A program made the position numbers and the translations under genes. DNA of 64,000 nt from Hydrogenophilales bacterium (GTDB taxonomy: Bacteria > Pseudomonadota > Gammaproteobacteria > Burkholderiales > Thiobacillaceae): positions 1-64,000 of the forward strand of contig JAGXGM010000028.1 of NCBI GenBank assembly GCA_024636675.1, in the 5' to 3' direction. How positions within the stretch are numbered: position 1 is the first letter of the stretch; the number at the start of each line of letters is the position of its first letter. This document shows positions 1 through 64,000 of the stretch, one piece after another. The notes beneath the pieces were generated by a model. The model saw only the letters and a list, made by a program, of their open reading frames with translations. It was not told the DNA's origin and searched no databases.

Positions 1-618
1 ACATTGACGCTCAAAAACACGACGGCCACGGCGGCCAATCTGACGATTGCGCGCGACACGGCGGCAATCAACACCGCTGCTTCCGGTTTTGTCGAGGCCT
101 ATAACGCGCTGTCCAGCCAGATCAAATCCCGCTCTGCCTATGGCACTGTGGAGGGTGTTTTGGCAGGCGACAGCACCTTGCGCTTCATGCAGGACCAGAT
201 GCGCGGCATTTTCAACACCCCCCCGAGTGACGGCACCCTGACCACGCTGGGGCAGATTGGCATCGCGTTCCAGCAAAACGGCTCACTGCAGTTGGATAGC
301 AGTAAATTTAATAGCGCCCTAACTGCAAATTTCAGCGATGTACAAAATTTGGTCTCGTCACCGACGGGAATCGTCACCCGCCTGGAAGCCTGGACCAGGT
401 CCGCGCTTGAGACCGGCGGCCTGATCGATAGGCGCTCGCAAGGTCTCACCAAGTCCGTCGAAAACTTTAACGAGGACATCGACAAGCTGGAATACCGGAT
501 GGTGGCCATCGAAAAGAAATATCGGGATGAATACACCAAACTCAACCTCCTGCTGAGCAGCATGAACAGCACCAGCACATATCTGACCAATCAGCTCAAT
601 AGCAGCCAGAGCAAATAA
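1..618 (+). CDS. fliD: Flagellar hook-associated protein 2 (filament cap), C-terminal part
   Basis: The reading frame is open from base 1, so the gene begins outside the window and only its last ~205 residues are seen. FliD forms the pentameric cap at the filament tip and helps flagellin fold into the growing filament. The visible part has the usual FliD C-terminal region: a stretch with ASGFVEAYNAL, a GDSTLRFMQDQMR helix, and a terminal coiled coil rich in charged residues ending in serines and asparagines (STYLTNQLNSSQSK). fliS follows after 14 bases and fliT after that, the standard fliDST order, which supports the call. The TTG at base 4 given in the ORF track is not a credible start. Confidence 0.93.
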   Translation, partial: TLTLKNTTATAANLTIARDTAAINTAASGFVEAYNALSSQIKSRSAYGTVEGVLAGDSTLRFMQDQMRGIFNTPPSDGTLTTLGQIGIAFQQNGSLQLDSSKFNSALTANFSDVQNLVSSPTGIVTRLEAWTRSALETGGLIDRRSQGLTKSVENFNEDIDKLEYRMVAIEKKYRDEYTKLNLLLSSMNSTSTYLTNQLNSSQSK

Positions 619-632
619 TTCAGGAGCAAGAC

Positions 633-1067
633 GTGTACACGAATTCCAGAAATTCAGCCCATGCCTATGCCAACGTCGGTCTGGAGACCGGCGTCATCGC
701 GGCCAGTCCGCACCAGCTCATCTCGATGCTGTACGAAGGCGCCGAGCTCGCCGTACGGATGGCGATCAAGCACATGAACGAGGGCGACATCGCGAAGAAA
801 TCCGCTGCCATCAGCAAGGCCAGCAGCATCATCCTGGAAGGCCTGCAGGCCGCGCTCGACCCCAAACAAGGCGGTGACATCGCGCAGCGCCTGGATTCTC
901 TGTACGTCTACATGAACCAGCGCCTGATGCTCGCGCACATCAACAACCAGACCGCGCCACTGGAAGAAGTACTCGGCCTGCTGCGCGAACTGCACGGCGC
1001 CTGGCAGCAGATCGGCACCCCTGCCCGCACGGCCCCCCAGCCCAGCCACCATTCCATTGCCGCCTGA
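633..1067 (+). CDS. fliS: Flagellin export chaperone FliS
   Basis: This 144-residue protein matches FliS in length and sequence style (HQLISMLYEGAELAVRMA, then YMNQRLMLAHINNQ). FliS binds the C-terminal helix of newly made flagellin in the cytoplasm, keeps it from polymerising, and passes it to the export gate. The start is a GTG preceded by AGGAG at good spacing. The last ~15 residues are Pro/Ala/Thr rich and probably disordered. It lies between fliD and fliT in one transcription unit. The flagellin gene itself is not in the window and probably lies upstream. Confidence 0.95.
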   Translation: MYTNSRNSAHAYANVGLETGVIAASPHQLISMLYEGAELAVRMAIKHMNEGDIAKKSAAISKASSIILEGLQAALDPKQGGDIAQRLDSLYVYMNQRLMLAHINNQTAPLEEVLGLLRELHGAWQQIGTPARTAPQPSHHSIAA

Positions 1068-1080
1068 ACCGGAAATCACC

Positions 1081-1410
1081 ATGACCAGCCACGAAATGCT
1101 CACCACCTACGAATCGCTCTCCGAACTCACCGGCAGCATGGTCAACGCCGCCAGTGAAGGCGAATGGGATCATCTGGCCGCACTGGAACAGCGTTGCCGG
1201 GGCTATGTCGGCAGCCTGATGCAAGCCGCGCCGCTGTCACTGAGCGAAAACGAGCAACGCACCAAGGTGGCGATCATCCGCGCCATCCTGCAGAACGACG
1301 CCAAGATCCGCGCGCTGACCGAGCCGCGCCTGCATGAGTTGCAACAGCGGCTGCACATGACGCGCTCCGGCCAGCGCGGGGTCGACGCTTACGGTGCACA
1401 GCGGGCGTAA
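1081..1410 (+). CDS. fliT: Flagellar protein FliT (FliD export chaperone)
   Basis: A small, mostly helical protein of 109 residues in the fliDST position. FliT is the export chaperone for the cap protein FliD and in enteric bacteria also antagonises FlhDC. The sequence has the short FliT pattern (YESLSELTGSMVNAASEGEWDHL, then the basic helix EPRLHELQQRLHM). The ORF track extends to 1057 with a non-ATG start; the ATG at 1081 is preferred because it is preceded by GGA and avoids overlap with fliS. FliT is poorly conserved, so the identification rests as much on position and size as on sequence. Confidence 0.82.
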   Translation: MTSHEMLTTYESLSELTGSMVNAASEGEWDHLAALEQRCRGYVGSLMQAAPLSLSENEQRTKVAIIRAILQNDAKIRALTEPRLHELQQRLHMTRSGQRGVDAYGAQRA

Positions 1411-1425
1411 CAGCCATTTTTCCTC

Positions 1426-2499
1426 ATGTTCCCGGTTCAGTACCTGCCCCGCATTCTGGATGTCCCGCCCAAGCCGGGCGCTCCGGATCGGCCGCTCTCC
1501 GCCCTGGTGGCGGTGCAGCCGATTTTGAATGCTACCGAACGCGATCAGGCCGGGCCACGGGCCGTATTCGAGCAGCTGAAAATCGGGCAGATGCTGACCG
1601 GTCTGGTCCTGAGCCAGACGAAAGGCATTTCGCTGGTCGAAATCGATGGGCAAACCATTGCCACGCGCCTGCCCCACCCGGCGGCCCCCGGCGACACCCT
1701 GCGCCTGCGCTTTGCCGGCCACATGCCCCAGGCGGTGTTTCTGCTTGACCCTGCCGAGGCCGACGCCGGCGATGGCCCGAAGCTGAGCCAGACCGCACGC
1801 ATGCTGAGCGACCTGATGCAGCAGCTGCCGGCCCGCAATGCCTTACCCACGCTCACCCCGCCCGGCCCCTTGCTCGATCAGGTGACGACGAATCCGGCCC
1901 TGATCGCGCTCGCACTGCGCACTGCGCTCGTTCGCAGCGGGCTGTTCTATGAGTCGCACCTGGCCAACTGGGCGGTCGGCCAGGACAGTCTGGACGGCCT
2001 GATGCAGGAGCCGCAAAACAAGCTGGCGGCGGCCGAGGCCGCGCGCGCCGCGGCCAACCCACTGGCCCTGCTCAACGCCGCGGAAGCGGCCGTCCCGAAG
2101 CCGCTCAATCCGATGCATGCGCTGCTGGCGCAGCAGCTGCAGGTGCTGGAGTCGCCCCAGTTCGTCTGGCGCGGCGAGGTGTGGCCCGGACAGACGCTGG
2201 AATGGCTGCTGCGCCACGAAACCGAACACGCGCAGGACCAGGCGGCGGCGATGCCCGGCGACGAGGCCAGTGCCGGCTGGGAATCAAAGCTCAAGCTGAG
2301 CCTGCCGCACCTTGGCACCGTGACCATGCACATCAAGCTCGATACAAATCAGGCGTTCAGCATCCGCATGGTGCCGGAACAATCCGGCGTCGAACCCCTG
2401 CTGCGGCAGAACCAGGGACAGTTGGCAGAGCAGTTGGCGGCAGCCGGCTGCACCCTTCAGGCCCTGACGGTGGAACGGGATCATGACGCCGGCGCCTGA
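1426..2499 (+). CDS. FliK-family protein (second, fliDST-linked hook-length-control-like protein)
   Basis: A 357-residue protein with a C-terminal region typical of the FliK hook-length control fold (KLKLSLPHLGTVTMHIKL, then LAEQLAAAGCTLQALTV). The N-terminal part contains a small beta-rich segment (IGQMLTGLVLSQTKGISLVEIDG) followed by an Ala/Pro-rich helical middle. Canonical FliK is encoded at 10458-11594, so this is a paralogue. It overlaps by 17 bases with a short FlhB-like gene, and the FliK/FlhB pairing echoes the known interaction by which FliK switches the export specificity of FlhB. Its exact job is not known from sequence; a role in export switching or c-di-GMP-independent hook control is only inference. 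Confidence 0.75.
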   Translation: MFPVQYLPRILDVPPKPGAPDRPLSALVAVQPILNATERDQAGPRAVFEQLKIGQMLTGLVLSQTKGISLVEIDGQTIATRLPHPAAPGDTLRLRFAGHMPQAVFLLDPAEADAGDGPKLSQTARMLSDLMQQLPARNALPTLTPPGPLLDQVTTNPALIALALRTALVRSGLFYESHLANWAVGQDSLDGLMQEPQNKLAAAEAARAAANPLALLNAAEAAVPKPLNPMHALLAQQLQVLESPQFVWRGEVWPGQTLEWLLRHETEHAQDQAAAMPGDEASAGWESKLKLSLPHLGTVTMHIKLDTNQAFSIRMVPEQSGVEPLLRQNQGQLAEQLAAAGCTLQALTVERDHDAGA

Positions 2500-2776
2500 C
2501 AAGCAACGCGTCGCAGCCGCCATCGCCTATCGCGAAGGCGATGGCGCGCCGCGCGTGGTCGCCAAGGGACGCGGCATGGTGGCCGACACCATCATCGAGC
2601 GGGCGCGGGCGTCCGGGGTCTATGTGCACGAATCGCGCGAGTTGCTGGCGCTATTGATGCAGATCGACCTCGACAGCCACATCCCGCCTCAGTTATATAT
2701 TGTCGTGGCCGAACTGCTGGCTTGGCTCTATCATCTGGAAGCGTCTGAAAAAGCCCTTCCGAACACTCACGCCTGA
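2483..2776 (+). CDS. FlhB-like C-terminal domain protein (stand-alone EscU/YscU/FlhB cytoplasmic domain)
   Basis: This 97-residue soluble protein resembles the cytoplasmic C-terminal domain of FlhB: AAAIAYREGDGAPRVVAKG, then an ESRELLALL helix, then HIPPQLYIVVAELLAWLY. Full FlhB has four membrane helices and an autocleaving NPTH motif; both are absent here, the position of NPTH being occupied by residues around QRVAAAIAY. Such short FlhB homologues are known in several flagellated bacteria and can partly replace the cleaved FlhB domain in export. Its start overlaps the end of the FliK-like gene in another frame, suggesting translational coupling. flhB proper is not in the window. Confidence 0.82.
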   Translation: MTPAPDKQRVAAAIAYREGDGAPRVVAKGRGMVADTIIERARASGVYVHESRELLALLMQIDLDSHIPPQLYIVVAELLAWLYHLEASEKALPNTHA

Positions 2777-2781
2777 TCCAT

Positions 2782-3546
2782 ATGCTTTCCTCTTCGCAAC
2801 ACGCTTTCAGTTCTGCCGATCACGACGCATTGATGGCACGCTTCACCCTGCATTCGCGGGCGGATATTCTGTTCCAGCTGCGCGCCATCCAGAAACGCAA
2901 GCTGTTGTGCAATCTCGACCTGAAAGGCAGCCGACAGATCATCGTCACCTCGGTGCTCATGGTGAACGATGCAAAGAACACGCTGATCCTCGACAGCGCG
3001 CGCGGCGATGCACTGAACCAGGAACTGATGTCAGGCAAGGGCGCGGAGTTCATCGCCCAGCTCGACGGCGTGTCGATCTCGTTTTCCACCGGCCCCCTGG
3101 CATGGTGCAAATACGAAGGGGTGCCCGCGCTGCGCATCGCCCTGCCAAAATCACTGATCCGCCTGCAACGCCGCGAGCATTTCAGGGTGCCGATGCCCAT
3201 CGCCAACCCAATCAGATGCATCGTACCGTCGATCGTGGATGGCGATGCCGAGCCGATCACCACGCATCTGATGGATATCAGCTGTGGCGGCGTGGCGATC
3301 ACAGAAACCGGCGGGCGACTGGGTCCCGAGACCGGCCGGATTTTGCCGGACTGCCGATTGCTGCTGCCCGAGCCGGACACGATCAGCACCTCACTTGAAG
3401 TACGCAACTCGGCCCAGATCCGCCTGCCCAATGGCACGTTTCAAACCCGGCTGGGCTGTCAGTTCATCAACCTGCCCAACGACATGGCAGCGAAATTGCA
3501 ACGCTTTGTCATGGATATCGAACGTGCGCGGCGAGACAGCCTTTAA
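2782..3546 (+). CDS. ycgR: Flagellar brake protein YcgR (PilZ domain, c-di-GMP binding)
   Basis: A 254-residue cytoplasmic protein with an N-terminal YcgR domain (ILFQLRAIQKRKLLCNLDL region) and a C-terminal PilZ domain. The two c-di-GMP binding motifs are visible: the arginine motif RLQRREHFRVPMP near residue 130 and the DISCGG motif near residue 170. YcgR loaded with c-di-GMP binds the rotor-stator interface and slows or biases the motor. It sits 5 bases after the FlhB-like gene, so it is co-transcribed with flagellar genes. The HD-GYP protein encoded at 17538-18608 could degrade the same second messenger. Confidence 0.92.
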   Translation: MLSSSQHAFSSADHDALMARFTLHSRADILFQLRAIQKRKLLCNLDLKGSRQIIVTSVLMVNDAKNTLILDSARGDALNQELMSGKGAEFIAQLDGVSISFSTGPLAWCKYEGVPALRIALPKSLIRLQRREHFRVPMPIANPIRCIVPSIVDGDAEPITTHLMDISCGGVAITETGGRLGPETGRILPDCRLLLPEPDTISTSLEVRNSAQIRLPNGTFQTRLGCQFINLPNDMAAKLQRFVMDIERARRDSL

Positions 3547-3586
3547 TCCGCGCCCCCCCCACATCAAGATTTCAGGAAACCCCGCC

Positions 3587-4546
3587 ATGCAAACGATTCA
3601 GCAGGAAATTGACGAAAGAACCAATCTGACCAGCTCCAACAAACTGGAGCTCTTGCTGTTTCGCTTGGGGGAGGATGCCAATCTCGATCGAAACGAACTG
3701 TTTGGCATCAACGTTTTCAAGATTCGGGAAATCATCCCCATGCCGATCATCACGGCGGTGGCCGGATCACATGACCATATGATGGGCGTGGTCGACCTGC
3801 GCGGCCAGATCATCCCCGTCATCAACTTGCCGGCGGTCACTGGATGCACCCCCAAAACCGGGCTGAATATCCTGCTGATTACCGAGTATGCCCGCAGCAC
3901 TCAGGCCTTTGCCGTCGAGTCGGTGGAGGACATCGTGCGTCTCGACTGGCGTCAGGTGCTGTCGGCCGAGGGCAATGCCGCCGGCGGCATGGTGACCAGC
4001 CTCGCCCGCCTGGACGGCGAAAACAGCGACCGCCTGGCGCAGGTGCTGGACGTGGAAACGATCCTGCGCAAGGTGATGCCGCCGACCGAACCGGACATCG
4101 ATACCGCCACCATTGGTGCCACTGTGGAGATCAAACCAGGCACTGTCATCCTGGCCGCAGACGATTCACTGATCGCGCGCACCATGATCGAACAGGGACT
4201 GGAAGCCATGGGCCTGCCCTTCATCATGTGCAAGACGGGCAAGGAAGCCTGGGATCATTTGCAGGCCATTTCCGACAAGGCAGAAGCCGAGGGAACAACC
4301 GTGCACGACAGGATCGCCCTGGTACTGACCGATCTGGAAATGCCCGAAATGGACGGTTTCACCCTTACCCGAAACATCAAGCAGGATCCTCGTTTCAGCA
4401 ACATTCCCGTGGTGATCCATTCTTCGCTGACCGGCTCTGCCAACGAGACGCACGTCAAGAATGTGGGGGCGGATGCCTATGTGGCGAAGTTCGTCGCAGA
4501 GGATCTGGCGAATGCCCTGCGCAAGGCACTGGGCGCGATGCATTGA
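3587..4546 (+). CDS. cheV: Chemotaxis coupling protein CheV (CheW domain fused to receiver domain)
   Basis: The start is the ATG at 3587; the longer ORF in the track runs back through ycgR. The 319-residue protein has an N-terminal CheW-like domain (ELLLFRLG, VVDLRGQIIPVINL) and a C-terminal receiver domain with the acidic pair in LAADDS and the phospho-acceptor Asp in LTDLEMPEMDG. CheV couples receptors to CheA like CheW, and phosphorylation of its receiver by CheA is thought to give a second adaptation path. It is the last gene of the left-hand operon and faces fliE across an unusual repeat array. Confidence 0.94.
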   Translation: MQTIQQEIDERTNLTSSNKLELLLFRLGEDANLDRNELFGINVFKIREIIPMPIITAVAGSHDHMMGVVDLRGQIIPVINLPAVTGCTPKTGLNILLITEYARSTQAFAVESVEDIVRLDWRQVLSAEGNAAGGMVTSLARLDGENSDRLAQVLDVETILRKVMPPTEPDIDTATIGATVEIKPGTVILAADDSLIARTMIEQGLEAMGLPFIMCKTGKEAWDHLQAISDKAEAEGTTVHDRIALVLTDLEMPEMDGFTLTRNIKQDPRFSNIPVVIHSSLTGSANETHVKNVGADAYVAKFVAEDLANALRKALGAMH

Positions 4547-4547
4547 G

Positions 4548-4651
4548 GTTCAAGGTGCAAGATTCAAGATGCAAGTTACAAGTTGTTCGTCGCCAGGCAT
4601 AAAGCCGTACGCTTCGTGTGAACCTTGTATCTTGATACCTTGCAACTTGAA
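4548..4651. repeat. Inverted arrays of 7-nt NNNCAAG units at the cheV/fliE junction
   Basis: Directly after the cheV stop there are five perfect consecutive heptads with CAAG as the last four bases (GTTCAAG, GTGCAAG, ATTCAAG, ATGCAAG, TTACAAG at 4548-4582). After a ~40-nt spacer the complement CTTG appears four times with 7-8 nt spacing (4624-4649). The two halves therefore form a broken inverted repeat that could fold as a long RNA hairpin in either direction. The same design occurs at 16185-16270. Mechanism and mobility are unknown. Confidence 0.85.
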
Positions 4652-4678
4652 GCCCCCGCGAAGCGAGGGCGATCTGCT
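4652..4678 (+). terminator. Possible intrinsic terminator between cheV and fliE
   Basis: GCCCCCGCGAAGCGAGGGC forms a GC-rich hairpin with one mismatch and a GAA loop, followed after a short gap by CTTTT. It lies immediately before the end of the oppositely oriented fliE gene, where read-through from cheV would need to stop. The T-run is short and not directly adjacent to the stem, so the call is tentative. Confidence 0.4.
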
Positions 4679-4679
4679 T

Positions 4680-5039
4680 TTAAATGCCCATGTTCATGAT
4701 GTTCTGATATGCCTCCACCAGCTTGTTGCGCACCTGCACAGTCTGCTGCAGGGCGATGCTGGATTTCTGCAATGAGATCATGGCGTCAGAGAGGCTGACC
4801 GTGCTGTCGCCCATTTCAAAACGCTGGGCCATCTGCTGAGACTGCTTCTGGACCTGATTGACCTGATCGAGCGAAGTTTTTAGGACTGAGTGAAAGTCGG
4901 TCGCACCGGCAGCCGGTTTGGCCTGCAGGGCACCGTCGCTCAGGGGGTTGGCATTTGCAGGGGACGTGCGTGCCGCCGCAGCCTGCAGCTGCGCCATCAT
5001 CGCTTCGATCCGGCCTGTGTCGATTGCACCAATGCTCAT
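4680..5039 (-). CDS. fliE: Flagellar hook-basal body protein FliE
   Basis: A 119-residue protein with the FliE C-terminal pattern (DAMISLQKSSIALQQTVQVRNKLVEAY, then NIMNMG). FliE sits in the periplasm between the MS ring and the proximal rod and is the first axial protein exported. The start ATG has a strong ribosome site (AAAGGAGG). It is transcribed alone and divergently from fliF, as in enteric bacteria and unlike the fliEFGHIJ order found in many other proteobacteria. Confidence 0.95.
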   Translation of the reverse strand: MSIGAIDTGRIEAMMAQLQAAAARTSPANANPLSDGALQAKPAAGATDFHSVLKTSLDQVNQVQKQSQQMAQRFEMGDSTVSLSDAMISLQKSSIALQQTVQVRNKLVEAYQNIMNMGI

Positions 5040-5283
5040 CGCGTCCTCCTTTGCTCATTCAGCCGCCTGGCAGGCGGTTTTTCCACGTACTCACCTTATC
5101 AGCCGGACCGCAAACCATAAGTTCGATAAGCCCAGAAAATCGGCGCCTATTCTCCCGATTGAAAACTCTGGCAGTGCCGATAATTCGATCACAAAGCGGA
5201 AGTTCTCATGGGGAAGCACGACGTGAACACGGCAAACAGAAACAAGATGATCCATGACGCCAGCATGATGGGGGCCGAATAAT
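5040..5283. promoter_or_regulatory. Divergent fliE/fliF intergenic region
   Basis: This 244-base region must hold the promoters for fliE (leftward) and the fliF operon (rightward). Seen in it: a perfect hairpin CCGCC-TGGCA-GGCGG followed by TTTTT on the + strand (about 5062-5081), which lies in the fliE leader; and a GCCGATAA string at 5176-5183 identical to the sigma-28 -10 consensus, but without a matching -35 element at the right spacing. No convincing sigma-54 site was found. A class II (FlhDC-type) promoter is possible but not demonstrable by eye. Confidence 0.4.
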
Positions 5284-6924
5284 ATGGCAGAGGGAGGCGA
5301 GATTGTTGTTCCGGGCAACATGATGGACTTTACCCGGACGGCTGGCGGACAAAAAATCATGCTGGCGCTGGGCGTGGCCGCAGCCATTGCGGTGATGGGC
5401 GCGGTCTGGATGTGGGGGCAACAGCCGGACTATCGCGTGCTGTTCTCGAATTTCAGCGATCGCGACGGTGGCGCGATAGTCGCCGAGCTGGAAAAAATGA
5501 GCATTCCCTACAAATACTCCGACGGCGGCGGTGCGGTGTTGGTGCCTGCCGACCGCGTGCACGATGCGCGCCTGAAACTGGCTTCGCAAGGCCTGCCCAA
5601 GGGCGGCAATGTCGGTTTCGAGCTGATGGAAAACCAGAAACTTGGTTCATCGCAGTTTGTCGAGCGCGTCAATTTCCAGCGCGCCATGGAAGGCGAGCTG
5701 GCACGTTCGATCGAATCGGTCTCCGTCGTGCAGTCCGCCCGCGTGCACCTGGCCATGCCCAAGGATTCGGTCTTCGTTTCCGAGCAGAAGACGCCCACGG
5801 CCTCAGTGCTGCTGAATCTGCATCCCGGCCGCGTACTGGATTTGCAGCAAATCAGCGCCATCGTCCACCTGGTTGCCAGCAGTGTGCCCGAGCTGCCGAT
5901 CAAGAACGTGACTGTGGTCGACCAGCACGGCAACCTGCTCTCCGAAACCGGCAACAAGCTGGCCAGCGCCAACGGCATGGACCCCAGCCAGATCAAGTAT
6001 GTGCAGGAATTGCAGCAGAACGTGGTGAAGCGGATCGAGTCGATCATCAGTCCGATCGTCGGCCCCAACAACGTGCGCGCCGAGGCGACGGCCGACGTCG
6101 ACTTTTCGCGCAGCCAGCAGGCAGTGGAATCCTACAAGCCGAACCAGACACCCGACGCGATGGTGATTCGCAGCCAGCAGACCAGCGAATCACTGAATGG
6201 CAACGGCAATCCGGGCGGCGTGCCGGGTGCGCTCACCAACCAGCCGCCGGCACCCGCCACCGCACCGATCAATGCGCCGGGACAAGGCGCGGTCGCGGCG
6301 GTCAACGGGGGCGCCAGCACCAATACGCGCAAGGACGAAACCGTCAACTACGAGGTCGACAAGACCATTCAATATGTGCAACAGGGGGTCGGCGGCCTGA
6401 AGCGGCTATCGGTCGCGGTGGTCGTCAATTACAAGAAAACCACCGCCGCGGACGGAACAGTGGAGATGAAGCCGCTGACCGAGGCGGAGACGACCCAGAT
6501 TTCCAACCTGGTCAAGGAAGCCATGGGATTCAACGCGGAACGCGGCGACTCCGTCAACGTGGTGAACACGCCCTTCGCCCGCGCGGAACAGGAAAAGCTC
6601 CCGGATCTGCCCTGGTGGAAGCAATCTGACAATATCGAATATATCCAGATGGCCAAGACTGCAGGCAAGTACCTGCTGATGGCGCTACTCCTGCTCATCC
6701 TGTACCTGCGCGTACTCAAGCCGATGCTGAAGAAGCTTTCTGCATCGATGGCGCCGCTTCCTGTCAGCCAGAATGCCCAACTGCAGCAAGCCGACGCCGG
6801 CGTGCTGGCGCTTCCCGGCCAGCGCAACTATCAGGAAAACCTGTCACGGGCCCAAAAAATGGCCAACGAGGATCCGCGCGTGGTCGCCAACATCGTAAAA
6901 ACCTGGGTGGCCAACAATGAGTGA
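5284..6924 (+). CDS. fliF: Flagellar MS-ring protein FliF
   Basis: A 546-residue inner-membrane protein that forms the MS ring, the base on which the rotor and export gate assemble. One membrane helix lies near the N-terminus (MLALGVAAAIAVMGAVWMWG), followed by the ring-building YscJ/FliF domain (YRVLFSNFSDRDGGAIVAEL) and the central beta-collar with a Gly/Ala/Pro-rich loop. A second helix (YLLMALLLLILYLRV) precedes the cytoplasmic tail, whose end (VVANIVKTWVANNE) is the FliG-binding helix. The stop overlaps fliG by 8 bases. Length is normal for the family. Confidence 0.97.
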   Translation: MAEGGEIVVPGNMMDFTRTAGGQKIMLALGVAAAIAVMGAVWMWGQQPDYRVLFSNFSDRDGGAIVAELEKMSIPYKYSDGGGAVLVPADRVHDARLKLASQGLPKGGNVGFELMENQKLGSSQFVERVNFQRAMEGELARSIESVSVVQSARVHLAMPKDSVFVSEQKTPTASVLLNLHPGRVLDLQQISAIVHLVASSVPELPIKNVTVVDQHGNLLSETGNKLASANGMDPSQIKYVQELQQNVVKRIESIISPIVGPNNVRAEATADVDFSRSQQAVESYKPNQTPDAMVIRSQQTSESLNGNGNPGGVPGALTNQPPAPATAPINAPGQGAVAAVNGGASTNTRKDETVNYEVDKTIQYVQQGVGGLKRLSVAVVVNYKKTTAADGTVEMKPLTEAETTQISNLVKEAMGFNAERGDSVNVVNTPFARAEQEKLPDLPWWKQSDNIEYIQMAKTAGKYLLMALLLLILYLRVLKPMLKKLSASMAPLPVSQNAQLQQADAGVLALPGQRNYQENLSRAQKMANEDPRVVANIVKTWVANNE

Positions 6925-7918
6925 GCCCAGCGGCGTCGTTAAGGGCGCGATCTTGATGCTTGCGCTAGGCGAGACTGGCGCATCGGAAGTGATGAAGTTT
7001 CTCGGCCCGCGTGAAGTGCAGAAGCTGGGCGAGGCCATGACCAGCATGCGCTCCATTCCACAGGAGGATGTGGCGAACGTACTGGAGGATTTCAACAATG
7101 TGGCTGACCTGAATTCCTCGCTCGGCCTCGACTCCGACGACTATATCCGCACCGTCCTCAGAAATGCGCTGGGCGATGACAAGGCGTCGTCACTGCTGAA
7201 CCGGATTCTCGGTGGCGGCAGCGATGCCAGCGGCATCGAAAGCCTGAAATGGATGGATTCAGAATCGGTGGCGGACCTCGTCCACAACGAACATCCGCAG
7301 ACCATCGCAACCATTCTGGTTCACCTGGAACGCGACCAGGCCTGCGAGGTGCTGTCGTTCTTCACTGAACGCCTGCGCAACGACGTGCTGCTGCGCATTG
7401 CCACGCTCTCCGGCGTGCAGCCGACTGCGCTGCGCGAACTCAACGACGTGCTGACCAAGCTGCTGTCCGGCAGCGACGTGCTGAAGAAACAGCCGATGGG
7501 CGGCACGCGCGCAGCGGCGGACATCCTCAACTTCATGAATGGTGAAAATGAATCCGCCGCCATGGAGTACCTGAAAAGCTACGACCCCGAAATGGCGCAG
7601 AAGATCATGGACGAGATGTTCGTATTCGAGAACATCATGGATATCGAAGATCGCGGCATTCAGCTCCTGCTGCGCGAAGTGCAGTCCGACTCGCTCATCA
7701 TCGCCCTCAAGGGTGCGTCAGAGGATATGCGTGAAAAAATCTTCAAGAACATGTCGCAGCGTGCCGCTGACATGATGCGTGAAGACCTGGATTCCAAGGG
7801 ACCGGTTCGCCTGTCCGAGGTCGAGGCTCAGCAAAAGGAAATCCTGATGGTGGTTCGCCGCCTGGCCGATGAAGGCCAGATCTCGCTGGGCGGAAACGGG
7901 GAAGAAACGTATGTCTAG
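6917..7918 (+). CDS. fliG: Flagellar motor switch protein FliG
   Basis: This 333-residue protein is the C-ring component that binds FliF at its N-terminus and faces the stator at its C-terminus, converting ion flow to torque. Characteristic segments include HPQTIATILVHLERDQA in the middle domain and the C-terminal torque helix region with LKGASEDMREKIFKNMSQRA, where the conserved charged residues that meet MotA are present. It overlaps fliF upstream and fliH downstream by 8 bases each, consistent with translational coupling. Confidence 0.97.
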   Translation: MSEPSGVVKGAILMLALGETGASEVMKFLGPREVQKLGEAMTSMRSIPQEDVANVLEDFNNVADLNSSLGLDSDDYIRTVLRNALGDDKASSLLNRILGGGSDASGIESLKWMDSESVADLVHNEHPQTIATILVHLERDQACEVLSFFTERLRNDVLLRIATLSGVQPTALRELNDVLTKLLSGSDVLKKQPMGGTRAAADILNFMNGENESAAMEYLKSYDPEMAQKIMDEMFVFENIMDIEDRGIQLLLREVQSDSLIIALKGASEDMREKIFKNMSQRAADMMREDLDSKGPVRLSEVEAQQKEILMVVRRLADEGQISLGGNGEETYV

Positions 7919-8561
7919 CGTGATATCCAGCGTGGATCAGCCAGCCTGCACGCCTTGGGAAATGGCCAGCTTCGAGAGTTCGCCGCACTCGGTCACCAAA
8001 GCAAGCCACGCAGGCATCAGCCTGCCGACGATCGAGCAGATCAGCGGCATCCAGGATCAGGCACGGCAGGAAGGCTACAACGCCGGCCATGCCGAAGGTC
8101 TTGCCAAAGGCTATGCCGATGGCGAGCAAAAAGCGGCGCTTGAAGCCACCCGCCTGGGCAACCTGGCTGACACCTTCACGACGGAAGTCGGCAAAGCCGA
8201 TGAAACCATCTCACAGCAGGTCCTCGACCTGGCGGTCGATCTTGCCCGCGCATTGTTGAAGTCGGCGCTGGAAGTACGGCCCGAACTTGTCATCCCCATC
8301 GTCAGGGAAGCGGTTCGCTACCTGCCGGCACTGCACCAGCCCGCCCTGCTGTTCCTGAATCCTGACGATGCCGTTCTGGTCAAGGACAGAATTGGCGACG
8401 AACTTTCCAAAATGGGCTGGCAACTGGCCGACGATACGCAGCTTGGACGCGGCAGCTGCCGGGTGGATACCGCCAGCAACCAGATCGATGCCACCCTGCC
8501 CACCCGCTGGCGACGCCTGGCCGCCGCGCTGGGCAAGGATTCCGACTGGCTGGCTCCATGA
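7911..8561 (+). CDS. fliH: Flagellar assembly protein FliH (ATPase regulator)
   Basis: The ATG at 7911 is chosen because it keeps the usual short overlap with fliG; the ORF track begins earlier by reading inside fliG. The 216-residue protein has the FliH pattern: a variable N-terminus, a Gly-spaced segment ([18 protein letters not shown]) that forms the GxxxG-like stalk, and a C-terminal V-type-ATPase-E-like domain ([19 protein letters not shown]). FliH dimers bind FliI and restrain its ATPase and link it to the C ring. The stop overlaps fliI by 4 bases. Confidence 0.93.
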
Positions 8562-9961
8562 TGGACCCCCAGCCCCACAGCACCCGCTGGAAAGCCTATC
8601 TGCAGGACTGCAGCGAGCTGCTTGCGATCGCTGAGCCGATGCAGGTGTCGGGGCGCGTCACCCGGGTCGCGGGTCTGGTGATGGAAGCGGTCGGCCTGAA
8701 ACTGCCGGTCGGCAGCGCCTGCACCGTCCCCCTGCCCAACGGCACGCAACTGGAGGCCGAGGTGGTTGGATTTGACGGCAACCGGATTTTCCTCATGCCG
8801 CAAAGCGACGTCGAGGGCATCGTGCCCGGTGCCCGGGTGTTTCCGGTGGAAGTGATCCCCACCCTGCCCCGCCTGGGCGGTGTGAGACATCCCCGGCGCC
8901 GGCCGAGCGACCGCACCCGCCACCTGCCGGTCGGCGACGGCCTGCTGGGTCGCGTGCTCGACAGCAGCGGGCGGCCGTTCGATGGTCTCGGCCCGGTGCA
9001 GACCACCGCCACCGCACCGCTCAACAACCGCGCCGCCAACCCGCTGTCGCGCGCGCCGATCAACAGCATCCTCGATGTCGGCGTGCGCGCGATCAACAGC
9101 ATGCTGACCGTGGGACGGGGCCAGCGCATGGGTCTGTTCGCCGGCTCGGGCGTCGGCAAGAGTGTGCTGCTGGGGATGATGGCGCGCTACACCACGGCTG
9201 ACGTGATCGTGGTCGGCCTGATCGGCGAACGCGGCCGCGAGGTCAAGGAATTCATCGAAAACATTCTCGGTGAGGAAGGCCTGGCGCGCGCCGTCGTGGT
9301 GGCCGCCCCGGCCGACACCCCGCCGCTGGTGCGGATGCAGGGCGCGGCCTACGCCACCTCTATTGCCGAGCATTTCCGCGACCAGGGCAAGCACGTGTTG
9401 CTGATCATGGATTCGCTCACCCGCTACGCCATGGCGCAGCGTGAAATCGCCCTGGCCATCGGCGAGCCGCCGGCCACCAAGGGCTACCCGCCATCGGTGT
9501 TCGCCAAGCTGCCGGCGCTGGTCGAGCGCGCCGGCAACGGCAAGCCCGGCGGCGGCTCGATCACCGCTTTTTACACCGTGCTCACCGAGGGCGACGACCA
9601 GCAGGATCCGATTGCCGATGCCGCGCGCGCGATTCTCGATGGCCACATCGTGCTGGATCGATCGCTGGCCGAGAGCGGCCACTACCCGGCCATCAATATC
9701 GAGCAGTCGATCAGCCGTGTCATGCAAAGCATCACCGCGGTGGAACACCAGCAACGCGCACACCGCCTCAAAAAACTGGTTTCGCGCTACGAGCGCAGCC
9801 GCGACCTGATCAACGTCGGCGCCTATGCGGCAGGCACCGATCCGCTGCTGGACGAAGCCATCAAATTGCAGGCGGGCATTGAGGCTTTCCTGCAGCAAAA
9901 CATTTCCGAGCACTCGAACGTCCAGCAAAGCCTGGCCGAACTCGAAGCCCTGTTCCAATAA
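8558..9961 (+). CDS. fliI: Flagellum-specific export ATPase FliI
   Basis: A 467-residue F1-beta-like ATPase that energises the export apparatus together with FliH and FliJ. Walker A is [15 protein letters not shown] near residue 195 and the Walker B strand is [13 protein letters not shown] near residue 285, followed by the catalytic-ring region [18 protein letters not shown]. The start is one of two adjacent ATGs in the fliH overlap. Length and domain order are normal. Confidence 0.97.
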
Positions 9962-9987
9962 ACCTCACCAGACGACAGGCACCCTGA

Positions 9988-10443
9988 ATGGCTCATCCCT
10001 CCGCACTCGATACGCTGATCGAACTCGCGAACAAGGAAACCGAGGAGGCCGCGAAGCGGCTGGGCGCCACGCTGCGCGCGGGCGAGGAGGCGGGGCAGAA
10101 GCTCGACCTGCTGACGCAATACCGCGACGACTATGCCGCGCGCTGCCAGTCCAACCTGGCCAGCGGGATCAGCACGACGCACTTCAACAACTTCCAGTTA
10201 TTCATGCAAAAACTCGACCATGCCATCGCCGGCCAGCAGAAAGTCGTCAGCGACGCCCAGCTGCAGATCGCCCAGGCGCGTGCGGCCTGGCAGGCCTGTG
10301 AGCAGAAGAAAATGTCGTTCGTCACGCTGGCCGGCCGCGCAGGCAAGGAAAGCGCGCGCCGCGAACTATGGCTCGACCAGAAACAGAACGACGAATTCGC
10401 CGCCCGGACCACGCTGTACAAGCGCCCCCTTCCTGAAATCTGA
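9988..10443 (+). CDS. fliJ: Flagellar export protein FliJ
   Basis: A 151-residue, almost entirely helical coiled-coil protein, placed as usual after fliI. FliJ resembles the gamma stalk of F1-ATPase, inserts in the FliI hexamer and links it to FlhA, and also escorts empty chaperones. The sequence is weakly conserved across the family; visible features are long charged heptad stretches (LIELANKETEEAAKRLGATL) and a basic C-terminus. The call relies on length, coiled-coil character and position between fliI and fliK. Confidence 0.9.
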   Translation: MAHPSALDTLIELANKETEEAAKRLGATLRAGEEAGQKLDLLTQYRDDYAARCQSNLASGISTTHFNNFQLFMQKLDHAIAGQQKVVSDAQLQIAQARAAWQACEQKKMSFVTLAGRAGKESARRELWLDQKQNDEFAARTTLYKRPLPEI

Positions 10444-10457
10444 CAGGACACAAAACC

Positions 10458-11594
10458 ATGAACGCGATGAATATCAATCCGGTCAATGCTGCGCAACCGA
10501 ATCCTGCCGCCGGCAGGCAGCAGGATGCCGCCGCGGCGGACGTTCCGTTCAGTCAGGTCCTGTCGAGCGAGATGGCTCATAGCCGGCGCAACAGCAGCGA
10601 GGCCAAACATGGCGGCGACGCCAACGCGGACGATGCGGCCGCAACGGTCAGAACGGCCGAAGCGGCCGAAACGGCCGAAACGGCCAAAACGGAAGCCGCT
10701 GGCGACGCCACAGGCGATCCGCTTGCCCCGCCGGTGACCGGGAATGCCGCGACTGATCCGGCGACGCTGCTTGGACTGGCGCTCACCCCGGATCAGCTGA
10801 AGCCGGCACCGGCCCGGACGGACGGCGTTGATGCCGGTCAGCCGGCAGACGAGAACACCCCCACCCTGCTCTTCCAGAATTCCCGCAAGGGCCGGACAGC
10901 CCAGGCCGGGCAATTTTCCGACCCTGCGCGCGACACGCAAAAAATCGATCCCGCCCTGTCCGGTAAAGGCACTGTGCAGGCCCCCACCACTGCTGCCACT
11001 GCTGCCATTGCTACCGCATTTTCTGGTCAACTGGCAGCCGCCCGGCAGGGCGATGCCGTAAAGGGCGAGTTCATGTCGGATCTCATGAGCAACCCCGCCA
11101 TGCGCCCCGCCTCGCAGGCAGCGTTTGAAACTCTGCACACGCTGAATGAAGCTGCGTCGTCCAAGCTGGCCCCCACGCTGGGCACAACAGCCTGGAATCA
11201 GGCGCTGGGCGAAAAGGTCGTATGGATGGCGGCGGGCGCCCAGCAATCGGCCACACTCACGCTCAACCCGCAGAATATGGGCCCGCTGCAGATTGTGCTG
11301 AACCTGACGAACGACCAGGCCACAGCCAGCTTCTTCTCCGCCCAACCCGAGGTTCGCCAGGCGCTGGAGGCCGCCTTTCCCCGCCTGAAGGAAATGATGA
11401 GCGAAGCCGGCATCCAGCTGGAGCAGGCGACAGTGAGCGCGGACACTCCGCGGCAGAACCACCCTTCAGACCGCCAGGCGCAACGGGCCGCCCTGCCGTT
11501 TGGCACAACGGATGCTGGCGCCAGCACCGGCATGCAGACGCTTCATTTACCCGTCCAGCAATCCGGGCGGGGGCTGATCGACACCTTCGCCTGA
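10458..11594 (+). CDS. fliK: Flagellar hook-length control protein FliK
   Basis: This 378-residue protein ends the fliFGHIJK run. FliK is a secreted molecular ruler that stops hook growth and switches FlhB to filament substrates. Its C-terminal conserved domain is seen as ATLTLNPQNMGPLQIVLNL followed by PRLKEMMSEAGIQLEQATV. The N-terminal half is low in complexity and Ala/Thr/Pro rich, as expected for a ruler, and carries a 9-base tandem repeat giving repeated AET units. A paralogue lies at 1426-2499. Confidence 0.92.
   Translation: MNAMNINPVNAAQPNPAAGRQQDAAAADVPFSQVLSSEMAHSRRNSSEAKHGGDANADDAAATVRTAEAAETAETAKTEAAGDATGDPLAPPVTGNAATDPATLLGLALTPDQLKPAPARTDGVDAGQPADENTPTLLFQNSRKGRTAQAGQFSDPARDTQKIDPALSGKGTVQAPTTAATAAIATAFSGQLAAARQGDAVKGEFMSDLMSNPAMRPASQAAFETLHTLNEAASSKLAPTLGTTAWNQALGEKVVWMAAGAQQSATLTLNPQNMGPLQIVLNLTNDQATASFFSAQPEVRQALEAAFPRLKEMMSEAGIQLEQATVSADTPRQNHPSDRQAQRAALPFGTTDAGASTGMQTLHLPVQQSGRGLIDTFA
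10646..10690 (+). repeat. 9-nt in-frame minisatellite in fliK
   Basis: Five tandem units of 9 bases (GGTCAGAAC, GGCCGAAGC, GGCCGAAAC, GGCCGAAAC, GGCCAAAAC) encode a degenerate (R/A)-(T/A)-(E/K) repeat in the ruler part of FliK. Because the unit is a multiple of three, changes in copy number would lengthen or shorten the ruler without breaking the frame. Confidence 0.85.
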
Positions 11595-11883
11595 CGGCTT
11601 GCGTTCCTCCACCACGCCTGCGGGTCCGCGGCTTTTGCAGAAGGCCGCCCCCAGGCAGTAGCCGCGGAGATTGCGACGGGACGAAAGCCAAGGCAAGCAT
11701 CCCGTAGGTATAAAGCGTCGCGCCCGCAGATACCCGTCAGGGAATCGCACTGATGGAGATACGCCGCCTGCATTAAACGATATGCGTCTATTTTTCCCCT
11801 CTATTCCCGGTATCGAAGGCGCTTGTTTCTTTCAATAATGACAAACATCCACACCGCATTACCCCGACAAAGGAACCGTATCG
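11595..11883. other. fliK-fliL intergenic region
   Basis: No gene is supported in these 289 bases; the small minus-strand ORFs in the track show no family resemblance. An 8-bp inverted repeat (CCGCGGCT near 11626 and AGCCGCGG near 11659) could be part of a fliK terminator, though no T-run follows. The fliL promoter, if separate from the fliF operon promoter, should be here; no clear consensus was found. Confidence 0.4.
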
Positions 11884-12390
11884 ATGGCCAGACCCGCACC
11901 TACCGAAGCTGTCGAACCTGACGAGGCGGCAGAAGCCGCGCCAGCCGGAAAGTCGAAGAAAAAGCTGTTCATCATCATCGCCCTCGTGGTCCTGCTGGGC
12001 GGCGGCGGTGCGGCCGCCTGGTTCTTCACCCAGGGCGACAGCGCCAAGGACGCCAAGGAGGCCCAGGAAGAACCGCAAACAGCGCCTGTTTACCTCGCGC
12101 TCGAAACCTTCACTGTCAATCTTCAGGATGGCGAGCGGTATATGCAGGTCGACGTCACGCTGCAGGTGGCCGACCAGCTTCAAGCGGACGCCATCAAGCT
12201 GCACATGCCGCGCGTCCGCAGCCGCCTGCTGACTTTGCTGGCCAGCAAGCATGCCGAGGATCTGGCCTCCGCGGAGGCCAAGCAAGCGCTCGCGCAGGAA
12301 ATTCAGGCGCAGGTCAACCTGCCGTTTTACGCCAAGGGCAAGCCTCAGCAGGTCAAGGACGTCCTGTTCACCTCGTTCGTGATTCAGTAA
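11884..12390 (+). CDS. fliL: Flagellar basal body-associated protein FliL
   Basis: A 168-residue single-pass inner-membrane protein. After a ~22-residue acidic/Ala-rich cytoplasmic tail and a KSKKK basic anchor comes one membrane helix (LFIIIALVVLLGGGGAAAWFF), then a periplasmic stomatin-like domain (YLALETFTVNLQDGERYMQVDV). FliL surrounds the stator at the motor and supports swimming or swarming under load. It heads the fliLMNOPQR run, with only 7 bases to fliM. Confidence 0.95.
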   Translation: MARPAPTEAVEPDEAAEAAPAGKSKKKLFIIIALVVLLGGGGAAAWFFTQGDSAKDAKEAQEEPQTAPVYLALETFTVNLQDGERYMQVDVTLQVADQLQADAIKLHMPRVRSRLLTLLASKHAEDLASAEAKQALAQEIQAQVNLPFYAKGKPQQVKDVLFTSFVIQ

Positions 12391-12397
12391 ACCCTAT

Positions 12398-13399
12398 ATG
12401 GCCGACAATTTTCTCTCGCAGGATGAAGTCGACGCGCTGCTGAAGGGCGTGACCGGCGAAACCGATGAGGTGCCGGCCGAAATAGATCATTCGGAAGTAC
12501 GTGCGTACAACCTGGCCACACAGGAACGCATCGTGCGCGGCCGGATGCCGACGCTCGAAATCATCAACGAACGTTTTGCACGCCTGCTTCGTATCGGCCT
12601 CTACAACTTTCTGCGGCGCGGGGTGGAGATTTCGGTCGGCCCGGTGCGGGTCTCGAAATACAGCGAATTCATCCGCAATCTGGTGGTGCCCACCAACCTG
12701 AACCTGGTGCAGTTCAAACCGCTGCGCGGCTCGGCGCTGATGATCTTCAATCCCGACCTGGTTTTTCTCATGGTCGACAACCTGTTCGGCGGCGACGGGC
12801 GTTTCCACACCCGTGTCGAAGGCCGTGACTTCACGCAGACCGAACACCGCATCATCCAGCGCATTCTCGGCATCGTTTTCGAAGCCTACTCGAAATCCTG
12901 GGAGCCTATTTATCCGATCGAATTCGAATTCATCCGTTCGGAAATGAACACCCAGTTCGCCAACATCGCCACCCCCAACGAAGTGGTGGTCGCGATCACC
13001 TTTGCCATCGAGCTCGGCCAGATCAGCGGCGAAATGCATTTTTGCATGCCGTACTCGATGATCGAGCCGATCAAGGATCTGCTCACCAGCAGCCTGCAGG
13101 CCGAAAACCTGGAAGTGGACAAGCGCTGGATTCGCCTGATGCGCCAGCAGGTCCAGCTGGCGGAAGTCGAGCTCGTCGCCGATCTGGGTACGGCCGAGGT
13201 CAGTCTGCGCGACATCGTCGACATGAAAGTGGGCGACATCATTCCGCTCGATATTCCGCGAACCATCGAGGCCAAGGTCGACGGCGTGCCGGTGCTGGAA
13301 TGCGAATACGGAAAATTCAACGGCCAATACACACTGCGCGTCGAGAAATTGCTGTCGAGCAACTCGACCGAGCCGCAAACAGGAGAACAGCATGTCTGA
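12398..13399 (+). CDS. fliM: Flagellar motor switch protein FliM
   Basis: A 333-residue C-ring protein. The N-terminal peptide LSQDEVDALLKGV is the CheY-P binding site, the middle domain is CheC/CheX-like, and the C-terminal part is a SpoA fold (VVLE-like segment VPVLECEYGKFNGQYTLRVE). FliM receives the chemotaxis signal and reverses rotation. Here it would be the target of one or both CheY proteins encoded at 16953 and 37507. It overlaps fliN by 8 bases. Confidence 0.97.
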   Translation: MADNFLSQDEVDALLKGVTGETDEVPAEIDHSEVRAYNLATQERIVRGRMPTLEIINERFARLLRIGLYNFLRRGVEISVGPVRVSKYSEFIRNLVVPTNLNLVQFKPLRGSALMIFNPDLVFLMVDNLFGGDGRFHTRVEGRDFTQTEHRIIQRILGIVFEAYSKSWEPIYPIEFEFIRSEMNTQFANIATPNEVVVAITFAIELGQISGEMHFCMPYSMIEPIKDLLTSSLQAENLEVDKRWIRLMRQQVQLAEVELVADLGTAEVSLRDIVDMKVGDIIPLDIPRTIEAKVDGVPVLECEYGKFNGQYTLRVEKLLSSNSTEPQTGEQHV

Positions 13400-13793
13400 A
13401 GATTCTACCCAAGCCATCGCCGAAGACGATTGGGCGGCCGCCATGGCCGAACAGGCCCCATCGGTGCCTACGCCGGCAGCGCCGGAAATATTCAAGGAGC
13501 TGTCCGGAACCACCACCTCCGGCGGGCTGGCCAAGGATATCGATTTCATCCTCGACATTCCGGTGCTGCTGACGGTGGAACTGGGCCGCACCAAGATCAC
13601 CATCAAGAACCTGCTGCAGCTGGCGCAGGGATCGGTGGTCGAGCTCGACGGGCTGGCAGGCGAGCCGATGGACGTACTGGTCAACGGCTGTCTGATTGCG
13701 CAGGGCGAAGTCGTGGTGGTGAACGATAAATTCGGTGTGCGCCTGACCGACATCATCACCCCCGCCGAGCGGATCCGGAAACTCAACAAATGA
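13392..13793 (+). CDS. fliN: Flagellar motor switch protein FliN
   Basis: A 133-residue protein with a variable acidic N-terminus and a C-terminal SpoA domain (DIPVLLTVELGRTKITIKNL, then VNDKFGVRLTDIITP). FliN forms the lower edge of the C ring and docks FliH-FliI. The ATG has a strong upstream AGGAG. The stop overlaps the start of fliO (ATGA). Confidence 0.96.
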   Translation: MSEDSTQAIAEDDWAAAMAEQAPSVPTPAAPEIFKELSGTTTSGGLAKDIDFILDIPVLLTVELGRTKITIKNLLQLAQGSVVELDGLAGEPMDVLVNGCLIAQGEVVVVNDKFGVRLTDIITPAERIRKLNK

Positions 13794-14224
13794 AATATGG
13801 TTTCATTGCCGCCTGCACGTTGCTGAGCCTGCCGGCGCTGGCGCTGGCAGCTGGCACCCCGCTCGCTGCCCCGACAGAACCCGCCATCTCCGCCGCAGGC
13901 AGTCTGCTGCAGGTATTCATCGGTCTGGTGGCCGTGCTGTTACTGATCGCCGGTACCGCCTGGCTGGCCAAACGGCTGGGCGTCACGCAGGGCGGCCCGT
14001 CCGGCTTGCTGCGCGTGGTCAGCAGCACTTCAGTCGGCACCCGCGAGCGAGTCGTGGTGGTTGAAGTGGGGGAATCCTGGCTGGTGGTGGGTGTGGCCCC
14101 CGGCAGCGTCAATGCCTTGATGACCCTGCCCAAGGGTGACATCCAGTCCGTAGCCACGCCTGCGCCGAGCGGCAGCTTTGCTGCGCGCCTGCATCAGATG
14201 ATCGAGAAACGCAGTGTCAAATAA
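13790..14224 (+). CDS. fliO: Flagellar biosynthetic protein FliO
   Basis: A 144-residue membrane protein that helps FliP assemble into the export gate. It has an N-terminal hydrophobic signal-like segment, one clear membrane helix ([27 protein letters not shown]) and a cytoplasmic domain of the FliO type ([20 protein letters not shown]). It is less conserved than its neighbours but in the canonical place between fliN and fliP, overlapping both. Confidence 0.92.
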
Positions 14225-14975
14225 ACGGCATCCGAACCTGGCGCAACTGCTCTTCCTGGCGATCGCGCTGCTGCTGCCCACCCTGGCGCTGGCCCAGGGG
14301 GCAAGCCTGCCCGCGTTCACCAGCACGCCGACACCCAGCGGCGGCCAGACCTATTCCCTGAGCCTGCAAACCCTGCTGCTGCTCACCTCGCTGTCGTTTT
14401 TGCCGGCCGCGCTGCTGATGATGACCAGCTTCACCCGCATCATCATCGTGCTGTCACTGCTGCGAATGGCGCTCGGCACCCAGTCGACGCCGCCCAACCA
14501 GGTGCTCATTGGCCTGGCGCTGTTTTTGACGCTGTTCGTGATGGGGCCGACCTTCGACAAGATATACGTCGAGGCCTACCAGCCGCTGTCGGAGAATCGC
14601 ATCGAGCTTCAGGAAGCGGTGGATAAGGGCATGGTTCCCCTGCGTGCGTTCATGCTGAAACAGACGCGCGAGACCGATCTCGCGCTGTTCGCCAAAATGT
14701 CCCGCAACGGCCCGATGAACTCGGCCGAGGATGTGCCGATGCGCGTGCTGATCCCCGCCTACATCACCAGCGAACTCAAGACCGCTTTCCAGATCGGCTT
14801 TGCCGTGTTCATCCCGTTTCTCATCATCGACATGGTCGTCGCCAGTATCCTGATGGCGATGGGCATGATGATGGTGTCGCCCGCCATCGTCGCGCTGCCC
14901 TTCAAGCTCATCCTGTTCGTACTGGTCGATGGCTGGAATCTGCTGCTGGGTTCGCTTTCGCAGAGCTTCTTCTGA
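14214..14975 (+). CDS. fliP: Flagellar export gate protein FliP
   Basis: The start is a GTG at 14214 overlapping fliO by 11 bases. The 253-residue protein has a cleavable signal peptide (ending near LPTLALAQG) and four membrane helices. Family motifs are plain: [22 protein letters not shown] and the C-terminal [20 protein letters not shown] with MMMVSP. FliP forms the core of the export gate with FliQ and FliR. Confidence 0.97.
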
Positions 14976-15025
14976 CCAGAACGTACAAACTGATTTTCAA
15001 GAACTGATTTGACCGGGTACCCGCC

Positions 15026-15295
15026 ATGACACCAGAAAGCGTAATGACCATAGGCCGCACCGCGCTGGAAATCACCATCCTGGTGGCGTCTCCTGTGCTG
15101 CTGGTCACGCTGATTGTCGGCCTCACTATCAGCGTCTTTCAGGCCGCCACCCAGATCAACGACCCAAGCCTCTCCTTCATTCCCAAGGTGCTCGCGGTAC
15201 TCGTCACCTTTGCCCTCGCCGGACCGTGGATGCTGACGGTAATGACCGATTACATGCGACGGGTATTGACCGGCCTGCCCGGAATCATCGGCTAG
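15026..15295 (+). CDS. fliQ: Flagellar export gate protein FliQ
   Basis: An 89-residue protein with two membrane helices and the FliQ motif set (LLVTLIVGLTISVFQAATQI, then LSFIPKVLAVLVTFALAGPW). Four copies wrap around the FliP-FliR cone. It lies 50 bases after fliP and 83 before fliR. Confidence 0.96.
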   Translation: MTPESVMTIGRTALEITILVASPVLLVTLIVGLTISVFQAATQINDPSLSFIPKVLAVLVTFALAGPWMLTVMTDYMRRVLTGLPGIIG

Positions 15296-15378
15296 TTCCG
15301 GATGATCATCCCCATCGGCCCGGGGGCGGCTGCGCCGCAAATGCTGACGACAACAAACCCAATCCACCCGACCGCTTT

Positions 15379-16167
15379 ATGATCAGCCTCACCGATGCCC
15401 AGCTCAATACCTGGCTGATCAATTTCATCTGGCCGCTCACCCGCATTCTCGGGCTGATCATGGTCGCGCCGGTATTCGGGCACCGTTCGGTGCCCGGGCG
15501 CGTCAAGATCGGGCTCGGTGTTTTCATCGCCCTGATCATCGCGCCCACCCTACCGCCGATGCCCGATGTCGGCCTGGGGTCGTGGCATGGCCTGTTCATC
15601 CTGGTGCAGCAACTGCTCATTGGCATCGCGATCGGCTTCATCATGCGCATCATTTTTGCTGCGGTCGAAGCCGCCGGCGAAATCGTAGGCCTGCAGATGG
15701 GCCTGGGGTTTGCGTCCTTTTTCGACCCGCAAAGTGCCGGCCAGACGCTGGTGCTGGCCCGGTTCTTCAATATGCTGGCGCTGCTGGTGTTCCTCGCGGT
15801 CAACGCCCACCTGCTGCTGATCGGCGTGCTGGTCGACAGTTTCCAAACCCTGCCCATCAGCCCGCAACCGCTCTCGGCGGCGGGGTTCTACAACGTAGCC
15901 GCCTTCGGTTCCACCGTGTTTGCCGTCGGCCTGCAGCTGGCGCTGCCGCTGATTGCCATCCTGCTGATGACCAATCTATCGCTCGGCATCCTCACACGCG
16001 CGGCGCCCCAGCTCAACATCTTTGCGATCGGTTTCCCCATTACCCTGGGCGTGGGACTGATTGTGGTGGATCTCACCCTGCCCTACTTTGTCCCCCAGCT
16101 TGAACAGATGCTCCAGCACGGGTTCCAGGCAACGACCACGGTGATCCAGACGTTGCGTCCGGAATGA
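15379..16167 (+). CDS. fliR: Flagellar export gate protein FliR
   Basis: The ATG at 15379 is preferred over the longer ORF because the upstream codons read from fliQ and give no family match. The 262-residue protein has about six membrane helices and the FliR features LTRILGLIMVAPVFGHRSVP and AGEIVGLQMGLGFASFFDP. It is the last gene of the fliL operon; flhB, which normally follows or lies nearby, is not in the window. The gene ends just before the second heptad-repeat array. Confidence 0.95.
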   Translation: MISLTDAQLNTWLINFIWPLTRILGLIMVAPVFGHRSVPGRVKIGLGVFIALIIAPTLPPMPDVGLGSWHGLFILVQQLLIGIAIGFIMRIIFAAVEAAGEIVGLQMGLGFASFFDPQSAGQTLVLARFFNMLALLVFLAVNAHLLLIGVLVDSFQTLPISPQPLSAAGFYNVAAFGSTVFAVGLQLALPLIAILLMTNLSLGILTRAAPQLNIFAIGFPITLGVGLIVVDLTLPYFVPQLEQMLQHGFQATTTVIQTLRPE

Positions 16168-16184
16168 GAGACACGTTGCATGAG

Positions 16185-16270
16185 ATGCAAGCGCCAAGAT
16201 TCAAGTCACAAGGAAAACCTACCCCGTTCAACTTGAAACTTGAAACTTGAAACTTGAAACTTGAAACTTG
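16185..16270. repeat. Inverted arrays of 7-nt NNNCAAG units at the fliR/cheZ junction
   Basis: Four perfect heptads ending in CAAG (ATGCAAG, CGCCAAG, ATTCAAG, TCACAAG; 16185-16212) are followed by a ~19-nt spacer and then six CTTG at exact 7-nt steps (16232-16270), of which five units are identical CTTGAAA. The array fills the gap between the convergent fliR and cheZ genes and ends only a few bases from the cheZ stop. The layout copies the one at 4548-4651. Confidence 0.92.
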
Positions 16271-16276
16271 AGCCTG

Positions 16277-16951
16277 TCAGAAGCCCAGGCTATCGAGCAG
16301 ATCGTCCACCTGGCTTTGGTCGGCCACCACGTCGCTCTTCTTCTCCGGATTGATCTGCGGACCGTTGAGCAGGCCGCTATTGGATTCACGCTTTATCTCG
16401 GCCGGCGCGTAATCAATCAGCAGTTGCACCAGTTGCTGCTCCATGCTGTGCGCGAGATCGGTCACCTTGCGGATCACCTGACCGGTGAGATCCTGAAAAT
16501 CCTGCGCCATCATGATGTCCAGCAGCTGCTGCTTGGTGGCGCTGGTGTCGTTGCGCATATCGGCCAGGCACTGCATGGTCATCGTGGCCATGTCGCGGTA
16601 ATTGGCTTCCGAAAAGGGGGCTTTGAAGGCCGCCTGCCAGCCATTCAGGATTTCGTCGGCGCCTGCATCGATGCGTTCCTGCATGGGGATGGCGGCATCG
16701 GTGGCGTTGAGCACGCGCTGCGCCGCCTGTTCGGTCATGCGTGCGACATAGTTGAGACGTTCGCGGACGTCGGGGATGTCATGCGTCGCTTTTTCCAGCA
16801 CCTTGTCGAAACCGAGCTCGCGCAGGCTTTCGTGCAGGGTGCGGGTGATCTGGCCAACCCGCGCCAGCATCTCGTCATGTTCGTTCCCTGCGGCGTCCAC
16901 GGCACCGGGTGCGACAGCAACCCCGTCGGAACTGGCGAATTGCGTATCCAC
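16277..16951 (-). CDS. cheZ: CheY-P phosphatase CheZ
   Basis: A 224-residue protein that forms a four-helix bundle and speeds dephosphorylation of CheY-P. The catalytic segment AQDFQDLTGQVIRK carries the Asp and Gln that in E. coli CheZ are D143 and Q147. The C-terminal CheY-binding helix is present (SQVDDLLDSLGF). It begins one base after the end of cheY and shares its sigma-28-type promoter. Confidence 0.96.
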   Translation of the reverse strand: MDTQFASSDGVAVAPGAVDAAGNEHDEMLARVGQITRTLHESLRELGFDKVLEKATHDIPDVRERLNYVARMTEQAAQRVLNATDAAIPMQERIDAGADEILNGWQAAFKAPFSEANYRDMATMTMQCLADMRNDTSATKQQLLDIMMAQDFQDLTGQVIRKVTDLAHSMEQQLVQLLIDYAPAEIKRESNSGLLNGPQINPEKKSDVVADQSQVDDLLDSLGF

Positions 16952-16952
16952 G

Positions 16953-17351
16953 TCAGGCTCCTGCTTTTTCTAGTTTTTCGAATATCTTGCTGAGCTTCTC
17001 GTCGAGTGTGGCGGCGGTGAATGGCTTGACCACATAACCGCTGGCACCGGCCTGCGCCGCCGCGATGATGTTTTCCTTTTTCGCCTCGGCCGTCACCATC
17101 AGCACCGGCAGCTTGGACAGCGCGGCATCAGCACGAATCTGCTGCAGCATCGTCAGGCCATCCATATTGGGCATGTTCCAGTCGGACACGACGAAGTCGA
17201 AGCTGCCCGCGCGGAGCTTGGCCAGGCCATCGACACCATCCTCCGCTTCCTCGACGTTGGAATAGCCCAATTCCTTGAGCAGGTTGCGCACGATGCGGCG
17301 CATCGTGGAGAAATCGTCAACTACCAGAAATTTTGTGTTCGGATCGGCCAT
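16953..17351 (-). CDS. cheY: Chemotaxis response regulator CheY (cheZ-linked)
   Basis: A single-domain receiver of 132 residues. The acidic pair (FLVVDDFST), phospho-acceptor Asp ([12 protein letters not shown]), Thr (LMVTAEA) and Lys (YVVKPF) are all present, and the sequence is close to E. coli CheY. The ATG at 17351 is used rather than 17363 because GGAG lies at the right distance before it. CheY-P binds FliM. A second CheY is encoded at 37507. Confidence 0.95.
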
Positions 17352-17389
17352 GCAGGGCTCCATTGAGACGGTTCATTTTGTCATGGGAT

Positions 17390-17416
17390 TAATCGGCATT
17401 CCGGCGTCAAACTTAA
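17390..17416 (-). promoter_or_regulatory. Sigma-28 (FliA) promoter for cheYZ
   Basis: Reading the minus strand, TTAAGTTT, an 11-nt spacer and GCCGATTA match the enteric FliA consensus TAAAGTTT-N11-GCCGATAA at 14 of 16 positions with exact spacing. It lies about 40 bases upstream of the cheY start. Confidence 0.85.
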
Positions 17417-17537
17417 GCACTGAACCGGGCAGAAACCGGATCTTTAGCAGACACCCTGCTCGTCCCCGAACGTAGTGCCCCGCGGCCGCGCGCGCTAGCT
17501 TGTGCGGGTGTGACAACGCCGGATGTCTGCGCCACCA

Positions 17538-18608
17538 TTAAACGTGCGGAAACGGCTCGGCAAAACGCTCGCGGATGGCCACGATGCCGGGCAGTTCCTG
17601 CAGGAACACCTCGACCAGCGCCGGGTCGAAGTGCTTGCCGTTATTGTCCTTGATCAGCTCCACCGCGTCCTCGACCGTCCAGGCCTTTTTATAGGGCCGC
17701 ACCGAGGTCAGCGCGTCGAACACGTCAGCCAGCGCAGCGATCCGGCCAGCCTGTGGAATCGCCTCACCCGCCATCCCGTTGGGATAGCCGCTGCCGTCCC
17801 ATTTTTCGTGGTGGGTGAGCGCAATTTCGCGCGCCATGCACATCAGGTCGGAATCGTCGCCAGCGAGTAGTTTTTCACCGATAGCGGCATGGGTCTTCAT
17901 GATTTCCCACTCATGCGGCTCGAATTTTCCCGGTTTGAGCATGACGGCATCAGGGATGCCGATCTTGCCGATGTCGTGCATCGGACTGGCGTTCAGGATC
18001 AGCTCACAGTCGGCTCCGCTCCAGCCGATCGCGCCGGCGAGCAGCGCGCAGCTGTGGCTCATGCGCAGGATGTGATTGCCGGTCTCCTCGTCGCGGTACT
18101 CCGCCGCCATGCCGAGCCGCTGCACAATCTGCAGGCGGGTACGCCGCAATTCCTCGGTGCGCGCCTGCACCATATCCTCCAGCACCGCCTTCTGGTCGTA
18201 CATCAGGCGGTGGGCCATTTGCGCGTCCAGCAGGTTACGCACCCGCATCAGCAATTCATTGCGGTCAAAGGGCTTGCAGATGAAATCGCGCGCGCCCGCG
18301 GCAAGCGCGCGCAGCAGATAATCCTTGCCGTACTGGGCGGTGAGAATCACGATGGGCGGCAGCAACGGGTCGTTCAGCGCTTTCAGCTGCTCCATCACCT
18401 GATAGCCGTCCATGTGTGGCATGTTGATGTCGAGCAGAATAAGCGCGGGCTGGGTGATTCGATAGAGGTCGATGACCACACGCGGGTCGTCCGCCAGCAC
18501 CAGGCTCTGATAACCCTGGCTACGCAGCATCTTGTCCAGCAGCTTGAGATTGGCCGGCTCGTCATCGACGATGAGAATGCACTCTCTGTTCAGGGATTCG
18601 TTGCTCAT
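17538..18608 (-). CDS. Response regulator with HD-GYP domain (probable c-di-GMP phosphodiesterase)
   Basis: A 356-residue two-domain protein. The N-terminal receiver has the acidic pair LIVDDE, phospho-acceptor Asp in LILLDINMPHMDG and the Lys in ICKPFD. After a short coiled coil (MVQARTEELRRTRLQIVQRL) comes a full HD-GYP domain with MHDIGKIGIPD, the HHEKWDGSGYP signature and the downstream DVFDALTSVRPYKK. HD-GYP enzymes hydrolyse c-di-GMP, so phosphorylation may lower c-di-GMP and release the YcgR brake. The start overlaps the hybrid kinase gene by 4 bases, which makes the kinase its likely partner. Confidence 0.93.
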   Translation of the reverse strand: MSNESLNRECILIVDDEPANLKLLDKMLRSQGYQSLVLADDPRVVIDLYRITQPALILLDINMPHMDGYQVMEQLKALNDPLLPPIVILTAQYGKDYLLRALAAGARDFICKPFDRNELLMRVRNLLDAQMAHRLMYDQKAVLEDMVQARTEELRRTRLQIVQRLGMAAEYRDEETGNHILRMSHSCALLAGAIGWSGADCELILNASPMHDIGKIGIPDAVMLKPGKFEPHEWEIMKTHAAIGEKLLAGDDSDLMCMAREIALTHHEKWDGSGYPNGMAGEAIPQAGRIAALADVFDALTSVRPYKKAWTVEDAVELIKDNNGKHFDPALVEVFLQELPGIVAIRERFAEPFPHV

Positions 18609-21600
18609 GCTACTTTCTCCTGTTGGTCCGGCAGCAGGCAGCGATCGAGCATGCCGAAAAAGCTGGGGACGTCGATGGGTTTGGTCAGGTATTCGCTGAA
18701 CCCTGCCGCGCGGCCGCGCTCGATGTCGCGGGGCATGGCGTTGGCGGTGATGGCAATCACCGGAATGGCCTGCAGGCGCGCGTCGGCCCTGAGCACCTCC
18801 AGCACCTGGTAGCCATCCATTCCAGGCATGTTGATGTCGAGCAGGATCAGCTCGGGATGGCGCGCCTGTGCCAGTTCGATGCCCAGTTCCGGCGTGTGGG
18901 CCGTCAGCAGGTGGATGTGCGGGCGGTGGCCTAGAATCTGTGCGACCAGCTTGATGTTGGACGGGTTGTCCTCGATGTAGAGCACGAGGTGCTGCACCGC
19001 GTCGCTGCGCTGCCCCGGCTCGGCGCCTTCACCCGCCGGGCCCGGGCGATCCGGGGCGGCGTCGGCCATGGATTCCAGCGGCAGTTCGACCCAGAAGGTA
19101 CTGCCCACGCCAGGTTCGCTCTCGACCCCCACCGCACCGCCCATCATCTCGACGATGCGCTGGGTGATGGTGAGGCCGATGCCGGTGCCTTCGATGTCGC
19201 TGTGCCCGGCGTCAAGCCGGTTGAAAGGCTGGAACAGTTCCGTCAGGCGTTCGGCCGGTATGCCCGGGCCGCTGTCGGTAACCCGGATGCGCAGCCGGTC
19301 GGCACCCTCTAGCTGTACCTCGATGCGCACGCTGCCGCCGTCTCGATTGTATTTGATGGCATTGGACAGCAGGTTGAGCAAGGCCTGCTTGAGCCGCGTG
19401 CGATCGGCCCGCACCGCCGTGCCCTTGAGTCCCTTGTGGCTGAACTGGATGTCGCGCTGGTCGGCCAGCGGACCGACCAGCGCCAGACAATCCTCGACGA
19501 TGAGACACACCTCCACCGGCTCCAGCGACAGGTCAATGTGGCCGGATTCGACTTTGGACAGATCCAGCACTTCGTTGATCAGCTCCAGCAGGTGACGGCC
19601 CGCCTTGAGAATCTCCCCCACATTGTCCTGATGCTCATCGGGCAGCGTGGCGTCGTATTCCATGAGCTGGCTAAAACCGAGGATGGCGTTCATCGGTGTG
19701 CGCAACTCGTGGCTCATGCTGGAAAGAAAGTCGGATTTGGCGTGATTGGCGCGCCCGGCCTCGTCGCAGGCGGCGACCAGCGCCTGTTCGGCCTCCACCT
19801 GTCCGGTAATGTCCTGCACGGTGCCGCTCAGGCGGATCATGCTTCCCGCCGCGTCGGTTTGGGCCTGCGCCAGTTCATGCACATGACGCACGGTGCCGTC
19901 TGGCCGTACGATGCGGTGCACCACGTCGTGGTGACCACTTTGCTCAGCCTGTTTTTCGCTATCGATCACCAATCCCCGGTCGTCCGGGTGAATCGCCGCG
20001 CGAAAGGCCTCGACGCTGGGCGCGAAGCTGCCCGGTTCATGGCCAAAGATGCGGTAGATCTCGTCCGACCAGCTCAGCTCGCCGCTGCGCACGTCGGCGC
20101 TCCAGTTGCCGATGCTCGCCAGCGTCTGTGCCTCGCGCAACTGGCGCTCGCGTTCGGCCAGCGCCAGTTCTGCGCACTTGCGATCATGAATGTCCTGCAC
20201 CACCCCCAGCATCTGCAAAGGCGTGCCGGCAGCATCGCGCACCACCGCACCGCGCTCCAGCAGCCAGCGCACGCTGCCATCGGGCCACACCACGCGATGC
20301 TCGATCTCGTAGGGTGCGTCGTGCTCGACGCAGGCATTGACGGCGTCGAGCACAGCCTGGCGGTCCTCCGGGTGGATCACGCGAAGGAAGTTGGCGTAGG
20401 AGGTTTCGAGATCCCCCTCGGGATGCCCAAATAGCGGCGCGATGCGTTCGGTCCAGAACAACTCGCCTGTCTGGATATTCCATTCCCAGGTGCCTATGTT
20501 GGCAAAGAGCTGCCCGCGGCGCAGCCTTTCCTTGTGTGACTCCGCCGCCTCCTCGGCGCGCTTGCGGGCCAGGGCATTGCTAATGACATCCGCCATGAGC
20601 TTGAGCGGCTCGATTTCCCCGGGCACCCAGTCGCGCCGACAGCGCACGGCATCAAAACCGACAAAGCCGAAGGTTTTCCCCTTTTTTTGCAGCGGAAAGG
20701 CAAACAGCGACTGGATCTGCTGGTCCTCGAACAAGGCCTTTTCCCTGGCAGCCTCGGGGGGCAAACCGGCCACATCCGGCACGACGATGATGTCTCCCCT
20801 CGATATCTGCTGCTGCCACCAGGGCGCCCTCTCCAGCGGCATGTCCTGGACCTTGTCGCGCTGGGGTTCGATGCCCTCGGCGCACCACTCGTGGGTGTTG
20901 CTCATGCGCGTGCCAGCTTCTGAAAACAGGAACAGGTAGGCACGGTCGGCCCCCAGATGTTCGCCGCTGTGTTGCAGGGTCCGGTCGATCGCCGCGTCCA
21001 TCTCTGCTGCGGACGCGGCCAGCAGGTCGGCGCCCGCCTCTGCAATCAGGCGCCGCAATTCGCCTTGCCGGCGCAACGCATCTTCGACTGCCTTCACATG
21101 AGTGATGTCAGTGCGCATCGACACGTACTGGTAGAGCTTGCCCTCGCTGTCGAGAAAGGGAACGATGGTGGACTCCACCCAGTAGCGGCTGCCGTCCTTG
21201 CGCCGGTTGCAGATTTCGCCCTGCCACACAATACCGCCGGTGATAGCGCGCCACAGGCTTTGGTAGAACGCTGGCGGGTGCTCTCCCGACTTGACGATGC
21301 GATGGTTCTGCCCCAGCAACTCGCTGCGCGAGTAACCACTGATCTGGCAAAACTTGTCGTTGACGTAGGTGATGTTGCCGGCGTGGTCGGCGATGCTGAC
21401 GATGGCGTGCTGATCCAGCGCCAGATGTTCGCGCTCGCGCTTGTAAAGGGTGGTTTCCAGGCGCTGTCGAATGGCGCTGTTTTGTCGCGCCCGCCGAGCC
21501 CGCGCGGTGACCGCCGCCACCAGATAATCCGTCAGCACGGGTTTGACCAGAAAATCGTCACCACCAAGATAAAGCGCCTGCAATTGCCGCGAGATGTCGG

Positions 21601-22600
21601 CCTCGGCGGAAAGAAACAAGATAGGCAGATGCAGCTGTTCGTCCCGCTCGCGCAGCACCGCCGCCAACTCGGGACCGCTGGCCTCGGCCATGTCCACTTC
21701 GAGCACGGCCACGTCGGGGACGAAATCGCTCAGCGCGTCCATGATCCGCAGCGGCTGCGACAGCGTGCGCACCGCCATGCCGGCCGCGCGCAGCACGGCG
21801 GCATGGGTTTCCAGCAGCATCGGATCGTCGTCCACCAGCAGCACGCGGTAGGGCTGCGGCGGCTGGCGATCGGTGAGTGTGTCCAGCAGGCCGATCAGCC
21901 GGCCGGCATCCACCGGTTTGACCAGATAGCGGCAGGCGCCGGCACGAAAGGCTGCCAGACGCGACGGCAGATCATCGCGCGCCGAGATCAGGACAACAGG
22001 CGGGCAGCGTCCCTGATTGGCCTTGAGTTTCACCAGCAACTCGGCGCTGGCGGCGTCGTCTTCGGGGAAGACCACCTCCATCACCAGCGCGGCGGGGTGT
22101 TCCGCATCGGTGGCCATGCACGCGGCGCAGAACCCGGCCGGCTCGGCGAACACCCGCACCCGGTAGCCATCGTCCCGCAAGGCCTGGCTCAGGCGACCGG
22201 CCTGTGCCGGGTCGGTCTCGAGCAAGTGGATCAGCGGCGAGTGATCGAGGCGCGGCGGCGGTTCAGGGGCGCCTTGCAGCTGAATGCGTGCCAGCTGATC
22301 CATGCGGTCAAGATCGCTGCCGATGGCCTGCCATTCCGCTTCGGTCGGTGCAGCCCCGGACTTGAGCTGGGCCGCCAGCCGGGCCTCCAGCGCGCATGCG
22401 GCGTCCGACACCGGCTGCATGCCGAAGAGGCCAGCCGAACTGGTAATGGATTGCATCATACGACGCAGCGCTTCTGCCTCGGCCGCTTGCCAGACAGTCA
22501 GGCTTTGGACCTGCGCATGAACGGCGTCTATCCGTCCGGGGAGCTGGTCGGCAAACTGACGGCGCAGTTCAGCGAGCGTGTCGGAAGTGGGTAATGTCAT
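18605..22600 (-). CDS. Large hybrid sensor histidine kinase (Hpt-like, 2 pseudo-receivers, PAS, GAF, 2 PAS, kinase, receiver)
   Basis: A 1331-residue soluble kinase without obvious membrane helices. In order: an Hpt-like helical bundle (~1-105) whose usual His position is Gln50 (MQSITSSAGLFG); receiver 1 (~122-240) with Glu175 at the phospho-acceptor site (LVMEVVFPE); receiver 2 (~251-370) with Glu301 there (AVLEVDMAE); PAS (~392-505); GAF (~525-680); two PAS domains (~700-810 and ~825-935); HisKA with His964 (SMSHELRTPMNAILG); HATPase (NLLSNAIKYN, GTGIGLTI); and a C-terminal receiver with an intact Asp1255 (LILLDINMPGMDG). It overlaps the HD-GYP regulator gene by 4 bases. The unusual N-terminus is discussed under findings. 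Signal sensed is unknown. Confidence 0.92.
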   Translation of the reverse strand: MTLPTSDTLAELRRQFADQLPGRIDAVHAQVQSLTVWQAAEAEALRRMMQSITSSAGLFGMQPVSDAACALEARLAAQLKSGAAPTEAEWQAIGSDLDRMDQLARIQLQGAPEPPPRLDHSPLIHLLETDPAQAGRLSQALRDDGYRVRVFAEPAGFCAACMATDAEHPAALVMEVVFPEDDAASAELLVKLKANQGRCPPVVLISARDDLPSRLAAFRAGACRYLVKPVDAGRLIGLLDTLTDRQPPQPYRVLLVDDDPMLLETHAAVLRAAGMAVRTLSQPLRIMDALSDFVPDVAVLEVDMAEASGPELAAVLRERDEQLHLPILFLSAEADISRQLQALYLGGDDFLVKPVLTDYLVAAVTARARRARQNSAIRQRLETTLYKREREHLALDQHAIVSIADHAGNITYVNDKFCQISGYSRSELLGQNHRIVKSGEHPPAFYQSLWRAITGGIVWQGEICNRRKDGSRYWVESTIVPFLDSEGKLYQYVSMRTDITHVKAVEDALRRQGELRRLIAEAGADLLAASAAEMDAAIDRTLQHSGEHLGADRAYLFLFSEAGTRMSNTHEWCAEGIEPQRDKVQDMPLERAPWWQQQISRGDIIVVPDVAGLPPEAAREKALFEDQQIQSLFAFPLQKKGKTFGFVGFDAVRCRRDWVPGEIEPLKLMADVISNALARKRAEEAAESHKERLRRGQLFANIGTWEWNIQTGELFWTERIAPLFGHPEGDLETSYANFLRVIHPEDRQAVLDAVNACVEHDAPYEIEHRVVWPDGSVRWLLERGAVVRDAAGTPLQMLGVVQDIHDRKCAELALAERERQLREAQTLASIGNWSADVRSGELSWSDEIYRIFGHEPGSFAPSVEAFRAAIHPDDRGLVIDSEKQAEQSGHHDVVHRIVRPDGTVRHVHELAQAQTDAAGSMIRLSGTVQDITGQVEAEQALVAACDEAGRANHAKSDFLSSMSHELRTPMNAILGFSQLMEYDATLPDEHQDNVGEILKAGRHLLELINEVLDLSKVESGHIDLSLEPVEVCLIVEDCLALVGPLADQRDIQFSHKGLKGTAVRADRTRLKQALLNLLSNAIKYNRDGGSVRIEVQLEGADRLRIRVTDSGPGIPAERLTELFQPFNRLDAGHSDIEGTGIGLTITQRIVEMMGGAVGVESEPGVGSTFWVELPLESMADAAPDRPGPAGEGAEPGQRSDAVQHLVLYIEDNPSNIKLVAQILGHRPHIHLLTAHTPELGIELAQARHPELILLDINMPGMDGYQVLEVLRADARLQAIPVIAITANAMPRDIERGRAAGFSEYLTKPIDVPSFFGMLDRCLLPDQQEKVA

Positions 22601-22735
22601 GCATGCAATTTTGTTTTATCCGTTTCTGAACGATACGATAAAACCACAATTTTTATAAGGCCTTTATGCCCTCCGGGAATCGGCACGCTGTCTGTCCTGG
22701 AAGAAACGGCAAAAACACTGCTGTCTGAAGCCCTT

Positions 22736-23803
22736 CTAAACCCGCATCGCCCGGTTGCCGTGCGTTGCAAAGAATTGCAGCACCCGCCCCGGCAGTTCAT
22801 GCAAAGGGCCGACGTCGTGGGTGGCGCCGATGGCGATGGCTTCCTTGGGCATGCCGAAAACCACGCATGAGGCTTCGTCCTGCGCCAGGTTGTAGGCGCC
22901 GGCCTTTTTCATTTCCAGCATTCCCGCTGCGCCGTCACGGCCCATACCGGTGAGGATGACGCCGACCGCGTTCTTGCCGGCGCTCAGCGCGGCCGAATTG
23001 AACAGCACGTCGACCGAGGGGCGGTGGCGGTTCACCGGCGGCCCCTGATCGAGTTTGGTCATGTAGTTGGCACCACTGCGCACCAGCAGCAGATGGGAAT
23101 GTCCCGGCGCCAGATAGGCATGGCCCGGCAGCACGCGTTCCCCGCCTTCGGCCTCCTTGACGGAAATCCGGGACAGCTTGTCGAGCCGGTTGGCGAACGA
23201 ACGGGTAAAGCCTTCCGGCATGTGCTGGGTGATCAGGATGCCGGGGCAATCGGGCGGCAACTGGATCAGGAAATCCTTGATCGCTTCGGTGCCGCCGGTG
23301 GAAGCGCCGATGATGATCACCTTTTCGCTGCTGGTGAACGGATTGCGCACGGCCGCCAGCGGGGTGCCGTCGGTGTGGCTCGGCACCTTGACGCGTGGCT
23401 TGATATTGGCCCGGGATGCAACGCGGATTTTATCCGCGATCAGGTCGGCGTACTCCAGCATGCCGCTCTGGATCGACATCTTTGGCTTGGTGACGAAATC
23501 CACCGCGCCCAGTTCCAGTGCGCGCATGGTGATTTCAGACCCCCGCTCGGTCAGCGACGACACCATCACCACCGGCATCGGACGCAGCCGCATCAGCTTC
23601 TCGAGAAACTCGAGACCGTCCATTTTCGGCATTTCCACATCCAGCGTGAGCACGTCCGGATTGGTCTGCTTGATCAGATCGCGCGCCACCAGCGGATCAG
23701 GCGCCACCCCCACCACTTCCATGTCCGCCTGGCTGTTGATGATCTCCTTCATCACGCCGCGGATCAGCGCCGAATCATCCACTATCAAAACCTTGATTTT
23801 CAT
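22736..23803 (-). CDS. cheB: Chemotaxis protein-glutamate methylesterase/glutamine deamidase CheB
   Basis: A 355-residue protein with an N-terminal receiver (acidic pair LIVDDSA, Asp55 in [12 protein letters not shown]) and a C-terminal methylesterase whose Ser-His-Asp triad is seen in [16 protein letters not shown] and MGRDGAAGM. CheB-P removes methyl groups from receptors and so opposes CheR. It follows cheR and cheD in the same direction, with 24 bases from cheD. Confidence 0.96.
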
Positions 23804-23827
23804 CTTGTTTGCTTTCTGCAGATCAGA

Positions 23828-24436
23828 TCAAAACAGATCGACGTCGCCACCCACATCACAGGCCTTGAGCCGGGTCGCGTAGTCCTGCTCCCGCTTCACC
23901 AGCGTGTAGTTGTTGAGCTGTTTGAGTTTTTTAACCAGCACCTTGCCGGTGGCCGGAAAGAAATACACCTTGCGCGGATGCACATCGTTCAGATCTTCCG
24001 CCACGATACGGATATTTTCTGCGTGCAGAAAATCGCGCACGAAGCGGGCATTGCGCTCGCCCACATTGATGCTGGTAAAGCCACGCAGGACATTGCCGCC
24101 GCCAAACACCTTGGCTTCCAGGTTCTCGCGTCGCGCGCCTGCCTTGAGCAACTGGTTGATCAGCGTTTCCATGGCATAGGCGCCATAGCGCATCGATGCC
24201 GAGGCCGGGCTGCCGGCATCGCCACCGCTGTCCGGCAGCATGAAATGGTTCATGCCACCGATTCCCGACACACGGTCACGGATGCACGCCGCCACACAAG
24301 AGCCCAGCACGGTGACAATGAGCATCGGCTTGCCGGTGAAATAGTATTCGCCGGGCAATATCTTGGCGGTATCACAGTCGAATGTCCGGTCGTAATACAG
24401 GTTGGTCGCGAGTTGTTCTTCTACCGCGGGATTCAT
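23828..24436 (-). CDS. cheD: Chemoreceptor glutamine deamidase CheD
   Basis: A 202-residue CheD. The active-site Cys and His lie in [20 protein letters not shown] and NHFMLP; the Thr/Ser-containing segment around FGGGNVL is also conserved. CheD deamidates receptor Gln residues to Glu so that they can be methylated. The tail GGDVDLF resembles the tail of the CheZ-like protein at 37924 (SGDIELF). It overlaps cheR by 4 bases. Confidence 0.95.
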
Positions 24437-25302
24437 GCAGGCTTCCTTGCGCCCCCATGGCGAGGGTCCAGCTCGTAGACCGTCTTGCCGCGCAGCTTGA
24501 ACGCATCGGAGGCATACATGAAGTTTTCGGAATGGCCGGCAAACAGCAGACCATCTGGTTTCATCAGCGGCACAAACCGCGCAAGAATCTGGCCCTGTGT
24601 GGGCTTGTCGAAATAGATCATGACATTGCGGCAGAAAATCACGTCGAACGGTCCACTCACCGGCCAGCTGCCGGCCAGCAGATTGAGCGGTTTGAAGGTC
24701 ACCAGCTGGCGCAGTTCGGGACGCACCCGCACCTGCCCCGAACGCTCGCCCGTGCCGCGCTGGAAGAAGCGCTTGACGCGATCCGACGCCATCTTGTCGA
24801 TACGCTCGGCCGGATACACCCCCTTGGCAGCCGTTTCCAGCACGTTGGTATCGATATCCGTAGCGATGATGCTGACCGGCGGAGTGAGTGTGCCAAACGC
24901 CTCACACACCGTCATGGCGATGGAATAGGGTTCCTCGCCGGTCGAGGCGGCCGAACACCAGATCGACAGCGATGCCTTCCGGCTCTTGATATGCTCGGCC
25001 AGGATCGGAAAATGGTGCGCCTCGCGAAAAAACGAGGTCAGGTTGGTCGTCAGCGCATTGGTGAAGGCCACCCACTCTTCGCTGTCTCGCCCGCTTTCCA
25101 GGCGGTCGAGGTATTCGGCGAAGGTGCCGATCCCTTTGGCACGCAAGCGCCGCGACAGGCGGCTGTAGACCATCTCCTGCTTGCTTTCGCCCAGCGAAAT
25201 CCCGGCCTGCTTGTAGATCAAAGCACGTACCCGCGCAAAATCGCGCGGCGTGAATTCGAAAATCCGGGTGTTGTCCTGCGGTTTATTCAATGCGGGCTTC
25301 AT
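24433..25302 (-). CDS. cheR: Chemotaxis protein methyltransferase CheR
   Basis: A 289-residue SAM-dependent methyltransferase. The N-terminal helical domain ([20 protein letters not shown]) is followed by the catalytic domain with SAM-binding [16 protein letters not shown] and the [14 protein letters not shown] segment. CheR methylates receptor Glu residues. Its beta-subdomain is the known binding site for C-terminal receptor pentapeptides, and three receptors encoded next door end in EWEEF, which fits such a tether. Confidence 0.96.
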
Positions 25303-25466
25303 GTCGAAATTCTTTGTCTGCTCAGTGCTCTGTTCTCAACATGCGCGCGCGTTTAAGGCGGGCTCGATATAACCGTACTGTAGTCACCGTACTGCACAAC
25401 GCAACGCTTCGTCCCTCAGCCTGATGATCCCGAGGAGATCACCAGGGCATCATTTTCCTCTTGCCA

Positions 25467-27143
25467 TCAAGCACCAGCCAGCTGCTTGCGCGCCGTGGCC
25501 GGACGGACGCCCAATGCCTTGGCGGCAGGAGCCCGGGCCTGTTGCCGAACCTGACCCTGTCCGCCCTGTACCAACCTGAAAGAGCCCACCAGTTCCGTCA
25601 GTTTCTCTGACTGTTCCTGCAGGCTTTCGGACGCCGCCGCGGCCTGCTCCACCAGCGCGGCATTCTGCTGGGTCACGTCGTCCATCTGGGTGATCGCCTC
25701 ATTGACCTGCTCGATGCCGGTGCTCTGCTCCTGGCTGGCCGCCGCAATCTCGCTCATGATGTCGGTGACCCGCTTGACCGAGTTGACGATCTCGTTCATC
25801 GATTCGCCGGCCTGATCCACCAGCTTGCCGCCGAGATCGACCTTGCCGACCGAATCCTCGATCAGGCCCTTGATTTCCTTGGCCGCGCTGGCGCTGCGTT
25901 GCGCCAGGTTGCGCACTTCGGAAGCGACGACGGCAAAACCGCGTCCCTGTTCGCCGGCACGCGCCGCTTCCACTGCGGCGTTCAAGGCCAGAATGTTGGT
26001 CTGGAAGGCAATGCCGTCGATCACGCCGATGATATCGGCAATCTTGCGCGAGCTGTCCTTGATCGAGGCCATGGTATCGACCACCTGGCTCACCACCTGG
26101 CCGCCCTTGACTGCGACATCGGCGGTGGAGACCACTAGCTGGTTGGCCTGGCGCGCGTTATCGGCGTTCTGCTTGACCGTGCTGGTCAGCTCCTCCATCG
26201 AACTGGCGGTTTCCTCAAGGCTGGATGCCTGCTGTTCGGTGCGGGAGGACAGGTCGAGGTTGCCGGTGGCGATCTCGCTGGCCCCCAGGCCCACTATCTC
26301 GGTGCTCTGCTTGATCTGGCCGATCAGCAGTTTGATGTTGATCTGCAGCACGCGCAGCGATTGAATCAGCGTGGATGCTTCTTCGACACCATTGGCCTCG
26401 ATCTGCCCGGTCAGGTCGCCCGAGCTCATGCGTTCGATGTCGCCCCGGACGCGCTCCAGAGGCACCACGACAATGCGGTAGCACATCACGGCGAATACGC
26501 CCGCCAGCGGCACGCCCAAGGCAGCGATCGCCATCAGCCAGCCGGTGAACGTCTGGTTGGCTTCGGTGCTGGCCAGCCAGGCCAGAATGCCGATCGCCAC
26601 GAACATGACAGCCATTGAAATGGCAGCGATCGACAGGATCGACTTCAGGGACAAGGCCTTCAGCGTGTCGCCGCAACAACGCTGCAGGAAAGACAGCCTG
26701 ACAGCATTGCCTTCCCGGATTGTCAGCGTCTTGTCGCCGCCCTTGATTGCGCGATAGGCAGCTTCCGCCGCCTGCACCTGGTCGCGGCTGGGTTTGGTCC
26801 GGATCGAGGAATACCCGATCATTTGCCCGTTTTCGATGAGGGGGGCGGCATTCGCCTGTACCCAGTAGTGGTCACCGTTCTTGCAGCGGTTCTTCACCAG
26901 CCCGGTCCACGCCTTGCCTTCCTTGAGGGTGCGCCAGAAATCCGCGAAGGCCTCGACCGGCATGTCGGGGTGGCGCACGATGTTCTGCGGCTGCCCGATC
27001 AGTTCTTCCTCACTGAATCCACTGATGTTGATGAAGTCCTGGTTGATGTAGGTAATGTTGCCGTGAAGGTCCGTCTTCGACACCACCGTTTCGGTGTCCT
27101 GCAAGACGTATTCGACGTTAGTCACCGGCATATTCGATCGCAT
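25467..27143 (-). CDS. aer: Aer-like methyl-accepting chemotaxis protein with PAS domain (1)
   Basis: The start is MRSNMPVTN at 27143; the ORF track extends further without support. The 558-residue protein has a cytoplasmic PAS domain very close to the FAD-binding PAS of E. coli Aer ([18 protein letters not shown], then [16 protein letters not shown]), a hydrophobic hairpin ([17 protein letters not shown] and a second helix), HAMP, and a signalling domain with the invariant tip [19 protein letters not shown]. Aer senses redox or energy state through FAD. It lacks the EWEEF tail found on the neighbouring transmembrane receptors. A sigma-28 promoter lies ~90 bases upstream. Confidence 0.93.
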
Positions 27144-27231
27144 TGATTCCCATCCTTCCCTGAAATGATTTAGCTGTCGTAAGCCGGCGATTGTCCCTTT
27201 TATCAACCAGGATAAAGCCTGCCTATAAGCT

Positions 27232-27258
27232 CTATCGGCAGGATAGCGGGGACCTTAA
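27232..27258 (-). promoter_or_regulatory. Sigma-28 (FliA) promoter for aer-like gene 1
   Basis: On the minus strand: TTAAGGTC, an 11-nt spacer, GCCGATAG. The -10 differs from consensus at one position and the spacing is exact. It sits between the two aer-like genes, so the downstream copy can be expressed on its own. Confidence 0.82.
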
Positions 27259-27271
27259 GCAAATTTACTGA

Positions 27272-28972
27272 TCAACGTGCGCCTCCCGACTTGCCGAGCC
27301 GCTTCGGCCGCGAGGTGCTGCCGAACGATGCTCTGTGCGTCTTCGCATGGGACGGCAGGGCGTTGGCCGGCTTGCGGTGGGCCGGACTCGCGGTTCCTCC
27401 CGCCTGGGTCAGCGTGAAGGAATCCACCAGTTCCATCAGCTTGACCGCCTGCGCCTGCATGCTCTCGGAGGCAGCTGCGGCCTGTTCCACCAGCGCGGCG
27501 TTCTGCTGGGTCACGTCGTCCATCTGGGTGATCGCCTCATTGACCTGCTCGATGCCGGCGCTCTGCTCCTGGCTCGCCGCCGCAATCTCGCTCATGATGC
27601 CGGTGACCCGTTTGACCGAACTGACGATCTCGTCCATGGTCTTGCCCGCTTCGTCGACCAGCTTGCCGCCGAGATCGACCTTGCCGACCGAATCCTCGAT
27701 CAGGCCCTTGATCTCCTTGGCTGCGCTGGCGCTGCGTTGCGCCAGGTTGCGCACTTCGGAGGCGACCACGGCAAAACCGCGTCCCTGCTCGCCGGCGCGC
27801 GCGGCTTCCACCGCGGCATTCAAGGCCAGGATATTGGTCTGGAACGCAATGCCGTCGATGACGCCGATGATGTCGGCGATCTTGCGCGAACTGTCCTTGA
27901 TCGAGGCCATGGTATCGACCACTTGGCTGACCACCTGGCCGCCCTTGACCGCGACGTCGGCGGTGGACACCACCAATTGCTTGGCCTGGTGTGCGTTATC
28001 GGCGTTCTGCTTGACCGTGCTGGTCAACTCTTCCATCGAGCTGGCGGTCTCTTCCAGGCTCGAGGCCTGCTGCTCGGTGCGAGCGGACAGGTCGAGGTTG
28101 CCGACAGCAATTTCACCGGCGCTCTCGTTCACCTGGGTGGTGGCTTCACTGATCTGGCTGATCAGCCATTTGGTGTTGAGTTGCAGGATGCGGAGCGACT
28201 GGGCGAGGTGTGCCATTTCATCGTCGCCGCCGATATCGATCTGCCCGGTCAAGTCGCCTTCGCTCAAGCGCGCGATATCCTGATGGATGCGATCCAGAGG
28301 ATTGATGATGCTGCGGAAAACCATGACGCCGAAGAACCCCCCAAGCAAGATACCCACAACGCTCAGGCCCATTGACCAGTTGGCAAACAGTTGGGCGTCT
28401 GCTGTGGCGAGCCAGGACAGCACACCATTCAGCAGGAACAGAACACTGATCGAAGCCGATGCCAGCAGCAGTTTCACCTTGATGGACAGCCTGGTCAGCA
28501 CACTGATGAAATCGAACCGGGAACGCCTGACTACGTTGCCCTCGCGAATCTCGATGTCGGTGGCGCCGGCCTTGATCGCGCGGTAGGCGACGTCCGCAGC
28601 CTGGATTTTCTCGCGGCTGGGCTTGACCCTAACTGAAGCGTAGCCGACGATCTGCTTGTTCTTCGTGATGGGCGAAGCATTGGCCTCGACCCAGTAGTGA
28701 TCGCCGTTCTTGCAGCGATTCTTCACCAGCCCGGTCCATGGCTTGCCGCTTTTGAGGGTGCGCCAGAAATCCGCGAAGGCCTCTTCCGGCATGTCGGGAT
28801 GGCGCACGATGTTTTGCGGCTGCCCGATCAGTTCTTCCTCGCTGAATCCGCTGATGTTGATGAAGTCCTGGTTGACAAAGGTGATGTTGCCGTGGGCATC
28901 GGTTTTCGAGGTCGGGCTTTCGTCTTCCTGCAGGACATATTCGAGGTGGGTGACGGGAGTATTGGAACGCAT
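27272..28972 (-). CDS. aer: Aer-like methyl-accepting chemotaxis protein with PAS domain (2)
   Basis: A 566-residue paralogue of the previous gene with the same layout: N-terminal Aer-type PAS ([32 protein letters not shown]), a membrane hairpin, HAMP and signalling domain. The PAS and signalling regions are nearly identical to copy 1, while the membrane/HAMP part differs strongly (for example [15 protein letters not shown]), a pattern suggesting tandem duplication followed by divergence of the middle or homogenisation of the ends. The C-terminal tail is basic ([13 protein letters not shown]) and lacks EWEEF. Confidence 0.93.
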
Positions 28973-29003
28973 TTTCGTTATCGCTAAAGGAATAAGGGGG
29001 AGT

Positions 29004-29041
29004 TAAAAACTGGGCCGGGCGTCGTGGTTGACGACGCCCGG
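29004..29041 (-). terminator. Intrinsic terminator after receptor gene 29077-30789
   Basis: On the minus strand CCGGGCGTCGT-CAACC-ACGACGCCCGG forms a perfect 11-bp stem, followed by CCCAGTTTTT. It lies 36 bases past the stop of the upstream receptor and just before the start of aer-like gene 2, so the receptor array is split into at least two transcription units. Confidence 0.85.
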
Positions 29042-29076
29042 TCCGGCTGGGGTGATTCACACAAGGGACTCCCGGC

Positions 29077-30789
29077 TCAGAACTCCTCCCATTCTTCGTT
29101 ACTGCCACCACCGGCTGCCTGTTTTTTCGGCCGTGCGGCGGGTGCCGGAATTGCCCTTGTGGCCTTCGTCGATGCAGACGCCACGCGCTTCAACTCCGGA
29201 CGCGCCGCCTGGGTGCTATACGCCCCGCTCTCCATCTTGAACACGCTCACCGCCTCGGCCAGCTTGGCCGCCTGCTCCTGCATGCTTTCGGCCGCGGCCG
29301 CGGCTTCCTCCACCAGCGCGGCGTTTTGCTGGGTTACGTCGTCCATCTGGGTGATCGACTGGTTGACCTGCTCGATGCCGATGCTCTGCTCCTGGCTCGC
29401 CGCCGCAATCTCGCTCATGATGTCGGTGACCCGTTTGACCGAACTGACGATCTCGTTCATGGTCTTGCCGGCCTCGTCGACCAGCTTGCCGCCGGCGTCG
29501 ACCTTGCCGACCGAATCCTCGATCAGACTCTTGATCTCCTTGGCCGCGCTGGCGCTGCGCTGGGCCAGGTTGCGCACTTCGGAGGCGACAACGGCAAAGC
29601 CGCGTCCCTGCTCGCCGGCACGCGCCGCTTCCACTGCGGCGTTCAAAGCCAGAATGTTGGTCTGGAACGCAATGCCGTCGATGACGCCGATGATGTCGGC
29701 AATCTTGCGCGAGCTGTCCTTGATCGAAGCCATGGTGTCGATCACCTGGCCAACCACCTGGCCGCCCTTGACTGCGACATCGGAGGTGGATCCCACCAGC
29801 TGGTTGGCCTGGCGCGCATTGTCGGCGTTCTGCTTGACGGTGCTGGTCAGTTCCTCCATTGCGCTGGCCGTCTCTTCCAGACTCGAGGCCTGCTGTTCGG
29901 TGCGAGAGGAAAGGTCGAGGTTGCCCGCAGCAATCTGGCCCGACGCGTGGGCCACGGTGTCTGTACCAAGACGCACTTGGCCGACCACGCTCACCAGACT
30001 GTCGTTCATGTCTTTCAGCGCGCGCATCAACTGGCCGAATTCATTGGTCGAGCCGACTTCGATGCGTTGTGTCAGATCGCCCTCGGCCACGCCGCGCGCC
30101 AGTCTCACCGCAGCATTCAGCGGACCGGTAATGGCCCGGATCAGCCAGACGCCGATCAGGGCAGCCAGCAGCACGCCAAACACGATGAGCGCCATGGAGA
30201 TGTTGCGCACCCAGACAAAACGGGTTTGTGCCGCTTCGAACTCGCTTTTGGCTATCGCGAGCTGCAATGCAATCAGCGCTTCCGCACTTTCCCGCACTTT
30301 CGGGTAGGCCGCTTTCATTTCTCCCTGCAGGATTTCGCTGGCCTGCTGGAAATCGTGACCGGTCAAGGCGGCCAGCGCCGGGTTCAGACCCGACTGGCCA
30401 TAAGCAATGCGATTGGCATTGAAGGCTTCAGCGAGCCGGGTTTCCTCGGACGTCATCCGGGTAGCCATGTAGGCCTTCCAGATCGCATTGATTTCCTCGA
30501 TCACCGCCCGGGCGTCGACCACCTGCTTGTCGACCGTCGCCACGTCTTCAGGGAAGGCAGAGAGTTGGCCGATAACCGCCTCACCAACAATAATCTGGTT
30601 TTTATTGATCATCGCGGAGATGCGTTCCAGCTGCCCCACTGCAATCAACCTGTCCTCGTAGACGCCCTTGAACGCACTGTTGGTGGAGCTCAAACTGGTC
30701 AGGCCCATAACGCCGATACCGATCAGCAGCACGGAGAGAAAGCCGATGACGAAGATCAACCGTGACTTGATGCTTAGATTTTCAAACAT
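29077..30789 (-). CDS. Methyl-accepting chemotaxis protein (transmembrane, EWEEF tail) (A)
   Basis: A 570-residue classic receptor: TM1 ([20 protein letters not shown]), a ~150-residue periplasmic four-helix-bundle ligand domain, TM2 ([18 protein letters not shown]), HAMP, and the signalling domain with methylation helices around [17 protein letters not shown] and the tip [20 protein letters not shown] Pro/Ala/Lys linker leads to the last five residues EWEEF, a CheR/CheB-tether type pentapeptide. SD AAAGGA precedes the ATG. The ligand cannot be told from sequence. Confidence 0.94.
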
Positions 30790-30947
30790 GTTGTTTCCTT
30801 TACAGCTCGTTCAAACAATCGAATCCGGGACCTGCGCAATCACCTTGTTTGATTTCACGTCCAGAAACCTTTACCGCTTGCCATCAAACGCCACACCGAC
30901 CCCGCGAAACCTGCAGGCAGGACGTACCCGCCACAAATTCCACACTG

Positions 30948-32633
30948 TCAGAATTCTTCCCACTCATCGTTACCACCGCCGGCAGCGGCCAGCTTCTTCG
31001 GCGAAGCGATCGTCCTGGCCGGTGTTGATCGAGACGTGGATTTCGGTATTGCCGCTGCACGGGTGCCCGGGGACGGATGCTCGACCTGCGGACGATAGAT
31101 GCCGCCCTCCAGCTTGAACACGCTCACCGCCTCGGCCAGCTTGGCCGCTTGCTCCTGCAGACTCTCGGACGCGGCCGCGGCTTCCTCCACCAGTGCGGCG
31201 TTTTGCTGGGTCACGTCGTCCATCTGGGTGATCGCCTGGTTGACCTGCTCGATGCCGGCACTCTGCTCCTGACTCGCCGCTGCAATCTCGCTCATGATGT
31301 CGGTGACCCGTTTGACCGAACTGACAACTTCGTCCATGGTCTTGCCGGCCTCCTCGACCAGCTTGCCGCCGGCGTCGACCTTGCCGACCGAATCCTCGAT
31401 CAGACTCTTGATCTCCTTGGCCGCGCTGGCGCTGCGCTGTGCCAGGTTGCGCACTTCGGAGGCGACAACGGCAAAACCGCGTCCCTGCTCGCCGGCTCGC
31501 GCCGCTTCCACTGCGGCGTTCAAGGCAAGAATGTTGGTCTGGAACGCAATGCCGTCGATGACGCCGATGATGTCGGCGATCTTGCGCGAGCTGTCCTTGA
31601 TCGAAGCCATGGTGTCGATCACCTGACCAACCACCTGGCCGCCCTTGACTGCGACGTCGGAGGTGGACACCACCAGCTGGTTGGCCTGGCGCGCATTGTC
31701 GGCGTTCTGCTTGACGGTGCTGGTCAGCTCCTCCATTGAGCTGGCCGTCTCCTCCAGGCTCGATGCCTGCTCTTCCGTGCGGGAGGAGAGATCGAGGTTG
31801 CCGGCGGCGATCTGGGTCGACGCAGTGGCAATGGTTTCGGTCGCATGCCGAATATCGCCGATCGTCCCAGTCAGGTTTCCACGCATCGCATTGATCGCAT
31901 ACAACAAGCTCGAGGTGTCGCCTTTCTCCAGCGCGACCGATCTTGAAAAGTCGCCGCCGGAGATTGCGCGGGCAATTTCCACCGCGTAGGCGGGCTCACC
32001 GCCCAGTTGTTTCATGATGTGGCGCACCAGCCAGAAAACGATCGCGCTCGCGGCAATCAGCGCCACGATCACCAGCACCAGCGTGATCATCAGCATGCGC
32101 TGGCTGAATGCTTCAAGTTCGGCCTTGGTCTGCTCGACGCCCGCTTGCTTGGCTTTTGTGAAATCCAGCAGACGCGCCTTGATCTTGCGCCATGCCGGCG
32201 TCTCGTCCTGGCTGATTGCAGCGATGGCGGCCACCTGGTCAGTTCCCGCAAGCGACGCAATCCTGGCCTGGATCGGTATTTGCAGCGCGCGCAAAGCCAC
32301 CACTTCTTCCAGAATCCTGAGGTCTTCCGGGCTGTCTGCGGCCAATGCCATGGCCTGCTGGCTGGTGGCATTGAACTCGTCCGATGCCGCTTCCAGGTTG
32401 TCATATGCTTTGCGGTTGGCCGGATCCATCACGACGTTGCGCAAGGCCTGGCCCATTTGCAAGCCTTGCGCATACAAGCTGGTTCCCGCATCGGCAAGCG
32501 CCAGATCCTGGTCGAGAAAATGCTCAAAGCGGTTTTTGTTGCTCTGCATCCCGGTCAGCGCCACGCTGATCGCAAACCCGAAAAGCACAAAGACCAGGCT
32601 CATATTCAAAACGATTTTTGATTTCAGTTTCAT
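30948..32633 (-). CDS. Methyl-accepting chemotaxis protein (transmembrane, EWEEF tail) (B)
   Basis: The start MKLKSKIV at 32633 is preferred to the longer ORF, giving 561 residues. Domains: TM1 ([18 protein letters not shown]), a helical periplasmic domain different from receptor A, TM2 ([19 protein letters not shown]), a HAMP with [18 protein letters not shown], and a signalling domain almost identical to those of the neighbours. It ends in NDEWEEF. It precedes receptor A with a 158-base gap in which no clear promoter was recognised. Confidence 0.94.
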
Positions 32634-33101
32634 TGTCTTCACAGCTTTCACATAAACCACACATCCGCCAAGGACAAATGGCTAAAAACGCTTATTAATA
32701 AAACGGTTAATACCGAACCGCCCGCCTATTGGAAAACGGCAAAAACGAACCGGACTTGATAGTCATATTTGCAATAATCCATGCGCGTTTTGTACAGGCA
32801 GCCCGCACCCGCTCCGGCATGCTCATGCCTTGCAAAGAATCGAGGAAAACAGTGCTGTGGCATGCAATGCAAGCCATCCTGACCATTGCGGTCAGGCAGG
32901 TTGATACAAGGCAGCGTTCATTGATCACGCCACATTTCGACCGCTGGCAAGGCCGCAGCCTTCCGGCCGCCGTGCCGCCCTGCTACGCCATGCGCGGCAT
33001 AGCTATCATTCGGTTCGGTGTGAAAATACAGATGTCTTCCATACCGTACTTATCTCAGATGCTGCTGTTTTACCGGGGTGGCGATTGAATCGTCGCCCCT
33101 C
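32634..33101. other. 468-base gap between receptor genes B and C
   Basis: This stretch is more AT-rich than its surroundings at its left end. ORFs in the track (32729-33088 plus, 32707-32928 minus) show no recognisable protein and no good ribosome site, so no gene is called. It should contain the promoter of receptor B; no FliA consensus was found, which suggests another promoter class or a distant promoter. Confidence 0.4.
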
Positions 33102-34787
33102 TCAAAACTCTTCCCACTCTTCGTTGCTGCCGCCACCTGCGACCGCAAGCTTCTTCGGTCGTGTAACCGGTGCCGGCATGGCCTTGGGCCGCGGTTTCGG
33201 CGATGTGGCCGCGACCGGCGCAGGACGCCTGCTGTAAGCCCCCCCCTCCAACTGGAACACGCTGACCGCCTCGGCCAGCCTGCCCGCCTGATCCTGCAAA
33301 CTCATGGCTGCGGCCGCGGCTTGTTCCACCAATGCGGCATTCTGCTGCGTCACGTCGTCCATCTGGGTGATCGCCTGGTTGATCTGCTCGATGCCGGCAC
33401 TCTGTTCCTGGTTCGCTGCCGCCGAGCCCGACATGATGTCGGCCACCAGTTGCACCGACGTCACGATATCGTCCATCGCTTCGCCGGCTTCGTTCACCAG
33501 CAGTCTGCCCGCCTCGACCTGCTCCACCGAGTCGCTGATCAGAGTCTTGATCTCCTTGGCCGCGCTGGCGCTACGCTGGGCCAGGCTGCGCACTTCGGAG
33601 GCAACGACGGCAAAGCCGCGCCCCTGCTCGCCGGCACGCGCCGCTTCCACCGCAGCATTCAAGGCCAGAATGTTGGTCTGGAAGGCAATGCCGTCGATCA
33701 CGCCGATGATGTCGGCAATCTTGCGCGAGCTTTCCTTGATCGAGCCCATGGTGACGATCACTTTTCCCACTACCTCGCCGCCCTGACCTGCAATATCGGC
33801 GGTCGAGGAAACCAGTTTGCTGGCGTGGTGCGTGCTTTCGGCGGTCTGCTTGACCGTGCTGGTGAACTCTTCCATGGTGCTGGCGGTCTCTTCCAGACTC
33901 GATGCCTGCGATTCGGTGCGGGCGGACAGATCGCTATTGCCGGCGGCGATTTCACCGGCGCTCACCTTCACCAGCGAGGTGGCTTCACTGATCTGGCCAA
34001 TCACCCTCACCAGGCTGTCGTTCATGTCCTTCAGCGCTCGCATCAACTGACCAATCTCATTTGTCGAGTTGACCTCAAAACGTTGGGTCAGGTCGCCTCC
34101 GGCCACCCCGCGTGCCAGCTTCACCGCCTCGTTCAGCGGGCCGATGATGGCGCGAATCAGCACGAAGCCAAGCCATGCCGACAGGACAAGACCCAGAACG
34201 ATTGCGATGATGGTCAAGCTCAGGATGCTTGTGCTGCGGCTTTGCGCCAGCTCGTACTCGTACTTGGCCGTATCCAGTTGCAGATTAATCAACGCCTCAA
34301 TCCCTTCCTTGACGGGCAGGTAGAGCGGGCGAATCTTGCTCTCGAGGACTTGTTTGACCGTATCAAAATCGTTGGCGCGCATCGCATCGACCGCCGGTTT
34401 CAGGCCCTCGACGACAAATGCCGTGCGGTCCACTGCGAATTTGTCTGCAAGGATTTTCTCTTCAGGCGTGAGAGCGGTCGCCATGTAGGCCTTCCAGAGC
34501 GTGCCGATTTCGGCGATGTTCTTGTCGACTTCCGCAGCCTTTTCGGCGACGAATGCCGGTGACGGATCGGCCAGGGCAGCCGTAATGGCAATACGGTTCA
34601 ACAGAATCAGGGAGCGGATACTGGCCACCTGCCCCAGTGGAACCGTGCGGTCCTCGTAAACGGTTCTCAGCCCGGCCTCGGTTTGCTTGATGCCGTATAC
34701 GCCGATGCCCCCGATCCCCAGCAAAAGAACAGACATGAAGGCCAGGATGAAGATCAGGCGCGCTTTGATGCTCAGGTTCTTAAACAT
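33102..34787 (-). CDS. Methyl-accepting chemotaxis protein (transmembrane, EWEEF tail) (C)
   Basis: A 561-residue receptor encoded 45 bases after cheW. TM1 ([22 protein letters not shown]), a helical periplasmic ligand domain of the four-helix-bundle type, TM2 ([21 protein letters not shown]), HAMP and signalling domain. Its signalling domain is more divergent than those of A and B (for example [18 protein letters not shown]), but the tip [19 protein letters not shown] is kept. It ends in NEEWEEF. Linkage to cheW and cheA suggests it is the core receptor of this cluster. Confidence 0.94.
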
Positions 34788-34832
34788 GTCTCGTCACCGA
34801 TATTTTGTATTTATTGGGTTTGACAGCAAGGA

Positions 34833-35333
34833 TCAGGCCGCAATTTTTTCGATCAATCCCATTTCAGGGCTGGACATCAGCTTGTCGATATCCACCAGGA
34901 TCAGCATGCGCTCGTTGAGCGTGCCAAGGCCGATCAGGTAATCGCTGTCGATGGTAGTCCCCATTTCCGGTGCAGGTTTCACTTGATCAGGAGACAGTGT
35001 GGTGACGTCGGAGACGCTGTCCACCACCATGCCCACGACCCGCCCGGCAATGCTCAGGATGATGACCACGGTAAACTGGTCATAGGTGGGCGAGCCCAGA
35101 TTGAGCTTGATCCGCATGTCGACGACCGGCACGATGATGCCGCGCAGATTGACCACGCCCTTGATGAAATCGGGCGCATTGGCAATCCGGGTGACCGGCT
35201 CATAGCCGCGAATCTCCTGCACCCGCAGGATGTCGATGCCATACTCTTCCCTGCCCAGGGTAAAGGCCAGAAACTCTTTCCCGGCATCCTCTCCGGCTTC
35301 GGTTTGTGCTTGCGTTTGCGTGCTGTACGACAT
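34833..35333 (-). CDS. cheW: Chemotaxis coupling protein CheW
   Basis: A 166-residue CheW that links receptors to CheA. The two SH3-like subdomains are seen in [21 protein letters not shown] and [20 protein letters not shown]; the end of the fold is [12 protein letters not shown]. The N-terminus carries a ~15-residue Gln/Thr/Glu tail. It lies 21 bases downstream of cheA in the same direction. Confidence 0.96.
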
Positions 35334-35354
35334 AGCGGTGATCCTTATCTGGCC

Positions 35355-37454
35355 TTAAAAGAAGACGGGGTCGGCGTTGAGTTGACGGCTGGAGCGCAAC
35401 AGTGCGGAAACATCGAGAATCAGCGACACGCCGCCGTCTCCCAGAATGGTGGCACCGGAAATGCCGGCCACCTTGCGGAAATTCGACTCGAGGTTTTTGA
35501 CGACGACCTGCTGTTGCCCGACCAGGGCGTCGACCAGCAGGGCGGCCTTTTTGCCGTCGGCTTCGAGAATGACGACGATCCCCTGAGCCGGGTCGGTGAA
35601 GTTGGGTTCGATGGCAAAAATCTGATACAGCGGGATCAGCGGCAAATACTCTTCGCGAATTTTCACGACCTGGCCCTGACCTGCGATGTCCTTGACGTCT
35701 GCGGCCACCGGCTGCAGCGATTCGATGACGTAGCCCAGCGGCAGGATGTAGACCTCCTCCCCCACCCTGACCGACATGCCGTCGAGGATCGCCAGCGTCA
35801 GCGGCAGTGAGATGGCGATGGTGGTGCCGGCGCCCGGAACCGAACGGATGTCGACAGTGCCACCCATCGCCGTGATGTTGCGCTTGACCACATCCATGCC
35901 GACGCCGCGGCCGGACACGTCGGTGACGACTTCTGCGGTGGAAAATCCGGGGGCAAAAATGAGTTGCCAGACATCGGCATCGGGCATCGTGTCCGATACA
36001 GGCAGGCCTTGCTGTTTCGCCTTGTCGAGAATCCTGTCGCGACTGAGGCCGCCGCCATCGTCGCTCACCTCGATCACGATGTTGCCGCCCTGGTGTGCGG
36101 CCGACAGGGTCAGCTTGCCGGCTTCGTTCTTGCCGGCGGCACGACGCTTCTCGGGCATTTCGATGCCATGGTCGACGCTGTTGCGCACCAGGTGCGTCAG
36201 CGGATCGACAATGCGTTCGATCAGGCCCTTGTCGAGTTCTGTTGCCGCGCCGCGCGTGACGAAATCGACCTTCTTGCCCAGCTTGCCGGCCAGGTCGCGC
36301 ACCATGCGCGGGAAGCGCGAGAACACGTAGTCCATTGGCATCATGCGGATCGACATGACGGCTTCCTGCAAGTCGCGCGTATTGCGGGTCAGCTGGCCAA
36401 CGCTGTTGAGCAGGCGCTCATACTGGATCGGGTCGAGCACGCCGATACGCTGCTCGATCATGGCCTGGGTGATGACCAGTTCGCCGACCAGGTTGATCAG
36501 CTGGTCGACCTTTTCAATGCCGACCCGGATCGACGAGGATTCCTGGCCTGCCCCTTCCTTGTCGGTGGCACGGCGACCAGGATTCCTGGCTTCGGCAGCG
36601 GGTGCGGCAGCGGCCGGCGGGCTGACGGCGTCCGTTTTCTCCGGCTCGAAAATTCCGTAGCCGGGCTCTTCGACGGCAGGCTTCGCCTCAGCGGCGCCGG
36701 CTTGCGCCGCCAGGGGCAGGTCTGCGTTGGTTACGCCGCTCTGCAGCGCCCCTTCCGCACCACCATGGGTAATCTTGAGGTCGTCCGGGTCGAGCACGAA
36801 CGAACAGATCGCAACGATGCTGTCCTGGCTCTCGGGAGTGGTCAGGGTGAACACCACGCGCTTGTCGGCCAGCGTCTCCTGGCTAATCGTTCCCAGCAGG
36901 CCCAGTTCTGCGGCCAGCGCATCCACGTCGCGTTGCGGCACCTCGGGCAGTTCGATGCGGAAGCTGCAATTGCCATCCGCATCCGCCACGGGTGCAGCAT
37001 CGGCACTGGCCGGCTCGGGCGCAACGGCGGGCGCCGGGCTCGCCACAGCAGCCGGTACTTCCGCAATGCCCTGCGACAGCGCCTTCAGCCGCAGGCACAC
37101 GCTGGCAACCGCATCCTGGTCGACGCTGGAGCCATGATGATGGCCGTCCATTTGCATGGTCAGGACATCCTTGGATACCAGGAAAGCCTCCACATGCTCG
37201 GGGGTCAGCGCCATTTCGCCCTTGCGGATGCGGTCGAGCAGCGACTCCAGCATGTGGGTGACTTCGGTGATGTCGTTGAAAGCGAAGGTGGCGGCACCCC
37301 CCTTGATGGAATGCGCCGCGCGAAAGATCGCATTGAGATCCTCGCTATCCGGTGCGGACACGTCGAGCGCCAGCAGCAGCTTCTCCATTTCGGCGAGCAG
37401 TTCATCCGCTTCGTCGAAAAACACCTGGTAGAACTGGCTCATATCGATGGTCAT
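35355..37454 (-). CDS. cheA: Chemotaxis histidine kinase CheA
   Basis: A 699-residue kinase. P1 (Hpt) with phospho-acceptor His48 in FRAAHSIKGGAATF; a Pro/Ala linker and a P2-like domain (CSFRIELPEVPQRDVDALAA); P3 dimerisation helices (GIEKVDQLINLVGELVITQ); P4 ATPase with HLVRNSVDHGIEMP, VSDDGGGL and GRGVGMDVVKRNI; and P5 CheW-like domain (DGMSVRVGEEVYILPLGYV). CheA phosphorylates both CheY proteins, CheB and probably CheV. It is the only CheA in the window. Confidence 0.97.
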   Translation of the reverse strand: MTIDMSQFYQVFFDEADELLAEMEKLLLALDVSAPDSEDLNAIFRAAHSIKGGAATFAFNDITEVTHMLESLLDRIRKGEMALTPEHVEAFLVSKDVLTMQMDGHHHGSSVDQDAVASVCLRLKALSQGIAEVPAAVASPAPAVAPEPASADAAPVADADGNCSFRIELPEVPQRDVDALAAELGLLGTISQETLADKRVVFTLTTPESQDSIVAICSFVLDPDDLKITHGGAEGALQSGVTNADLPLAAQAGAAEAKPAVEEPGYGIFEPEKTDAVSPPAAAAPAAEARNPGRRATDKEGAGQESSSIRVGIEKVDQLINLVGELVITQAMIEQRIGVLDPIQYERLLNSVGQLTRNTRDLQEAVMSIRMMPMDYVFSRFPRMVRDLAGKLGKKVDFVTRGAATELDKGLIERIVDPLTHLVRNSVDHGIEMPEKRRAAGKNEAGKLTLSAAHQGGNIVIEVSDDGGGLSRDRILDKAKQQGLPVSDTMPDADVWQLIFAPGFSTAEVVTDVSGRGVGMDVVKRNITAMGGTVDIRSVPGAGTTIAISLPLTLAILDGMSVRVGEEVYILPLGYVIESLQPVAADVKDIAGQGQVVKIREEYLPLIPLYQIFAIEPNFTDPAQGIVVILEADGKKAALLVDALVGQQQVVVKNLESNFRKVAGISGATILGDGGVSLILDVSALLRSSRQLNADPVFF

Positions 37455-37506
37455 GCTGGGGCTCCGTATTTATTGTGCAGCTTCTGGCCTGTTGCCTCGT
37501 GGCAAC

Positions 37507-37869
37507 TCAACCAATCAGTTTCTTCACCACTTCTGTCAGTCGTGCTGGATCGAAGGGCTTCACCAGCCAGCCATTGGCGCCGGCAGCACGGCCCAGGGCC
37601 TTGATGTCATCGCCAGACTCAGTGGTCAGCATCAATATCGGCACATTCTTGTAATTCTTCAGTCCGCGTAGTGCCTTGATCAGCGTCAGGCCATCCATGC
37701 CCGGCATGTTCTGGTCGGTCAGCACCAGATCGACGGTCTGCAGCTTTGCCTTGTCCAGGCCATCCTGACCGTCCACCGCCTCAATCACGCCATAGCCTGC
37801 GGCCTTCAGGCTGAAGGACAGCATCTGACGCAGCGAGCCCGAGTCGTCCACTGCAAGTATTGTTTTCAT
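37507..37869 (-). CDS. cheY: Chemotaxis response regulator CheY (cheA-linked)
   Basis: The start MKTILAVDD at 37869 has AGGAG at the right distance; the track ORF extends beyond it. The 120-residue receiver has all catalytic residues: LAVDDSG, LVLTDQNMPGMDG, LMLTTE and WLVKPF. It differs clearly from the cheZ-linked CheY and is of the type often found beside cheA. It may act at the motor, or as a phosphate sink. The CheZ-like gene is directly upstream. Confidence 0.94.
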   Translation of the reverse strand: MKTILAVDDSGSLRQMLSFSLKAAGYGVIEAVDGQDGLDKAKLQTVDLVLTDQNMPGMDGLTLIKALRGLKNYKNVPILMLTTESGDDIKALGRAAGANGWLVKPFDPARLTEVVKKLIG

Positions 37870-37923
37870 CACTGTTGCTCCTGCTCTTTCCATGTTTGGA
37901 CTGGTGTCCGCGCTTTCTGAATC

Positions 37924-38496
37924 TCAAAACAGCTCGATATCGCCGCTGTCCATATGACGCTGGTTCACTGTGCTGCGCACGCCGCCTGCCCGTTCGGTAC
38001 GGCATGCTCCCACCCGGTCACTGATTTGACCTAGTGCCTCCAGCAAGACTTCATTGTTACTTTCCGGCAGAACCGATCCATTGGTATCGAGTGCGCTAAA
38101 CACGTCGCGCAGCCCGGCCAGGTGCTGCGCCATGCGACTGATCAGCTGGCTGGTCATGTCCTGGAATTGCAAGCCGGTCACCGCGGCGGCGACATGCTGC
38201 TTGATCTCGTCACGCAGCGCTTCGAAGCGCGCGGTGGACGCGGCCGACGGCATGCCGTCCGCCAGCAATCCGTCCAACGCCTCCTGCTGCTGGTCGACGG
38301 CATGATGGATCGCCATGAAGCTCGCACACAGTTTTTTGATGGCCTCGTCCAGCAATACGTCCATCTGCACCAGATCGCGCTCCACTTCGGCCAGATGCTG
38401 GTCGCCGTGCGCCGAGACCCCGGACAGCAGTTGTAGCACCTGCAGGTTGAGACGTTCGCTGGCCGGGGTCTCGTTGGTTGCCATGGGGGCATTCAC
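37924..38496 (-). CDS. CheZ-like protein (putative second CheY-P phosphatase)
   Basis: A 190-residue, largely helical protein. The segment LQFQDMTSQLISRM lines up with the CheZ active-site helix (AQDFQDLTGQVIRK in the CheZ of this window), keeping the catalytic Asp and Gln. The C-terminus MDSGDIELF is acidic with a final aromatic residue, as in CheZ's CheY-binding tail, though the sequence differs. Upstream helices are unlike CheZ. The 4-base overlap with flgL and position just before cheY and cheA support a chemotaxis role. Function is inferred; a structural or CheY-docking role without phosphatase activity is also possible. Confidence 0.7.
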   Translation of the reverse strand: MNAPMATNETPASERLNLQVLQLLSGVSAHGDQHLAEVERDLVQMDVLLDEAIKKLCASFMAIHHAVDQQQEALDGLLADGMPSAASTARFEALRDEIKQHVAAAVTGLQFQDMTSQLISRMAQHLAGLRDVFSALDTNGSVLPESNNEVLLEALGQISDRVGACRTERAGGVRSTVNQRHMDSGDIELF

Positions 38497-39395
38497 AGGA
38501 ATTTGAATAGCGACAGGCCCGAGACTGTCACGAAGGAGCGCTGGGCGGCTTCGAGCGTGAACTGCTGCTGCGAGAGCCGCGTCAGCGCCTCGTTGTAGTC
38601 GAGGTCCTGCAGATCGGACAGGACCTGGCTGTATTGGATATGGCGATCCTCGCCCGCATAGTCGAGGGCATCGAGTTCCTGCAAGCGCGAGCCGGCCGAT
38701 ACGCGGACCGTGAGCACGTTATCCAGCGCCTGGTCCATACTGGCATTGGCGGTTGCCAGCCCGGCGGTCAATCCTGCGGTTCCGGGTGTCTGCAGCAGCG
38801 TGATGAGATTACTCAGGGTGACGAACACGTCCTCCCCTCCGCCCTGGAACACGGTCGAACCGGGGGCAGTGGCCGCCATCCGGCGTGTGGCATCGACCTG
38901 CATCAGGCGTTGTCCCGCGTCGCCGTCATAGGTCACCGCGCCGGATGCGTCTTTGGAAAATGCGGGCGTTGCGGTCTGGAATCCGGAGAACATGTAATTG
39001 CCCATTCCATCGCGGCTGTTAGCCAGCCCCAGCAACGCATCCCGGCGCGCGCTCAATTCAGTCGCCAGGTAGCTGCGTTGCGTATCGCTCAATGTGTCAT
39101 TGCCGGCAGTGGCGATGGTGGTTTTCACGTTCTGCATCAGCTCGGTCACGCTCGACAGCGTGCCTTCCATTTCGCTTAACGCGCTTTTGGCATACTGACG
39201 GTTGACACCGTGCTGGGCGTTGAGCGACTGCGACTGGCTCACTTCAAGTGCACGCGCGGCAGCGACCGGATCGTCCGACGGGGTGAGGATGCGGCGGCCG
39301 GAGGCGATCTGCTGCTGCGTCCTGGCAAGGCCGGACTGCAGTTCGCCAAGTTGGGCCGCGCCGGATTCGAACAGGGTTTGGGTGCTGATGCGCAT
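38493..39395 (-). CDS. flgL: Flagellar hook-associated protein 3 FlgL
   Basis: The start MRISTQTLFESGA at 39395 is the typical FlgL N-terminus; the track ORF reads upstream into flgK. The 300-residue protein has the flagellin-like N-terminal helix (LQSGLARTQQQIASGRRI, PSDDPVAAARAL) and the matching C-terminal helix (EALTRLSQQQFTLEAAQRSF). FlgL joins hook (through FlgK) to filament. It follows flgK by 22 bases. Confidence 0.96.
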   Translation of the reverse strand: MRISTQTLFESGAAQLGELQSGLARTQQQIASGRRILTPSDDPVAAARALEVSQSQSLNAQHGVNRQYAKSALSEMEGTLSSVTELMQNVKTTIATAGNDTLSDTQRSYLATELSARRDALLGLANSRDGMGNYMFSGFQTATPAFSKDASGAVTYDGDAGQRLMQVDATRRMAATAPGSTVFQGGGEDVFVTLSNLITLLQTPGTAGLTAGLATANASMDQALDNVLTVRVSAGSRLQELDALDYAGEDRHIQYSQVLSDLQDLDYNEALTRLSQQQFTLEAAQRSFVTVSGLSLFKFL

Positions 39396-39417
39396 GATGT
39401 TCGTTTCCCTTCTTGTC

Positions 39418-41061
39418 TTATCGGCCGAGCGAAAGCAGCACGTCGAACATCTCGCTGGCAATCTGCATGACCTTGCCCGCTGCCTGATAGGCCTGCTGGT
39501 AACGCAGCAGGTTGGTCGCCTCTTCGTCGAGGTTGACGCCTGATTCGGACTGCAGCGAAAGGTTCGCCTCGGACAGGAGATTGCCCGCAGCGCTGCTGGT
39601 GACTTCAAGCTCGCGGGTTTTGTTGCCGATCTCGCTGACGATCTGCGAATAGGCGCCCTGGTAGGTGGTGGTGCCCCCATTCATGGTGTTGGCGGTTTGC
39701 AGCGCCCCCAGCAGCAGGGCGTTGCGGTTGTCGCCGACGGCCCCAGTGGTAGCGGCGGCGGCGATCAGCTTGGGATCGGTGATTGCTACGCTGAAGCCGG
39801 ATGCACCGTTGACAGTGGGACGGATGAGAAAACTGTCGCCCGCTGCGGGTGTACCAGACAAGGTTATAGTCAGCCCATCCACGACTTGCCCTGACGAAAT
39901 GGGATTAAATGTCGTGTTGTCCGACAGCCGGGTAAGCGTGTAGCTGCTGGTGCTGCCGTCGTAGGCAAGGCGATAGTCACTGGTAGTCAGCGCATTGACA
40001 TCGCTGATGGTGGCGCCAATCGCAGCGGTGCTGGTGATGTCATTGCCAGAACTTGCTGCCACCACCGGAGTCGCGACGGTGAAGAAAGCCGTTCCGGGAT
40101 TGCCATTGAGATCGAATCCGGCCTGGTGCTGTGCATTGAAGGTGCTGGCCAGCCCGATGGCAACCCGCCCCAAGGCATTCTGCGCGGGTTCCAGTGTCTG
40201 GCTACGGAACTCGAGCACGCCCCCCAACTTGCCGCCGCCAAGGCTTGCATTGCCCACCACGACGGGGCCATTGGCGGTCTGGTAGGCCACCTCGATTTTT
40301 TCGGGGTCGGTGGGCGAGGCGACGGTGGTGAGCGAGAAGGCGCTCACCCCGACCACCAGCGGCTGACCATTGCCGATGAAAACGTTGTAGCCGCCGTCGC
40401 CCTGCTTGACGACCGTTGTCTTGATTTCCTTGTTGAGGTCGAGAATCAGCTGGTCGCGCTGGTCGAGCAGGTCGTTAGGCGGCTGGCCGGTCGCACCCTG
40501 GGCACGGCCAATGGCATCGTTCAGTTGTGCAATCTGCTTCGCATAGCTGTTGATGGCGCTGACGCTCGACGTGATCTGGCTGTTGACGCCCTGCTCGATC
40601 TCATCGAGCCGCCCGGCCAGGCTCTGGAATCGCGCCGCCAGAGTCTCAGCCGACGATAGCGCCGCCTGGCGCGCTGGAATCATCGAGGGATTGGAAGCCA
40701 TCTCCTGCACGCCGCTGAAGAAGCCTTGCAAGGCAGGTGACAGGCCGGACGCGGGGTCGGCCAGCATGTTGTCGATCTGCTTGATCTGGGCGTAATAGCT
40801 GTCGAGTCCGCTTTTCGAGGTCTGCGCAGTGCGCACCTGGCTGCCGAGGAATTCGCTGTAAATCCGCTTGACCGTGGAAATCTCCGTGCCCTGCCCCATG
40901 AAGCCGAAGCCGTAACTCTGTGCCTGGGCCGCATTCTGCACCACGACCTGGCGGTTGTACCCCGGGGTCGCAGCGTTGGCGATGTTGTGGCCAGTCGTGC
41001 TGAGCCCTACCTGCGCGGCTGCAAGTGCACTCTGGCCGATGCTGAGGATGCTGGATGCCAT
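39418..41061 (-). CDS. flgK: Flagellar hook-associated protein 1 FlgK
   Basis: A 547-residue axial protein. The N-terminal rod/hook motif is plain (LSIGQSALAAAQVGLSTTG, then ATPGYNRQ), as is the C-terminal helix (EATNLLRYQQAYQAAGKVMQ). The middle domain is variable. FlgK is the first hook-filament junction protein. The gene begins after a sigma-28 promoter in the flgJ-flgK gap, as expected of a late flagellar gene. Confidence 0.96.
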   Translation of the reverse strand: MASSILSIGQSALAAAQVGLSTTGHNIANAATPGYNRQVVVQNAAQAQSYGFGFMGQGTEISTVKRIYSEFLGSQVRTAQTSKSGLDSYYAQIKQIDNMLADPASGLSPALQGFFSGVQEMASNPSMIPARQAALSSAETLAARFQSLAGRLDEIEQGVNSQITSSVSAINSYAKQIAQLNDAIGRAQGATGQPPNDLLDQRDQLILDLNKEIKTTVVKQGDGGYNVFIGNGQPLVVGVSAFSLTTVASPTDPEKIEVAYQTANGPVVVGNASLGGGKLGGVLEFRSQTLEPAQNALGRVAIGLASTFNAQHQAGFDLNGNPGTAFFTVATPVVAASSGNDITSTAAIGATISDVNALTTSDYRLAYDGSTSSYTLTRLSDNTTFNPISSGQVVDGLTITLSGTPAAGDSFLIRPTVNGASGFSVAITDPKLIAAAATTGAVGDNRNALLLGALQTANTMNGGTTTYQGAYSQIVSEIGNKTRELEVTSSAAGNLLSEANLSLQSESGVNLDEEATNLLRYQQAYQAAGKVMQIASEMFDVLLSLGR

Positions 41062-41113
41062 ATTGTCGATGCGCGCAGGTCAGGATTGGAGAGAATGATT
41101 GCTATTGGTGGAG

Positions 41114-41140
41114 GAATCGGCAGATTCCCCGGTTTCTTGA
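41114..41140 (-). promoter_or_regulatory. Sigma-28 (FliA) promoter for flgKL
   Basis: On the minus strand: TCAAGAAA, an 11-nt spacer, GCCGATTC. Six of eight -10 positions and the TNAAG core of the -35 match, and spacing is exact. It starts one base after the flgJ stop and ~52 bases before flgK, separating the late genes flgKL (and possibly the che genes beyond) from the earlier flgB-J operon. Confidence 0.8.
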
Positions 41141-41141
41141 G

Positions 41142-42179
41142 TCAGGCGGTTCCGACCTGGCGAATCACGCTCATCAGTTTCTGCGCGTATTGCGGGTCGG
41201 TGGCGTAACCGGCCTGCTGCAGCCCCTGGGCAAAACCGGCCGCGTCGTGCCCCTGCGCAAGCACGTTCTGGTAGCGGGCGTTGCCACGCAGCAGGCTGGC
41301 GTAGTCGCGGAAGGAATCGGCGTAGGAGTCGTAGGCGCGGAAAGTGTCGACCTGCTTCTGCGGCTTGCCGTTGACGTATTCGGTGGTAACGATGTCGACC
41401 GTCTGGCCTTTCCATCTGGCGCCGGCCTTGATGCCGAACAGGTTGTGGCTGTTCTGGCCATTGGCGCCGCGGATTTCAGCCTTGCCCCAGCCGGTTTCGA
41501 GCGCCGCCTGGCCCAGCATGAAGCGAGCGGGAATGCCGGTGCTGGCGCTCGCCGCCTGGGCGTGCGGCAGCAGTTTCTGCACGAACGCGCCGACGTGGGC
41601 CGGAACATCCCCGGCACGCCCGGCGGCGGCCGGCAGCGCCGGTGCTGCCGGCCCTTGTGCGGCATATGGCGACACCCCGCCTTGCGGAGTTTTGGCTCGC
41701 AGTGGATCGGATATCCCACGGGCATCGATATCTCCTTGCGGGACACCGCCACTACGAACGGGCGTTGCCGGCTGCGGTGTCACCAGACCCGAGGCATACG
41801 CCGCCACCCCGCCTTGCGGAGCATTTACCGGAAAGCCCTGCGCGCTGGCTTCGCCCGGCGGCGGCACATCCAGCGCGGTGGAGAGCTGGCGCACCATCAC
41901 CTCGGCGAGGCCGATGCCACGGCTGGCCATGCGCTGCGTGAGCTGCTGGTCAAGCATCGAGGTGTACATGCGGGTCTGCTCGCTGTCGAACATGCCGTCC
42001 TGCGGGGTGGCCTCACGCATGCTTTTCATCAGCATGTTCATGAATACCGCCTCGAATTGCTGCGCCGCCTGCTTCAGCGACTCGGGCGACGCGTTCTTGG
42101 CATCGAGCTTGAGCTGGTTGACGCCCTGGACGTCAAGTGCAAATTTCGATGAGAGATCAGCCCCGCCGATGCCGTTCAT
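41142..42179 (-). CDS. flgJ: Flagellar rod assembly protein/muramidase FlgJ
   Basis: A 345-residue two-domain protein. The N-terminal rod-capping domain (QAAQQFEAVFMNMLMKSMREA) helps rod assembly; the C-terminal glucosaminidase domain (GH73 type) cuts peptidoglycan so the rod can pass, with the catalytic Glu in AALETGWGKAEI and the typical YATDPQYAQKL near the end. The linker (~120-190) is Pro/Gly/Ala rich and contains repeated PQGG(V) units from a DNA repeat. It ends the flgB-J operon. Confidence 0.95.
   Translation of the reverse strand: MNGIGGADLSSKFALDVQGVNQLKLDAKNASPESLKQAAQQFEAVFMNMLMKSMREATPQDGMFDSEQTRMYTSMLDQQLTQRMASRGIGLAEVMVRQLSTALDVPPPGEASAQGFPVNAPQGGVAAYASGLVTPQPATPVRSGGVPQGDIDARGISDPLRAKTPQGGVSPYAAQGPAAPALPAAAGRAGDVPAHVGAFVQKLLPHAQAASASTGIPARFMLGQAALETGWGKAEIRGANGQNSHNLFGIKAGARWKGQTVDIVTTEYVNGKPQKQVDTFRAYDSYADSFRDYASLLRGNARYQNVLAQGHDAAGFAQGLQQAGYATDPQYAQKLMSVIRQVGTA
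41669..41821 (-). repeat. REP-like repeat units inside the flgJ linker
   Basis: ACCCCGCCTTGCGGAG occurs at 41674-41689 and 41806-41821, each within a longer ~26-base similar block (GCATA...CACCCCGCCTTGCGGAG on the + strand). A third, partial unit (CTCCTTGCGGGACACCGCC) lies between. Each unit holds a CCGC-CTT-GCGG hairpin. On the coding strand they give APQGGVAAYA, VPQGDID and TPQGGVSPYA. Confidence 0.8.
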
Positions 42180-43292
42180 CTAGATGACCTCCAACTCGGC
42201 GCGCAGCGCGCCCGATGCTTTCAGCGCCTGCAGGATCGCCAGTAGATCCTGCGGGGTGGCGCCGATGGAATTGAGCGCCTTCACCACGTCGGAGAGCGAC
42301 GCGCTGCCCTTGAGGAGCATGACCTCACCCGGCTGCTGGCGGATTTCGATCTGCGACTGCGCGACGACGACGGTTTGCCCTTTGGAAAGCGGCGCCGGCT
42401 GGCTGATGACCGGCTCGGTGCTGATGACCACCGACAGGTTGCCGTGCGACACCGCGCTGGGGTCGAGCATGACCGCCCGGTTCATCACCACCGAGCCGGT
42501 GCGCGCGTTGATGATGACCTTGGCCATGGCTTGCGCGGGATTGACGTCGAGGCTTTCGATCGCGCCCAGAAAGGCGACCCGCTCGCTGACGCCGACCGGC
42601 GTTCTCACCTGGATCACGCGGCCGTTGAGGGCGCGCGCGGTGTCCGGGCCGAAACGTGCATTCACCGCATCGACCACCCGGCTGGCGGTGGTGAAATCGC
42701 TTTGCCGCAACTCCAGATTGATGCTGCCGGATTCGCCCAGAACGGTGGCGATGCTGCGCTCGACCGTTGCGCCGGCGGGGATGCGGCCGACGCTCAGGTG
42801 ATTGATCTGCACCTGGCTACCGTTGGCCGAGGCGCCGGCGCCGCCGACCACCAGATTACCCTGCGCCATGGCGTAAATCTGCCCGTCGGCGCCCTTCAGC
42901 GGAGCCATCACCAGAGTGCCGCCGCGCAGGCTCTTGGCATTGCCGATCGACGACACCGTGATGTCGATGGCCTGGCCGGCCTGGGCAAACGGCGGCAGTT
43001 CGGCCGTCACCATCACGGCAGCGACGTTCTTCAACTGCATGTTGACGCCGGGCGGCAGGTTGACGCCCATTTGCGTCAGCATGTTGGTGACGCTCTGAAC
43101 GGTAAAGGGCGTTTGTGTGGTCTGGTCGCCGCTGCCGTCCAGGCCCACCACCAGGCCATAGCCCACCAGCTGGTTGATGCGCACGCCCTGAATGGCAGCG
43201 ATGTCCTTGATGCGCTCGGCATGCGCCATGCCGGAGAGCAACAGCGCGGCCAGCATGAACAGGCGTGGAATGGTCATGGTGCCCACCGTCAT
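42180..43292 (-). CDS. flgI: Flagellar P-ring protein FlgI
   Basis: A ~370-residue periplasmic protein forming the P ring around the rod in the peptidoglycan layer. It has a signal peptide ending LSGMAHA, then ERIKDIAAIQGVRINQLVGY and VGLDGSGDQT, all typical of FlgI. The start at 43292 gives an ATGA overlap with the flgH stop; a second in-frame ATG at 43277 (MTIPRLFML) gives a more usual signal peptide and cannot be excluded. The gene abuts flgJ. Confidence 0.95.
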   Translation of the reverse strand: MTVGTMTIPRLFMLAALLLSGMAHAERIKDIAAIQGVRINQLVGYGLVVGLDGSGDQTTQTPFTVQSVTNMLTQMGVNLPPGVNMQLKNVAAVMVTAELPPFAQAGQAIDITVSSIGNAKSLRGGTLVMAPLKGADGQIYAMAQGNLVVGGAGASANGSQVQINHLSVGRIPAGATVERSIATVLGESGSINLELRQSDFTTASRVVDAVNARFGPDTARALNGRVIQVRTPVGVSERVAFLGAIESLDVNPAQAMAKVIINARTGSVVMNRAVMLDPSAVSHGNLSVVISTEPVISQPAPLSKGQTVVVAQSQIEIRQQPGEVMLLKGSASLSDVVKALNSIGATPQDLLAILQALKASGALRAELEVI

Positions 43293-43957
43293 AAAGGGAT
43301 GAAACTCAGGAAGAAACGCCCCAGCCAGCCCATCACTTCGGCCGAGTCGAACTTTGCGCTGGTACGGTATTCGATACGCGCGTCCGCCACCTTGGCCGAC
43401 GATACGGTGTTGCCCGCCTGGATGGTATCGGGCTGCACCACGCCCGACAGGCGGATGTATTCGGTGCCCTTGTCGAGCGCGATCTGTTTTTCGCCGGCGA
43501 CAATCAGGTTGCCGTTGGGCAGCACTTCGATCACGGTGACGGTGACATTGCCGCTGAAGGTGTTGCTTGAACTGAGCGCGGACTTGTCGGCGTACTGGGT
43601 CGACGACTCGGCGTTCACCCCCAGTCCCTGAAACATTTTGAGCGGCAGGCCGGCGACCGCACTGATCGACGAATCGACCTCGCTGTCTTTCGACGCATTG
43701 GACGATGCCTGCTTGCCGGCCTGGGTTTTCTCGTTGATGACGATGGTCAGCACGTCGCCGACGTGGCGTGCGCGCCGGTCTTCGAACAGCGGGCGATAGG
43801 CGGCCGCCTGATAGATGGTGCCATTGCTGGCCACCTGCGCGGGCTGTGCCTGCGGACGTGCCGTGGTCGGCTTCTCCACGATGGACGTTGGCGTGGTGCC
43901 GCAACCGGCCAGGCCCAGCAATCCGGCCAGCAGGATGAATGCGCGCGCGGGATTCAT
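43289..43957 (-). CDS. flgH: Flagellar L-ring lipoprotein FlgH
   Basis: The start MNPARAFILL at 43957 gives a 222-residue lipoprotein with lipobox LLGLAGCG. The mature protein has FlgH features: YRPLFEDRRARHVGDVLTIVI, then GNVTVTVIEVLPNGNLIVAGEK and YIRLSGVVQP. It forms the outer-membrane L ring. The long ORF in the track runs back through flgG in another frame. Confidence 0.96.
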   Translation of the reverse strand: MNPARAFILLAGLLGLAGCGTTPTSIVEKPTTARPQAQPAQVASNGTIYQAAAYRPLFEDRRARHVGDVLTIVINEKTQAGKQASSNASKDSEVDSSISAVAGLPLKMFQGLGVNAESSTQYADKSALSSSNTFSGNVTVTVIEVLPNGNLIVAGEKQIALDKGTEYIRLSGVVQPDTIQAGNTVSSAKVADARIEYRTSAKFDSAEVMGWLGRFFLSFIPL

Positions 43958-43965
43958 GGCAAGCC

Positions 43966-44748
43966 TCACAGCTGGGTCAGGCGCTGCAGCATCTGATCGG
44001 ATGTCGAGATCGCCTTGCTGTTGATCTCGTACGCGCGCTGGGTCTGGATCATGTTGACCAGCTCCTCCACCACGTTGACGTTGGAGGTTTCGACATAGCC
44101 CTGATTGAGCAGACCGGCGCCGTTGCTGCCGGGCGCGTTGGAACTCGGGGTGCCGGACGCGGCGGTTTCGGCGTAGAGGTTCTCGCCCATGCTCTGCAAA
44201 CCGGCCGGGTTGATGAACATCGCCAGCTGCAGCGTGCCGATGGTGGTCGCGTTGGCCGATCCAGGCTGCGTGATCGACACCGTGCCGTCGCGCGCGATGG
44301 TCAGGCTTTGCGTGTCGGCCGGAATGGTGATGGCAGGCTGCACCGCGTAGCCGCTGGAGGTGACCAGCTGGCCGTTGGCATCGGCCTGGAGCGAGCCGTC
44401 GCGGCTGTAGGCCGTGGTGCCGTCCGGCATCAGCACCTGAAAGAAGCCGTTGCCCTGGATCGCCACATCCTTGGCATTGCCGGTCTGCTGCAGGTTGCCC
44501 TGGGTGAAGATGCGCTCGGTGGCGACCGGCTTCACGCCGGTGCCGATCTGCAGGCCGGACGGCAGCTGCGTCTGCTCGGACGATTGCGCGCCGGGCTGGC
44601 GGATGGTCTGGTACAGCAGGTCCTCGAACACCGCACGCGAGCGCTTGAAGCCGCTGGTGCTGACGTTGGCGAGGTTGTTGGAAATCACGTCCATCTGCGT
44701 TTGCTGCGCATCCAGACCTGTCTTGGCAATCCATAGTGAGCGAATCAT
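43966..44748 (-). CDS. flgG: Flagellar distal rod protein FlgG
   Basis: A 260-residue axial protein with the rod/hook N-terminal motif ([20 protein letters not shown]) followed by [19 protein letters not shown], and the C-terminal helix with [19 protein letters not shown]. FlgG builds the distal rod. It lies between flgH and flgF in standard order. Confidence 0.97.
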
Positions 44749-44771
44749 GTCGGCTCCTTAATTAAGCGGGG

Positions 44772-45512
44772 TCAGCTCATGCTCAGCAGCTGCGCTGCCT
44801 TGCTGTCGTTGTTCTCGGCGTGCTGCAGCAGTTTCATCTGCATGTCGAACTGGCGCGCCAGCGAAATCATGCTGACCATGCCGTCGACGACGTTGACGTT
44901 GGAAGACTCCAGCGCGCCGCTGATCACCGTCACGTCGGGATCGGCGCCCGCCGGGGCGCCGTCTTTCAGGCGAAACAGGCCATCGTTACCGCGCACCAGA
45001 TCGGCTTGCGGCGGATTCACCAGTTTCATGCGCCCGATTGCGGTCAAGCCGGTCGCCGCAGAACCGTCGGGCACCAGCGAAATCGTGCCGTCCTTGGCCA
45101 CCGCGATATTGCGGCCGGGCGGAATCGACAGTGGACCGCCGTCGCCCAGTACCGTGAGGCCGTCGCGTGTCAGCAGCTGGCCGTTTTCATCCAGCTTCAG
45201 GCTGCCGTTGCGGGTATAGCCTTCGCTGCCGTCTGCGGCCTGCACCGCAATCCAGCCGTCGCCCTGCACCGCCACATCGAGCTCGCGTCCGGTGTGCTGG
45301 ATCGCCCCCCCGCGAAAATCGCTGCCGGTGGTGGAATCGACGACGAAGGCGCGGGTCGGCAGGATCGCGCCCTGCACCGGCACCGCGCGGAACTGGTCGA
45401 TCTGGCCGCGAAAGCCGGTGGTAGTCGCATTGGCCAGGTTGTGCGAAACGGTCGCCTGTTGTTCCAGGATGTGCTTCGCGCCTGACATGGCGGTGTAGAT
45501 GAGTCGGTCCAT
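44772..45512 (-). CDS. flgF: Flagellar proximal rod protein FlgF
   Basis: A 246-residue protein beginning MDRLIYTAMSGAKHILEQQA, typical of FlgF, with ATTTGFRGQIDQFRAVPV and the C-terminal SSNVNVVDGMVSMISLARQF. FlgF forms part of the proximal rod. It is 23 bases upstream of flgG in the operon. Confidence 0.96.
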   Translation of the reverse strand: MDRLIYTAMSGAKHILEQQATVSHNLANATTTGFRGQIDQFRAVPVQGAILPTRAFVVDSTTGSDFRGGAIQHTGRELDVAVQGDGWIAVQAADGSEGYTRNGSLKLDENGQLLTRDGLTVLGDGGPLSIPPGRNIAVAKDGTISLVPDGSAATGLTAIGRMKLVNPPQADLVRGNDGLFRLKDGAPAGADPDVTVISGALESSNVNVVDGMVSMISLARQFDMQMKLLQHAENNDSKAAQLLSMS

Positions 45513-45537
45513 ACGGGCTCCCTATCCGTTCAATCCA

Positions 45538-46749
45538 TCAACGCAGATTAACCAGGGTCTGCAGCACTGCATCCTGAGCCTTGATGGTCTGTGCATTGGC
45601 CTGATACACCCGCTGGGCGGTGATCATGTTGACCAGCTCGGCGGTCAGGTCGACGTTGGAGTCTTCCACCGCTGACGATTGCAGCACGCCCAGGCTGCCC
45701 GAACTCGGAATGCCGACCAGCGGATTGCCCGAAGTCGAGGTCTCGGCCCACATGTTGTTGCCCAGCGGCTGCAGACCATTTGGATTCGCGAAGTTGGCCA
45801 GCACCACCTGGCCCAGTACCGCTGACTGGCCGTTGGTATAACGACCCATCACCATGCCATCGGCGCCGATATTGAAGCCGGCCAGCCGCCCCGAAGTGAA
45901 GCCGTCCTGGTTCAGCGTGTTGACGCTGAACGCAGAGCCAAACTGGGTGGTGCCGGTGAAGTCGATTGGAAATCCAAGCGCGGCCGCACCCGTCGTCAAT
46001 GCCTGCGGAGGAATAGTCATCGGCGAACCGCCAGTCAAAACGCCACTGCTGTCAAAGGTGATCGTATTCGGCACGGGCGAGAAAGCAGCGCCACCATCCT
46101 GGGACGCATACACGTCCCAGGTGCTGGCTGCCGTCTTGACGTAATAGGTCTGCAGCGTGTGGGAATTGCCCAGGCTGTCATAGACCGAAACGGCAGTTGA
46201 GTTATTGAAGGAGGTCGGGTCAGTCATGTCGAATGCGGGCACCGGAACCCCACCACGGGAATCCAGGTTGAGCACCGCATTCACGCCGCTGGTGACCTGC
46301 GGGGCCAGGTCGGCGGTGTTGACGCTCAGGGGGGATGGCGCGCCGGTCGACAGGACGCCGCTGGCATTCGCCGTATAGCCGGTCAGCTTGGCGCCGGTCG
46401 GGTTGACGATGAAGCCCATGCGGTCAAGCTGGAACTGACCGTTGCGCTGGTAGGTGGTCTCGCCGTTGTTGTCCATGCGGAAGAAGCCGCCGCCGTTGAT
46501 CGCCATGTCGAGCGGGTTGTTGGTTGCGGTGATGTTGCCCTGGGTGAACTGCTGGGCCACCAGCGCAACCTTGGTGCCAATGCCGATATTCGAACCACCG
46601 GCACCCGTGAGTGAGTTGGCATAGACGTCGGCAAACTGCGCCTGCGACTGCTTGAACCCGACAGTGCCGGAGTTGGAGACGTTGTTGCCGATGACATCCA
46701 GATTCTTTGCGGCGGCATTGAGGCCGCTCAAGCCTTGCTGAAAACTCAT
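45538..46749 (-). CDS. flgE: Flagellar hook protein FlgE
   Basis: A 403-residue hook subunit. N-terminus: FQQGLSGLNAAAKNLDVIGN with SGTVGFKQSQAQFADVY; C-terminus: DLTAELVNMITAQRVYQAN. The central exposed domains (residues ~90-330) are Ser/Thr/Gly rich as expected. FlgE polymerises into the flexible hook whose length FliK measures. Confidence 0.97.
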   Translation of the reverse strand: MSFQQGLSGLNAAAKNLDVIGNNVSNSGTVGFKQSQAQFADVYANSLTGAGGSNIGIGTKVALVAQQFTQGNITATNNPLDMAINGGGFFRMDNNGETTYQRNGQFQLDRMGFIVNPTGAKLTGYTANASGVLSTGAPSPLSVNTADLAPQVTSGVNAVLNLDSRGGVPVPAFDMTDPTSFNNSTAVSVYDSLGNSHTLQTYYVKTAASTWDVYASQDGGAAFSPVPNTITFDSSGVLTGGSPMTIPPQALTTGAAALGFPIDFTGTTQFGSAFSVNTLNQDGFTSGRLAGFNIGADGMVMGRYTNGQSAVLGQVVLANFANPNGLQPLGNNMWAETSTSGNPLVGIPSSGSLGVLQSSAVEDSNVDLTAELVNMITAQRVYQANAQTIKAQDAVLQTLVNLR

Positions 46750-46806
46750 GTTCTGCTCCTTGTGTTGATTGCTAAGGGTTTAGCCTTCAGGTTCACGCTG
46801 CCGTAC

Positions 46807-47472
46807 TCAAAAAATCTGCCGGATATCGGCATACGTCACACTCTTGTTGTCCGCCAGGTTGAGCTGCACACCCTGGCTGTTCTGCGAGACGCTGTTGACC
46901 AGCCCCAGATGCAGGACAGTGCTGTCAACCTGCTCGCCACCCTGGCTGGCATTGATCTTGAAGGTATACGCACCGTCCGGCGCAGCTTCCCCGCTGCCGG
47001 CCAGCCCATCCCAGGCCAGCAGGTTGACCCCGTCTTCACGCGGCCCCAGATTGAGGCTGCGCACCGCGCCGCCAGCTGCGTCGAAAATATCGACCGTCAC
47101 CTTGTCGGCCGGGCGCGACAGCTCGAAGCCCATCACGTTTTCCAGTTCGCTCGGGCTGATGCTGTCGCCCGGCACCAGCACGGCGCTTCCGATCAGGTTG
47201 GCCGCCTGCGCCATCTGGTTGACGCCCATGCTTGCGGCGAGCGCCTGCAGGGTGGCGTTCATGTCCTCGATGCCCTGCACCGTGGAAAGCTGTGCCATCT
47301 GGCTGGTCACCTCGGCGTTGTCGAGCGGGTTCAGCGGATCCTGGTTCTTCATCTGCGCCACCAGCAGGCTCAGAAAACGGTTCTGCGTTTCCTCCGTGCT
47401 GGTCTTGGATGTTGCAGTCGTGCCCGCGCCAAACAGGCTGCTGACACTGCTTGCGTCTTGTACGGTGCTCAT
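46807..47472 (-). CDS. flgD: Flagellar hook-capping protein FlgD
   Basis: A 221-residue protein with the conserved FlgD N-terminal part (NRFLSLLVAQMKNQDPLNPL, then EVTSQMAQLSTVQGIEDMN) and a C-terminal Ig/tudor-like region (LAWDGLAGSGEAAPDGAYTF). FlgD caps the growing hook. It is between flgC and flgE as usual. Confidence 0.96.
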   Translation of the reverse strand: MSTVQDASSVSSLFGAGTTATSKTSTEETQNRFLSLLVAQMKNQDPLNPLDNAEVTSQMAQLSTVQGIEDMNATLQALAASMGVNQMAQAANLIGSAVLVPGDSISPSELENVMGFELSRPADKVTVDIFDAAGGAVRSLNLGPREDGVNLLAWDGLAGSGEAAPDGAYTFKINASQGGEQVDSTVLHLGLVNSVSQNSQGVQLNLADNKSVTYADIRQIF

Positions 47473-47501
47473 TGCGTCTCCTTAATTGCCGTCAAGGCTG
47501 A

Positions 47502-47906
47502 TCACTGGCCCAGATTCAGGGTCTTGAGCAGCAGGGTTTTGGTGGTGTTCATCATTTCAACGTTGGACTGGTACGAACGCGAGGCGGAAATCATGTTGAC
47601 CATTTCCTCCACCACATTGACGTTGGGCATGGTGACGTAGCCCTTGCCGTCGGCGAGCGGATTCTTCGGGTCGTACACCATCTTCATCGGCGATGGATCA
47701 TCGATCACCGCCGCCACGTTGACGCCGGTCGCGCCGTTCTCGCCCACCGGGGAGGCAGCAAACACCACCTGCTTGGCCCTGTAGGCTTCGCCGTTGGCGC
47801 TGGTGGCGCTGTCGGCGTTGGCCAGGTTGCTGGCAACGGTGTTGAGCCGCTGCGACTGGGCGTTCATGGCCGAGCCGGCCACGTTGAAAATATTGAACAG
47901 TGACAT
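47502..47906 (-). CDS. flgC: Flagellar proximal rod protein FlgC
   Basis: A 134-residue rod protein. The start [20 protein letters not shown] and the C-terminal [19 protein letters not shown] are typical. FlgC is co-assembled with FlgB, FlgF and FliE in the proximal rod. The gap to flgB is 23 bases. Confidence 0.97.
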
Positions 47907-47929
47907 GTGTGTGTCTCCTTATCCTGGCC

Positions 47930-48337
47930 TTATCCCTGAATGACCGACAACAGGCCCTTGATCTGTGAACTGATCCGGTTCAGGTTGAATTCATAATGAA
48001 TGGCGTTGTCGGCAAAGGCGGCGCGCTCGGAATCCATGTCCACTGTGTTACCGTCGACGCTGCCCTGCGCCGGGGTCCGGTACAGCAGCCCCGCGTCGGC
48101 AGCCAGGCCAGGCTTGCCGGCCAGATGCCCCGGCGCGGTGGTTGCGAGCGTCGCACCGCTGGCTGCGGGCGCGCCCTTCAGCGCGCCCTGCAGGGCGGAC
48201 TTGAAATCCAGGTCGCGCGCCTTGTAGTTGGGCGTGTCGGCGTTGGCGATATTGGATGCCAGCACCTGCTGGCGCTGGTCGCGAACGCGCAGCGCCTGGG
48301 TGTGGAAGTTCAGCATGTCATCCAGTCGGTTCAGCAT
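47930..48337 (-). CDS. flgB: Flagellar proximal rod protein FlgB
   Basis: The start MLNRLDDMLNFHTQALRV at 48337 is the usual FlgB N-terminus and has GAGGTG upstream; the track ORF runs back into the divergent region. The 135-residue protein shows ASNIANADTPNYKARDLDF. FlgB heads the flgBCDEFGHIJ operon, divergent from flgA. Confidence 0.96.
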   Translation of the reverse strand: MLNRLDDMLNFHTQALRVRDQRQQVLASNIANADTPNYKARDLDFKSALQGALKGAPAASGATLATTAPGHLAGKPGLAADAGLLYRTPAQGSVDGNTVDMDSERAAFADNAIHYEFNLNRISSQIKGLLSVIQG

Positions 48338-48428
48338 GGTCGTCACCTCGTTACTTTGCTGCGTGTGCCGCAAAGCCTTTTTGCGATGACTGCATCCTAG
48401 ACACGCCCCTGTCCATCCAATCGCACGA

Positions 48429-48462
48429 TAAGCGGCAAAAAGCCGGCCCATTTCGCCGCTTA
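48429..48462. promoter_or_regulatory. Inverted repeat in the flgB/flgA divergent promoter region
   Basis: TAAGCGGC (48429-48436) and GCCGCTTA (48455-48462) form a perfect 8-bp dyad with an 18-base spacer, between the two divergent flagellar operons. The symmetry and place suggest a binding site for a shared regulator, but the sequence does not match a consensus that can be verified by eye, and no sigma-28 or sigma-54 promoter was clear in 48338-48521. Confidence 0.5.
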
Positions 48463-48521
48463 AGATGGTGCGCTGCTTTCTACAATGGCGCAGTGTGAGA
48501 AGCCGAGTCGAGGAGTCGCAG

Positions 48522-49235
48522 ATGGCAGCAGGTGCACCGAATACAGGCAGACGCGCCCACAGAATGTGGCTGGCCGCCGCGTGCCTGTGCGCCTCGAGCG
48601 TCGCCCACGCGTCGGAACGGCAAGACCCGGCCGCGCTGCAGGCGCACGCCGAGCGCTTTCTGGCTACGCAAACCCGCGGCCTGCCGGGCAAGGTCTCGAT
48701 TCAGGTCAAGCCGCCACGCAGTTCGCTGCCGGCCTGCGCGGCGCTCGACCCCTTCCAGCCGACCGGCAGCCGCAGTATCGGCAGGATCACCGTAGGGGTG
48801 CGCTGCCTGGCACCGAGCCCATGGACGGTCTACCTGTCCGCCCAGGTGCGGGTGATCGGCCACTATGCCGCGACCCGCCAGCCGCTGCCCGCCAACCACG
48901 TGCTGACCGCGGCCGACATCACCCTGCGCGAGGGCGACCTCGGCAGCCTGCCCGCCGACGTCGTCACCGATGCCGATGCGATGCTGGGATATCGCGCAGT
49001 TTCCGGGCTGGCCGCGGGTGCGCCACTGCGCAGTGCGCTATTGCGGCCGCCCCTGGCGGTGCAGCAGGGACAGACGACCCGCCTGGTGATGAACGGTCCG
49101 GGGTTTTCCGTCCAGAGTCAGGGCCAGGCGCTGGCCAATGCCAGCCGCGGCGACCGGGTACGGGTGAAAACCCGCTCCGGCCAGGTGGTCAGCGGCATCG
49201 CGCAGGATGGCCAACAGGTCGTGGTCAGCTTTTGA
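48522..49235 (+). CDS. flgA: Flagellar P-ring assembly chaperone FlgA
   Basis: The ATG at 48522 is chosen for its AGGAG ribosome site, giving 237 residues with a signal peptide (MWLAAACLCASSVAHA). The C-terminal SAF-type domain (ADITLREGDLGSLPADVV, then ASRGDRVRVKTRSGQVVSG) is typical of FlgA, the periplasmic chaperone that helps FlgI form the P ring. It begins the flgAMN run, divergent from flgB. Confidence 0.95.
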   Translation: MAAGAPNTGRRAHRMWLAAACLCASSVAHASERQDPAALQAHAERFLATQTRGLPGKVSIQVKPPRSSLPACAALDPFQPTGSRSIGRITVGVRCLAPSPWTVYLSAQVRVIGHYAATRQPLPANHVLTAADITLREGDLGSLPADVVTDADAMLGYRAVSGLAAGAPLRSALLRPPLAVQQGQTTRLVMNGPGFSVQSQGQALANASRGDRVRVKTRSGQVVSGIAQDGQQVVVSF

Positions 49236-49256
49236 GCCAGCCGCCCGGCTTCAGTA

Positions 49257-49268
49257 AATTTGCAAATT
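49257..49268. promoter_or_regulatory. 12-bp perfect palindrome upstream of flgM
   Basis: AATTTGCAAATT is a perfect palindrome in the 92-base flgA-flgM gap and is AT-rich compared with its surroundings. TAAATTTG at 49255-49262 resembles a sigma-28 -35 element, but no -10 match lies 11 bases after it. It could be an operator or part of a flgM promoter of another class. Confidence 0.35.
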
Positions 49269-49327
49269 GACGTTACTGACATAATCTGAAAAATGCCATT
49301 CCCGTTCTGCCGACCCAGGAACCCGCC

Positions 49328-49624
49328 ATGAAAATTGACCCCGGACAAAAGCCGGTTACGCTGCCTGCCGCCGTTGAAAACCGACCTGCCCAGCCGCGGA
49401 CGGACAAACGTGCCAACACCGACCAGACCGATGTCACCCTGAGTCAGCGCGCCGCCCAGATAAAGCAGCTGGAAACCCGGCTTGCCGCAATTCCGGTTAT
49501 CGATCGGGCGCGTGTGGACAGCATCAAGGAAGCCATCGCCAGCGGCCAGTACGCCATCAACACCGAAAACATCGCCGACGGCCTGATCGATTCGGTGAAG
49601 GAGATGCTCCGTGTCGCCAAATGA
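49328..49624 (+). CDS. flgM: Anti-sigma-28 factor FlgM
   Basis: A 98-residue protein with a disordered polar N-terminal half and the FlgM C-terminal sigma-binding part (RVDSIKEAIASGQYAINTENIADGLIDS). FlgM holds FliA (sigma-28) until the hook is finished and FlgM is exported. The gene for FliA is not in the window, but three promoters of its type are. The ATG has AGGAA upstream; the end overlaps flgN. Confidence 0.95.
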   Translation: MKIDPGQKPVTLPAAVENRPAQPRTDKRANTDQTDVTLSQRAAQIKQLETRLAAIPVIDRARVDSIKEAIASGQYAINTENIADGLIDSVKEMLRVAK

Positions 49625-50096
49625 ACCGTCGAAGGACACCTTGCCTGCCAAACTGAAGCTGGAAAACGCCGCATGGCAGGCATTGCTGCAGGTGCTGCAG
49701 GAAGAGGAACAGGCACTGATCGAGGGCGCCGCCGACCGTCTGGCGCTGTTGAACACCGCCAAACTGACCCAGTTGCAGACCGTGAGCGACCATGCGCGAA
49801 GCCGCCTTGCCGATCTGCAGGCTGCCGGCCACACGCCCGATCACGCCGGCATGAACGCCTGGCTGGCCCAGCTTGGCCAGCCCGAAGCACGCGCCCGCTG
49901 GCAGCAGCTGTTCGACATGGAACAGGACGCCCAGGCGATGAACCTGCGCATCGGCGCGCTGATCGAGCTGCGCCTGGCCTCCACCCGGCAGGCACTCAAT
50001 GTGCTGGTCCACAGTGCAACCAGCAAGGGCGGCCTGTACGATCAGGCTGGCCAGTCGGTCGCTGCCCACAAGGGCAAACCGCTCACCGCCGCCTGA
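49611..50096 (+). CDS. flgN: Flagellar export chaperone FlgN
   Basis: A 161-residue helical protein starting with GTG inside the end of flgM (GGAG upstream). FlgN is the cytoplasmic chaperone for FlgK and FlgL. The family is weakly conserved; here the helical pattern with LLQVLQEEEQALIEGAADRL and the late NVLVHSATSKGGLYDQAG (typical YDxxG near the end) support it, as does the flgM-flgN order. Confidence 0.92.
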   Translation: MSPNEPSKDTLPAKLKLENAAWQALLQVLQEEEQALIEGAADRLALLNTAKLTQLQTVSDHARSRLADLQAAGHTPDHAGMNAWLAQLGQPEARARWQQLFDMEQDAQAMNLRIGALIELRLASTRQALNVLVHSATSKGGLYDQAGQSVAAHKGKPLTAA

Positions 50097-50229
50097 TGAC
50101 AGATCCGGCCTGAACCTTCGCTGCAGGAGGGCCGCCCTTATGCCCTCTGGGTGCCCGGCCCGAATTTCGCACCTTTGCACGCTCCACGGACATCGGGCCG
50201 GGGATGGCCCATCCATCTTCCCTGCAGCT

Positions 50230-52068
50230 TCAAATTTCGCTGGCTGAATCCGCGCGCGTAAAGCGCGCCGGTGCGATCGCCCGCATCAGATCGGTTTCCA
50301 TCGGCAAAGGACGTTGCGTTATCAGATCGGCCAGCGCCTCACCCAGCAAGCCCGCCCACACCACGCCGCGCGAGGCATAGCCCGCCGCCACGTACAGCCC
50401 CGGTTGCCCGCCGACCGCCCCCACGATCGGCAGGCGATCCGGCAGCGTCGCCCGCAGCGAGGCGCGCCCCTGCAGGGCGCCCGCTGCCAGATGCTCGCTC
50501 GCCCCCGGCAGGATCGCCTCCAGCCTTGCCAGATTGGCCAGATCGCTTGCCGTGCGCGGCGTGGTGTCGGCGTCATCGTGCTCGTAGGTGGCGCCGACCA
50601 GCAGCTGCCCCCCGCCGGGGGCCACGTAGCCTTCCCGCGCAATCACCCGCTGGATCTGCGGCAGGCAGCCGGGGGGCAGCTGCGTGATCTGCCCGCGCAC
50701 GGTATGCAGCGGCCAGGACGGGTCGGGCGCCAGGCTCAGGGCATCGCGCGCATTCGCCAGCACCACGGCATCGGCCTCGGCCAGCACTGCGCCGTCGCGG
50801 TCCAGCACCTGCCACCCCGCTGCAACCGGCTGCACGCACGCGACGGCGCAGCCGGTCCTGAGTTCGATCGCCGGATGGTCGAGCCAGGCGCGGCACAAAC
50901 TCCCCGGCACCACCCAGCCTGCCGTCGGGAAAAACACGCCGGGGGATGCGACCGGCCAGCTCGCCAGTTCGCGCGCCTCGGCCTGGTCGACCCAGCGCGC
51001 GAAATCGGCAGGCGGCGCGGTGGCGGCCAGCGCCTGTTGCTGCTTCGCCGCGGCATCCGCGTTTTTGGCCAGATGCAGCACGCCGCAGCGTGACCATTCC
51101 ACCCGGTCGCCCAGTGCCGCCCACGCGTGCAGGTCATGCAGGAACGCCGCGCGGGTGAGGCGGCTGGCGCGGTTGTCGTCGCGCGAGATCACCGGCCGGA
51201 ACACTGCCACCGGATTGCCCGAAGCGGCATGCGCCGGCGAATCGGCGCGTTCCAGCACGGTGACCGCAACGCCGCGCTGCGCCAGCGCATGCGCAATGGC
51301 CGCCCCCGCCACCCCGGCGCCGATGACGACGACATGCCTCGGCGCAGTGAATTCGACCCAGCGGGATGTGCCCGCGAAGCGCGCACTCAGGCATTGCGGC
51401 TGACGGCCATGGCCCGCGCGCGTCTCGCAGACGAAGCCTGCTTCCGTCAGGCCTTGCCGCAGCGACTGCGCCGCCGTGCAGGCCGCGGCCGTCGCGCCGG
51501 ACCTCGCCAGCCGCGCCAGTTCATCGAACAGCCGGGGCGGCCGCAGGCCGGCATTGCCGTCGAACGCGGGGTCGCCCAGATAGAAGGCGTCGACGCCTGC
51601 CTGCACGTTCGGCAAACAGTCGAGCACGTCGCCTAGCATCAGGGTGAGCTGCACCCGGCCGCCGTCGAGCGCGATGCGATGAAAGCCCGGTGTCAGCGTC
51701 GGCCAGTTTGCGCGCAGCTCACTGGACAGCGCGGCGCATTCCGGCCACTGCGCATGCAGGCGTGCCAGATCATCGGCACGGAATGGATGTTTTTCGGCCG
51801 ACAGAAAATGCAGCCTTGCGGCGCGCGCCGGGTCCGCCCGCCACGCCGCCCAGGTCGCCAGGAAATTCAGCCCGCTGCCGAATGCGGTTTCCAGCACAAC
51901 GAAATCTTCGCGTCCCGCCCATTTTTGCGGCAGGTCGCAGCCTCGCAAAAACACATGACGCGCCTGCGCCATGCCGCCGTCGGCGTCATGGCCAATGCCC
52001 CTGCAGGCGGCAGAATTCGGGGCGTCATTCGTGAATTCGAGCGTGGCGGGGATGATGGTTTTCAGCAT
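50230..52068 (-). CDS. mnmC: tRNA 5-methylaminomethyl-2-thiouridine biosynthesis bifunctional protein MnmC (methyltransferase half eroded)
   Basis: A 612-residue fusion. The N-terminal part (~1-240) is related to the MnmC methyltransferase (LETAFGSGLNFLATW is the SAM loop), the C-terminal part (~245-600) is an FAD oxidoreductase (VVIGAGVAGAAIAHALAQRG; ending AAGYASRGVVWAGLLGEAL). The oxidase removes the carboxymethyl group from cmnm5s2U in tRNA and the methyltransferase adds the final methyl. The N-terminal PxSxxFxDxYFS motif and the catalytic LDGFAPxxNPxMW motif are not found (here YLGDPAFDGNAGL), so the methyl-transfer half may be inactive. It is not part of the flagellar operons. Confidence 0.9.
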   Translation of the reverse strand: MLKTIIPATLEFTNDAPNSAACRGIGHDADGGMAQARHVFLRGCDLPQKWAGREDFVVLETAFGSGLNFLATWAAWRADPARAARLHFLSAEKHPFRADDLARLHAQWPECAALSSELRANWPTLTPGFHRIALDGGRVQLTLMLGDVLDCLPNVQAGVDAFYLGDPAFDGNAGLRPPRLFDELARLARSGATAAACTAAQSLRQGLTEAGFVCETRAGHGRQPQCLSARFAGTSRWVEFTAPRHVVVIGAGVAGAAIAHALAQRGVAVTVLERADSPAHAASGNPVAVFRPVISRDDNRASRLTRAAFLHDLHAWAALGDRVEWSRCGVLHLAKNADAAAKQQQALAATAPPADFARWVDQAEARELASWPVASPGVFFPTAGWVVPGSLCRAWLDHPAIELRTGCAVACVQPVAAGWQVLDRDGAVLAEADAVVLANARDALSLAPDPSWPLHTVRGQITQLPPGCLPQIQRVIAREGYVAPGGGQLLVGATYEHDDADTTPRTASDLANLARLEAILPGASEHLAAGALQGRASLRATLPDRLPIVGAVGGQPGLYVAAGYASRGVVWAGLLGEALADLITQRPLPMETDLMRAIAPARFTRADSASEI

Positions 52069-52113
52069 CCCTGAATGTTACATTGAGCTGATTCACTGCC
52101 GCTTCGCCCTATC

Positions 52114-53268
52114 ATGCCCAAACAAAAAAACTGGCTTCGTCTAGCGCTCGTCGTGTTGGCCGGGTCTGCGCTGGTCTATGCAGGCTGGCATTTCACCCGG
52201 CCGCCGCCACCCGAGGTCGAATTCGCGACGATCGGGCACGGCACAGTAGAGGCCACCGTGGTCAATACCCGCGCCGGCGCGGTGGAGGCCTGTCAGCGCG
52301 CCAGGCTGGCCCCGGCCGCAGGCGGCCAGATCGTCAAGTTGTGGGTGAAGGAAGGCGACCGGGTAAAAGCGGGCCAGCCGCTGCTGGAACTGTGGAATCG
52401 CGACCTCGCGGCGCAGCGCGAGCTGGCCACCCGCCAACTGGCCACCAGCGAGGCGCGGCGGCGCGAAGCCTGCATCCTGGCCGACAACGCGCGGCGCGAC
52501 GCCGACCGTACGCAACAACTCGCCGCGCGCGGCTTTGTCAGCCCGCAGCAGGGCGAAAATGCGCGGGCCGAAGCACGCGCGCGCCAGGCCAGCTGCGATG
52601 CGCTCGCCGCCGACGTCAAACGCGCGCAGGCGCAGATCAACGTGACCCTGGCGGGGCTGGAACGCACCACGCTGACCGCGCCGTTTGCCGGCATCGTGGC
52701 GCGCGTCACCGGCGAAATCGGCGAATACACCACGCCCTCGCCGCCCGGCATCCCCACCCCGCCGGCGGTGGATCTGATCGACGACAGCTGCCTCTATGTG
52801 AGCGCGCCGATGGACGAGGTCGACGCCCCCAAGCTGGCGCCCGGCCAGCCCGCGCGCATCAGTCTCGACGCCCTGCCCGGCCAGACCTTCCCCGGCACCG
52901 TGCGGCGCATCGCGCCTTACGTCACCGAAGCCGAGAAACAGGCGCGCACGGTCGACGTCGAGGTCGATTTCGCCGACGCCGAACGCCGCCCGCTGCTGGT
53001 CGGCTACAGCGCCGACGCCGAGGTCATCATCGCCAGCCGCGCAAGCGTGCTGCGGGTGCCGACGCAGGCGATCCGCCAGGACGGCAGCGTGCTGGTGCTG
53101 GGCGAGAAAGACGTGCTGGAGGCGCGCACGCTGAAAACCGGGCTGGCCAACTGGACCTTCACCGAAGTGCTGGCGGGCCTTGCGGAGGGCGACCGCGTGG
53201 TGGTGTCGTTCGACAACGAAGGCATCGCCGCCGGCGTGCGCGTCACCCCCAAAGCCGCGCAGCCATGA
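52114..53268 (+). CDS. Periplasmic adaptor (membrane fusion) protein, MacA/HlyD type
   Basis: A 384-residue protein with an N-terminal membrane anchor (LALVVLAGSALVYAGWHF), a lipoyl-like half (APAAGGQIVKLWVKEGDRVKAGQ), a helical hairpin, the second lipoyl half (LTAPFAGIVARVTGEIGEY) and beta-barrel domains. Such adaptors link an inner-membrane ABC transporter to an outer-membrane channel. It is encoded just before and overlaps by 4 bases an ABC ATPase and two permeases. No outer-membrane channel gene is in the window. The substrate is unknown. Confidence 0.9.
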   Translation: MPKQKNWLRLALVVLAGSALVYAGWHFTRPPPPEVEFATIGHGTVEATVVNTRAGAVEACQRARLAPAAGGQIVKLWVKEGDRVKAGQPLLELWNRDLAAQRELATRQLATSEARRREACILADNARRDADRTQQLAARGFVSPQQGENARAEARARQASCDALAADVKRAQAQINVTLAGLERTTLTAPFAGIVARVTGEIGEYTTPSPPGIPTPPAVDLIDDSCLYVSAPMDEVDAPKLAPGQPARISLDALPGQTFPGTVRRIAPYVTEAEKQARTVDVEVDFADAERRPLLVGYSADAEVIIASRASVLRVPTQAIRQDGSVLVLGEKDVLEARTLKTGLANWTFTEVLAGLAEGDRVVVSFDNEGIAAGVRVTPKAAQP

Positions 53269-53951
53269 CCGCAGCAGCCATGATCCGGCTCGACGCGATC
53301 ACCCGCGTGTTCCACATGGGCGACCAGGAAGTGCGCGCACTCGACCGCATCAGCCTCGATATCGCGGCCGGCGAATACGTGTCGATCATGGGGCCGTCGG
53401 GTTCCGGCAAGTCCACCCTGCTCAATCTCATCGGGCTGCTCGACCACCCCGACGGCGGTCATTACACGCTCAACGGCATCGACGTCACCACGCTGTCCGA
53501 ACCCGAACAGGCGCGGGTTCGGCGTACCCGGATCGGCTTCGTGTTCCAGTCCTTCCACCTGGTGCCACGCCTGACCGCCGCCGGCAACATCGAGCTGCCG
53601 CTGATGCTCGAGGGCATGGCCGCCGCCGAGCGCCGCGAACGCGTCGAGGCCGCGCTCAAGGCATTCGACCTCACCGATCGCGCGCATCACCGCCCGGCCG
53701 AGCTCTCGGGCGGCCAGCGCCAGCGGGTGGCGATTGCCCGCGCCACCATCCTGCATCCGGCCGTCATGCTGGCGGACGAACCCACCGGCAACCTCGACCA
53801 CCGCACCGGCGGCGAGGTCGTCGCGCTGCTGGAAGACCTGCACCAGCGCGGCACCACACTGATCGTCGTCACCCATGACCGCGAGCTCGGTGCCCGCGCC
53901 AGACGCCATATCGGCATGCGTGACGGCGCCATCGTCGCGGACGAGACATGA
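53265..53951 (+). CDS. ABC transporter ATP-binding protein (MacB/LolD type)
   Basis: A 228-residue ATPase. Walker A is GPSGSGKSTLLNLIG, the Q loop VFQSFHLVPRLTAAGNIELP, the signature AELSGGQRQRVAIARA, Walker B AVMLADEPTGNLD and the H loop IVVTHD. The ATG at 53265 gives an ATGA overlap with the adaptor gene; MIRL at 53280 is an alternative. The next two genes encode its permeases. Confidence 0.93.
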   Translation: MTAAAMIRLDAITRVFHMGDQEVRALDRISLDIAAGEYVSIMGPSGSGKSTLLNLIGLLDHPDGGHYTLNGIDVTTLSEPEQARVRRTRIGFVFQSFHLVPRLTAAGNIELPLMLEGMAAAERRERVEAALKAFDLTDRAHHRPAELSGGQRQRVAIARATILHPAVMLADEPTGNLDHRTGGEVVALLEDLHQRGTTLIVVTHDRELGARARRHIGMRDGAIVADET

Positions 53952-55138
53952 AGCTTGCCGACACGCTTTCCCTGTCGCTGCACAGCCTCGTCAGCGCACG
54001 CACGCGCTCGCTGCTGATCGTGCTGGCGATGGCGCTGGGCGTGGGCGCAGTGGTGGTGCTGACCGCGCTGGGCGACGGCGCGCGGCGCTACGTGGTCGGC
54101 CAGTTCGCCTCGCTCGGCACCAATCTCGTCATCGTGTTGCCGGGGCGCGCCGAAACCACGGGCGGCTTTCCCGGCGCAGCGCTCGGGCAAACCCCGCGCG
54201 ACCTCACGCTGGACGACGCCCAGGCGGTCGGCCAGTTGCCAGACGTGCGGCGTTACGCGCCACTCAATGTCGGCGCTGCCGAGCTGTCCTCCGGCGGGCG
54301 CCTGCGCGAGGTCACCGTGCTCGGCAGCAACGCCGAACTCCTGCCGATCCGCCACATGGAGCTGGCGCAAGGCCGTTTTATCGGCGGCGCGGCGCAGATC
54401 GTGCTCGGCAACGCCATTGCGCAGGATTTCTTCCCCGACGGCCGCGCCATCGGCCAGCGCGTGCGCCTGGGCGACCGGCGCTTCCGCGTGGCCGGCGTGC
54501 TGACGACGCAGGGCGAGTCGATGGGCTTCAACACCGACGAAATCGTGATCATCCCGGTGGACGACGCGCAGGCGCTGTTCAATACCGAAACGCTGTTCCG
54601 CATCCTGGTCGAAGCGCGCAGCCGCAGCGCCATCGAACCGGTCAAGGCGGCCATCACCCATTTGCTGAAGCAGCGCCACGACGGCGAGGAAGACGTCACC
54701 GTCATCACCCAGGACGCGGTGCTCGAAACCTTCGACCGCATCCTGCGCGCACTGACGCTGGGCGTGGCTGGCATCGCTGCGATCAGCCTGGCAGTGGCGG
54801 GCATCCTGGTGATGAACGTGATGCTGGTGGCAGTAACGCAGCGCACCGCTGAAATCGGCCTGCTGAAAGCAATCGGCGCGCCGGCCGCCACCATCCGCCA
54901 GCTGTTCCTCGCCGAGGCGCTATGGCTGTCGCTGGCCGGCGCTGCGCTGGGATTCATGCTGGGACATGCCGGCAGCTGGTTGATCCGGCTGGCCTATCCC
55001 GTCCTGCCCGCGTGGCCGCCGGCGTGGGCGGGAATCGCGGGGGTGGCCACCGCGCTCTTGACAGGCATTGTTGCCAGTTTGCTGCCGGCCGCGCGCGCTG
55101 CGCGACTCGATCCGGTGCGGGCGCTGTCAGGCAAATGA
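53948..55138 (+). CDS. ABC transporter permease, MacB/FtsX family (1)
   Basis: A 396-residue permease with one N-terminal membrane helix (LLIVLAMALGVGAVVVLTAL), a large periplasmic MacB-type core (~45-270), and three C-terminal helices with the FtsX motif (ILVMNVMLVAVTQRTAEIGL, KAIGA). In MacB this half is fused to the ATPase; here they are separate. It overlaps its neighbours by 4 bases on each side. Confidence 0.92.
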   Translation: MKLADTLSLSLHSLVSARTRSLLIVLAMALGVGAVVVLTALGDGARRYVVGQFASLGTNLVIVLPGRAETTGGFPGAALGQTPRDLTLDDAQAVGQLPDVRRYAPLNVGAAELSSGGRLREVTVLGSNAELLPIRHMELAQGRFIGGAAQIVLGNAIAQDFFPDGRAIGQRVRLGDRRFRVAGVLTTQGESMGFNTDEIVIIPVDDAQALFNTETLFRILVEARSRSAIEPVKAAITHLLKQRHDGEEDVTVITQDAVLETFDRILRALTLGVAGIAAISLAVAGILVMNVMLVAVTQRTAEIGLLKAIGAPAATIRQLFLAEALWLSLAGAALGFMLGHAGSWLIRLAYPVLPAWPPAWAGIAGVATALLTGIVASLLPAARAARLDPVRALSGK

Positions 55139-56334
55139 GCTTTGTAGATGCCCTGCGCTTCGCGCGCACCGCGCTCACCGCCCACCGGCTGCGCACGTTT
55201 CTGTCGGCATCGGGCATCGCGGTGGGGATCGCGGCAGTGATCCTGCTCACTTCGATCGGCGAAGGCATTCACCGCTTCGTGCTGTCCGAATTCACCCAGT
55301 TCGGCACCCACATCCTCAGCGTCACCCCTGGCAAGACCAGCACCCGCGGGACGTCAATCGGCGCCATCGGCAGCGCACGCCTGCTCACCCTCGATGATGC
55401 CGTCGCACTCGAGACCTCGCGTTATGTCCGCTACAGCAATGCCAGTGTGGTGGGCAATGCCGAGGTGCGTGCGCAGGGCCGCAGCCGCCGGGTGACGGTT
55501 TACGGCCAGGGACCGGATTTCGCACAGATCTTCAACATGCAGGTTGCGGCCGGACAGTTCCTGCCCGGCGACGATCCGCGCAATCCGCGCGCCTATGCCG
55601 TGCTGGGCGCCAAGGTACGCAACGAACTGTTCGGTAGCACCAGCCCGCTCGGCGCCACCCTGCAAGTGGGGAACTACCGTTTTCGCGTGATCGGCGTGAT
55701 GGCACCCCGGGGCCAGGTGCTCGGATTCGATCTTGACGACACCTACTATCTGCCGACGGCACGCGCGCTCGAAGTATTCAACCGCGAAGGCGTGATGGAA
55801 ATCCATCTCGCCTACCGGCCCAGCGCATCCATCGAGGCCGTGACCGAGGATGCGCGGCGCATCCTGGTTGCCCGTCACGGGCGCGAAGATTTCACCCTCA
55901 CCCCACAACAGCAGATGCTCGACACCCTGGGCACCGTGCTCGACGTGCTCACCTTCGCCGTTGCCGCGCTTGGCGGCATTTCGTTGCTGGTCGGCGCGGT
56001 CGGCATGGTCACCCTGATGCACATCGCGGTGGCCGAACGCGTCGCCGAAATCGGCTTGCTCACGGCACTGGGTGCGACGCGGGCGCGCATCCGCACCCTC
56101 TTCCTGATGGAATCCACCCTGCTGTCCACGCTCGGCGGATTGGGCGGACTCGGACTCGGCACCGGACTGGCGTGGTTGCTGAAAATCACGGTCAGCGGCC
56201 TGCCGGTGAGCATTTCCTGGATTTACGCCATCGGTGCGCTGGTGGCCTCGGTGCTGATCGGGCTGGCTGCCGGCGTCATACCGGCCATGCGCGCCGCTCA
56301 ACTCAATCCGGTGGATGCGCTGCGCGCCGAATAG
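55135..56334 (+). CDS. ABC transporter permease, MacB/FtsX family (2)
   Basis: The ATG at 55135 overlaps the previous stop (ATGA), giving 399 residues. Same layout as permease 1: TM1 (FLSASGIAVGIAAVILLTSI), periplasmic core, three C-terminal helices (VGMVTLMHIAVAERVAEIGL, TALGA). The two permeases are clearly related but diverged, and would form a heterodimer. Similar adaptor-ATPase-permease-permease sets export peptides or small molecules; which is unknown here. Confidence 0.92.
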   Translation: MSFVDALRFARTALTAHRLRTFLSASGIAVGIAAVILLTSIGEGIHRFVLSEFTQFGTHILSVTPGKTSTRGTSIGAIGSARLLTLDDAVALETSRYVRYSNASVVGNAEVRAQGRSRRVTVYGQGPDFAQIFNMQVAAGQFLPGDDPRNPRAYAVLGAKVRNELFGSTSPLGATLQVGNYRFRVIGVMAPRGQVLGFDLDDTYYLPTARALEVFNREGVMEIHLAYRPSASIEAVTEDARRILVARHGREDFTLTPQQQMLDTLGTVLDVLTFAVAALGGISLLVGAVGMVTLMHIAVAERVAEIGLLTALGATRARIRTLFLMESTLLSTLGGLGGLGLGTGLAWLLKITVSGLPVSISWIYAIGALVASVLIGLAAGVIPAMRAAQLNPVDALRAE

Positions 56335-56598
56335 CGCCAGATGTGTGAATAGTCGGCTCCACACAAGACACACACTCAACCAGTTCGATCAGCTTGCCTG
56401 ACAGCGGACGCCCTCCCGCCGGCCTGGCCTTCGCCGCGCGATGGGCGCTTATCCTGCAAAACAAGCAGATTTCACCTATACACAGAAATGACGCTGAAGC
56501 CTGATTGTGATTTGCGTGGCAGATCCAACAGGCTTCTCCGCTCGAAGTACCCAGCATGCGAAACAGCGCATGATTTCATCATTCTTAAGGAGAGCCAC
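56335..56598. other. Gap between the ABC permease and the BON lipoprotein
   Basis: These 264 bases contain no supported gene; the ORFs that cross it read in frames of neighbouring genes. It should hold the promoter of the BON lipoprotein gene. A good ribosome site (TTAAGGAGAG) lies at its right end. No terminator with a T-run was recognised. Confidence 0.4.
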
Positions 56599-56991
56599 AT
56601 GAAAAACCTATCCAGCATTGCAGCCATCGCCTTCGCTTCGAGTCTTGCACTGCTCGCCACCGGGTGTGACCGCCAGCCCGCAGATCCGACTGTCGGAGAC
56701 GAGGCCGCCACGGAAAGCCAAAGCGCAACCGGTGACATGGGCGACACGCTGGAACGTGAAGCCGATCAGGCAGGCCAGGCCATCGACGACGCTTCGATCA
56801 CCACGACGATCAAAGGAAAATACCTGGTCGATGACACGCTCAAGGGCATGGATATCTCGGTCGACACCGTACAAGGGGTCGTGACGCTGACCGGCCAGGT
56901 GCAGAGCGACACGGCCAAGGAGCTCGCCACTCAGATTGCGCAGAATACCGAAGGGGTGATGCGCGTAGACAACCAGATCACGGTCCAATAA
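56599..56991 (+). CDS. BON-domain lipoprotein (OsmY-like)
   Basis: A 130-residue protein starting at 56599 after TTAAGGAG. The signal peptide ends in a lipobox (LLATGCDRQ). A polar acidic linker (EREADQAGQAID) leads to one BON domain (ITTTIKGKYLVDDTLKGMDI, then VVTLTGQVQSDTAKELA). BON domains are small periplasmic folds thought to bind membranes or other envelope parts; OsmY-type proteins respond to osmotic stress. Monocistronic by context. Confidence 0.88.
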   Translation: MKNLSSIAAIAFASSLALLATGCDRQPADPTVGDEAATESQSATGDMGDTLEREADQAGQAIDDASITTTIKGKYLVDDTLKGMDISVDTVQGVVTLTGQVQSDTAKELATQIAQNTEGVMRVDNQITVQ

Positions 56992-57019
56992 TCAGTCCGG
57001 CAGGGAAACCCCGCGATGC

Positions 57020-57050
57020 ACGGGAAGGGCCTGTGTGGTTCGCTTCCCGT
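57020..57050 (+). terminator. Dyad downstream of the BON lipoprotein gene
   Basis: ACGGGAAG and CTTCCCGT form a perfect 8-bp stem with a 15-base loop between two convergent genes. No T-run follows, so it could be a terminator of weak type or an mRNA-end stabiliser. Confidence 0.35.
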
Positions 57051-57076
57051 TGCCCCGCGCTGGCGTCACCCTTGGC

Positions 57077-57385
57077 TCATGCCTCGTATCCTTCACGATG
57101 CGTCGCATTGATCGTGCGCAACAACTCGCGGAACGGAATGCTGCGCTCATGTTGCTTGAACAAAGGCATGAAGGCCAGGTCTCCGCCCTGCCCCACGCCG
57201 CCGTACTTGCCCGACGTCATCGACTCGTGCAATTCGCGCAGCATCGAATCCAGCGAGTCGAGATACGGCGTATAGGTGGCGGCTTCGTCATCGTCGTGTT
57301 CCAGGCAGGCACGCAGTTCGTCGACTTCGTACACCGCTTCGTGCACCAGATCGATCAGTTCATTCAGGTTTTTGGCTTTTTTCAT
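57077..57385 (-). CDS. Small conserved-looking cytoplasmic protein of unknown function
   Basis: A 102-residue acidic protein without signal or membrane segment. It begins with a helical region (NLNELIDLVHEAVYEVDELR), has an acidic patch (EHDDDEAATYTPYLD), a Gly-rich turn (SGKYGGVGQGGDL) and a basic end. Coding pattern and good composition suggest a real gene, but I do not recognise the family. It is downstream of, and separated by a terminator from, the hdr cluster on the same strand. Confidence 0.7.
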   Translation of the reverse strand: MKKAKNLNELIDLVHEAVYEVDELRACLEHDDDEAATYTPYLDSLDSMLRELHESMTSGKYGGVGQGGDLAFMPLFKQHERSIPFRELLRTINATHREGYEA

Positions 57386-57514
57386 ATTCGTGTGCAGTCG
57401 GGTTAAAACAGTTAGAACGGGCTATTAGGATACCGTCGCCTGGCAAGACGCGCGAGAGCCGGCCCGCATTCATACCGGTTCTCCGGCCAAGCGTTTCTGG
57501 CGCATCTTCCCGAC

Positions 57515-57543
57515 AAAAAAACAGGGGCGCGTGCCCCTGTTTT
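57515..57543 (-). terminator. Bidirectional intrinsic terminator of the qmo-hdr operon
   Basis: ACAGGGGC-GCGT-GCCCCTGT is a perfect 8-bp stem flanked by a run of As on the left and Ts on the right. On the minus strand the A-run becomes a T-run directly after the stem, 20 bases past the hdrB stop. Confidence 0.9.
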
Positions 57544-57562
57544 CATTCGCGCCTGAAACGAC

Positions 57563-58474
57563 TCAGCGCTTGACCTGCTTGGCGGCAATTTCCTCCAGCC
57601 GACGCGCCTTGATGACCTGACCGTTCAGCGCGGCATCCTTGGCGCTGCCGCCATAGGCCACCACCATCAGCTGGCTGTAGTACATCACCGGAATGTCGAA
57701 CTTGGTGCCGTAGCGCTTGTTGATCTGGCCCTGATAGATTTCGACGTTGGCCTGACACAGCGGGCATGGCGTCACGATCATTTCGGCGCCATGATCGTAG
57801 GCCGACTCGACGATATCCTTGATCTGCGCCTGTGCCTTTTCCGGTTCGGAGAATGCCAGCGCCCCCCCGCAACAGGTCACCTTCTGCTCGTATTCGGGGA
57901 TCGACTCGGCACCGACCATCTCGACCATCTTGTCGAGGTATACCGGGTTCTCAAACGATTCGCCGGCGACGCCGAACGGCCGGTTGGTCTGGCAACCGAC
58001 ATAACCGGCGATCTTCACGCCTTCGAGCGGACGCACGACATGCTTGGCCATTTCCTCGAAACCGAGGTCCTCGATCAGCACCTCCACCATGTGCCGGATG
58101 TTGGGCATTTCGTTGATCGTGAGGCCAGCTTCTTTCAAGGCTTCGCGGGTGTCGGACATGAGCGTGTCGGAATGCGTCAGGCGCTCGCGCGTCTCGCGCG
58201 CGCCCAGCCAGCAGGCGGCGCAGGTGGCGACGATTTCCTGCCCGGGCAGGTGCTGCTCGGACAGGGCGAAGTTGCGCGCGTTCAGTACGTGGCGCGGCAG
58301 TTCCCCGGCCTCCGCGTAGCCGATGGAGGCACCGCAGCAGTTCCAGTCGGGAATCTCGGTCAGCTTGACGTCGAGCGTTTTGCACATCGACTCGACCGAG
58401 GCGAGGTAGTTGGAAGCGGAAGCGCCCTTCTGCGACGAGCAGCCGGGGTAGAACGCGTATTCATGTTTGGCCAT
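57563..58474 (-). CDS. hdrB: Heterodisulfide reductase-like subunit HdrB
   Basis: A 303-residue protein with two CCG domains: N-terminal YAFYPGCSSQKG, DWNCCGASIGYAE and CAACWLGARE; C-terminal VGCQTNRPFG, KVTCCGGALAF and CPLCQANVE. In methanogen HdrB these cysteines bind two noncubane [4Fe-4S] clusters that reduce the CoM-S-S-CoB disulfide. Here it follows qmoA, qmoB and hdrC and would be the last electron carrier of a Qmo-type complex. It is soluble, with no membrane helix. Confidence 0.92.
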   Translation of the reverse strand: MAKHEYAFYPGCSSQKGASASNYLASVESMCKTLDVKLTEIPDWNCCGASIGYAEAGELPRHVLNARNFALSEQHLPGQEIVATCAACWLGARETRERLTHSDTLMSDTREALKEAGLTINEMPNIRHMVEVLIEDLGFEEMAKHVVRPLEGVKIAGYVGCQTNRPFGVAGESFENPVYLDKMVEMVGAESIPEYEQKVTCCGGALAFSEPEKAQAQIKDIVESAYDHGAEMIVTPCPLCQANVEIYQGQINKRYGTKFDIPVMYYSQLMVVAYGGSAKDAALNGQVIKARRLEEIAAKQVKR

Positions 58475-58484
58475 ATTGGTCTCC

Positions 58485-59117
58485 TCAACCCGCCATCTTG
58501 GCAGTCTTGCGGCTGCGTTCGATTTCGTAGGCTTTTTTCAGCATGGCATGGATGCCCTTTTGATCCTTGCACTTGTGACCGCCGAACAACTCCATCACAT
58601 TCAGACGCTTGGCCTTGACCAGACCCAATGCAACCGACTGCATCGCCATGCCGTTCTTGACGCCCTGGACAAAGCCGTCCTTGAAGTACAGGCCCATCGA
58701 CAGCTTGAGCTCGTTGACGCGTCCGGTATGGGTGGCGTTTTTCCAGAACAGGCCGGAAAAAAATCGCGTCGGCTGCATCTTCGGCGCCATGCCGAGCCGG
58801 TGCGCATATTCGGCGATGCCGTGCATGATGTGGGTGATCGGCAGCTTGCGCGGGCAGCGCACGATGCAGTTGTAGCAGGATGTGCAGTTCCACATCGAGC
58901 TGCTGCTCAGCACTTCTTCGCGCTTGCCGGCGCGGATCATCATGAAGAGTTCCTGCGGCGGATGTTCCCACGCGCTCTGGAAGTTGGTCGGGCAGGAACC
59001 GGAGCAGACGCCGCATTGCATGCACATCTTGACCCAGTCGCCCATCTCGACCTGTTCTTCGATTTCCTTCAGGAAATTGTTGCGGTATTTCTCCGCCACT
59101 GCGGTGTTTGCGCTCAT
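58485..59117 (-). CDS. hdrC: Heterodisulfide reductase-like iron-sulfur subunit HdrC
   Basis: The start MSANTAVAEKY at 59117 has AGGAGAC upstream. The 210-residue protein has two ferredoxin-type [4Fe-4S] motifs, CMQCGVCSGSCP and CTSCYNCIVRCP, followed by a helical region. Full QmoC has a similar N-terminal part fused to a membrane cytochrome b; that part is absent here. HdrC passes electrons between the flavin subunits and HdrB. Confidence 0.92.
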   Translation of the reverse strand: MSANTAVAEKYRNNFLKEIEEQVEMGDWVKMCMQCGVCSGSCPTNFQSAWEHPPQELFMMIRAGKREEVLSSSSMWNCTSCYNCIVRCPRKLPITHIMHGIAEYAHRLGMAPKMQPTRFFSGLFWKNATHTGRVNELKLSMGLYFKDGFVQGVKNGMAMQSVALGLVKAKRLNVMELFGGHKCKDQKGIHAMLKKAYEIERSRKTAKMAG

Positions 59118-59127
59118 GGTGGGTCTC

Positions 59128-61362
59128 CTAGAAGCCTTTGAACGGGCTGGGGCCAACGGCGACCAGTTCGGCGGCATACTTGTTGATCATCTCGGGCAGG
59201 CGCTCGATGTCGGTGATGGCGACTTCGAGATCGCGCACGCGCTCCGACTCCAGGTTCAGCGTTTTCAGCGTGTCGTCGATCTTGGACAGGCGGGTGCGGC
59301 CCAATTCCGATCCCTTGACGAAATGGCACTGGTATTCGTCGCCCGACTTGCAGCCCATCAGCATCACGCCGTCGTAACCGGCATTCAACGCGTCGGTGAT
59401 CCAGATGGTATTGACCGAACCCAGGCAACGAACCGGAATCGTCCGCACGTAGGCCGAATACTCGATGCGGTTCATCCCCGCCATATCGAGCGCCGGATAG
59501 GCGTCGTTCTCGCACGCCAGGATCAGGATGCGCGGTTTCTCGGAAAACTCGTCGGGGATATCGACCGCCTTGATCTGCGCGCCGACGGTGTTGACCGAGT
59601 AGTTCTCGAACGAGATCACGCGCACCGGGCAGGCGCCCATGCAGGTGCCGCAGCGACGGCAGCGCGATTCGTTGAACACCGGGAAGCGTTTTTCGTCCTC
59701 GTCGATGGCGCCGAACGGGCATTCCACCGTGCAGCGTTTGCACTGGGTGCAGCCTTCCAGACGCACTTTCGGGAACGACAGGTCACCCGAGCGCGGGTGT
59801 GCGGCACGCCCCAACTCGGCGTTTTCCAGTGCCTGAATCGCTTTGAGTGCGGCGCCGGTGGCATCCTCGCGCGCCTGCGCGATGTCCATCGGGCGACGTA
59901 CCGGGCCGGCAGTGTAGATGCCGGTGCGGCGGGTTTCGTAGGGGAAGCAGATGAAGTGCGAGTCGGTAAAGCCCTGCTTCAGCTGCGGCACATCCTTGCC
60001 CTGACGGTAGGTCAGGTTGAGGATGGAAATCGGCTTCACTTCAACCGCGCCTTCTTCCTCCGCAACTCCGGCCAAGGCGTCGATGTTGATGCCGGAGTTC
60101 GCAATCTGGCCGGTGGCCAGCACCACCAGATCGACGTCCACCATCGATGCATCAGTGTCGCCCAGGATCAGGTCGTTGAATTTCACCGTGCTGGTGTTGC
60201 CGTTCGGTACCACTTCGGCAACCTTGCCCTTGGTGAAGATGACGCCTTTTTCCTGCGCGCTGCGGTAGAAGTCCTCGCCGTTGCCGGGCGTGCGCAAGTC
60301 GGTGTAGATGATGGTGGTGTCCACCGCAGGATTGGTGTCCTTGAAGTACATCGCCTGCTTGATGCTGGCGTTGCAGCAGAAACCCGAGCAGTAGGACAGA
60401 TGCTGGCCGGTGGTGTCGCGCTGGCCGGCACACTGCACGAACACCACCGACTTCACCGGCGCACCATCCGAAGGCCGGCGAATCACGCCATCGCCCGCCG
60501 CCGCAGCCGTTGCCAGCGCTTCGAGCCCGGCCTGGTCGACCACGTTGGGCGACTTGCCGCCGCCGAGTTCCGGCAACTTGTTCATGTCATACAGGGTGAA
60601 GCCGGTCGCCTGAACGATCGCGCCGATGTCCTCGGTATGCGTCGCGCCCGATTCGGTGGCAACGTCGACCACGAAGCGGCCCGGCGCGCCGTCGGTCTTG
60701 CCGATGGTCGCGTTCAGATAGACCTTGATGTTGCTGTCGGCCTGCACCTGCGAAACCAGGTCGGCTACACCGGTATCGGCGGGCGACTTGTAAGGCTCGT
60801 GCACCGGGGTGCGCTTGTAGAGCTTGCCGGCCCAACCGCCTAGCGCGCCGGATTTCTCGACCAGCACCACCGGGTAGCCGGTCTTCGACGCTTCGATCGC
60901 GGTGGTCATGCCGGTGACGCCGCCGCCGACGACCAGCAGCGTCTTGCTGCCGCCGGTGTTGGGGTTGCCGGCGGGCGCGGTCATCGCCTTGACTTCGGCG
61001 CAGCCCATGCGGATGTAGTCTTCCGCCATTTCCTGGGTGGTCTCGCGCGCTTCGTCAGTGTCGGGACGGATCCAGACCACGCCTTCGCGCAGGTTGGCGC
61101 GTGCCACCGCATGTTCCGGGAAGTGGAACGCCTCGGTCTTGGCGCGGCGCGAGCAGGCGCCGATCATGATGTGGGTGATGCCTTCGCTGGCGATGTCATT
61201 CTTGATCATCGCCACGCCGTCGGCGTTGCACAGGAAATCGTGCGACTTCGTCAGCGGCACTTTGCCGTCCTTCTGTGCGGTCTTGACCAGTGCCTCGGTG
61301 TCGAGACGCTCGCCCAGTCCGCAGCCCTTGCAGATGTACGCTCCGACTTTGATGTCAGCCAT
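59128..61362 (-). CDS. qmoB: QmoB-like FAD/iron-sulfur protein (HdrA + MvhD-like)
   Basis: A 744-residue protein. Near the N-terminus is a short Cys motif (YICKGCGLGERLD); then an HdrA-type FAD domain (VVGGGVTGMTTAIEASKTGY, ALGGWAGKLYKRTP); then two [4Fe-4S] motifs (CTQCKRCTVECPFGAID and CRRCGTCMGACPVRVIS); then an MvhD-like domain (ILILACENDAYPALD, MLMGCKSGDEYQCHFVKG). This order is that of QmoB, the larger flavin subunit of the quinone-interacting oxidoreductase that partners APS reductase. In sulfur oxidisers it would take electrons from APS formation. Gap to qmoA is 2 bases. Confidence 0.92.
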   Translation of the reverse strand: MADIKVGAYICKGCGLGERLDTEALVKTAQKDGKVPLTKSHDFLCNADGVAMIKNDIASEGITHIMIGACSRRAKTEAFHFPEHAVARANLREGVVWIRPDTDEARETTQEMAEDYIRMGCAEVKAMTAPAGNPNTGGSKTLLVVGGGVTGMTTAIEASKTGYPVVLVEKSGALGGWAGKLYKRTPVHEPYKSPADTGVADLVSQVQADSNIKVYLNATIGKTDGAPGRFVVDVATESGATHTEDIGAIVQATGFTLYDMNKLPELGGGKSPNVVDQAGLEALATAAAAGDGVIRRPSDGAPVKSVVFVQCAGQRDTTGQHLSYCSGFCCNASIKQAMYFKDTNPAVDTTIIYTDLRTPGNGEDFYRSAQEKGVIFTKGKVAEVVPNGNTSTVKFNDLILGDTDASMVDVDLVVLATGQIANSGINIDALAGVAEEEGAVEVKPISILNLTYRQGKDVPQLKQGFTDSHFICFPYETRRTGIYTAGPVRRPMDIAQAREDATGAALKAIQALENAELGRAAHPRSGDLSFPKVRLEGCTQCKRCTVECPFGAIDEDEKRFPVFNESRCRRCGTCMGACPVRVISFENYSVNTVGAQIKAVDIPDEFSEKPRILILACENDAYPALDMAGMNRIEYSAYVRTIPVRCLGSVNTIWITDALNAGYDGVMLMGCKSGDEYQCHFVKGSELGRTRLSKIDDTLKTLNLESERVRDLEVAITDIERLPEMINKYAAELVAVGPSPFKGF

Positions 61363-61364
61363 GT

Positions 61365-62648
61365 TTAAGCCTCCGCCTTTGCTACTTTATTAACCACCTG
61401 GATGGCGCGCAGTGCCGCTGCGGTGGCTGACTGCACGGCACGGTTCACGTCCAGCGCGTTCGACGCGCAGCCGGCGCCGAACACGGCGCCATTGGCTGGA
61501 TCTGCCTCGATAAAGCCGCTGGAGTCCGCCACAATGTGGCCCGGGATGTTGATGCCCTTGACCGAGGGTTCCATGCCCACCGCCAGCACCACCAGGTCGT
61601 GCGGGGTGGTGTAGCGCTTGTAGCCTTCGGTGTCGACGCCGTGACACACCGGGTTGCCATGCTCGTCTTCGGTGATCTTCGCAACCTTGGACTTGATGAA
61701 GTTCACCGAGGGATCAGCCTGCACCTTCTGGTAGAAGTCCTCAAAGCGGTCGATGGCACGGATATCGATGTAGTAGATGGTCGACTTGCCATCTTCAGGG
61801 TGTTTCTCACGCACGTAATGCGTCTGCTTCAGCGAGGCCATGCAGCAGATGCGCGAACAGTGGCGCAGATGGTTTTCGTCGCGCGAACCGGCGCACTGGA
61901 TAAAGGCGATGTTCTTCGCTTCGCGGCCATCACCGGGGCGCAGAATCTTGCCGCCGGTGGGGCCCTGCAGATCGGCCAGGCGTTCGAATTCGACGCTGGT
62001 GATGACGTTCTTGAAGCGGCCGTAGCCGTAAGGCTGAATTTTCGCCGCATCGTAAGGCTGCCAGCCAGTCGCCCACACCACTGCGCCGGCCTTCACCTGG
62101 ATCGTTTCCTCCTGCATATCAAGATCGATCGCGCCGTACTTGCATGCGGCCTTTGCGCGGTCGGCGTCGGCCGTGCCGATGATCGCCGGATCCAGCACAT
62201 AGCGCTGCGGGTAGGCCATCGTGTTCGGCAGGTACGCTGCCTTGTGCTGGCCAAGGTTGTAATTGAAGGGGTCGTCCACCTTCATCTCCACAGCGCGCCC
62301 GCACTCGCCGCAGGCGGTGCAGTTCTCGTTCACATAGCGTGGGCGGACCTTGATGGTGGCCGTATAGTTGCCGGTGCTGCCATCGATGCCAGTCACCTCG
62401 GCCATCGTCAGCAAACGGACGCGGGGATTGCCCTTGAGGCGACGCAGGTTGATTTCCAGTCCGCAGGTGGGATGACACAGTTTGGGAAAGTAGCGATACA
62501 GCTGGGAGGTGCGTCCGCCCAGCGCGGGATTCTTCTCAACCAGAACGACATTCTTCCCGGTTTCGGCCGCTTCGAGCGCAGCGGTCATGCCAGAAATCCC
62601 GCCGCCCACCACGAGAATCGTCTCGTTGGTCGCAACATGCTCCGTCAT
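61365..62648 (-). CDS. qmoA: QmoA-like FAD protein (HdrA family)
   Basis: The start MTEHVATNETI at 62648 has GGAGG upstream. The 427-residue protein has an FAD motif (VVGGGISGMTAALEAAETG), NPALGGRTSQLYRYFPKLC with HPTCGLEINL, a Cys cluster (CTACGECGRAVEM), and the segment AAYLPNTMAYPQRYVLD characteristic of QmoA. QmoA is thought to contact APS reductase. It begins the operon; aprBA is not next to it in this window. Confidence 0.93.
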   Translation of the reverse strand: MTEHVATNETILVVGGGISGMTAALEAAETGKNVVLVEKNPALGGRTSQLYRYFPKLCHPTCGLEINLRRLKGNPRVRLLTMAEVTGIDGSTGNYTATIKVRPRYVNENCTACGECGRAVEMKVDDPFNYNLGQHKAAYLPNTMAYPQRYVLDPAIIGTADADRAKAACKYGAIDLDMQEETIQVKAGAVVWATGWQPYDAAKIQPYGYGRFKNVITSVEFERLADLQGPTGGKILRPGDGREAKNIAFIQCAGSRDENHLRHCSRICCMASLKQTHYVREKHPEDGKSTIYYIDIRAIDRFEDFYQKVQADPSVNFIKSKVAKITEDEHGNPVCHGVDTEGYKRYTTPHDLVVLAVGMEPSVKGINIPGHIVADSSGFIEADPANGAVFGAGCASNALDVNRAVQSATAAALRAIQVVNKVAKAEA

Positions 62649-63118
62649 TGTGTTTCCTCCATCCGATGGATGCAAAGCCATTTGAAATTACCCGGGATTT
62701 CCACCCGGATAACCGGGTTACTCGCCCGGAATTGAGCCCGCCAAATGGTACTCCGAAGGCCGCACCTGCCGCCACGGACAAGCGTGCTATCTCAATCGAA
62801 GTTTTCTATGCACGAATAAGAGGAAGTAGTCCGGTCGGCGGGGAGGTCATGTAAAGAGGCCAGGAAAAAAACGACCCGATGCGCCCCATTTTTTAGCGGT
62901 AATGACGGCGCACCCTTCAATCCGATTTTCGATCTCATGTTGTCATGACAGCATGACGCCATACCTGACAATCCCGTCAGGTTCTTGACCCGTATAGACC
63001 GGAAAGGCTTCTCCAATCAAGGCGATCGTGCGACGGCACACAAGGTGCTAATACCAAAGTTCTTACGCTCAAAATTAATCATGGATTTTTTCACCAAGGA
63101 GTCACCACAAGGAAGCAG
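62649..63118. promoter_or_regulatory. Divergent region upstream of qmoA
   Basis: No gene is supported in these 470 bases. Two structures are seen. Four CCCGG/CCGGG units at 62691-62729 include the hairpin ACCCGG-ATAA-CCGGGT in the qmoA leader or promoter. Further on, ACCTGAC-AATCCC-GTCAGGT (62964-62983) is a perfect 7-bp dyad followed by TTGACC. A GTCATGAC palindrome is at 62943. These look like regulator sites for the divergent units. ORF 62792-63016 (-) is judged spurious. Confidence 0.45.
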
Positions 63119-63353
63119 ATGACGAAGACAAACCGCTTATCTTGCGCGATGGCAGCCATACTGATTCTTAATGCAGGCAGCGCCCGCGGATAATACTGGC
63201 GAACAGCACACGAAGCCTGCTGCTGTCATAAGCGCCCCTAAAAATCAATCCACGCTCCCGGAGGAAACCGCGCACGCAAATCCCTTACAGAACCATGCAC
63301 CCGAAGCCCAACAAGAATCTGCTAAAACCCAACAAGAACCGGACTGCAATTAA
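63119..63353 (+). pseudogene. Small exported protein, apparently frameshifted
   Basis: ATG at 63119, with AAGGAAG before it, opens a frame giving a signal-peptide-like start (MTKTNRLSCAMAAILILNAG) but hits TAA after 24 codons. The +1 frame continues with a 60-codon polar, Gln/Glu/Pro-rich stretch (ADNTGEQHTKPAAVISAP) that stops at 63353. Removing one C in the CCC run near 63184 would join them to a ~80-residue secreted protein with an Ala-x-Ala type cleavage site. It may be a pseudogene, a sequencing error or programmed frameshift. It lies 41 bases before the rhodanese gene. Confidence 0.55.
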
Positions 63354-63394
63354 TCAGCATGATTGCTCATCCCGCACAATTCAGGAGACCTAGA

Positions 63395-64000
63395 ATGAAA
63401 CTTCGCACCCGATTCACCGTATCTGCCCTGTTTGCCTCCCTTGCCATGCCCATGGCGGCAAGCGCGCTGGAGGTCAACATCACCGCCGACCTGCCCTCGG
63501 TTGAGGTCATGCATGGCGACCAGAAAGTCACGATCATGCGCAATCAGGACCAGAAGAACACCATCGATCCTGATTTTGCCAAGACCTCGCGCAAGTGTCC
63601 GCCCTTCTGCATCCAGCCGGGGGAACTGGCACCAGGCGTCGCAACCATTGCTGAACTGGAAGTCATTCACTATCTCAAGGAGATGAGCGACGGCGACAAG
63701 AGCATCCTCGTGGTCGACTCGCGCACGCCTGATTGGGTCGCGAAAGGCACGATTCCGGGCGCCATCAACATTCCCTGGGACAAGCTCAACATCGGCAGGT
63801 CCGATCCCATCACCGTTCAGGACATCCTTGAAAAACAGTTAGACGTCAGAAGCCAGGACGGTTTCAACATGTTCGACAAAGCCAAGACCGTTGTCATGTT
63901 CTGCAATGGACCCTGGTGCGGGCAATCGCCGACCAACATCAGGGGCCTGCTGAAAATCGGCTACCCGGCAGATAAAATCAAGTGGTACCGGGGGGGCATG
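63395..64000 (+). CDS. Exported rhodanese-like domain protein (partial, runs off the window)
   Basis: Not in the ORF track because there is no stop before the end. The ATG at 63395 has AGGAGACC upstream. The visible 202 residues start with a signal peptide (LFASLAMPMAASA), then a ~70-residue N-terminal part with a CPPFC pair, then a rhodanese domain (ILVVDSRTPDWVAKGTIPGA, NIPWDKL) with the active-site loop MFCNGPWCGQSPTN. The loop Cys would carry a persulfide. Periplasmic rhodaneses are common in sulfur oxidisers, and the adjacent qmo-hdr genes fit this. Substrate unknown. Confidence 0.88.
   Translation, partial: MKLRTRFTVSALFASLAMPMAASALEVNITADLPSVEVMHGDQKVTIMRNQDQKNTIDPDFAKTSRKCPPFCIQPGELAPGVATIAELEVIHYLKEMSDGDKSILVVDSRTPDWVAKGTIPGAINIPWDKLNIGRSDPITVQDILEKQLDVRSQDGFNMFDKAKTVVMFCNGPWCGQSPTNIRGLLKIGYPADKIKWYRGGM

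Follow-up and report, generated by a model that had tools for sequence, protein, structure and literature searches.

The nearest known case to the CAAG arrays described here is that of the inverted GGGAATC heptads of Xanthomonas (Rehm et al. 2015, PMC4692102). Two genomes contain 186 and 183 arrays, among them 70 and 75 inverted pairs, and the heptads, GGGAATC or more generally (GGGANTN)n, lie near stop codons on the sense strand and are rare between divergent genes; they have G-runs, form G-quadruplexes in vitro, and were interpreted as G-quadruplexes. The CAAG arrays resemble them in also being inverted heptad pairs near stop codons on the sense strand, rare between divergent genes, but differ in that the CAAGNNN units of our window have no recurrent GGG, and since the CAAG arrays are devoid of G-runs, a G-quadruplex cannot account for the layout common to both. 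The parts of that article consulted report for the Xanthomonas heptads neither a spread across phyla, nor an absence of the opposite arm order, nor a change of word at one site, nor terminator-like cores. A preliminary description of the locus, made from the letters of the DNA, knew of no described equivalent; the inverted pairs near stop codons in Xanthomonas (PMC4692102) are one. The inverted GGGANTN pattern had no match in genome G000, and in the class it was found in one genome with one element, too few for a test of arm order.

Other heptads are more distant. The TAACTGA repeats of marine Beggiatoaceae, which are direct apart from one indirect set (MacGregor 2015, PMC4679880), are also intergenic 7-nt repeats with a patchy distribution over phyla, but consist of one fixed heptamer and stand upstream of start codons. 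The cyanobacterial STRR and the GGGGA(C/T)T repeats of Nostoc are tandem heptanucleotides at many intergenic loci, and the latter differ from the CAAG arrays in having few inverted pairs, according to PMC4692102. Heptads of Geobacter also turned up in text searches of the literature. REP/BIME elements and GTAG-tagged palindromes are extragenic, palindromic and located 3' of genes, but they are not known to have a 7-nt register and occur as dispersed near-identical copies, unlike the array core tested here. Bidirectional intrinsic terminators are similar to the arrays in the A-tract and T-tract of many cores in the multi-taxon set, and sister species have plain hairpins at junctions that carry arrays here; to our knowledge, heptad arms are no feature of known terminators. 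For CAAG heptads we found no publication in the literature searched, the coverage of which leaves out most subscription papers.

The window, i.e. the whole stretch of 64,000 nt from contig JAGXGM010000028.1 that was analysed, contains two arrays, one at the cheV/fliE and the other at the fliR/cheZ junction (Table 1). Both are composed of 7-nt units that are part fixed and part variable, and their paired arms are inverted and close together. In the left arm of array 1 the fixed CAAG is preceded by the triplets GTT, GTG, ATT, ATG and TTA; array 2, at 16188-16270, is longer in units. The preliminary description counted five N3CAAG units followed by four reversed ones in array 1, and these counts hold, but the register of the reverse arm is broken by one inserted base. 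Its placement of the array at a convergent cheV/fliE junction agrees with Pfam, which assigns CheW and receiver domains to one flanking gene and FliE to the other. The pattern (CAAGN3)4 has six overlapping matches in the window, distributed over the two arrays, versus none in 100 dinucleotide shuffles, an enrichment far above shuffled sequence. A terminator scan called no canonical intrinsic terminator at either junction of the window, and no part of the window matched Rfam at the gathering score. The second hairpin next to array 1 is a possible terminator of cheV.

Table 1. Features of the two array-bearing junctions, in coordinates of the window
Feature	Position	Strand	Details and basis
cheV (CheW + response regulator receiver)	3587..4546	+	stop TGA 4544-4546; gene call and Pfam
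Array 1, left arm	4548..4582	+	5 N3CAAG units, 1 nt past the cheV stop; sequence
Array 1, core (spacer)	4583..4623	no strand	41 nt
Array 1, right arm	4624..4649	-	CTTG at 4624, 4631, 4639, 4646; spacings 7, 8, 7
Second hairpin	4652..4682	+	GCCCCCGCGAAGCGAGGGC then GATCTGCTTTTA; retained beside the array in sister species
fliE	4680..5039	-	convergent to cheV; gene call and Pfam
fliR (Bac_export_1)	15379..16167	+	gene call and Pfam
Array 2, left arm	16185..16212	+	4 N3CAAG units; sequence
Array 2, core	16213..16231	no strand	19 nt
Array 2, right arm	16232..16270	-	6 CTTG units, perfect CTTGAAA repeat
cheZ	16277..16951	-	convergent to fliR; Pfam

Five array loci are present in this genome (2.54 Mb, 90 contigs): three are convergent, one (on C76) is a single arm following a stop codon in the sense orientation, and one is on C49. 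The C49 array (L251:1367-1498) has 12 CAAG units and no clear gene end beside it, its neighbour genes being unclear. The four-unit pattern occurs in 30 of 60 sampled relatives, namely in this genome, in 26 of the 35 others sampled from the genus, and in 3 of 24 that belong to other families of the order; read backwards, as a composition control, the pattern is rare, though not absent. Of the 56 genomes from the genus, 22 carry an inverted CAAG pair; we take this genus to be Thiobacillus by sequence identity, an array in G016 being identical to one (L066) of Thiobacillus sp. 0-1251. Public genomes contain at least 117 stretches with the inverted pattern, most of them in Pseudomonas; other holders among the matches listed include Thiobacillus, Thioalkalivibrio, Halomonas, Bacteroidota, Acidobacteriota and Planctomycetota. 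Two elements are peculiar in their architecture: in G029 (L259:9601-9758) a CAAG arm of more than 20 units, mostly CAAGGTT, has a short partner arm, and in Pseudomonas G080 (L265:18316-18532) two complete inverted arrays with nearly identical cores adjoin each other, which looks like a duplication of the entire element.

Analysis of the genes around the arrays, for which we used a simple gene caller written for this purpose and checked on the window, reveals a close association with stop codons. Arms start at a median of 8 nt past the stop codon in many taxa (n=102), 5 nt in the genus itself (n=44), and 3 nt for elements found without reference to CAAG. Divergent gaps are avoided (4/87 vs 73/323, p 4e-5). 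The bias to convergent junctions, which the preliminary description had anticipated, is borne out in the genus (13/34 vs 16/164 background gaps, odds ratio 5.7, p 1.3e-4), but it is not a rule: outside the genus the enrichment is marginal (p 0.06) and most arrays are in tandem gaps, the common factor being nearness to a stop codon. Outside the genus, an element confined to convergent gaps is ruled out by this use of tandem gaps. The far arm of an array in a tandem gap ends a median of 20 nt ahead of the next start codon, so that little room would be left for a promoter if the element stopped all transcription. We conclude that the arrays are a real and widespread 3'-end element.

The main rival to a role in gene expression, possible but in our judgement rather unlikely, is that the arrays are functionless heptad satellites, in which polymerase slippage would produce the 7-nt repeats and fold-back copying the second arm, and which would persist past stop codons because insertions are least harmful there. 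Taken by itself, the avoidance of divergent gaps would be accounted for by an avoidance of promoters, in agreement with this explanation; the explanation gives no reason, however, for arms at a median of 5-8 nt from stop codons. The CAAG arm precedes the CTTG arm in 144 overlapping matches from 22 of the 56 genomes of the genus, and in 304 overlapping matches from 16 further genomes of Pseudomonas, Thioalkalivibrio and Bacteroidota, which were selected for holding at least one array, while the CTTG-first order was found in none of the 56 and in none of the 16. Either order would pair equally well, yet only CAAG-first occurs in these 72 genomes, and neutral fold-back copying gives no reason for an order without exceptions. 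A strict order is established for CAAG only; the AATG words of Fulvivirgaceae occur in both orders. The first arm is purine-richer on average.

In a survey of periods that was not based on CAAG and covered some 1.7 Mb of contigs, the majority of them not selected for CAAG arrays, the inverted arrays had a period of 7 or its double, 14, in a few instances 8, but never 4, 5, 10, 11 or 13; a stricter scan agrees, apart from single elements at 9 and 10. This near-restriction to 7 and 14 favours the satellites, as does the general over-representation of heptads in bacteria, for which slippage of the size of the polymerase footprint has been proposed (cited in PMC4692102). The words differ by genome: CAAGCTN is found in Pseudomonas, Thiobacillus G023 has GGTGAGC-like words and G031 has GGGTCAG, and one genome of Fulvivirgaceae (G094, L194-L210) has many; there we observed inverted arrays of the heptads CAAGCTN, CCAANNT, GATTTNA and AATGACG and, in addition, a few inverted arrays of period 8. 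Within single genomes several loci share one word, and the triplets next to CAAG in Pseudomonas have C as the first base in 93%. Such genus-wide preference, together with the shared words and the fixed polarity, would be expected if a DNA-binding protein read the oriented heptads as an insulator, nucleoid or roadblock site between transcription units. The word, however, varies at orthologous junctions in one genus and even inside one genome (Fulvivirgaceae), and a 7-bp step keeps no single helical face, which makes such a protein improbable. A protein lying along one face of the DNA, as suggested in the preliminary description, fits poorly with this step and with a word that changes at one junction from one sister species to another, and on these two grounds we ruled it out as the main reading.

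Comparison of the two orthologous junctions in sister species illustrates how readily the arrays change. At cheV/fliE, CAAG arrays or short runs are present in 10 of 30 genomes of the genus and other heptads in 4, the remainder having plain hairpins or other sequence; the words within the genus are CAAG, GTGAGGG, GGTGAGC and GGGTCAG. On a tree of CheV and FliE the state of this junction changes at least three times on supported branches, and eight times by parsimony. At fliR/cheZ, L302, L304 and L306 have a plain hairpin; in L303, L309 and L310 the stem is long and contains CAAG once or twice, and in L294, L300, L301, L307, L308 and L316 the array is complete. A core like GCAAGGAAAACCCTG recurs in several of these sequences. 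In L297, L298 and L299 the junction is occupied by other repeated intergenic sequences (GCGGCTGAAGCCGCTCCCAC-like and GGCGAGGGCGCCGCTCCTAC-like). A series of plain hairpin, few CAAG and full array is the outcome expected if heptads grow in place in the arms of a stem-loop, although the comparison would fit either direction of change, from hairpin to array or from array to hairpin. The claim that the pattern of fixed and variable bases is not what simple slippage gives became doubtful, as the same site holds a plain hairpin in some sister genomes and a few or many units in others. The fast shift of words and unit numbers among sister species is also in line with functionless satellites.

The periodic hairpin proposed for array 1 is supported by its predicted RNA fold, with -51.7 kcal/mol (z -4.4) on one strand and -51.5 kcal/mol (z -4.7) on the other; the fold of array 2 is weak (z -2.1). 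The complementarity of facing triplets, on the other hand, does not exceed that obtained when arms are exchanged between elements (p 0.37 for the Pseudomonas type and 0.14 for Thiobacillus), so that covariation provides no proof of a selected stem. The idea of a covarying stem was set aside for want of any excess in this test, and the lack of covariation in the triplets is a further point for the satellites. Triplets that need not pair would also suit a different arrangement, in which an RNA-binding protein would recognise the sense-strand CAAG units as single-stranded motifs of the 3' UTR ahead of a terminator core, and the second arm would do so for the transcript of the opposite strand; with the inverted pair usual also in tandem gaps, where the opposite strand has no gene end, and with words that differ among relatives, we find this quite improbable.

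The cores provide evidence of another kind. In the multi-taxon set T-tracts at core ends outnumber A-tracts (103/210 vs 24/210), and an A-tract and T-tract occur together in 29% of Pseudomonas-type cores versus 0.5% of shuffled ones, whereas in Thiobacillus the difference is not significant (12/50 vs 7/50). The reading as bidirectional terminators is therefore based chiefly on Pseudomonas and other taxa, where the T-tract counts are strong, and the arrays of the window may be bidirectional terminators by analogy with these. Functionless satellites give no reason for such terminator-like cores. Cores differ from locus to locus, and the type found in array 1, the one tested, has at most one copy per genome, which speaks against an REP/MITE-type element, since that would have a multi-copy near-identical core. 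The core of array 1 (4587-4615) resembles the array core in five sister genomes (L324-L328), apparently at another locus; judged by this likeness, cores may possibly be exchanged between arrays. Copying between loci as a mobile or dispersed element would agree with this resemblance and with the REP-like placement, but we consider it very improbable in view of the tested core, single-copy at most, and the difference of cores by locus.

Taken together, the arrays are probably RNA end hairpins, terminators or 3'-end protectors, whose arms have turned into repeats; that stem-loops with heptad arms act on transcript ends has, in our estimate, about an even chance. We infer a role in termination or in protection of the mRNA 3' end, with slippage as the maker of the repeats. 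In such a scheme a stem-loop would stand past the stop codon, serving two genes where these are convergent and one in tandem gaps, and both of its arms would have been replaced by 7-nt repeats, which slippage would lengthen and shorten in place, with no change in the inverted layout or in the order of the arms. In the RNA, the 5' and 3' arms would pair CAAG with CUUG every 7 nt around the core, which in Pseudomonas and other taxa often has the A-tract and T-tract of a bidirectional intrinsic terminator. The sister species at the two junctions constitute natural pairs with and without the array.

More tentatively, and with more doubt than confidence, we suggest that inverted heptad arrays form one general bacterial class of 3'-end elements with selected polarity and 7-nt register, in which a word preferred by the genome recurs at loci unrelated to each other and gives way to another word at orthologous sites. 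If this is true, a genome-wide process would write or maintain the word, either a reader protein or a biased step of repair or replication. No reason is known for the excess of heptameric repeats in bacteria, and the only inverted set that is well studied, that of Xanthomonas, has been explained by G-quadruplexes; the same layout without G-runs in several phyla moves the question to the role of the 7-nt register, the inversion and the fixed order at gene ends.

Follow-up and report, generated by a model that had tools for sequence, protein, structure and literature searches.

Extragenic palindromes of the REP/BIME type are dispersed imperfect palindromes at the 3' ends of genes. The CAAG arrays described here share this place but have no conserved repeat sequence or head, and they possess an internal period of 7 nt. 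Bidirectional intrinsic terminators likewise consist of an inverted repeat between convergent stop codons. Tandem heptamers have been described in Xanthomonas, where, according to Rehm et al. (2015, PMC4692102), GGGAATC/GGGANTN units form 70-75 inverted pairs per genome that are intergenic, lie close behind the 5' neighbouring ORF and are scarce between divergent genes. Four units are preferred, the length differs between species, and the authors tied the four units of this G-rich core to G-quadruplexes. The TAACTGA repeats of Beggiatoaceae (MacGregor 2015, PMC4679880) are also intergenic tandem heptamers, found in sulfur oxidisers and others, but their unit is fixed, they are direct (with one indirect set) and mostly located just upstream of starts, and the role proposed for them is translational. 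The parS heptads of pSM19035 (ParB/omega, RHH) are 7-bp tandem and inverted sites as well, at least four of which are needed; they differ in being plasmid promoter/centromere sites of the sequence WATCACW (PMC9499535).

Here we analysed a window of 64,000 nucleotides, the whole stretch considered, from a Thiobacillus MAG. Like the Xanthomonas heptamers, its arrays consist of tandem 7-nt units in which some positions are fixed and others free, form close inverted pairs, occupy a similar place relative to genes and prefer four units, but they lack the G-tract of GGGAATC. CAAG arrays or heptanucleotide repeats of Thiobacillus were not found described in the literature searched, which left out most subscription journals.

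The array between fliR and cheZ

The array occupies most of the 109-nt spacer (16168-16276) between two convergent genes. The features of this junction and of the other array in the window are:

4551 to 4582, forward strand: left arm of the first element, five CAAG units directly past a cheV-like coding sequence
4624 to 4649, forward strand: right arm of the first element, CTTG units with one register shift, ahead of the fliE stop codon
15376 to 16167, forward strand: fliR, convergent left neighbour (Pfam PF01311, E 2e-74)
16185 to 16212, forward strand: left arm, four NNNCAAG heptads with the triplets ATG, CGC, ATT and TCA
16213 to 16231, no strand: centre of 19 nt, GAAAACCTACCCCGTTCAA
16232 to 16273, forward strand: right arm, five CTTGAAA heptads followed by one CTTGAGC (six CTTG units in all)
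16277 to 16951, reverse strand: cheZ, convergent right neighbour (Pfam PF04344, E 2e-75), with its stop codon at 16277

The unit numbers, coordinates and convergent setting given in an earlier note on this DNA were exact. The left arm starts 17 nt past the fliR stop codon, with CAAG at 16188, 16195, 16202 and 16209, and the right arm ends 3 nt short of the cheZ stop codon, with CTTG at 16232, 16239, 16246, 16253, 16260 and 16267, followed five times by AAA and once by AGC (TRF: AACTTGA x6, 100%). Within the centre, CAAGGAAAACC is common to the junction hairpins of relatives. Rfam gave no match at gathering score anywhere in the window.

The same note had reported a further array of this architecture between convergent genes. 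Indeed, the element at 4551-4649, in which one right-arm unit is displaced by 1 nt, lies at a convergent junction of genes that Pfam identifies as encoding a CheV-like protein (CheW and receiver domain) and FliE. The note's argument that chance was unlikely was also confirmed: the window contains nine matches to CTTGN3CTTGN3CTTG, whereas dinucleotide shuffling predicts 0.02, and none of 100 shuffles of the window reached this number. In many species, a further conserved GC hairpin followed by TTTT separates the first array from the stop codon of fliE (4650-4680 in the window), so that the array there may be redundant.

Folded as RNA, the fliR/cheZ spacer has predicted energies of -22.6 and -31.9 kcal/mol, one value per strand, and the values for elements whose arms both have four or more units lie between -18.8 and -51 kcal/mol. 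The right arm of an element pairs better than the right arms of other elements (mean -29.9 vs -27.8, p = 0.02). The arrays resemble intrinsic terminators in having a stable predicted hairpin past the stop codon, but a T-run directly past the stem is absent at the fliR/cheZ array, where CTTGAGCCTGTCA comes next; this array therefore falls short of the textbook form of an intrinsic terminator. It also differs from bidirectional ones in its stem of tandem heptads without flanking A/T runs. We interpret the array as an imperfect inverted repeat that would form a 3'-end RNA hairpin, most likely a bidirectional terminator or a 3'-end stabiliser, and we put the probability of this reading at about one half. 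Being readable from both strands, the hairpin could serve both convergent genes. Termination or 3'-end protection would be its simplest job, judging from its place and from its replacement by terminator-like stems.

The orthologous junctions in related species

Homology to FliR and CheZ, and not the repeat, served to locate the fliR/cheZ junction in about 40 species. The junctions bearing arrays include L068, L069, L074, L075, L094, L099 and the window, whereas the majority of related species have no CAAG array there. GC-rich near-perfect stems are present in L076, L083 and L088 (L123 also has a GC stem), and long stems with mixed arms in L077 and L092; L064 and L071, whose junctions are longer, have a GC stem between A and T runs, as in a bidirectional intrinsic terminator. 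Among 19 distinct junctions shorter than 130 bp, 12 fold with z < -2 (down to -9), be it with arrays, GC stems or mixed arms. L080, L081, L084, L085 and L091 are among the junctions with neither an array nor a significant fold. In the close relatives L076, L077, L083, L088 and L092, the arms are wholly different and the centre is of a similar GGAA type. The cheV/fliE site carries CAAG arrays, GTGAGGG, GGTGAGC or TCAGG arrays, or plain stems, depending on the species. Such swapping of arms for stems at one junction is not mentioned for the Xanthomonas heptamers in the parts of PMC4692102 consulted. We conclude that the conserved entity is the hairpin at gene ends, and that heptads are the way in which its arms are built in many species.

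The earlier note had divided the array into an older half and a recently expanded one. This division is borne out by L099, L228 and L258, which keep the left arm (in L099 its inner part) and have a changed right arm. L099, with a CheZ 92% identical, agrees with the window in the two left triplets nearest the centre and in the centre type, but its right arm has two CTTG units (CTTGAAA) and then CTTTTCA, where the window has six units. The left arm is identical in L228 (G000) and L258 (G022), whose orthology to the window junction was assumed from arms and centre. Unrelated sequence without a repeat in related genomes, together with a lack of other copies in this genome, had been named as evidence against the proposed family; the lack of a CAAG array at this junction in most relatives agrees with the former, whereas other copies do exist in the window genome.

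At the orthologous fliR/cheZ site, the triplets vary while CAAG/CTTG is constant. In-register pairing around the common centre amounts to 68% in 11 junctions compared with 57% for shuffled right arms, a value that none of 1000 shuffles reached, and 15 positions are altered on both arms (compensatory), although the sequences behind these counts are few and related, and two of the 11 rows (L060 and L079) are chance core matches. Mapped on a FliR+CheZ tree, arrays in six rows require six changes, which is not a smaller number than with shuffled labels. This patchy presence speaks for arrays as mere by-products of mutation, in which 7-nt polymerase slippage is mirrored by quasipalindrome template switching without any selected function, and heptads persist past stop codons merely because spacers there tolerate insertions. 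Such a process explains neither the fixed CAAG/CTTG amid varying triplets nor a hairpin that outlasts total replacement of its arms.

In-place exchange of arms for unrelated stems is also at odds with a mobile REP/MITE-type repeat that inserts at gene ends, even though the arrays are dispersed, intergenic and located at 3' ends, and some centres at different loci are similar (TCGTGGCCGGGCATAAAGCCGCTCGC-like). The copies agree in period and core only, not in triplets or centres, so that the likeness across loci typical of REP/MITE repeats is missing; of eight genomes, only two contain the best common centre, a single time each and allowing up to three mismatches. We consider such an origin highly improbable, and the search for a mobile element with a common centre ended with just two near-identical centres.

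Other sequences were also observed between fliR and cheZ. L060, L090 and L093 contain inserts of about 2.4 kb, among them the nearest relative on the tree, and in other species a dispersed palindromic repeat, GTGGGAGGGGCTTTAGCCCCGATG, and a GTAGGAG...GGCGCC-rich repeat occupy the junction (L063 and L066; also L073 and L282).

Unit number, period and core

The anatomy of the arrays was studied in 80 distinct Thiobacillus CAAG elements with 142 arms, 86 of which have exactly four units. In those genomes where the seed was lowered to three units, 38 arms had four units, 13 had three and two had five. Free slippage predicts fewer four- than three-unit arms, the opposite of what was found (p = 3e-4). 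Length differences are 7-nt steps, mostly confined to one arm, and extreme arms are one-sided (4<13>, 12<3> and 4<15>); L070 has 13 CTTGTAA units, and L227 has 12 CAAG units, ten of them with ATT. The family and the 7-nt steps proposed in the earlier note hold, but growth is not open-ended, as the arms peak sharply at four.

The one-sided expansions resemble plain slippage, the cores are exchangeable, an excess of heptamer repeats and the idea of slippage have been published already (PMC4692102), and in E. coli quasipalindromes become perfect through template switching (PMC7202029). An origin as a by-product of mutation is therefore the strongest rival to the hairpin reading, possible if somewhat unlikely: it accounts for the expansions and leaves the four-unit mode unexplained. 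According to the hairpin reading, four tandem heptads would be the norm for an arm, arm length would shift by 7-nt replication slippage, and the matching of the arms would probably be kept by selection, by quasipalindrome template switching or by both. Since CAAG or CTTG is present in every unit, pairing between the arms comes into register every 7 nt and would remain possible after units are gained or lost. Triplet pairing between arms is only weakly above shuffled arms (47% vs 44%, p = 0.02), and strict triplet covariation was therefore discarded.

On the CTTG strand, the first place of the free triplet is nearly without G, the second is mostly A and the third is A or T. The resulting consensus, CTTG-H-A-W, has no G-tract able to form a G-quadruplex. 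The centres measure 6-7 nt (GAAAAC, GTTTTC) or 13-47 nt, many contain a small internal stem, and a few are similar between loci. Long centres with TCGTGGCCGGGCATAAAGCCGCTCGC-like sequence in common were seen at L226:3128, L240:2774 and L251:2530, with G013 and G008 identical over 26 nt. Roughly one third of the collected elements have a single detectable arm, several of them between codirectional genes. In L247 and L268, single-arm four-unit CAAG arrays lie past a stop codon and ahead of a pyrF-like start, and they are apparently kept in two species.

We also scanned for arrays without a CAAG seed. In 1.15 Mb of stretches from G000, G013 and G023, lag identity revealed 11-13 period-7 arrays per genome sample and 0-3 for periods of 4, 5, 8, 10, 11 and 13; multiples of three, expected from codon structure, were omitted. 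In 1.69 Mb, inverted pairs numbered 36 at period 7 (5 in shuffled sequence), a few of them GC-rich coding stretches, and 7 at period 6 (3 in shuffled sequence); periods 4 and 5 were not above shuffles, and periods of 8 or more gave almost none. A stricter scan for single intergenic arrays (1.15 Mb) found 51 at period 7 and two at period 8. The cores of the 51 arrays were TGAG/CTCA in 20 cases, CAAG/CTTG in 17 and CAGG/CCTG in five, showing that the CAAG core shares its design with others, such as GGTGAGG and TCAGG. Since a core without G-tracts shows the four-unit preference and the inversion, and since several cores in one genome share one architecture, quadruplexes cannot account for such arrays in general. 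A need for stop codons in every frame was rejected as a general reason for period 7, as neither the Xanthomonas GGGAATC units nor the CTTGCAT units contain any.

Contig C4 of G000 contains four inverted GGTGAGG/CCTCACC heptad elements within about 6 kb (L369:11905-18132) and a TCAGG-type element 1.4 kb further on (L369:19553-19658), a cluster denser than any CAAG cluster seen.

The four-unit mode, the exchangeable core and the 3'-end hairpin as the preserved entity had not been foreseen by the earlier note, and they change the reading of the array.

Distribution and position relative to genes

The window genome has at least five such elements, including the two in the window. Those outside it are:

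C49:1367-1498: inverted array
C65:43010-43117: inverted array
C76:17479-17503: one-sided array

At least four consecutive CTTGNNN units were found in 20 of 41 genomes of a search among relatives, nearly all of the same genus, and a reversed control pattern was almost absent. In a class sample, 41 of 369 genomes had such runs, with the reversed pattern GTTCNNN likewise common in some genomes. G196, from another family, has a matching layout of four CAAG, a short centre and four CTTG. G155 and G388 of this sample contain long homogeneous arrays with more than 100 heptads of the types GTTCCGT, GTTCAGT or GTTCAGC; some of their contigs start inside an array, so assemblies may break there.

Of 71 classifiable CAAG elements, 49 lie between codirectional, 18 between convergent and four between divergent genes, compared with 343, 70 and 98 background spacers of at least 50 nt (p = 0.001), according to our own codon-usage gene calls, which are rough and uncertain at starts. 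Convergent spacers are enriched and divergent ones depleted (p = 0.0005); these counts lack full independence, as some elements are mutually orthologous, with about eight of them representing the fliR/cheZ junction. The median distance to the 3' end of the neighbouring gene is 7 nt.

This location past stop codons rather than at promoters weighs against heptads as DNA sites for an oligomeric protein, with one 7-bp site per dimer and four contiguous sites as the functional array. The fixed tetramer with its free triplet and the single-arm arrays would suit such sites, and pSM19035 provides a precedent for the 7-bp spacing, the direct and inverted orientation and the threshold of four contiguous heptads (PMC9499535). 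However, different cores with the same architecture in one genome would need several proteins, which also weakens the idea of one protein reading CAAG, and co-adaptation of the arms would not be expected. Omega_Repress had no match in 26 genomes, nor in any control genome. We regard protein sites as improbable.

Throughout the Gammaproteobacteria, taken widely so as to cover the former Betaproteobacteria, inverted 4+4 heptad arrays might even be a general gene-end class, characterised by period, number and inversion and not by sequence, a generalisation that we find doubtful. If it were true, the preference for four units whatever the core would imply recognition of unit number and 7-nt spacing as such, be it by a trans-acting oligomer or through hairpin geometry. 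The over-abundance of heptamer repeats in bacteria is on record but lacks an agreed explanation, and the present case separates possible causes. Two orthologous junctions in dozens of species form a comparative system in which one can ask whether it is the hairpin, the period or the unit number that is kept.
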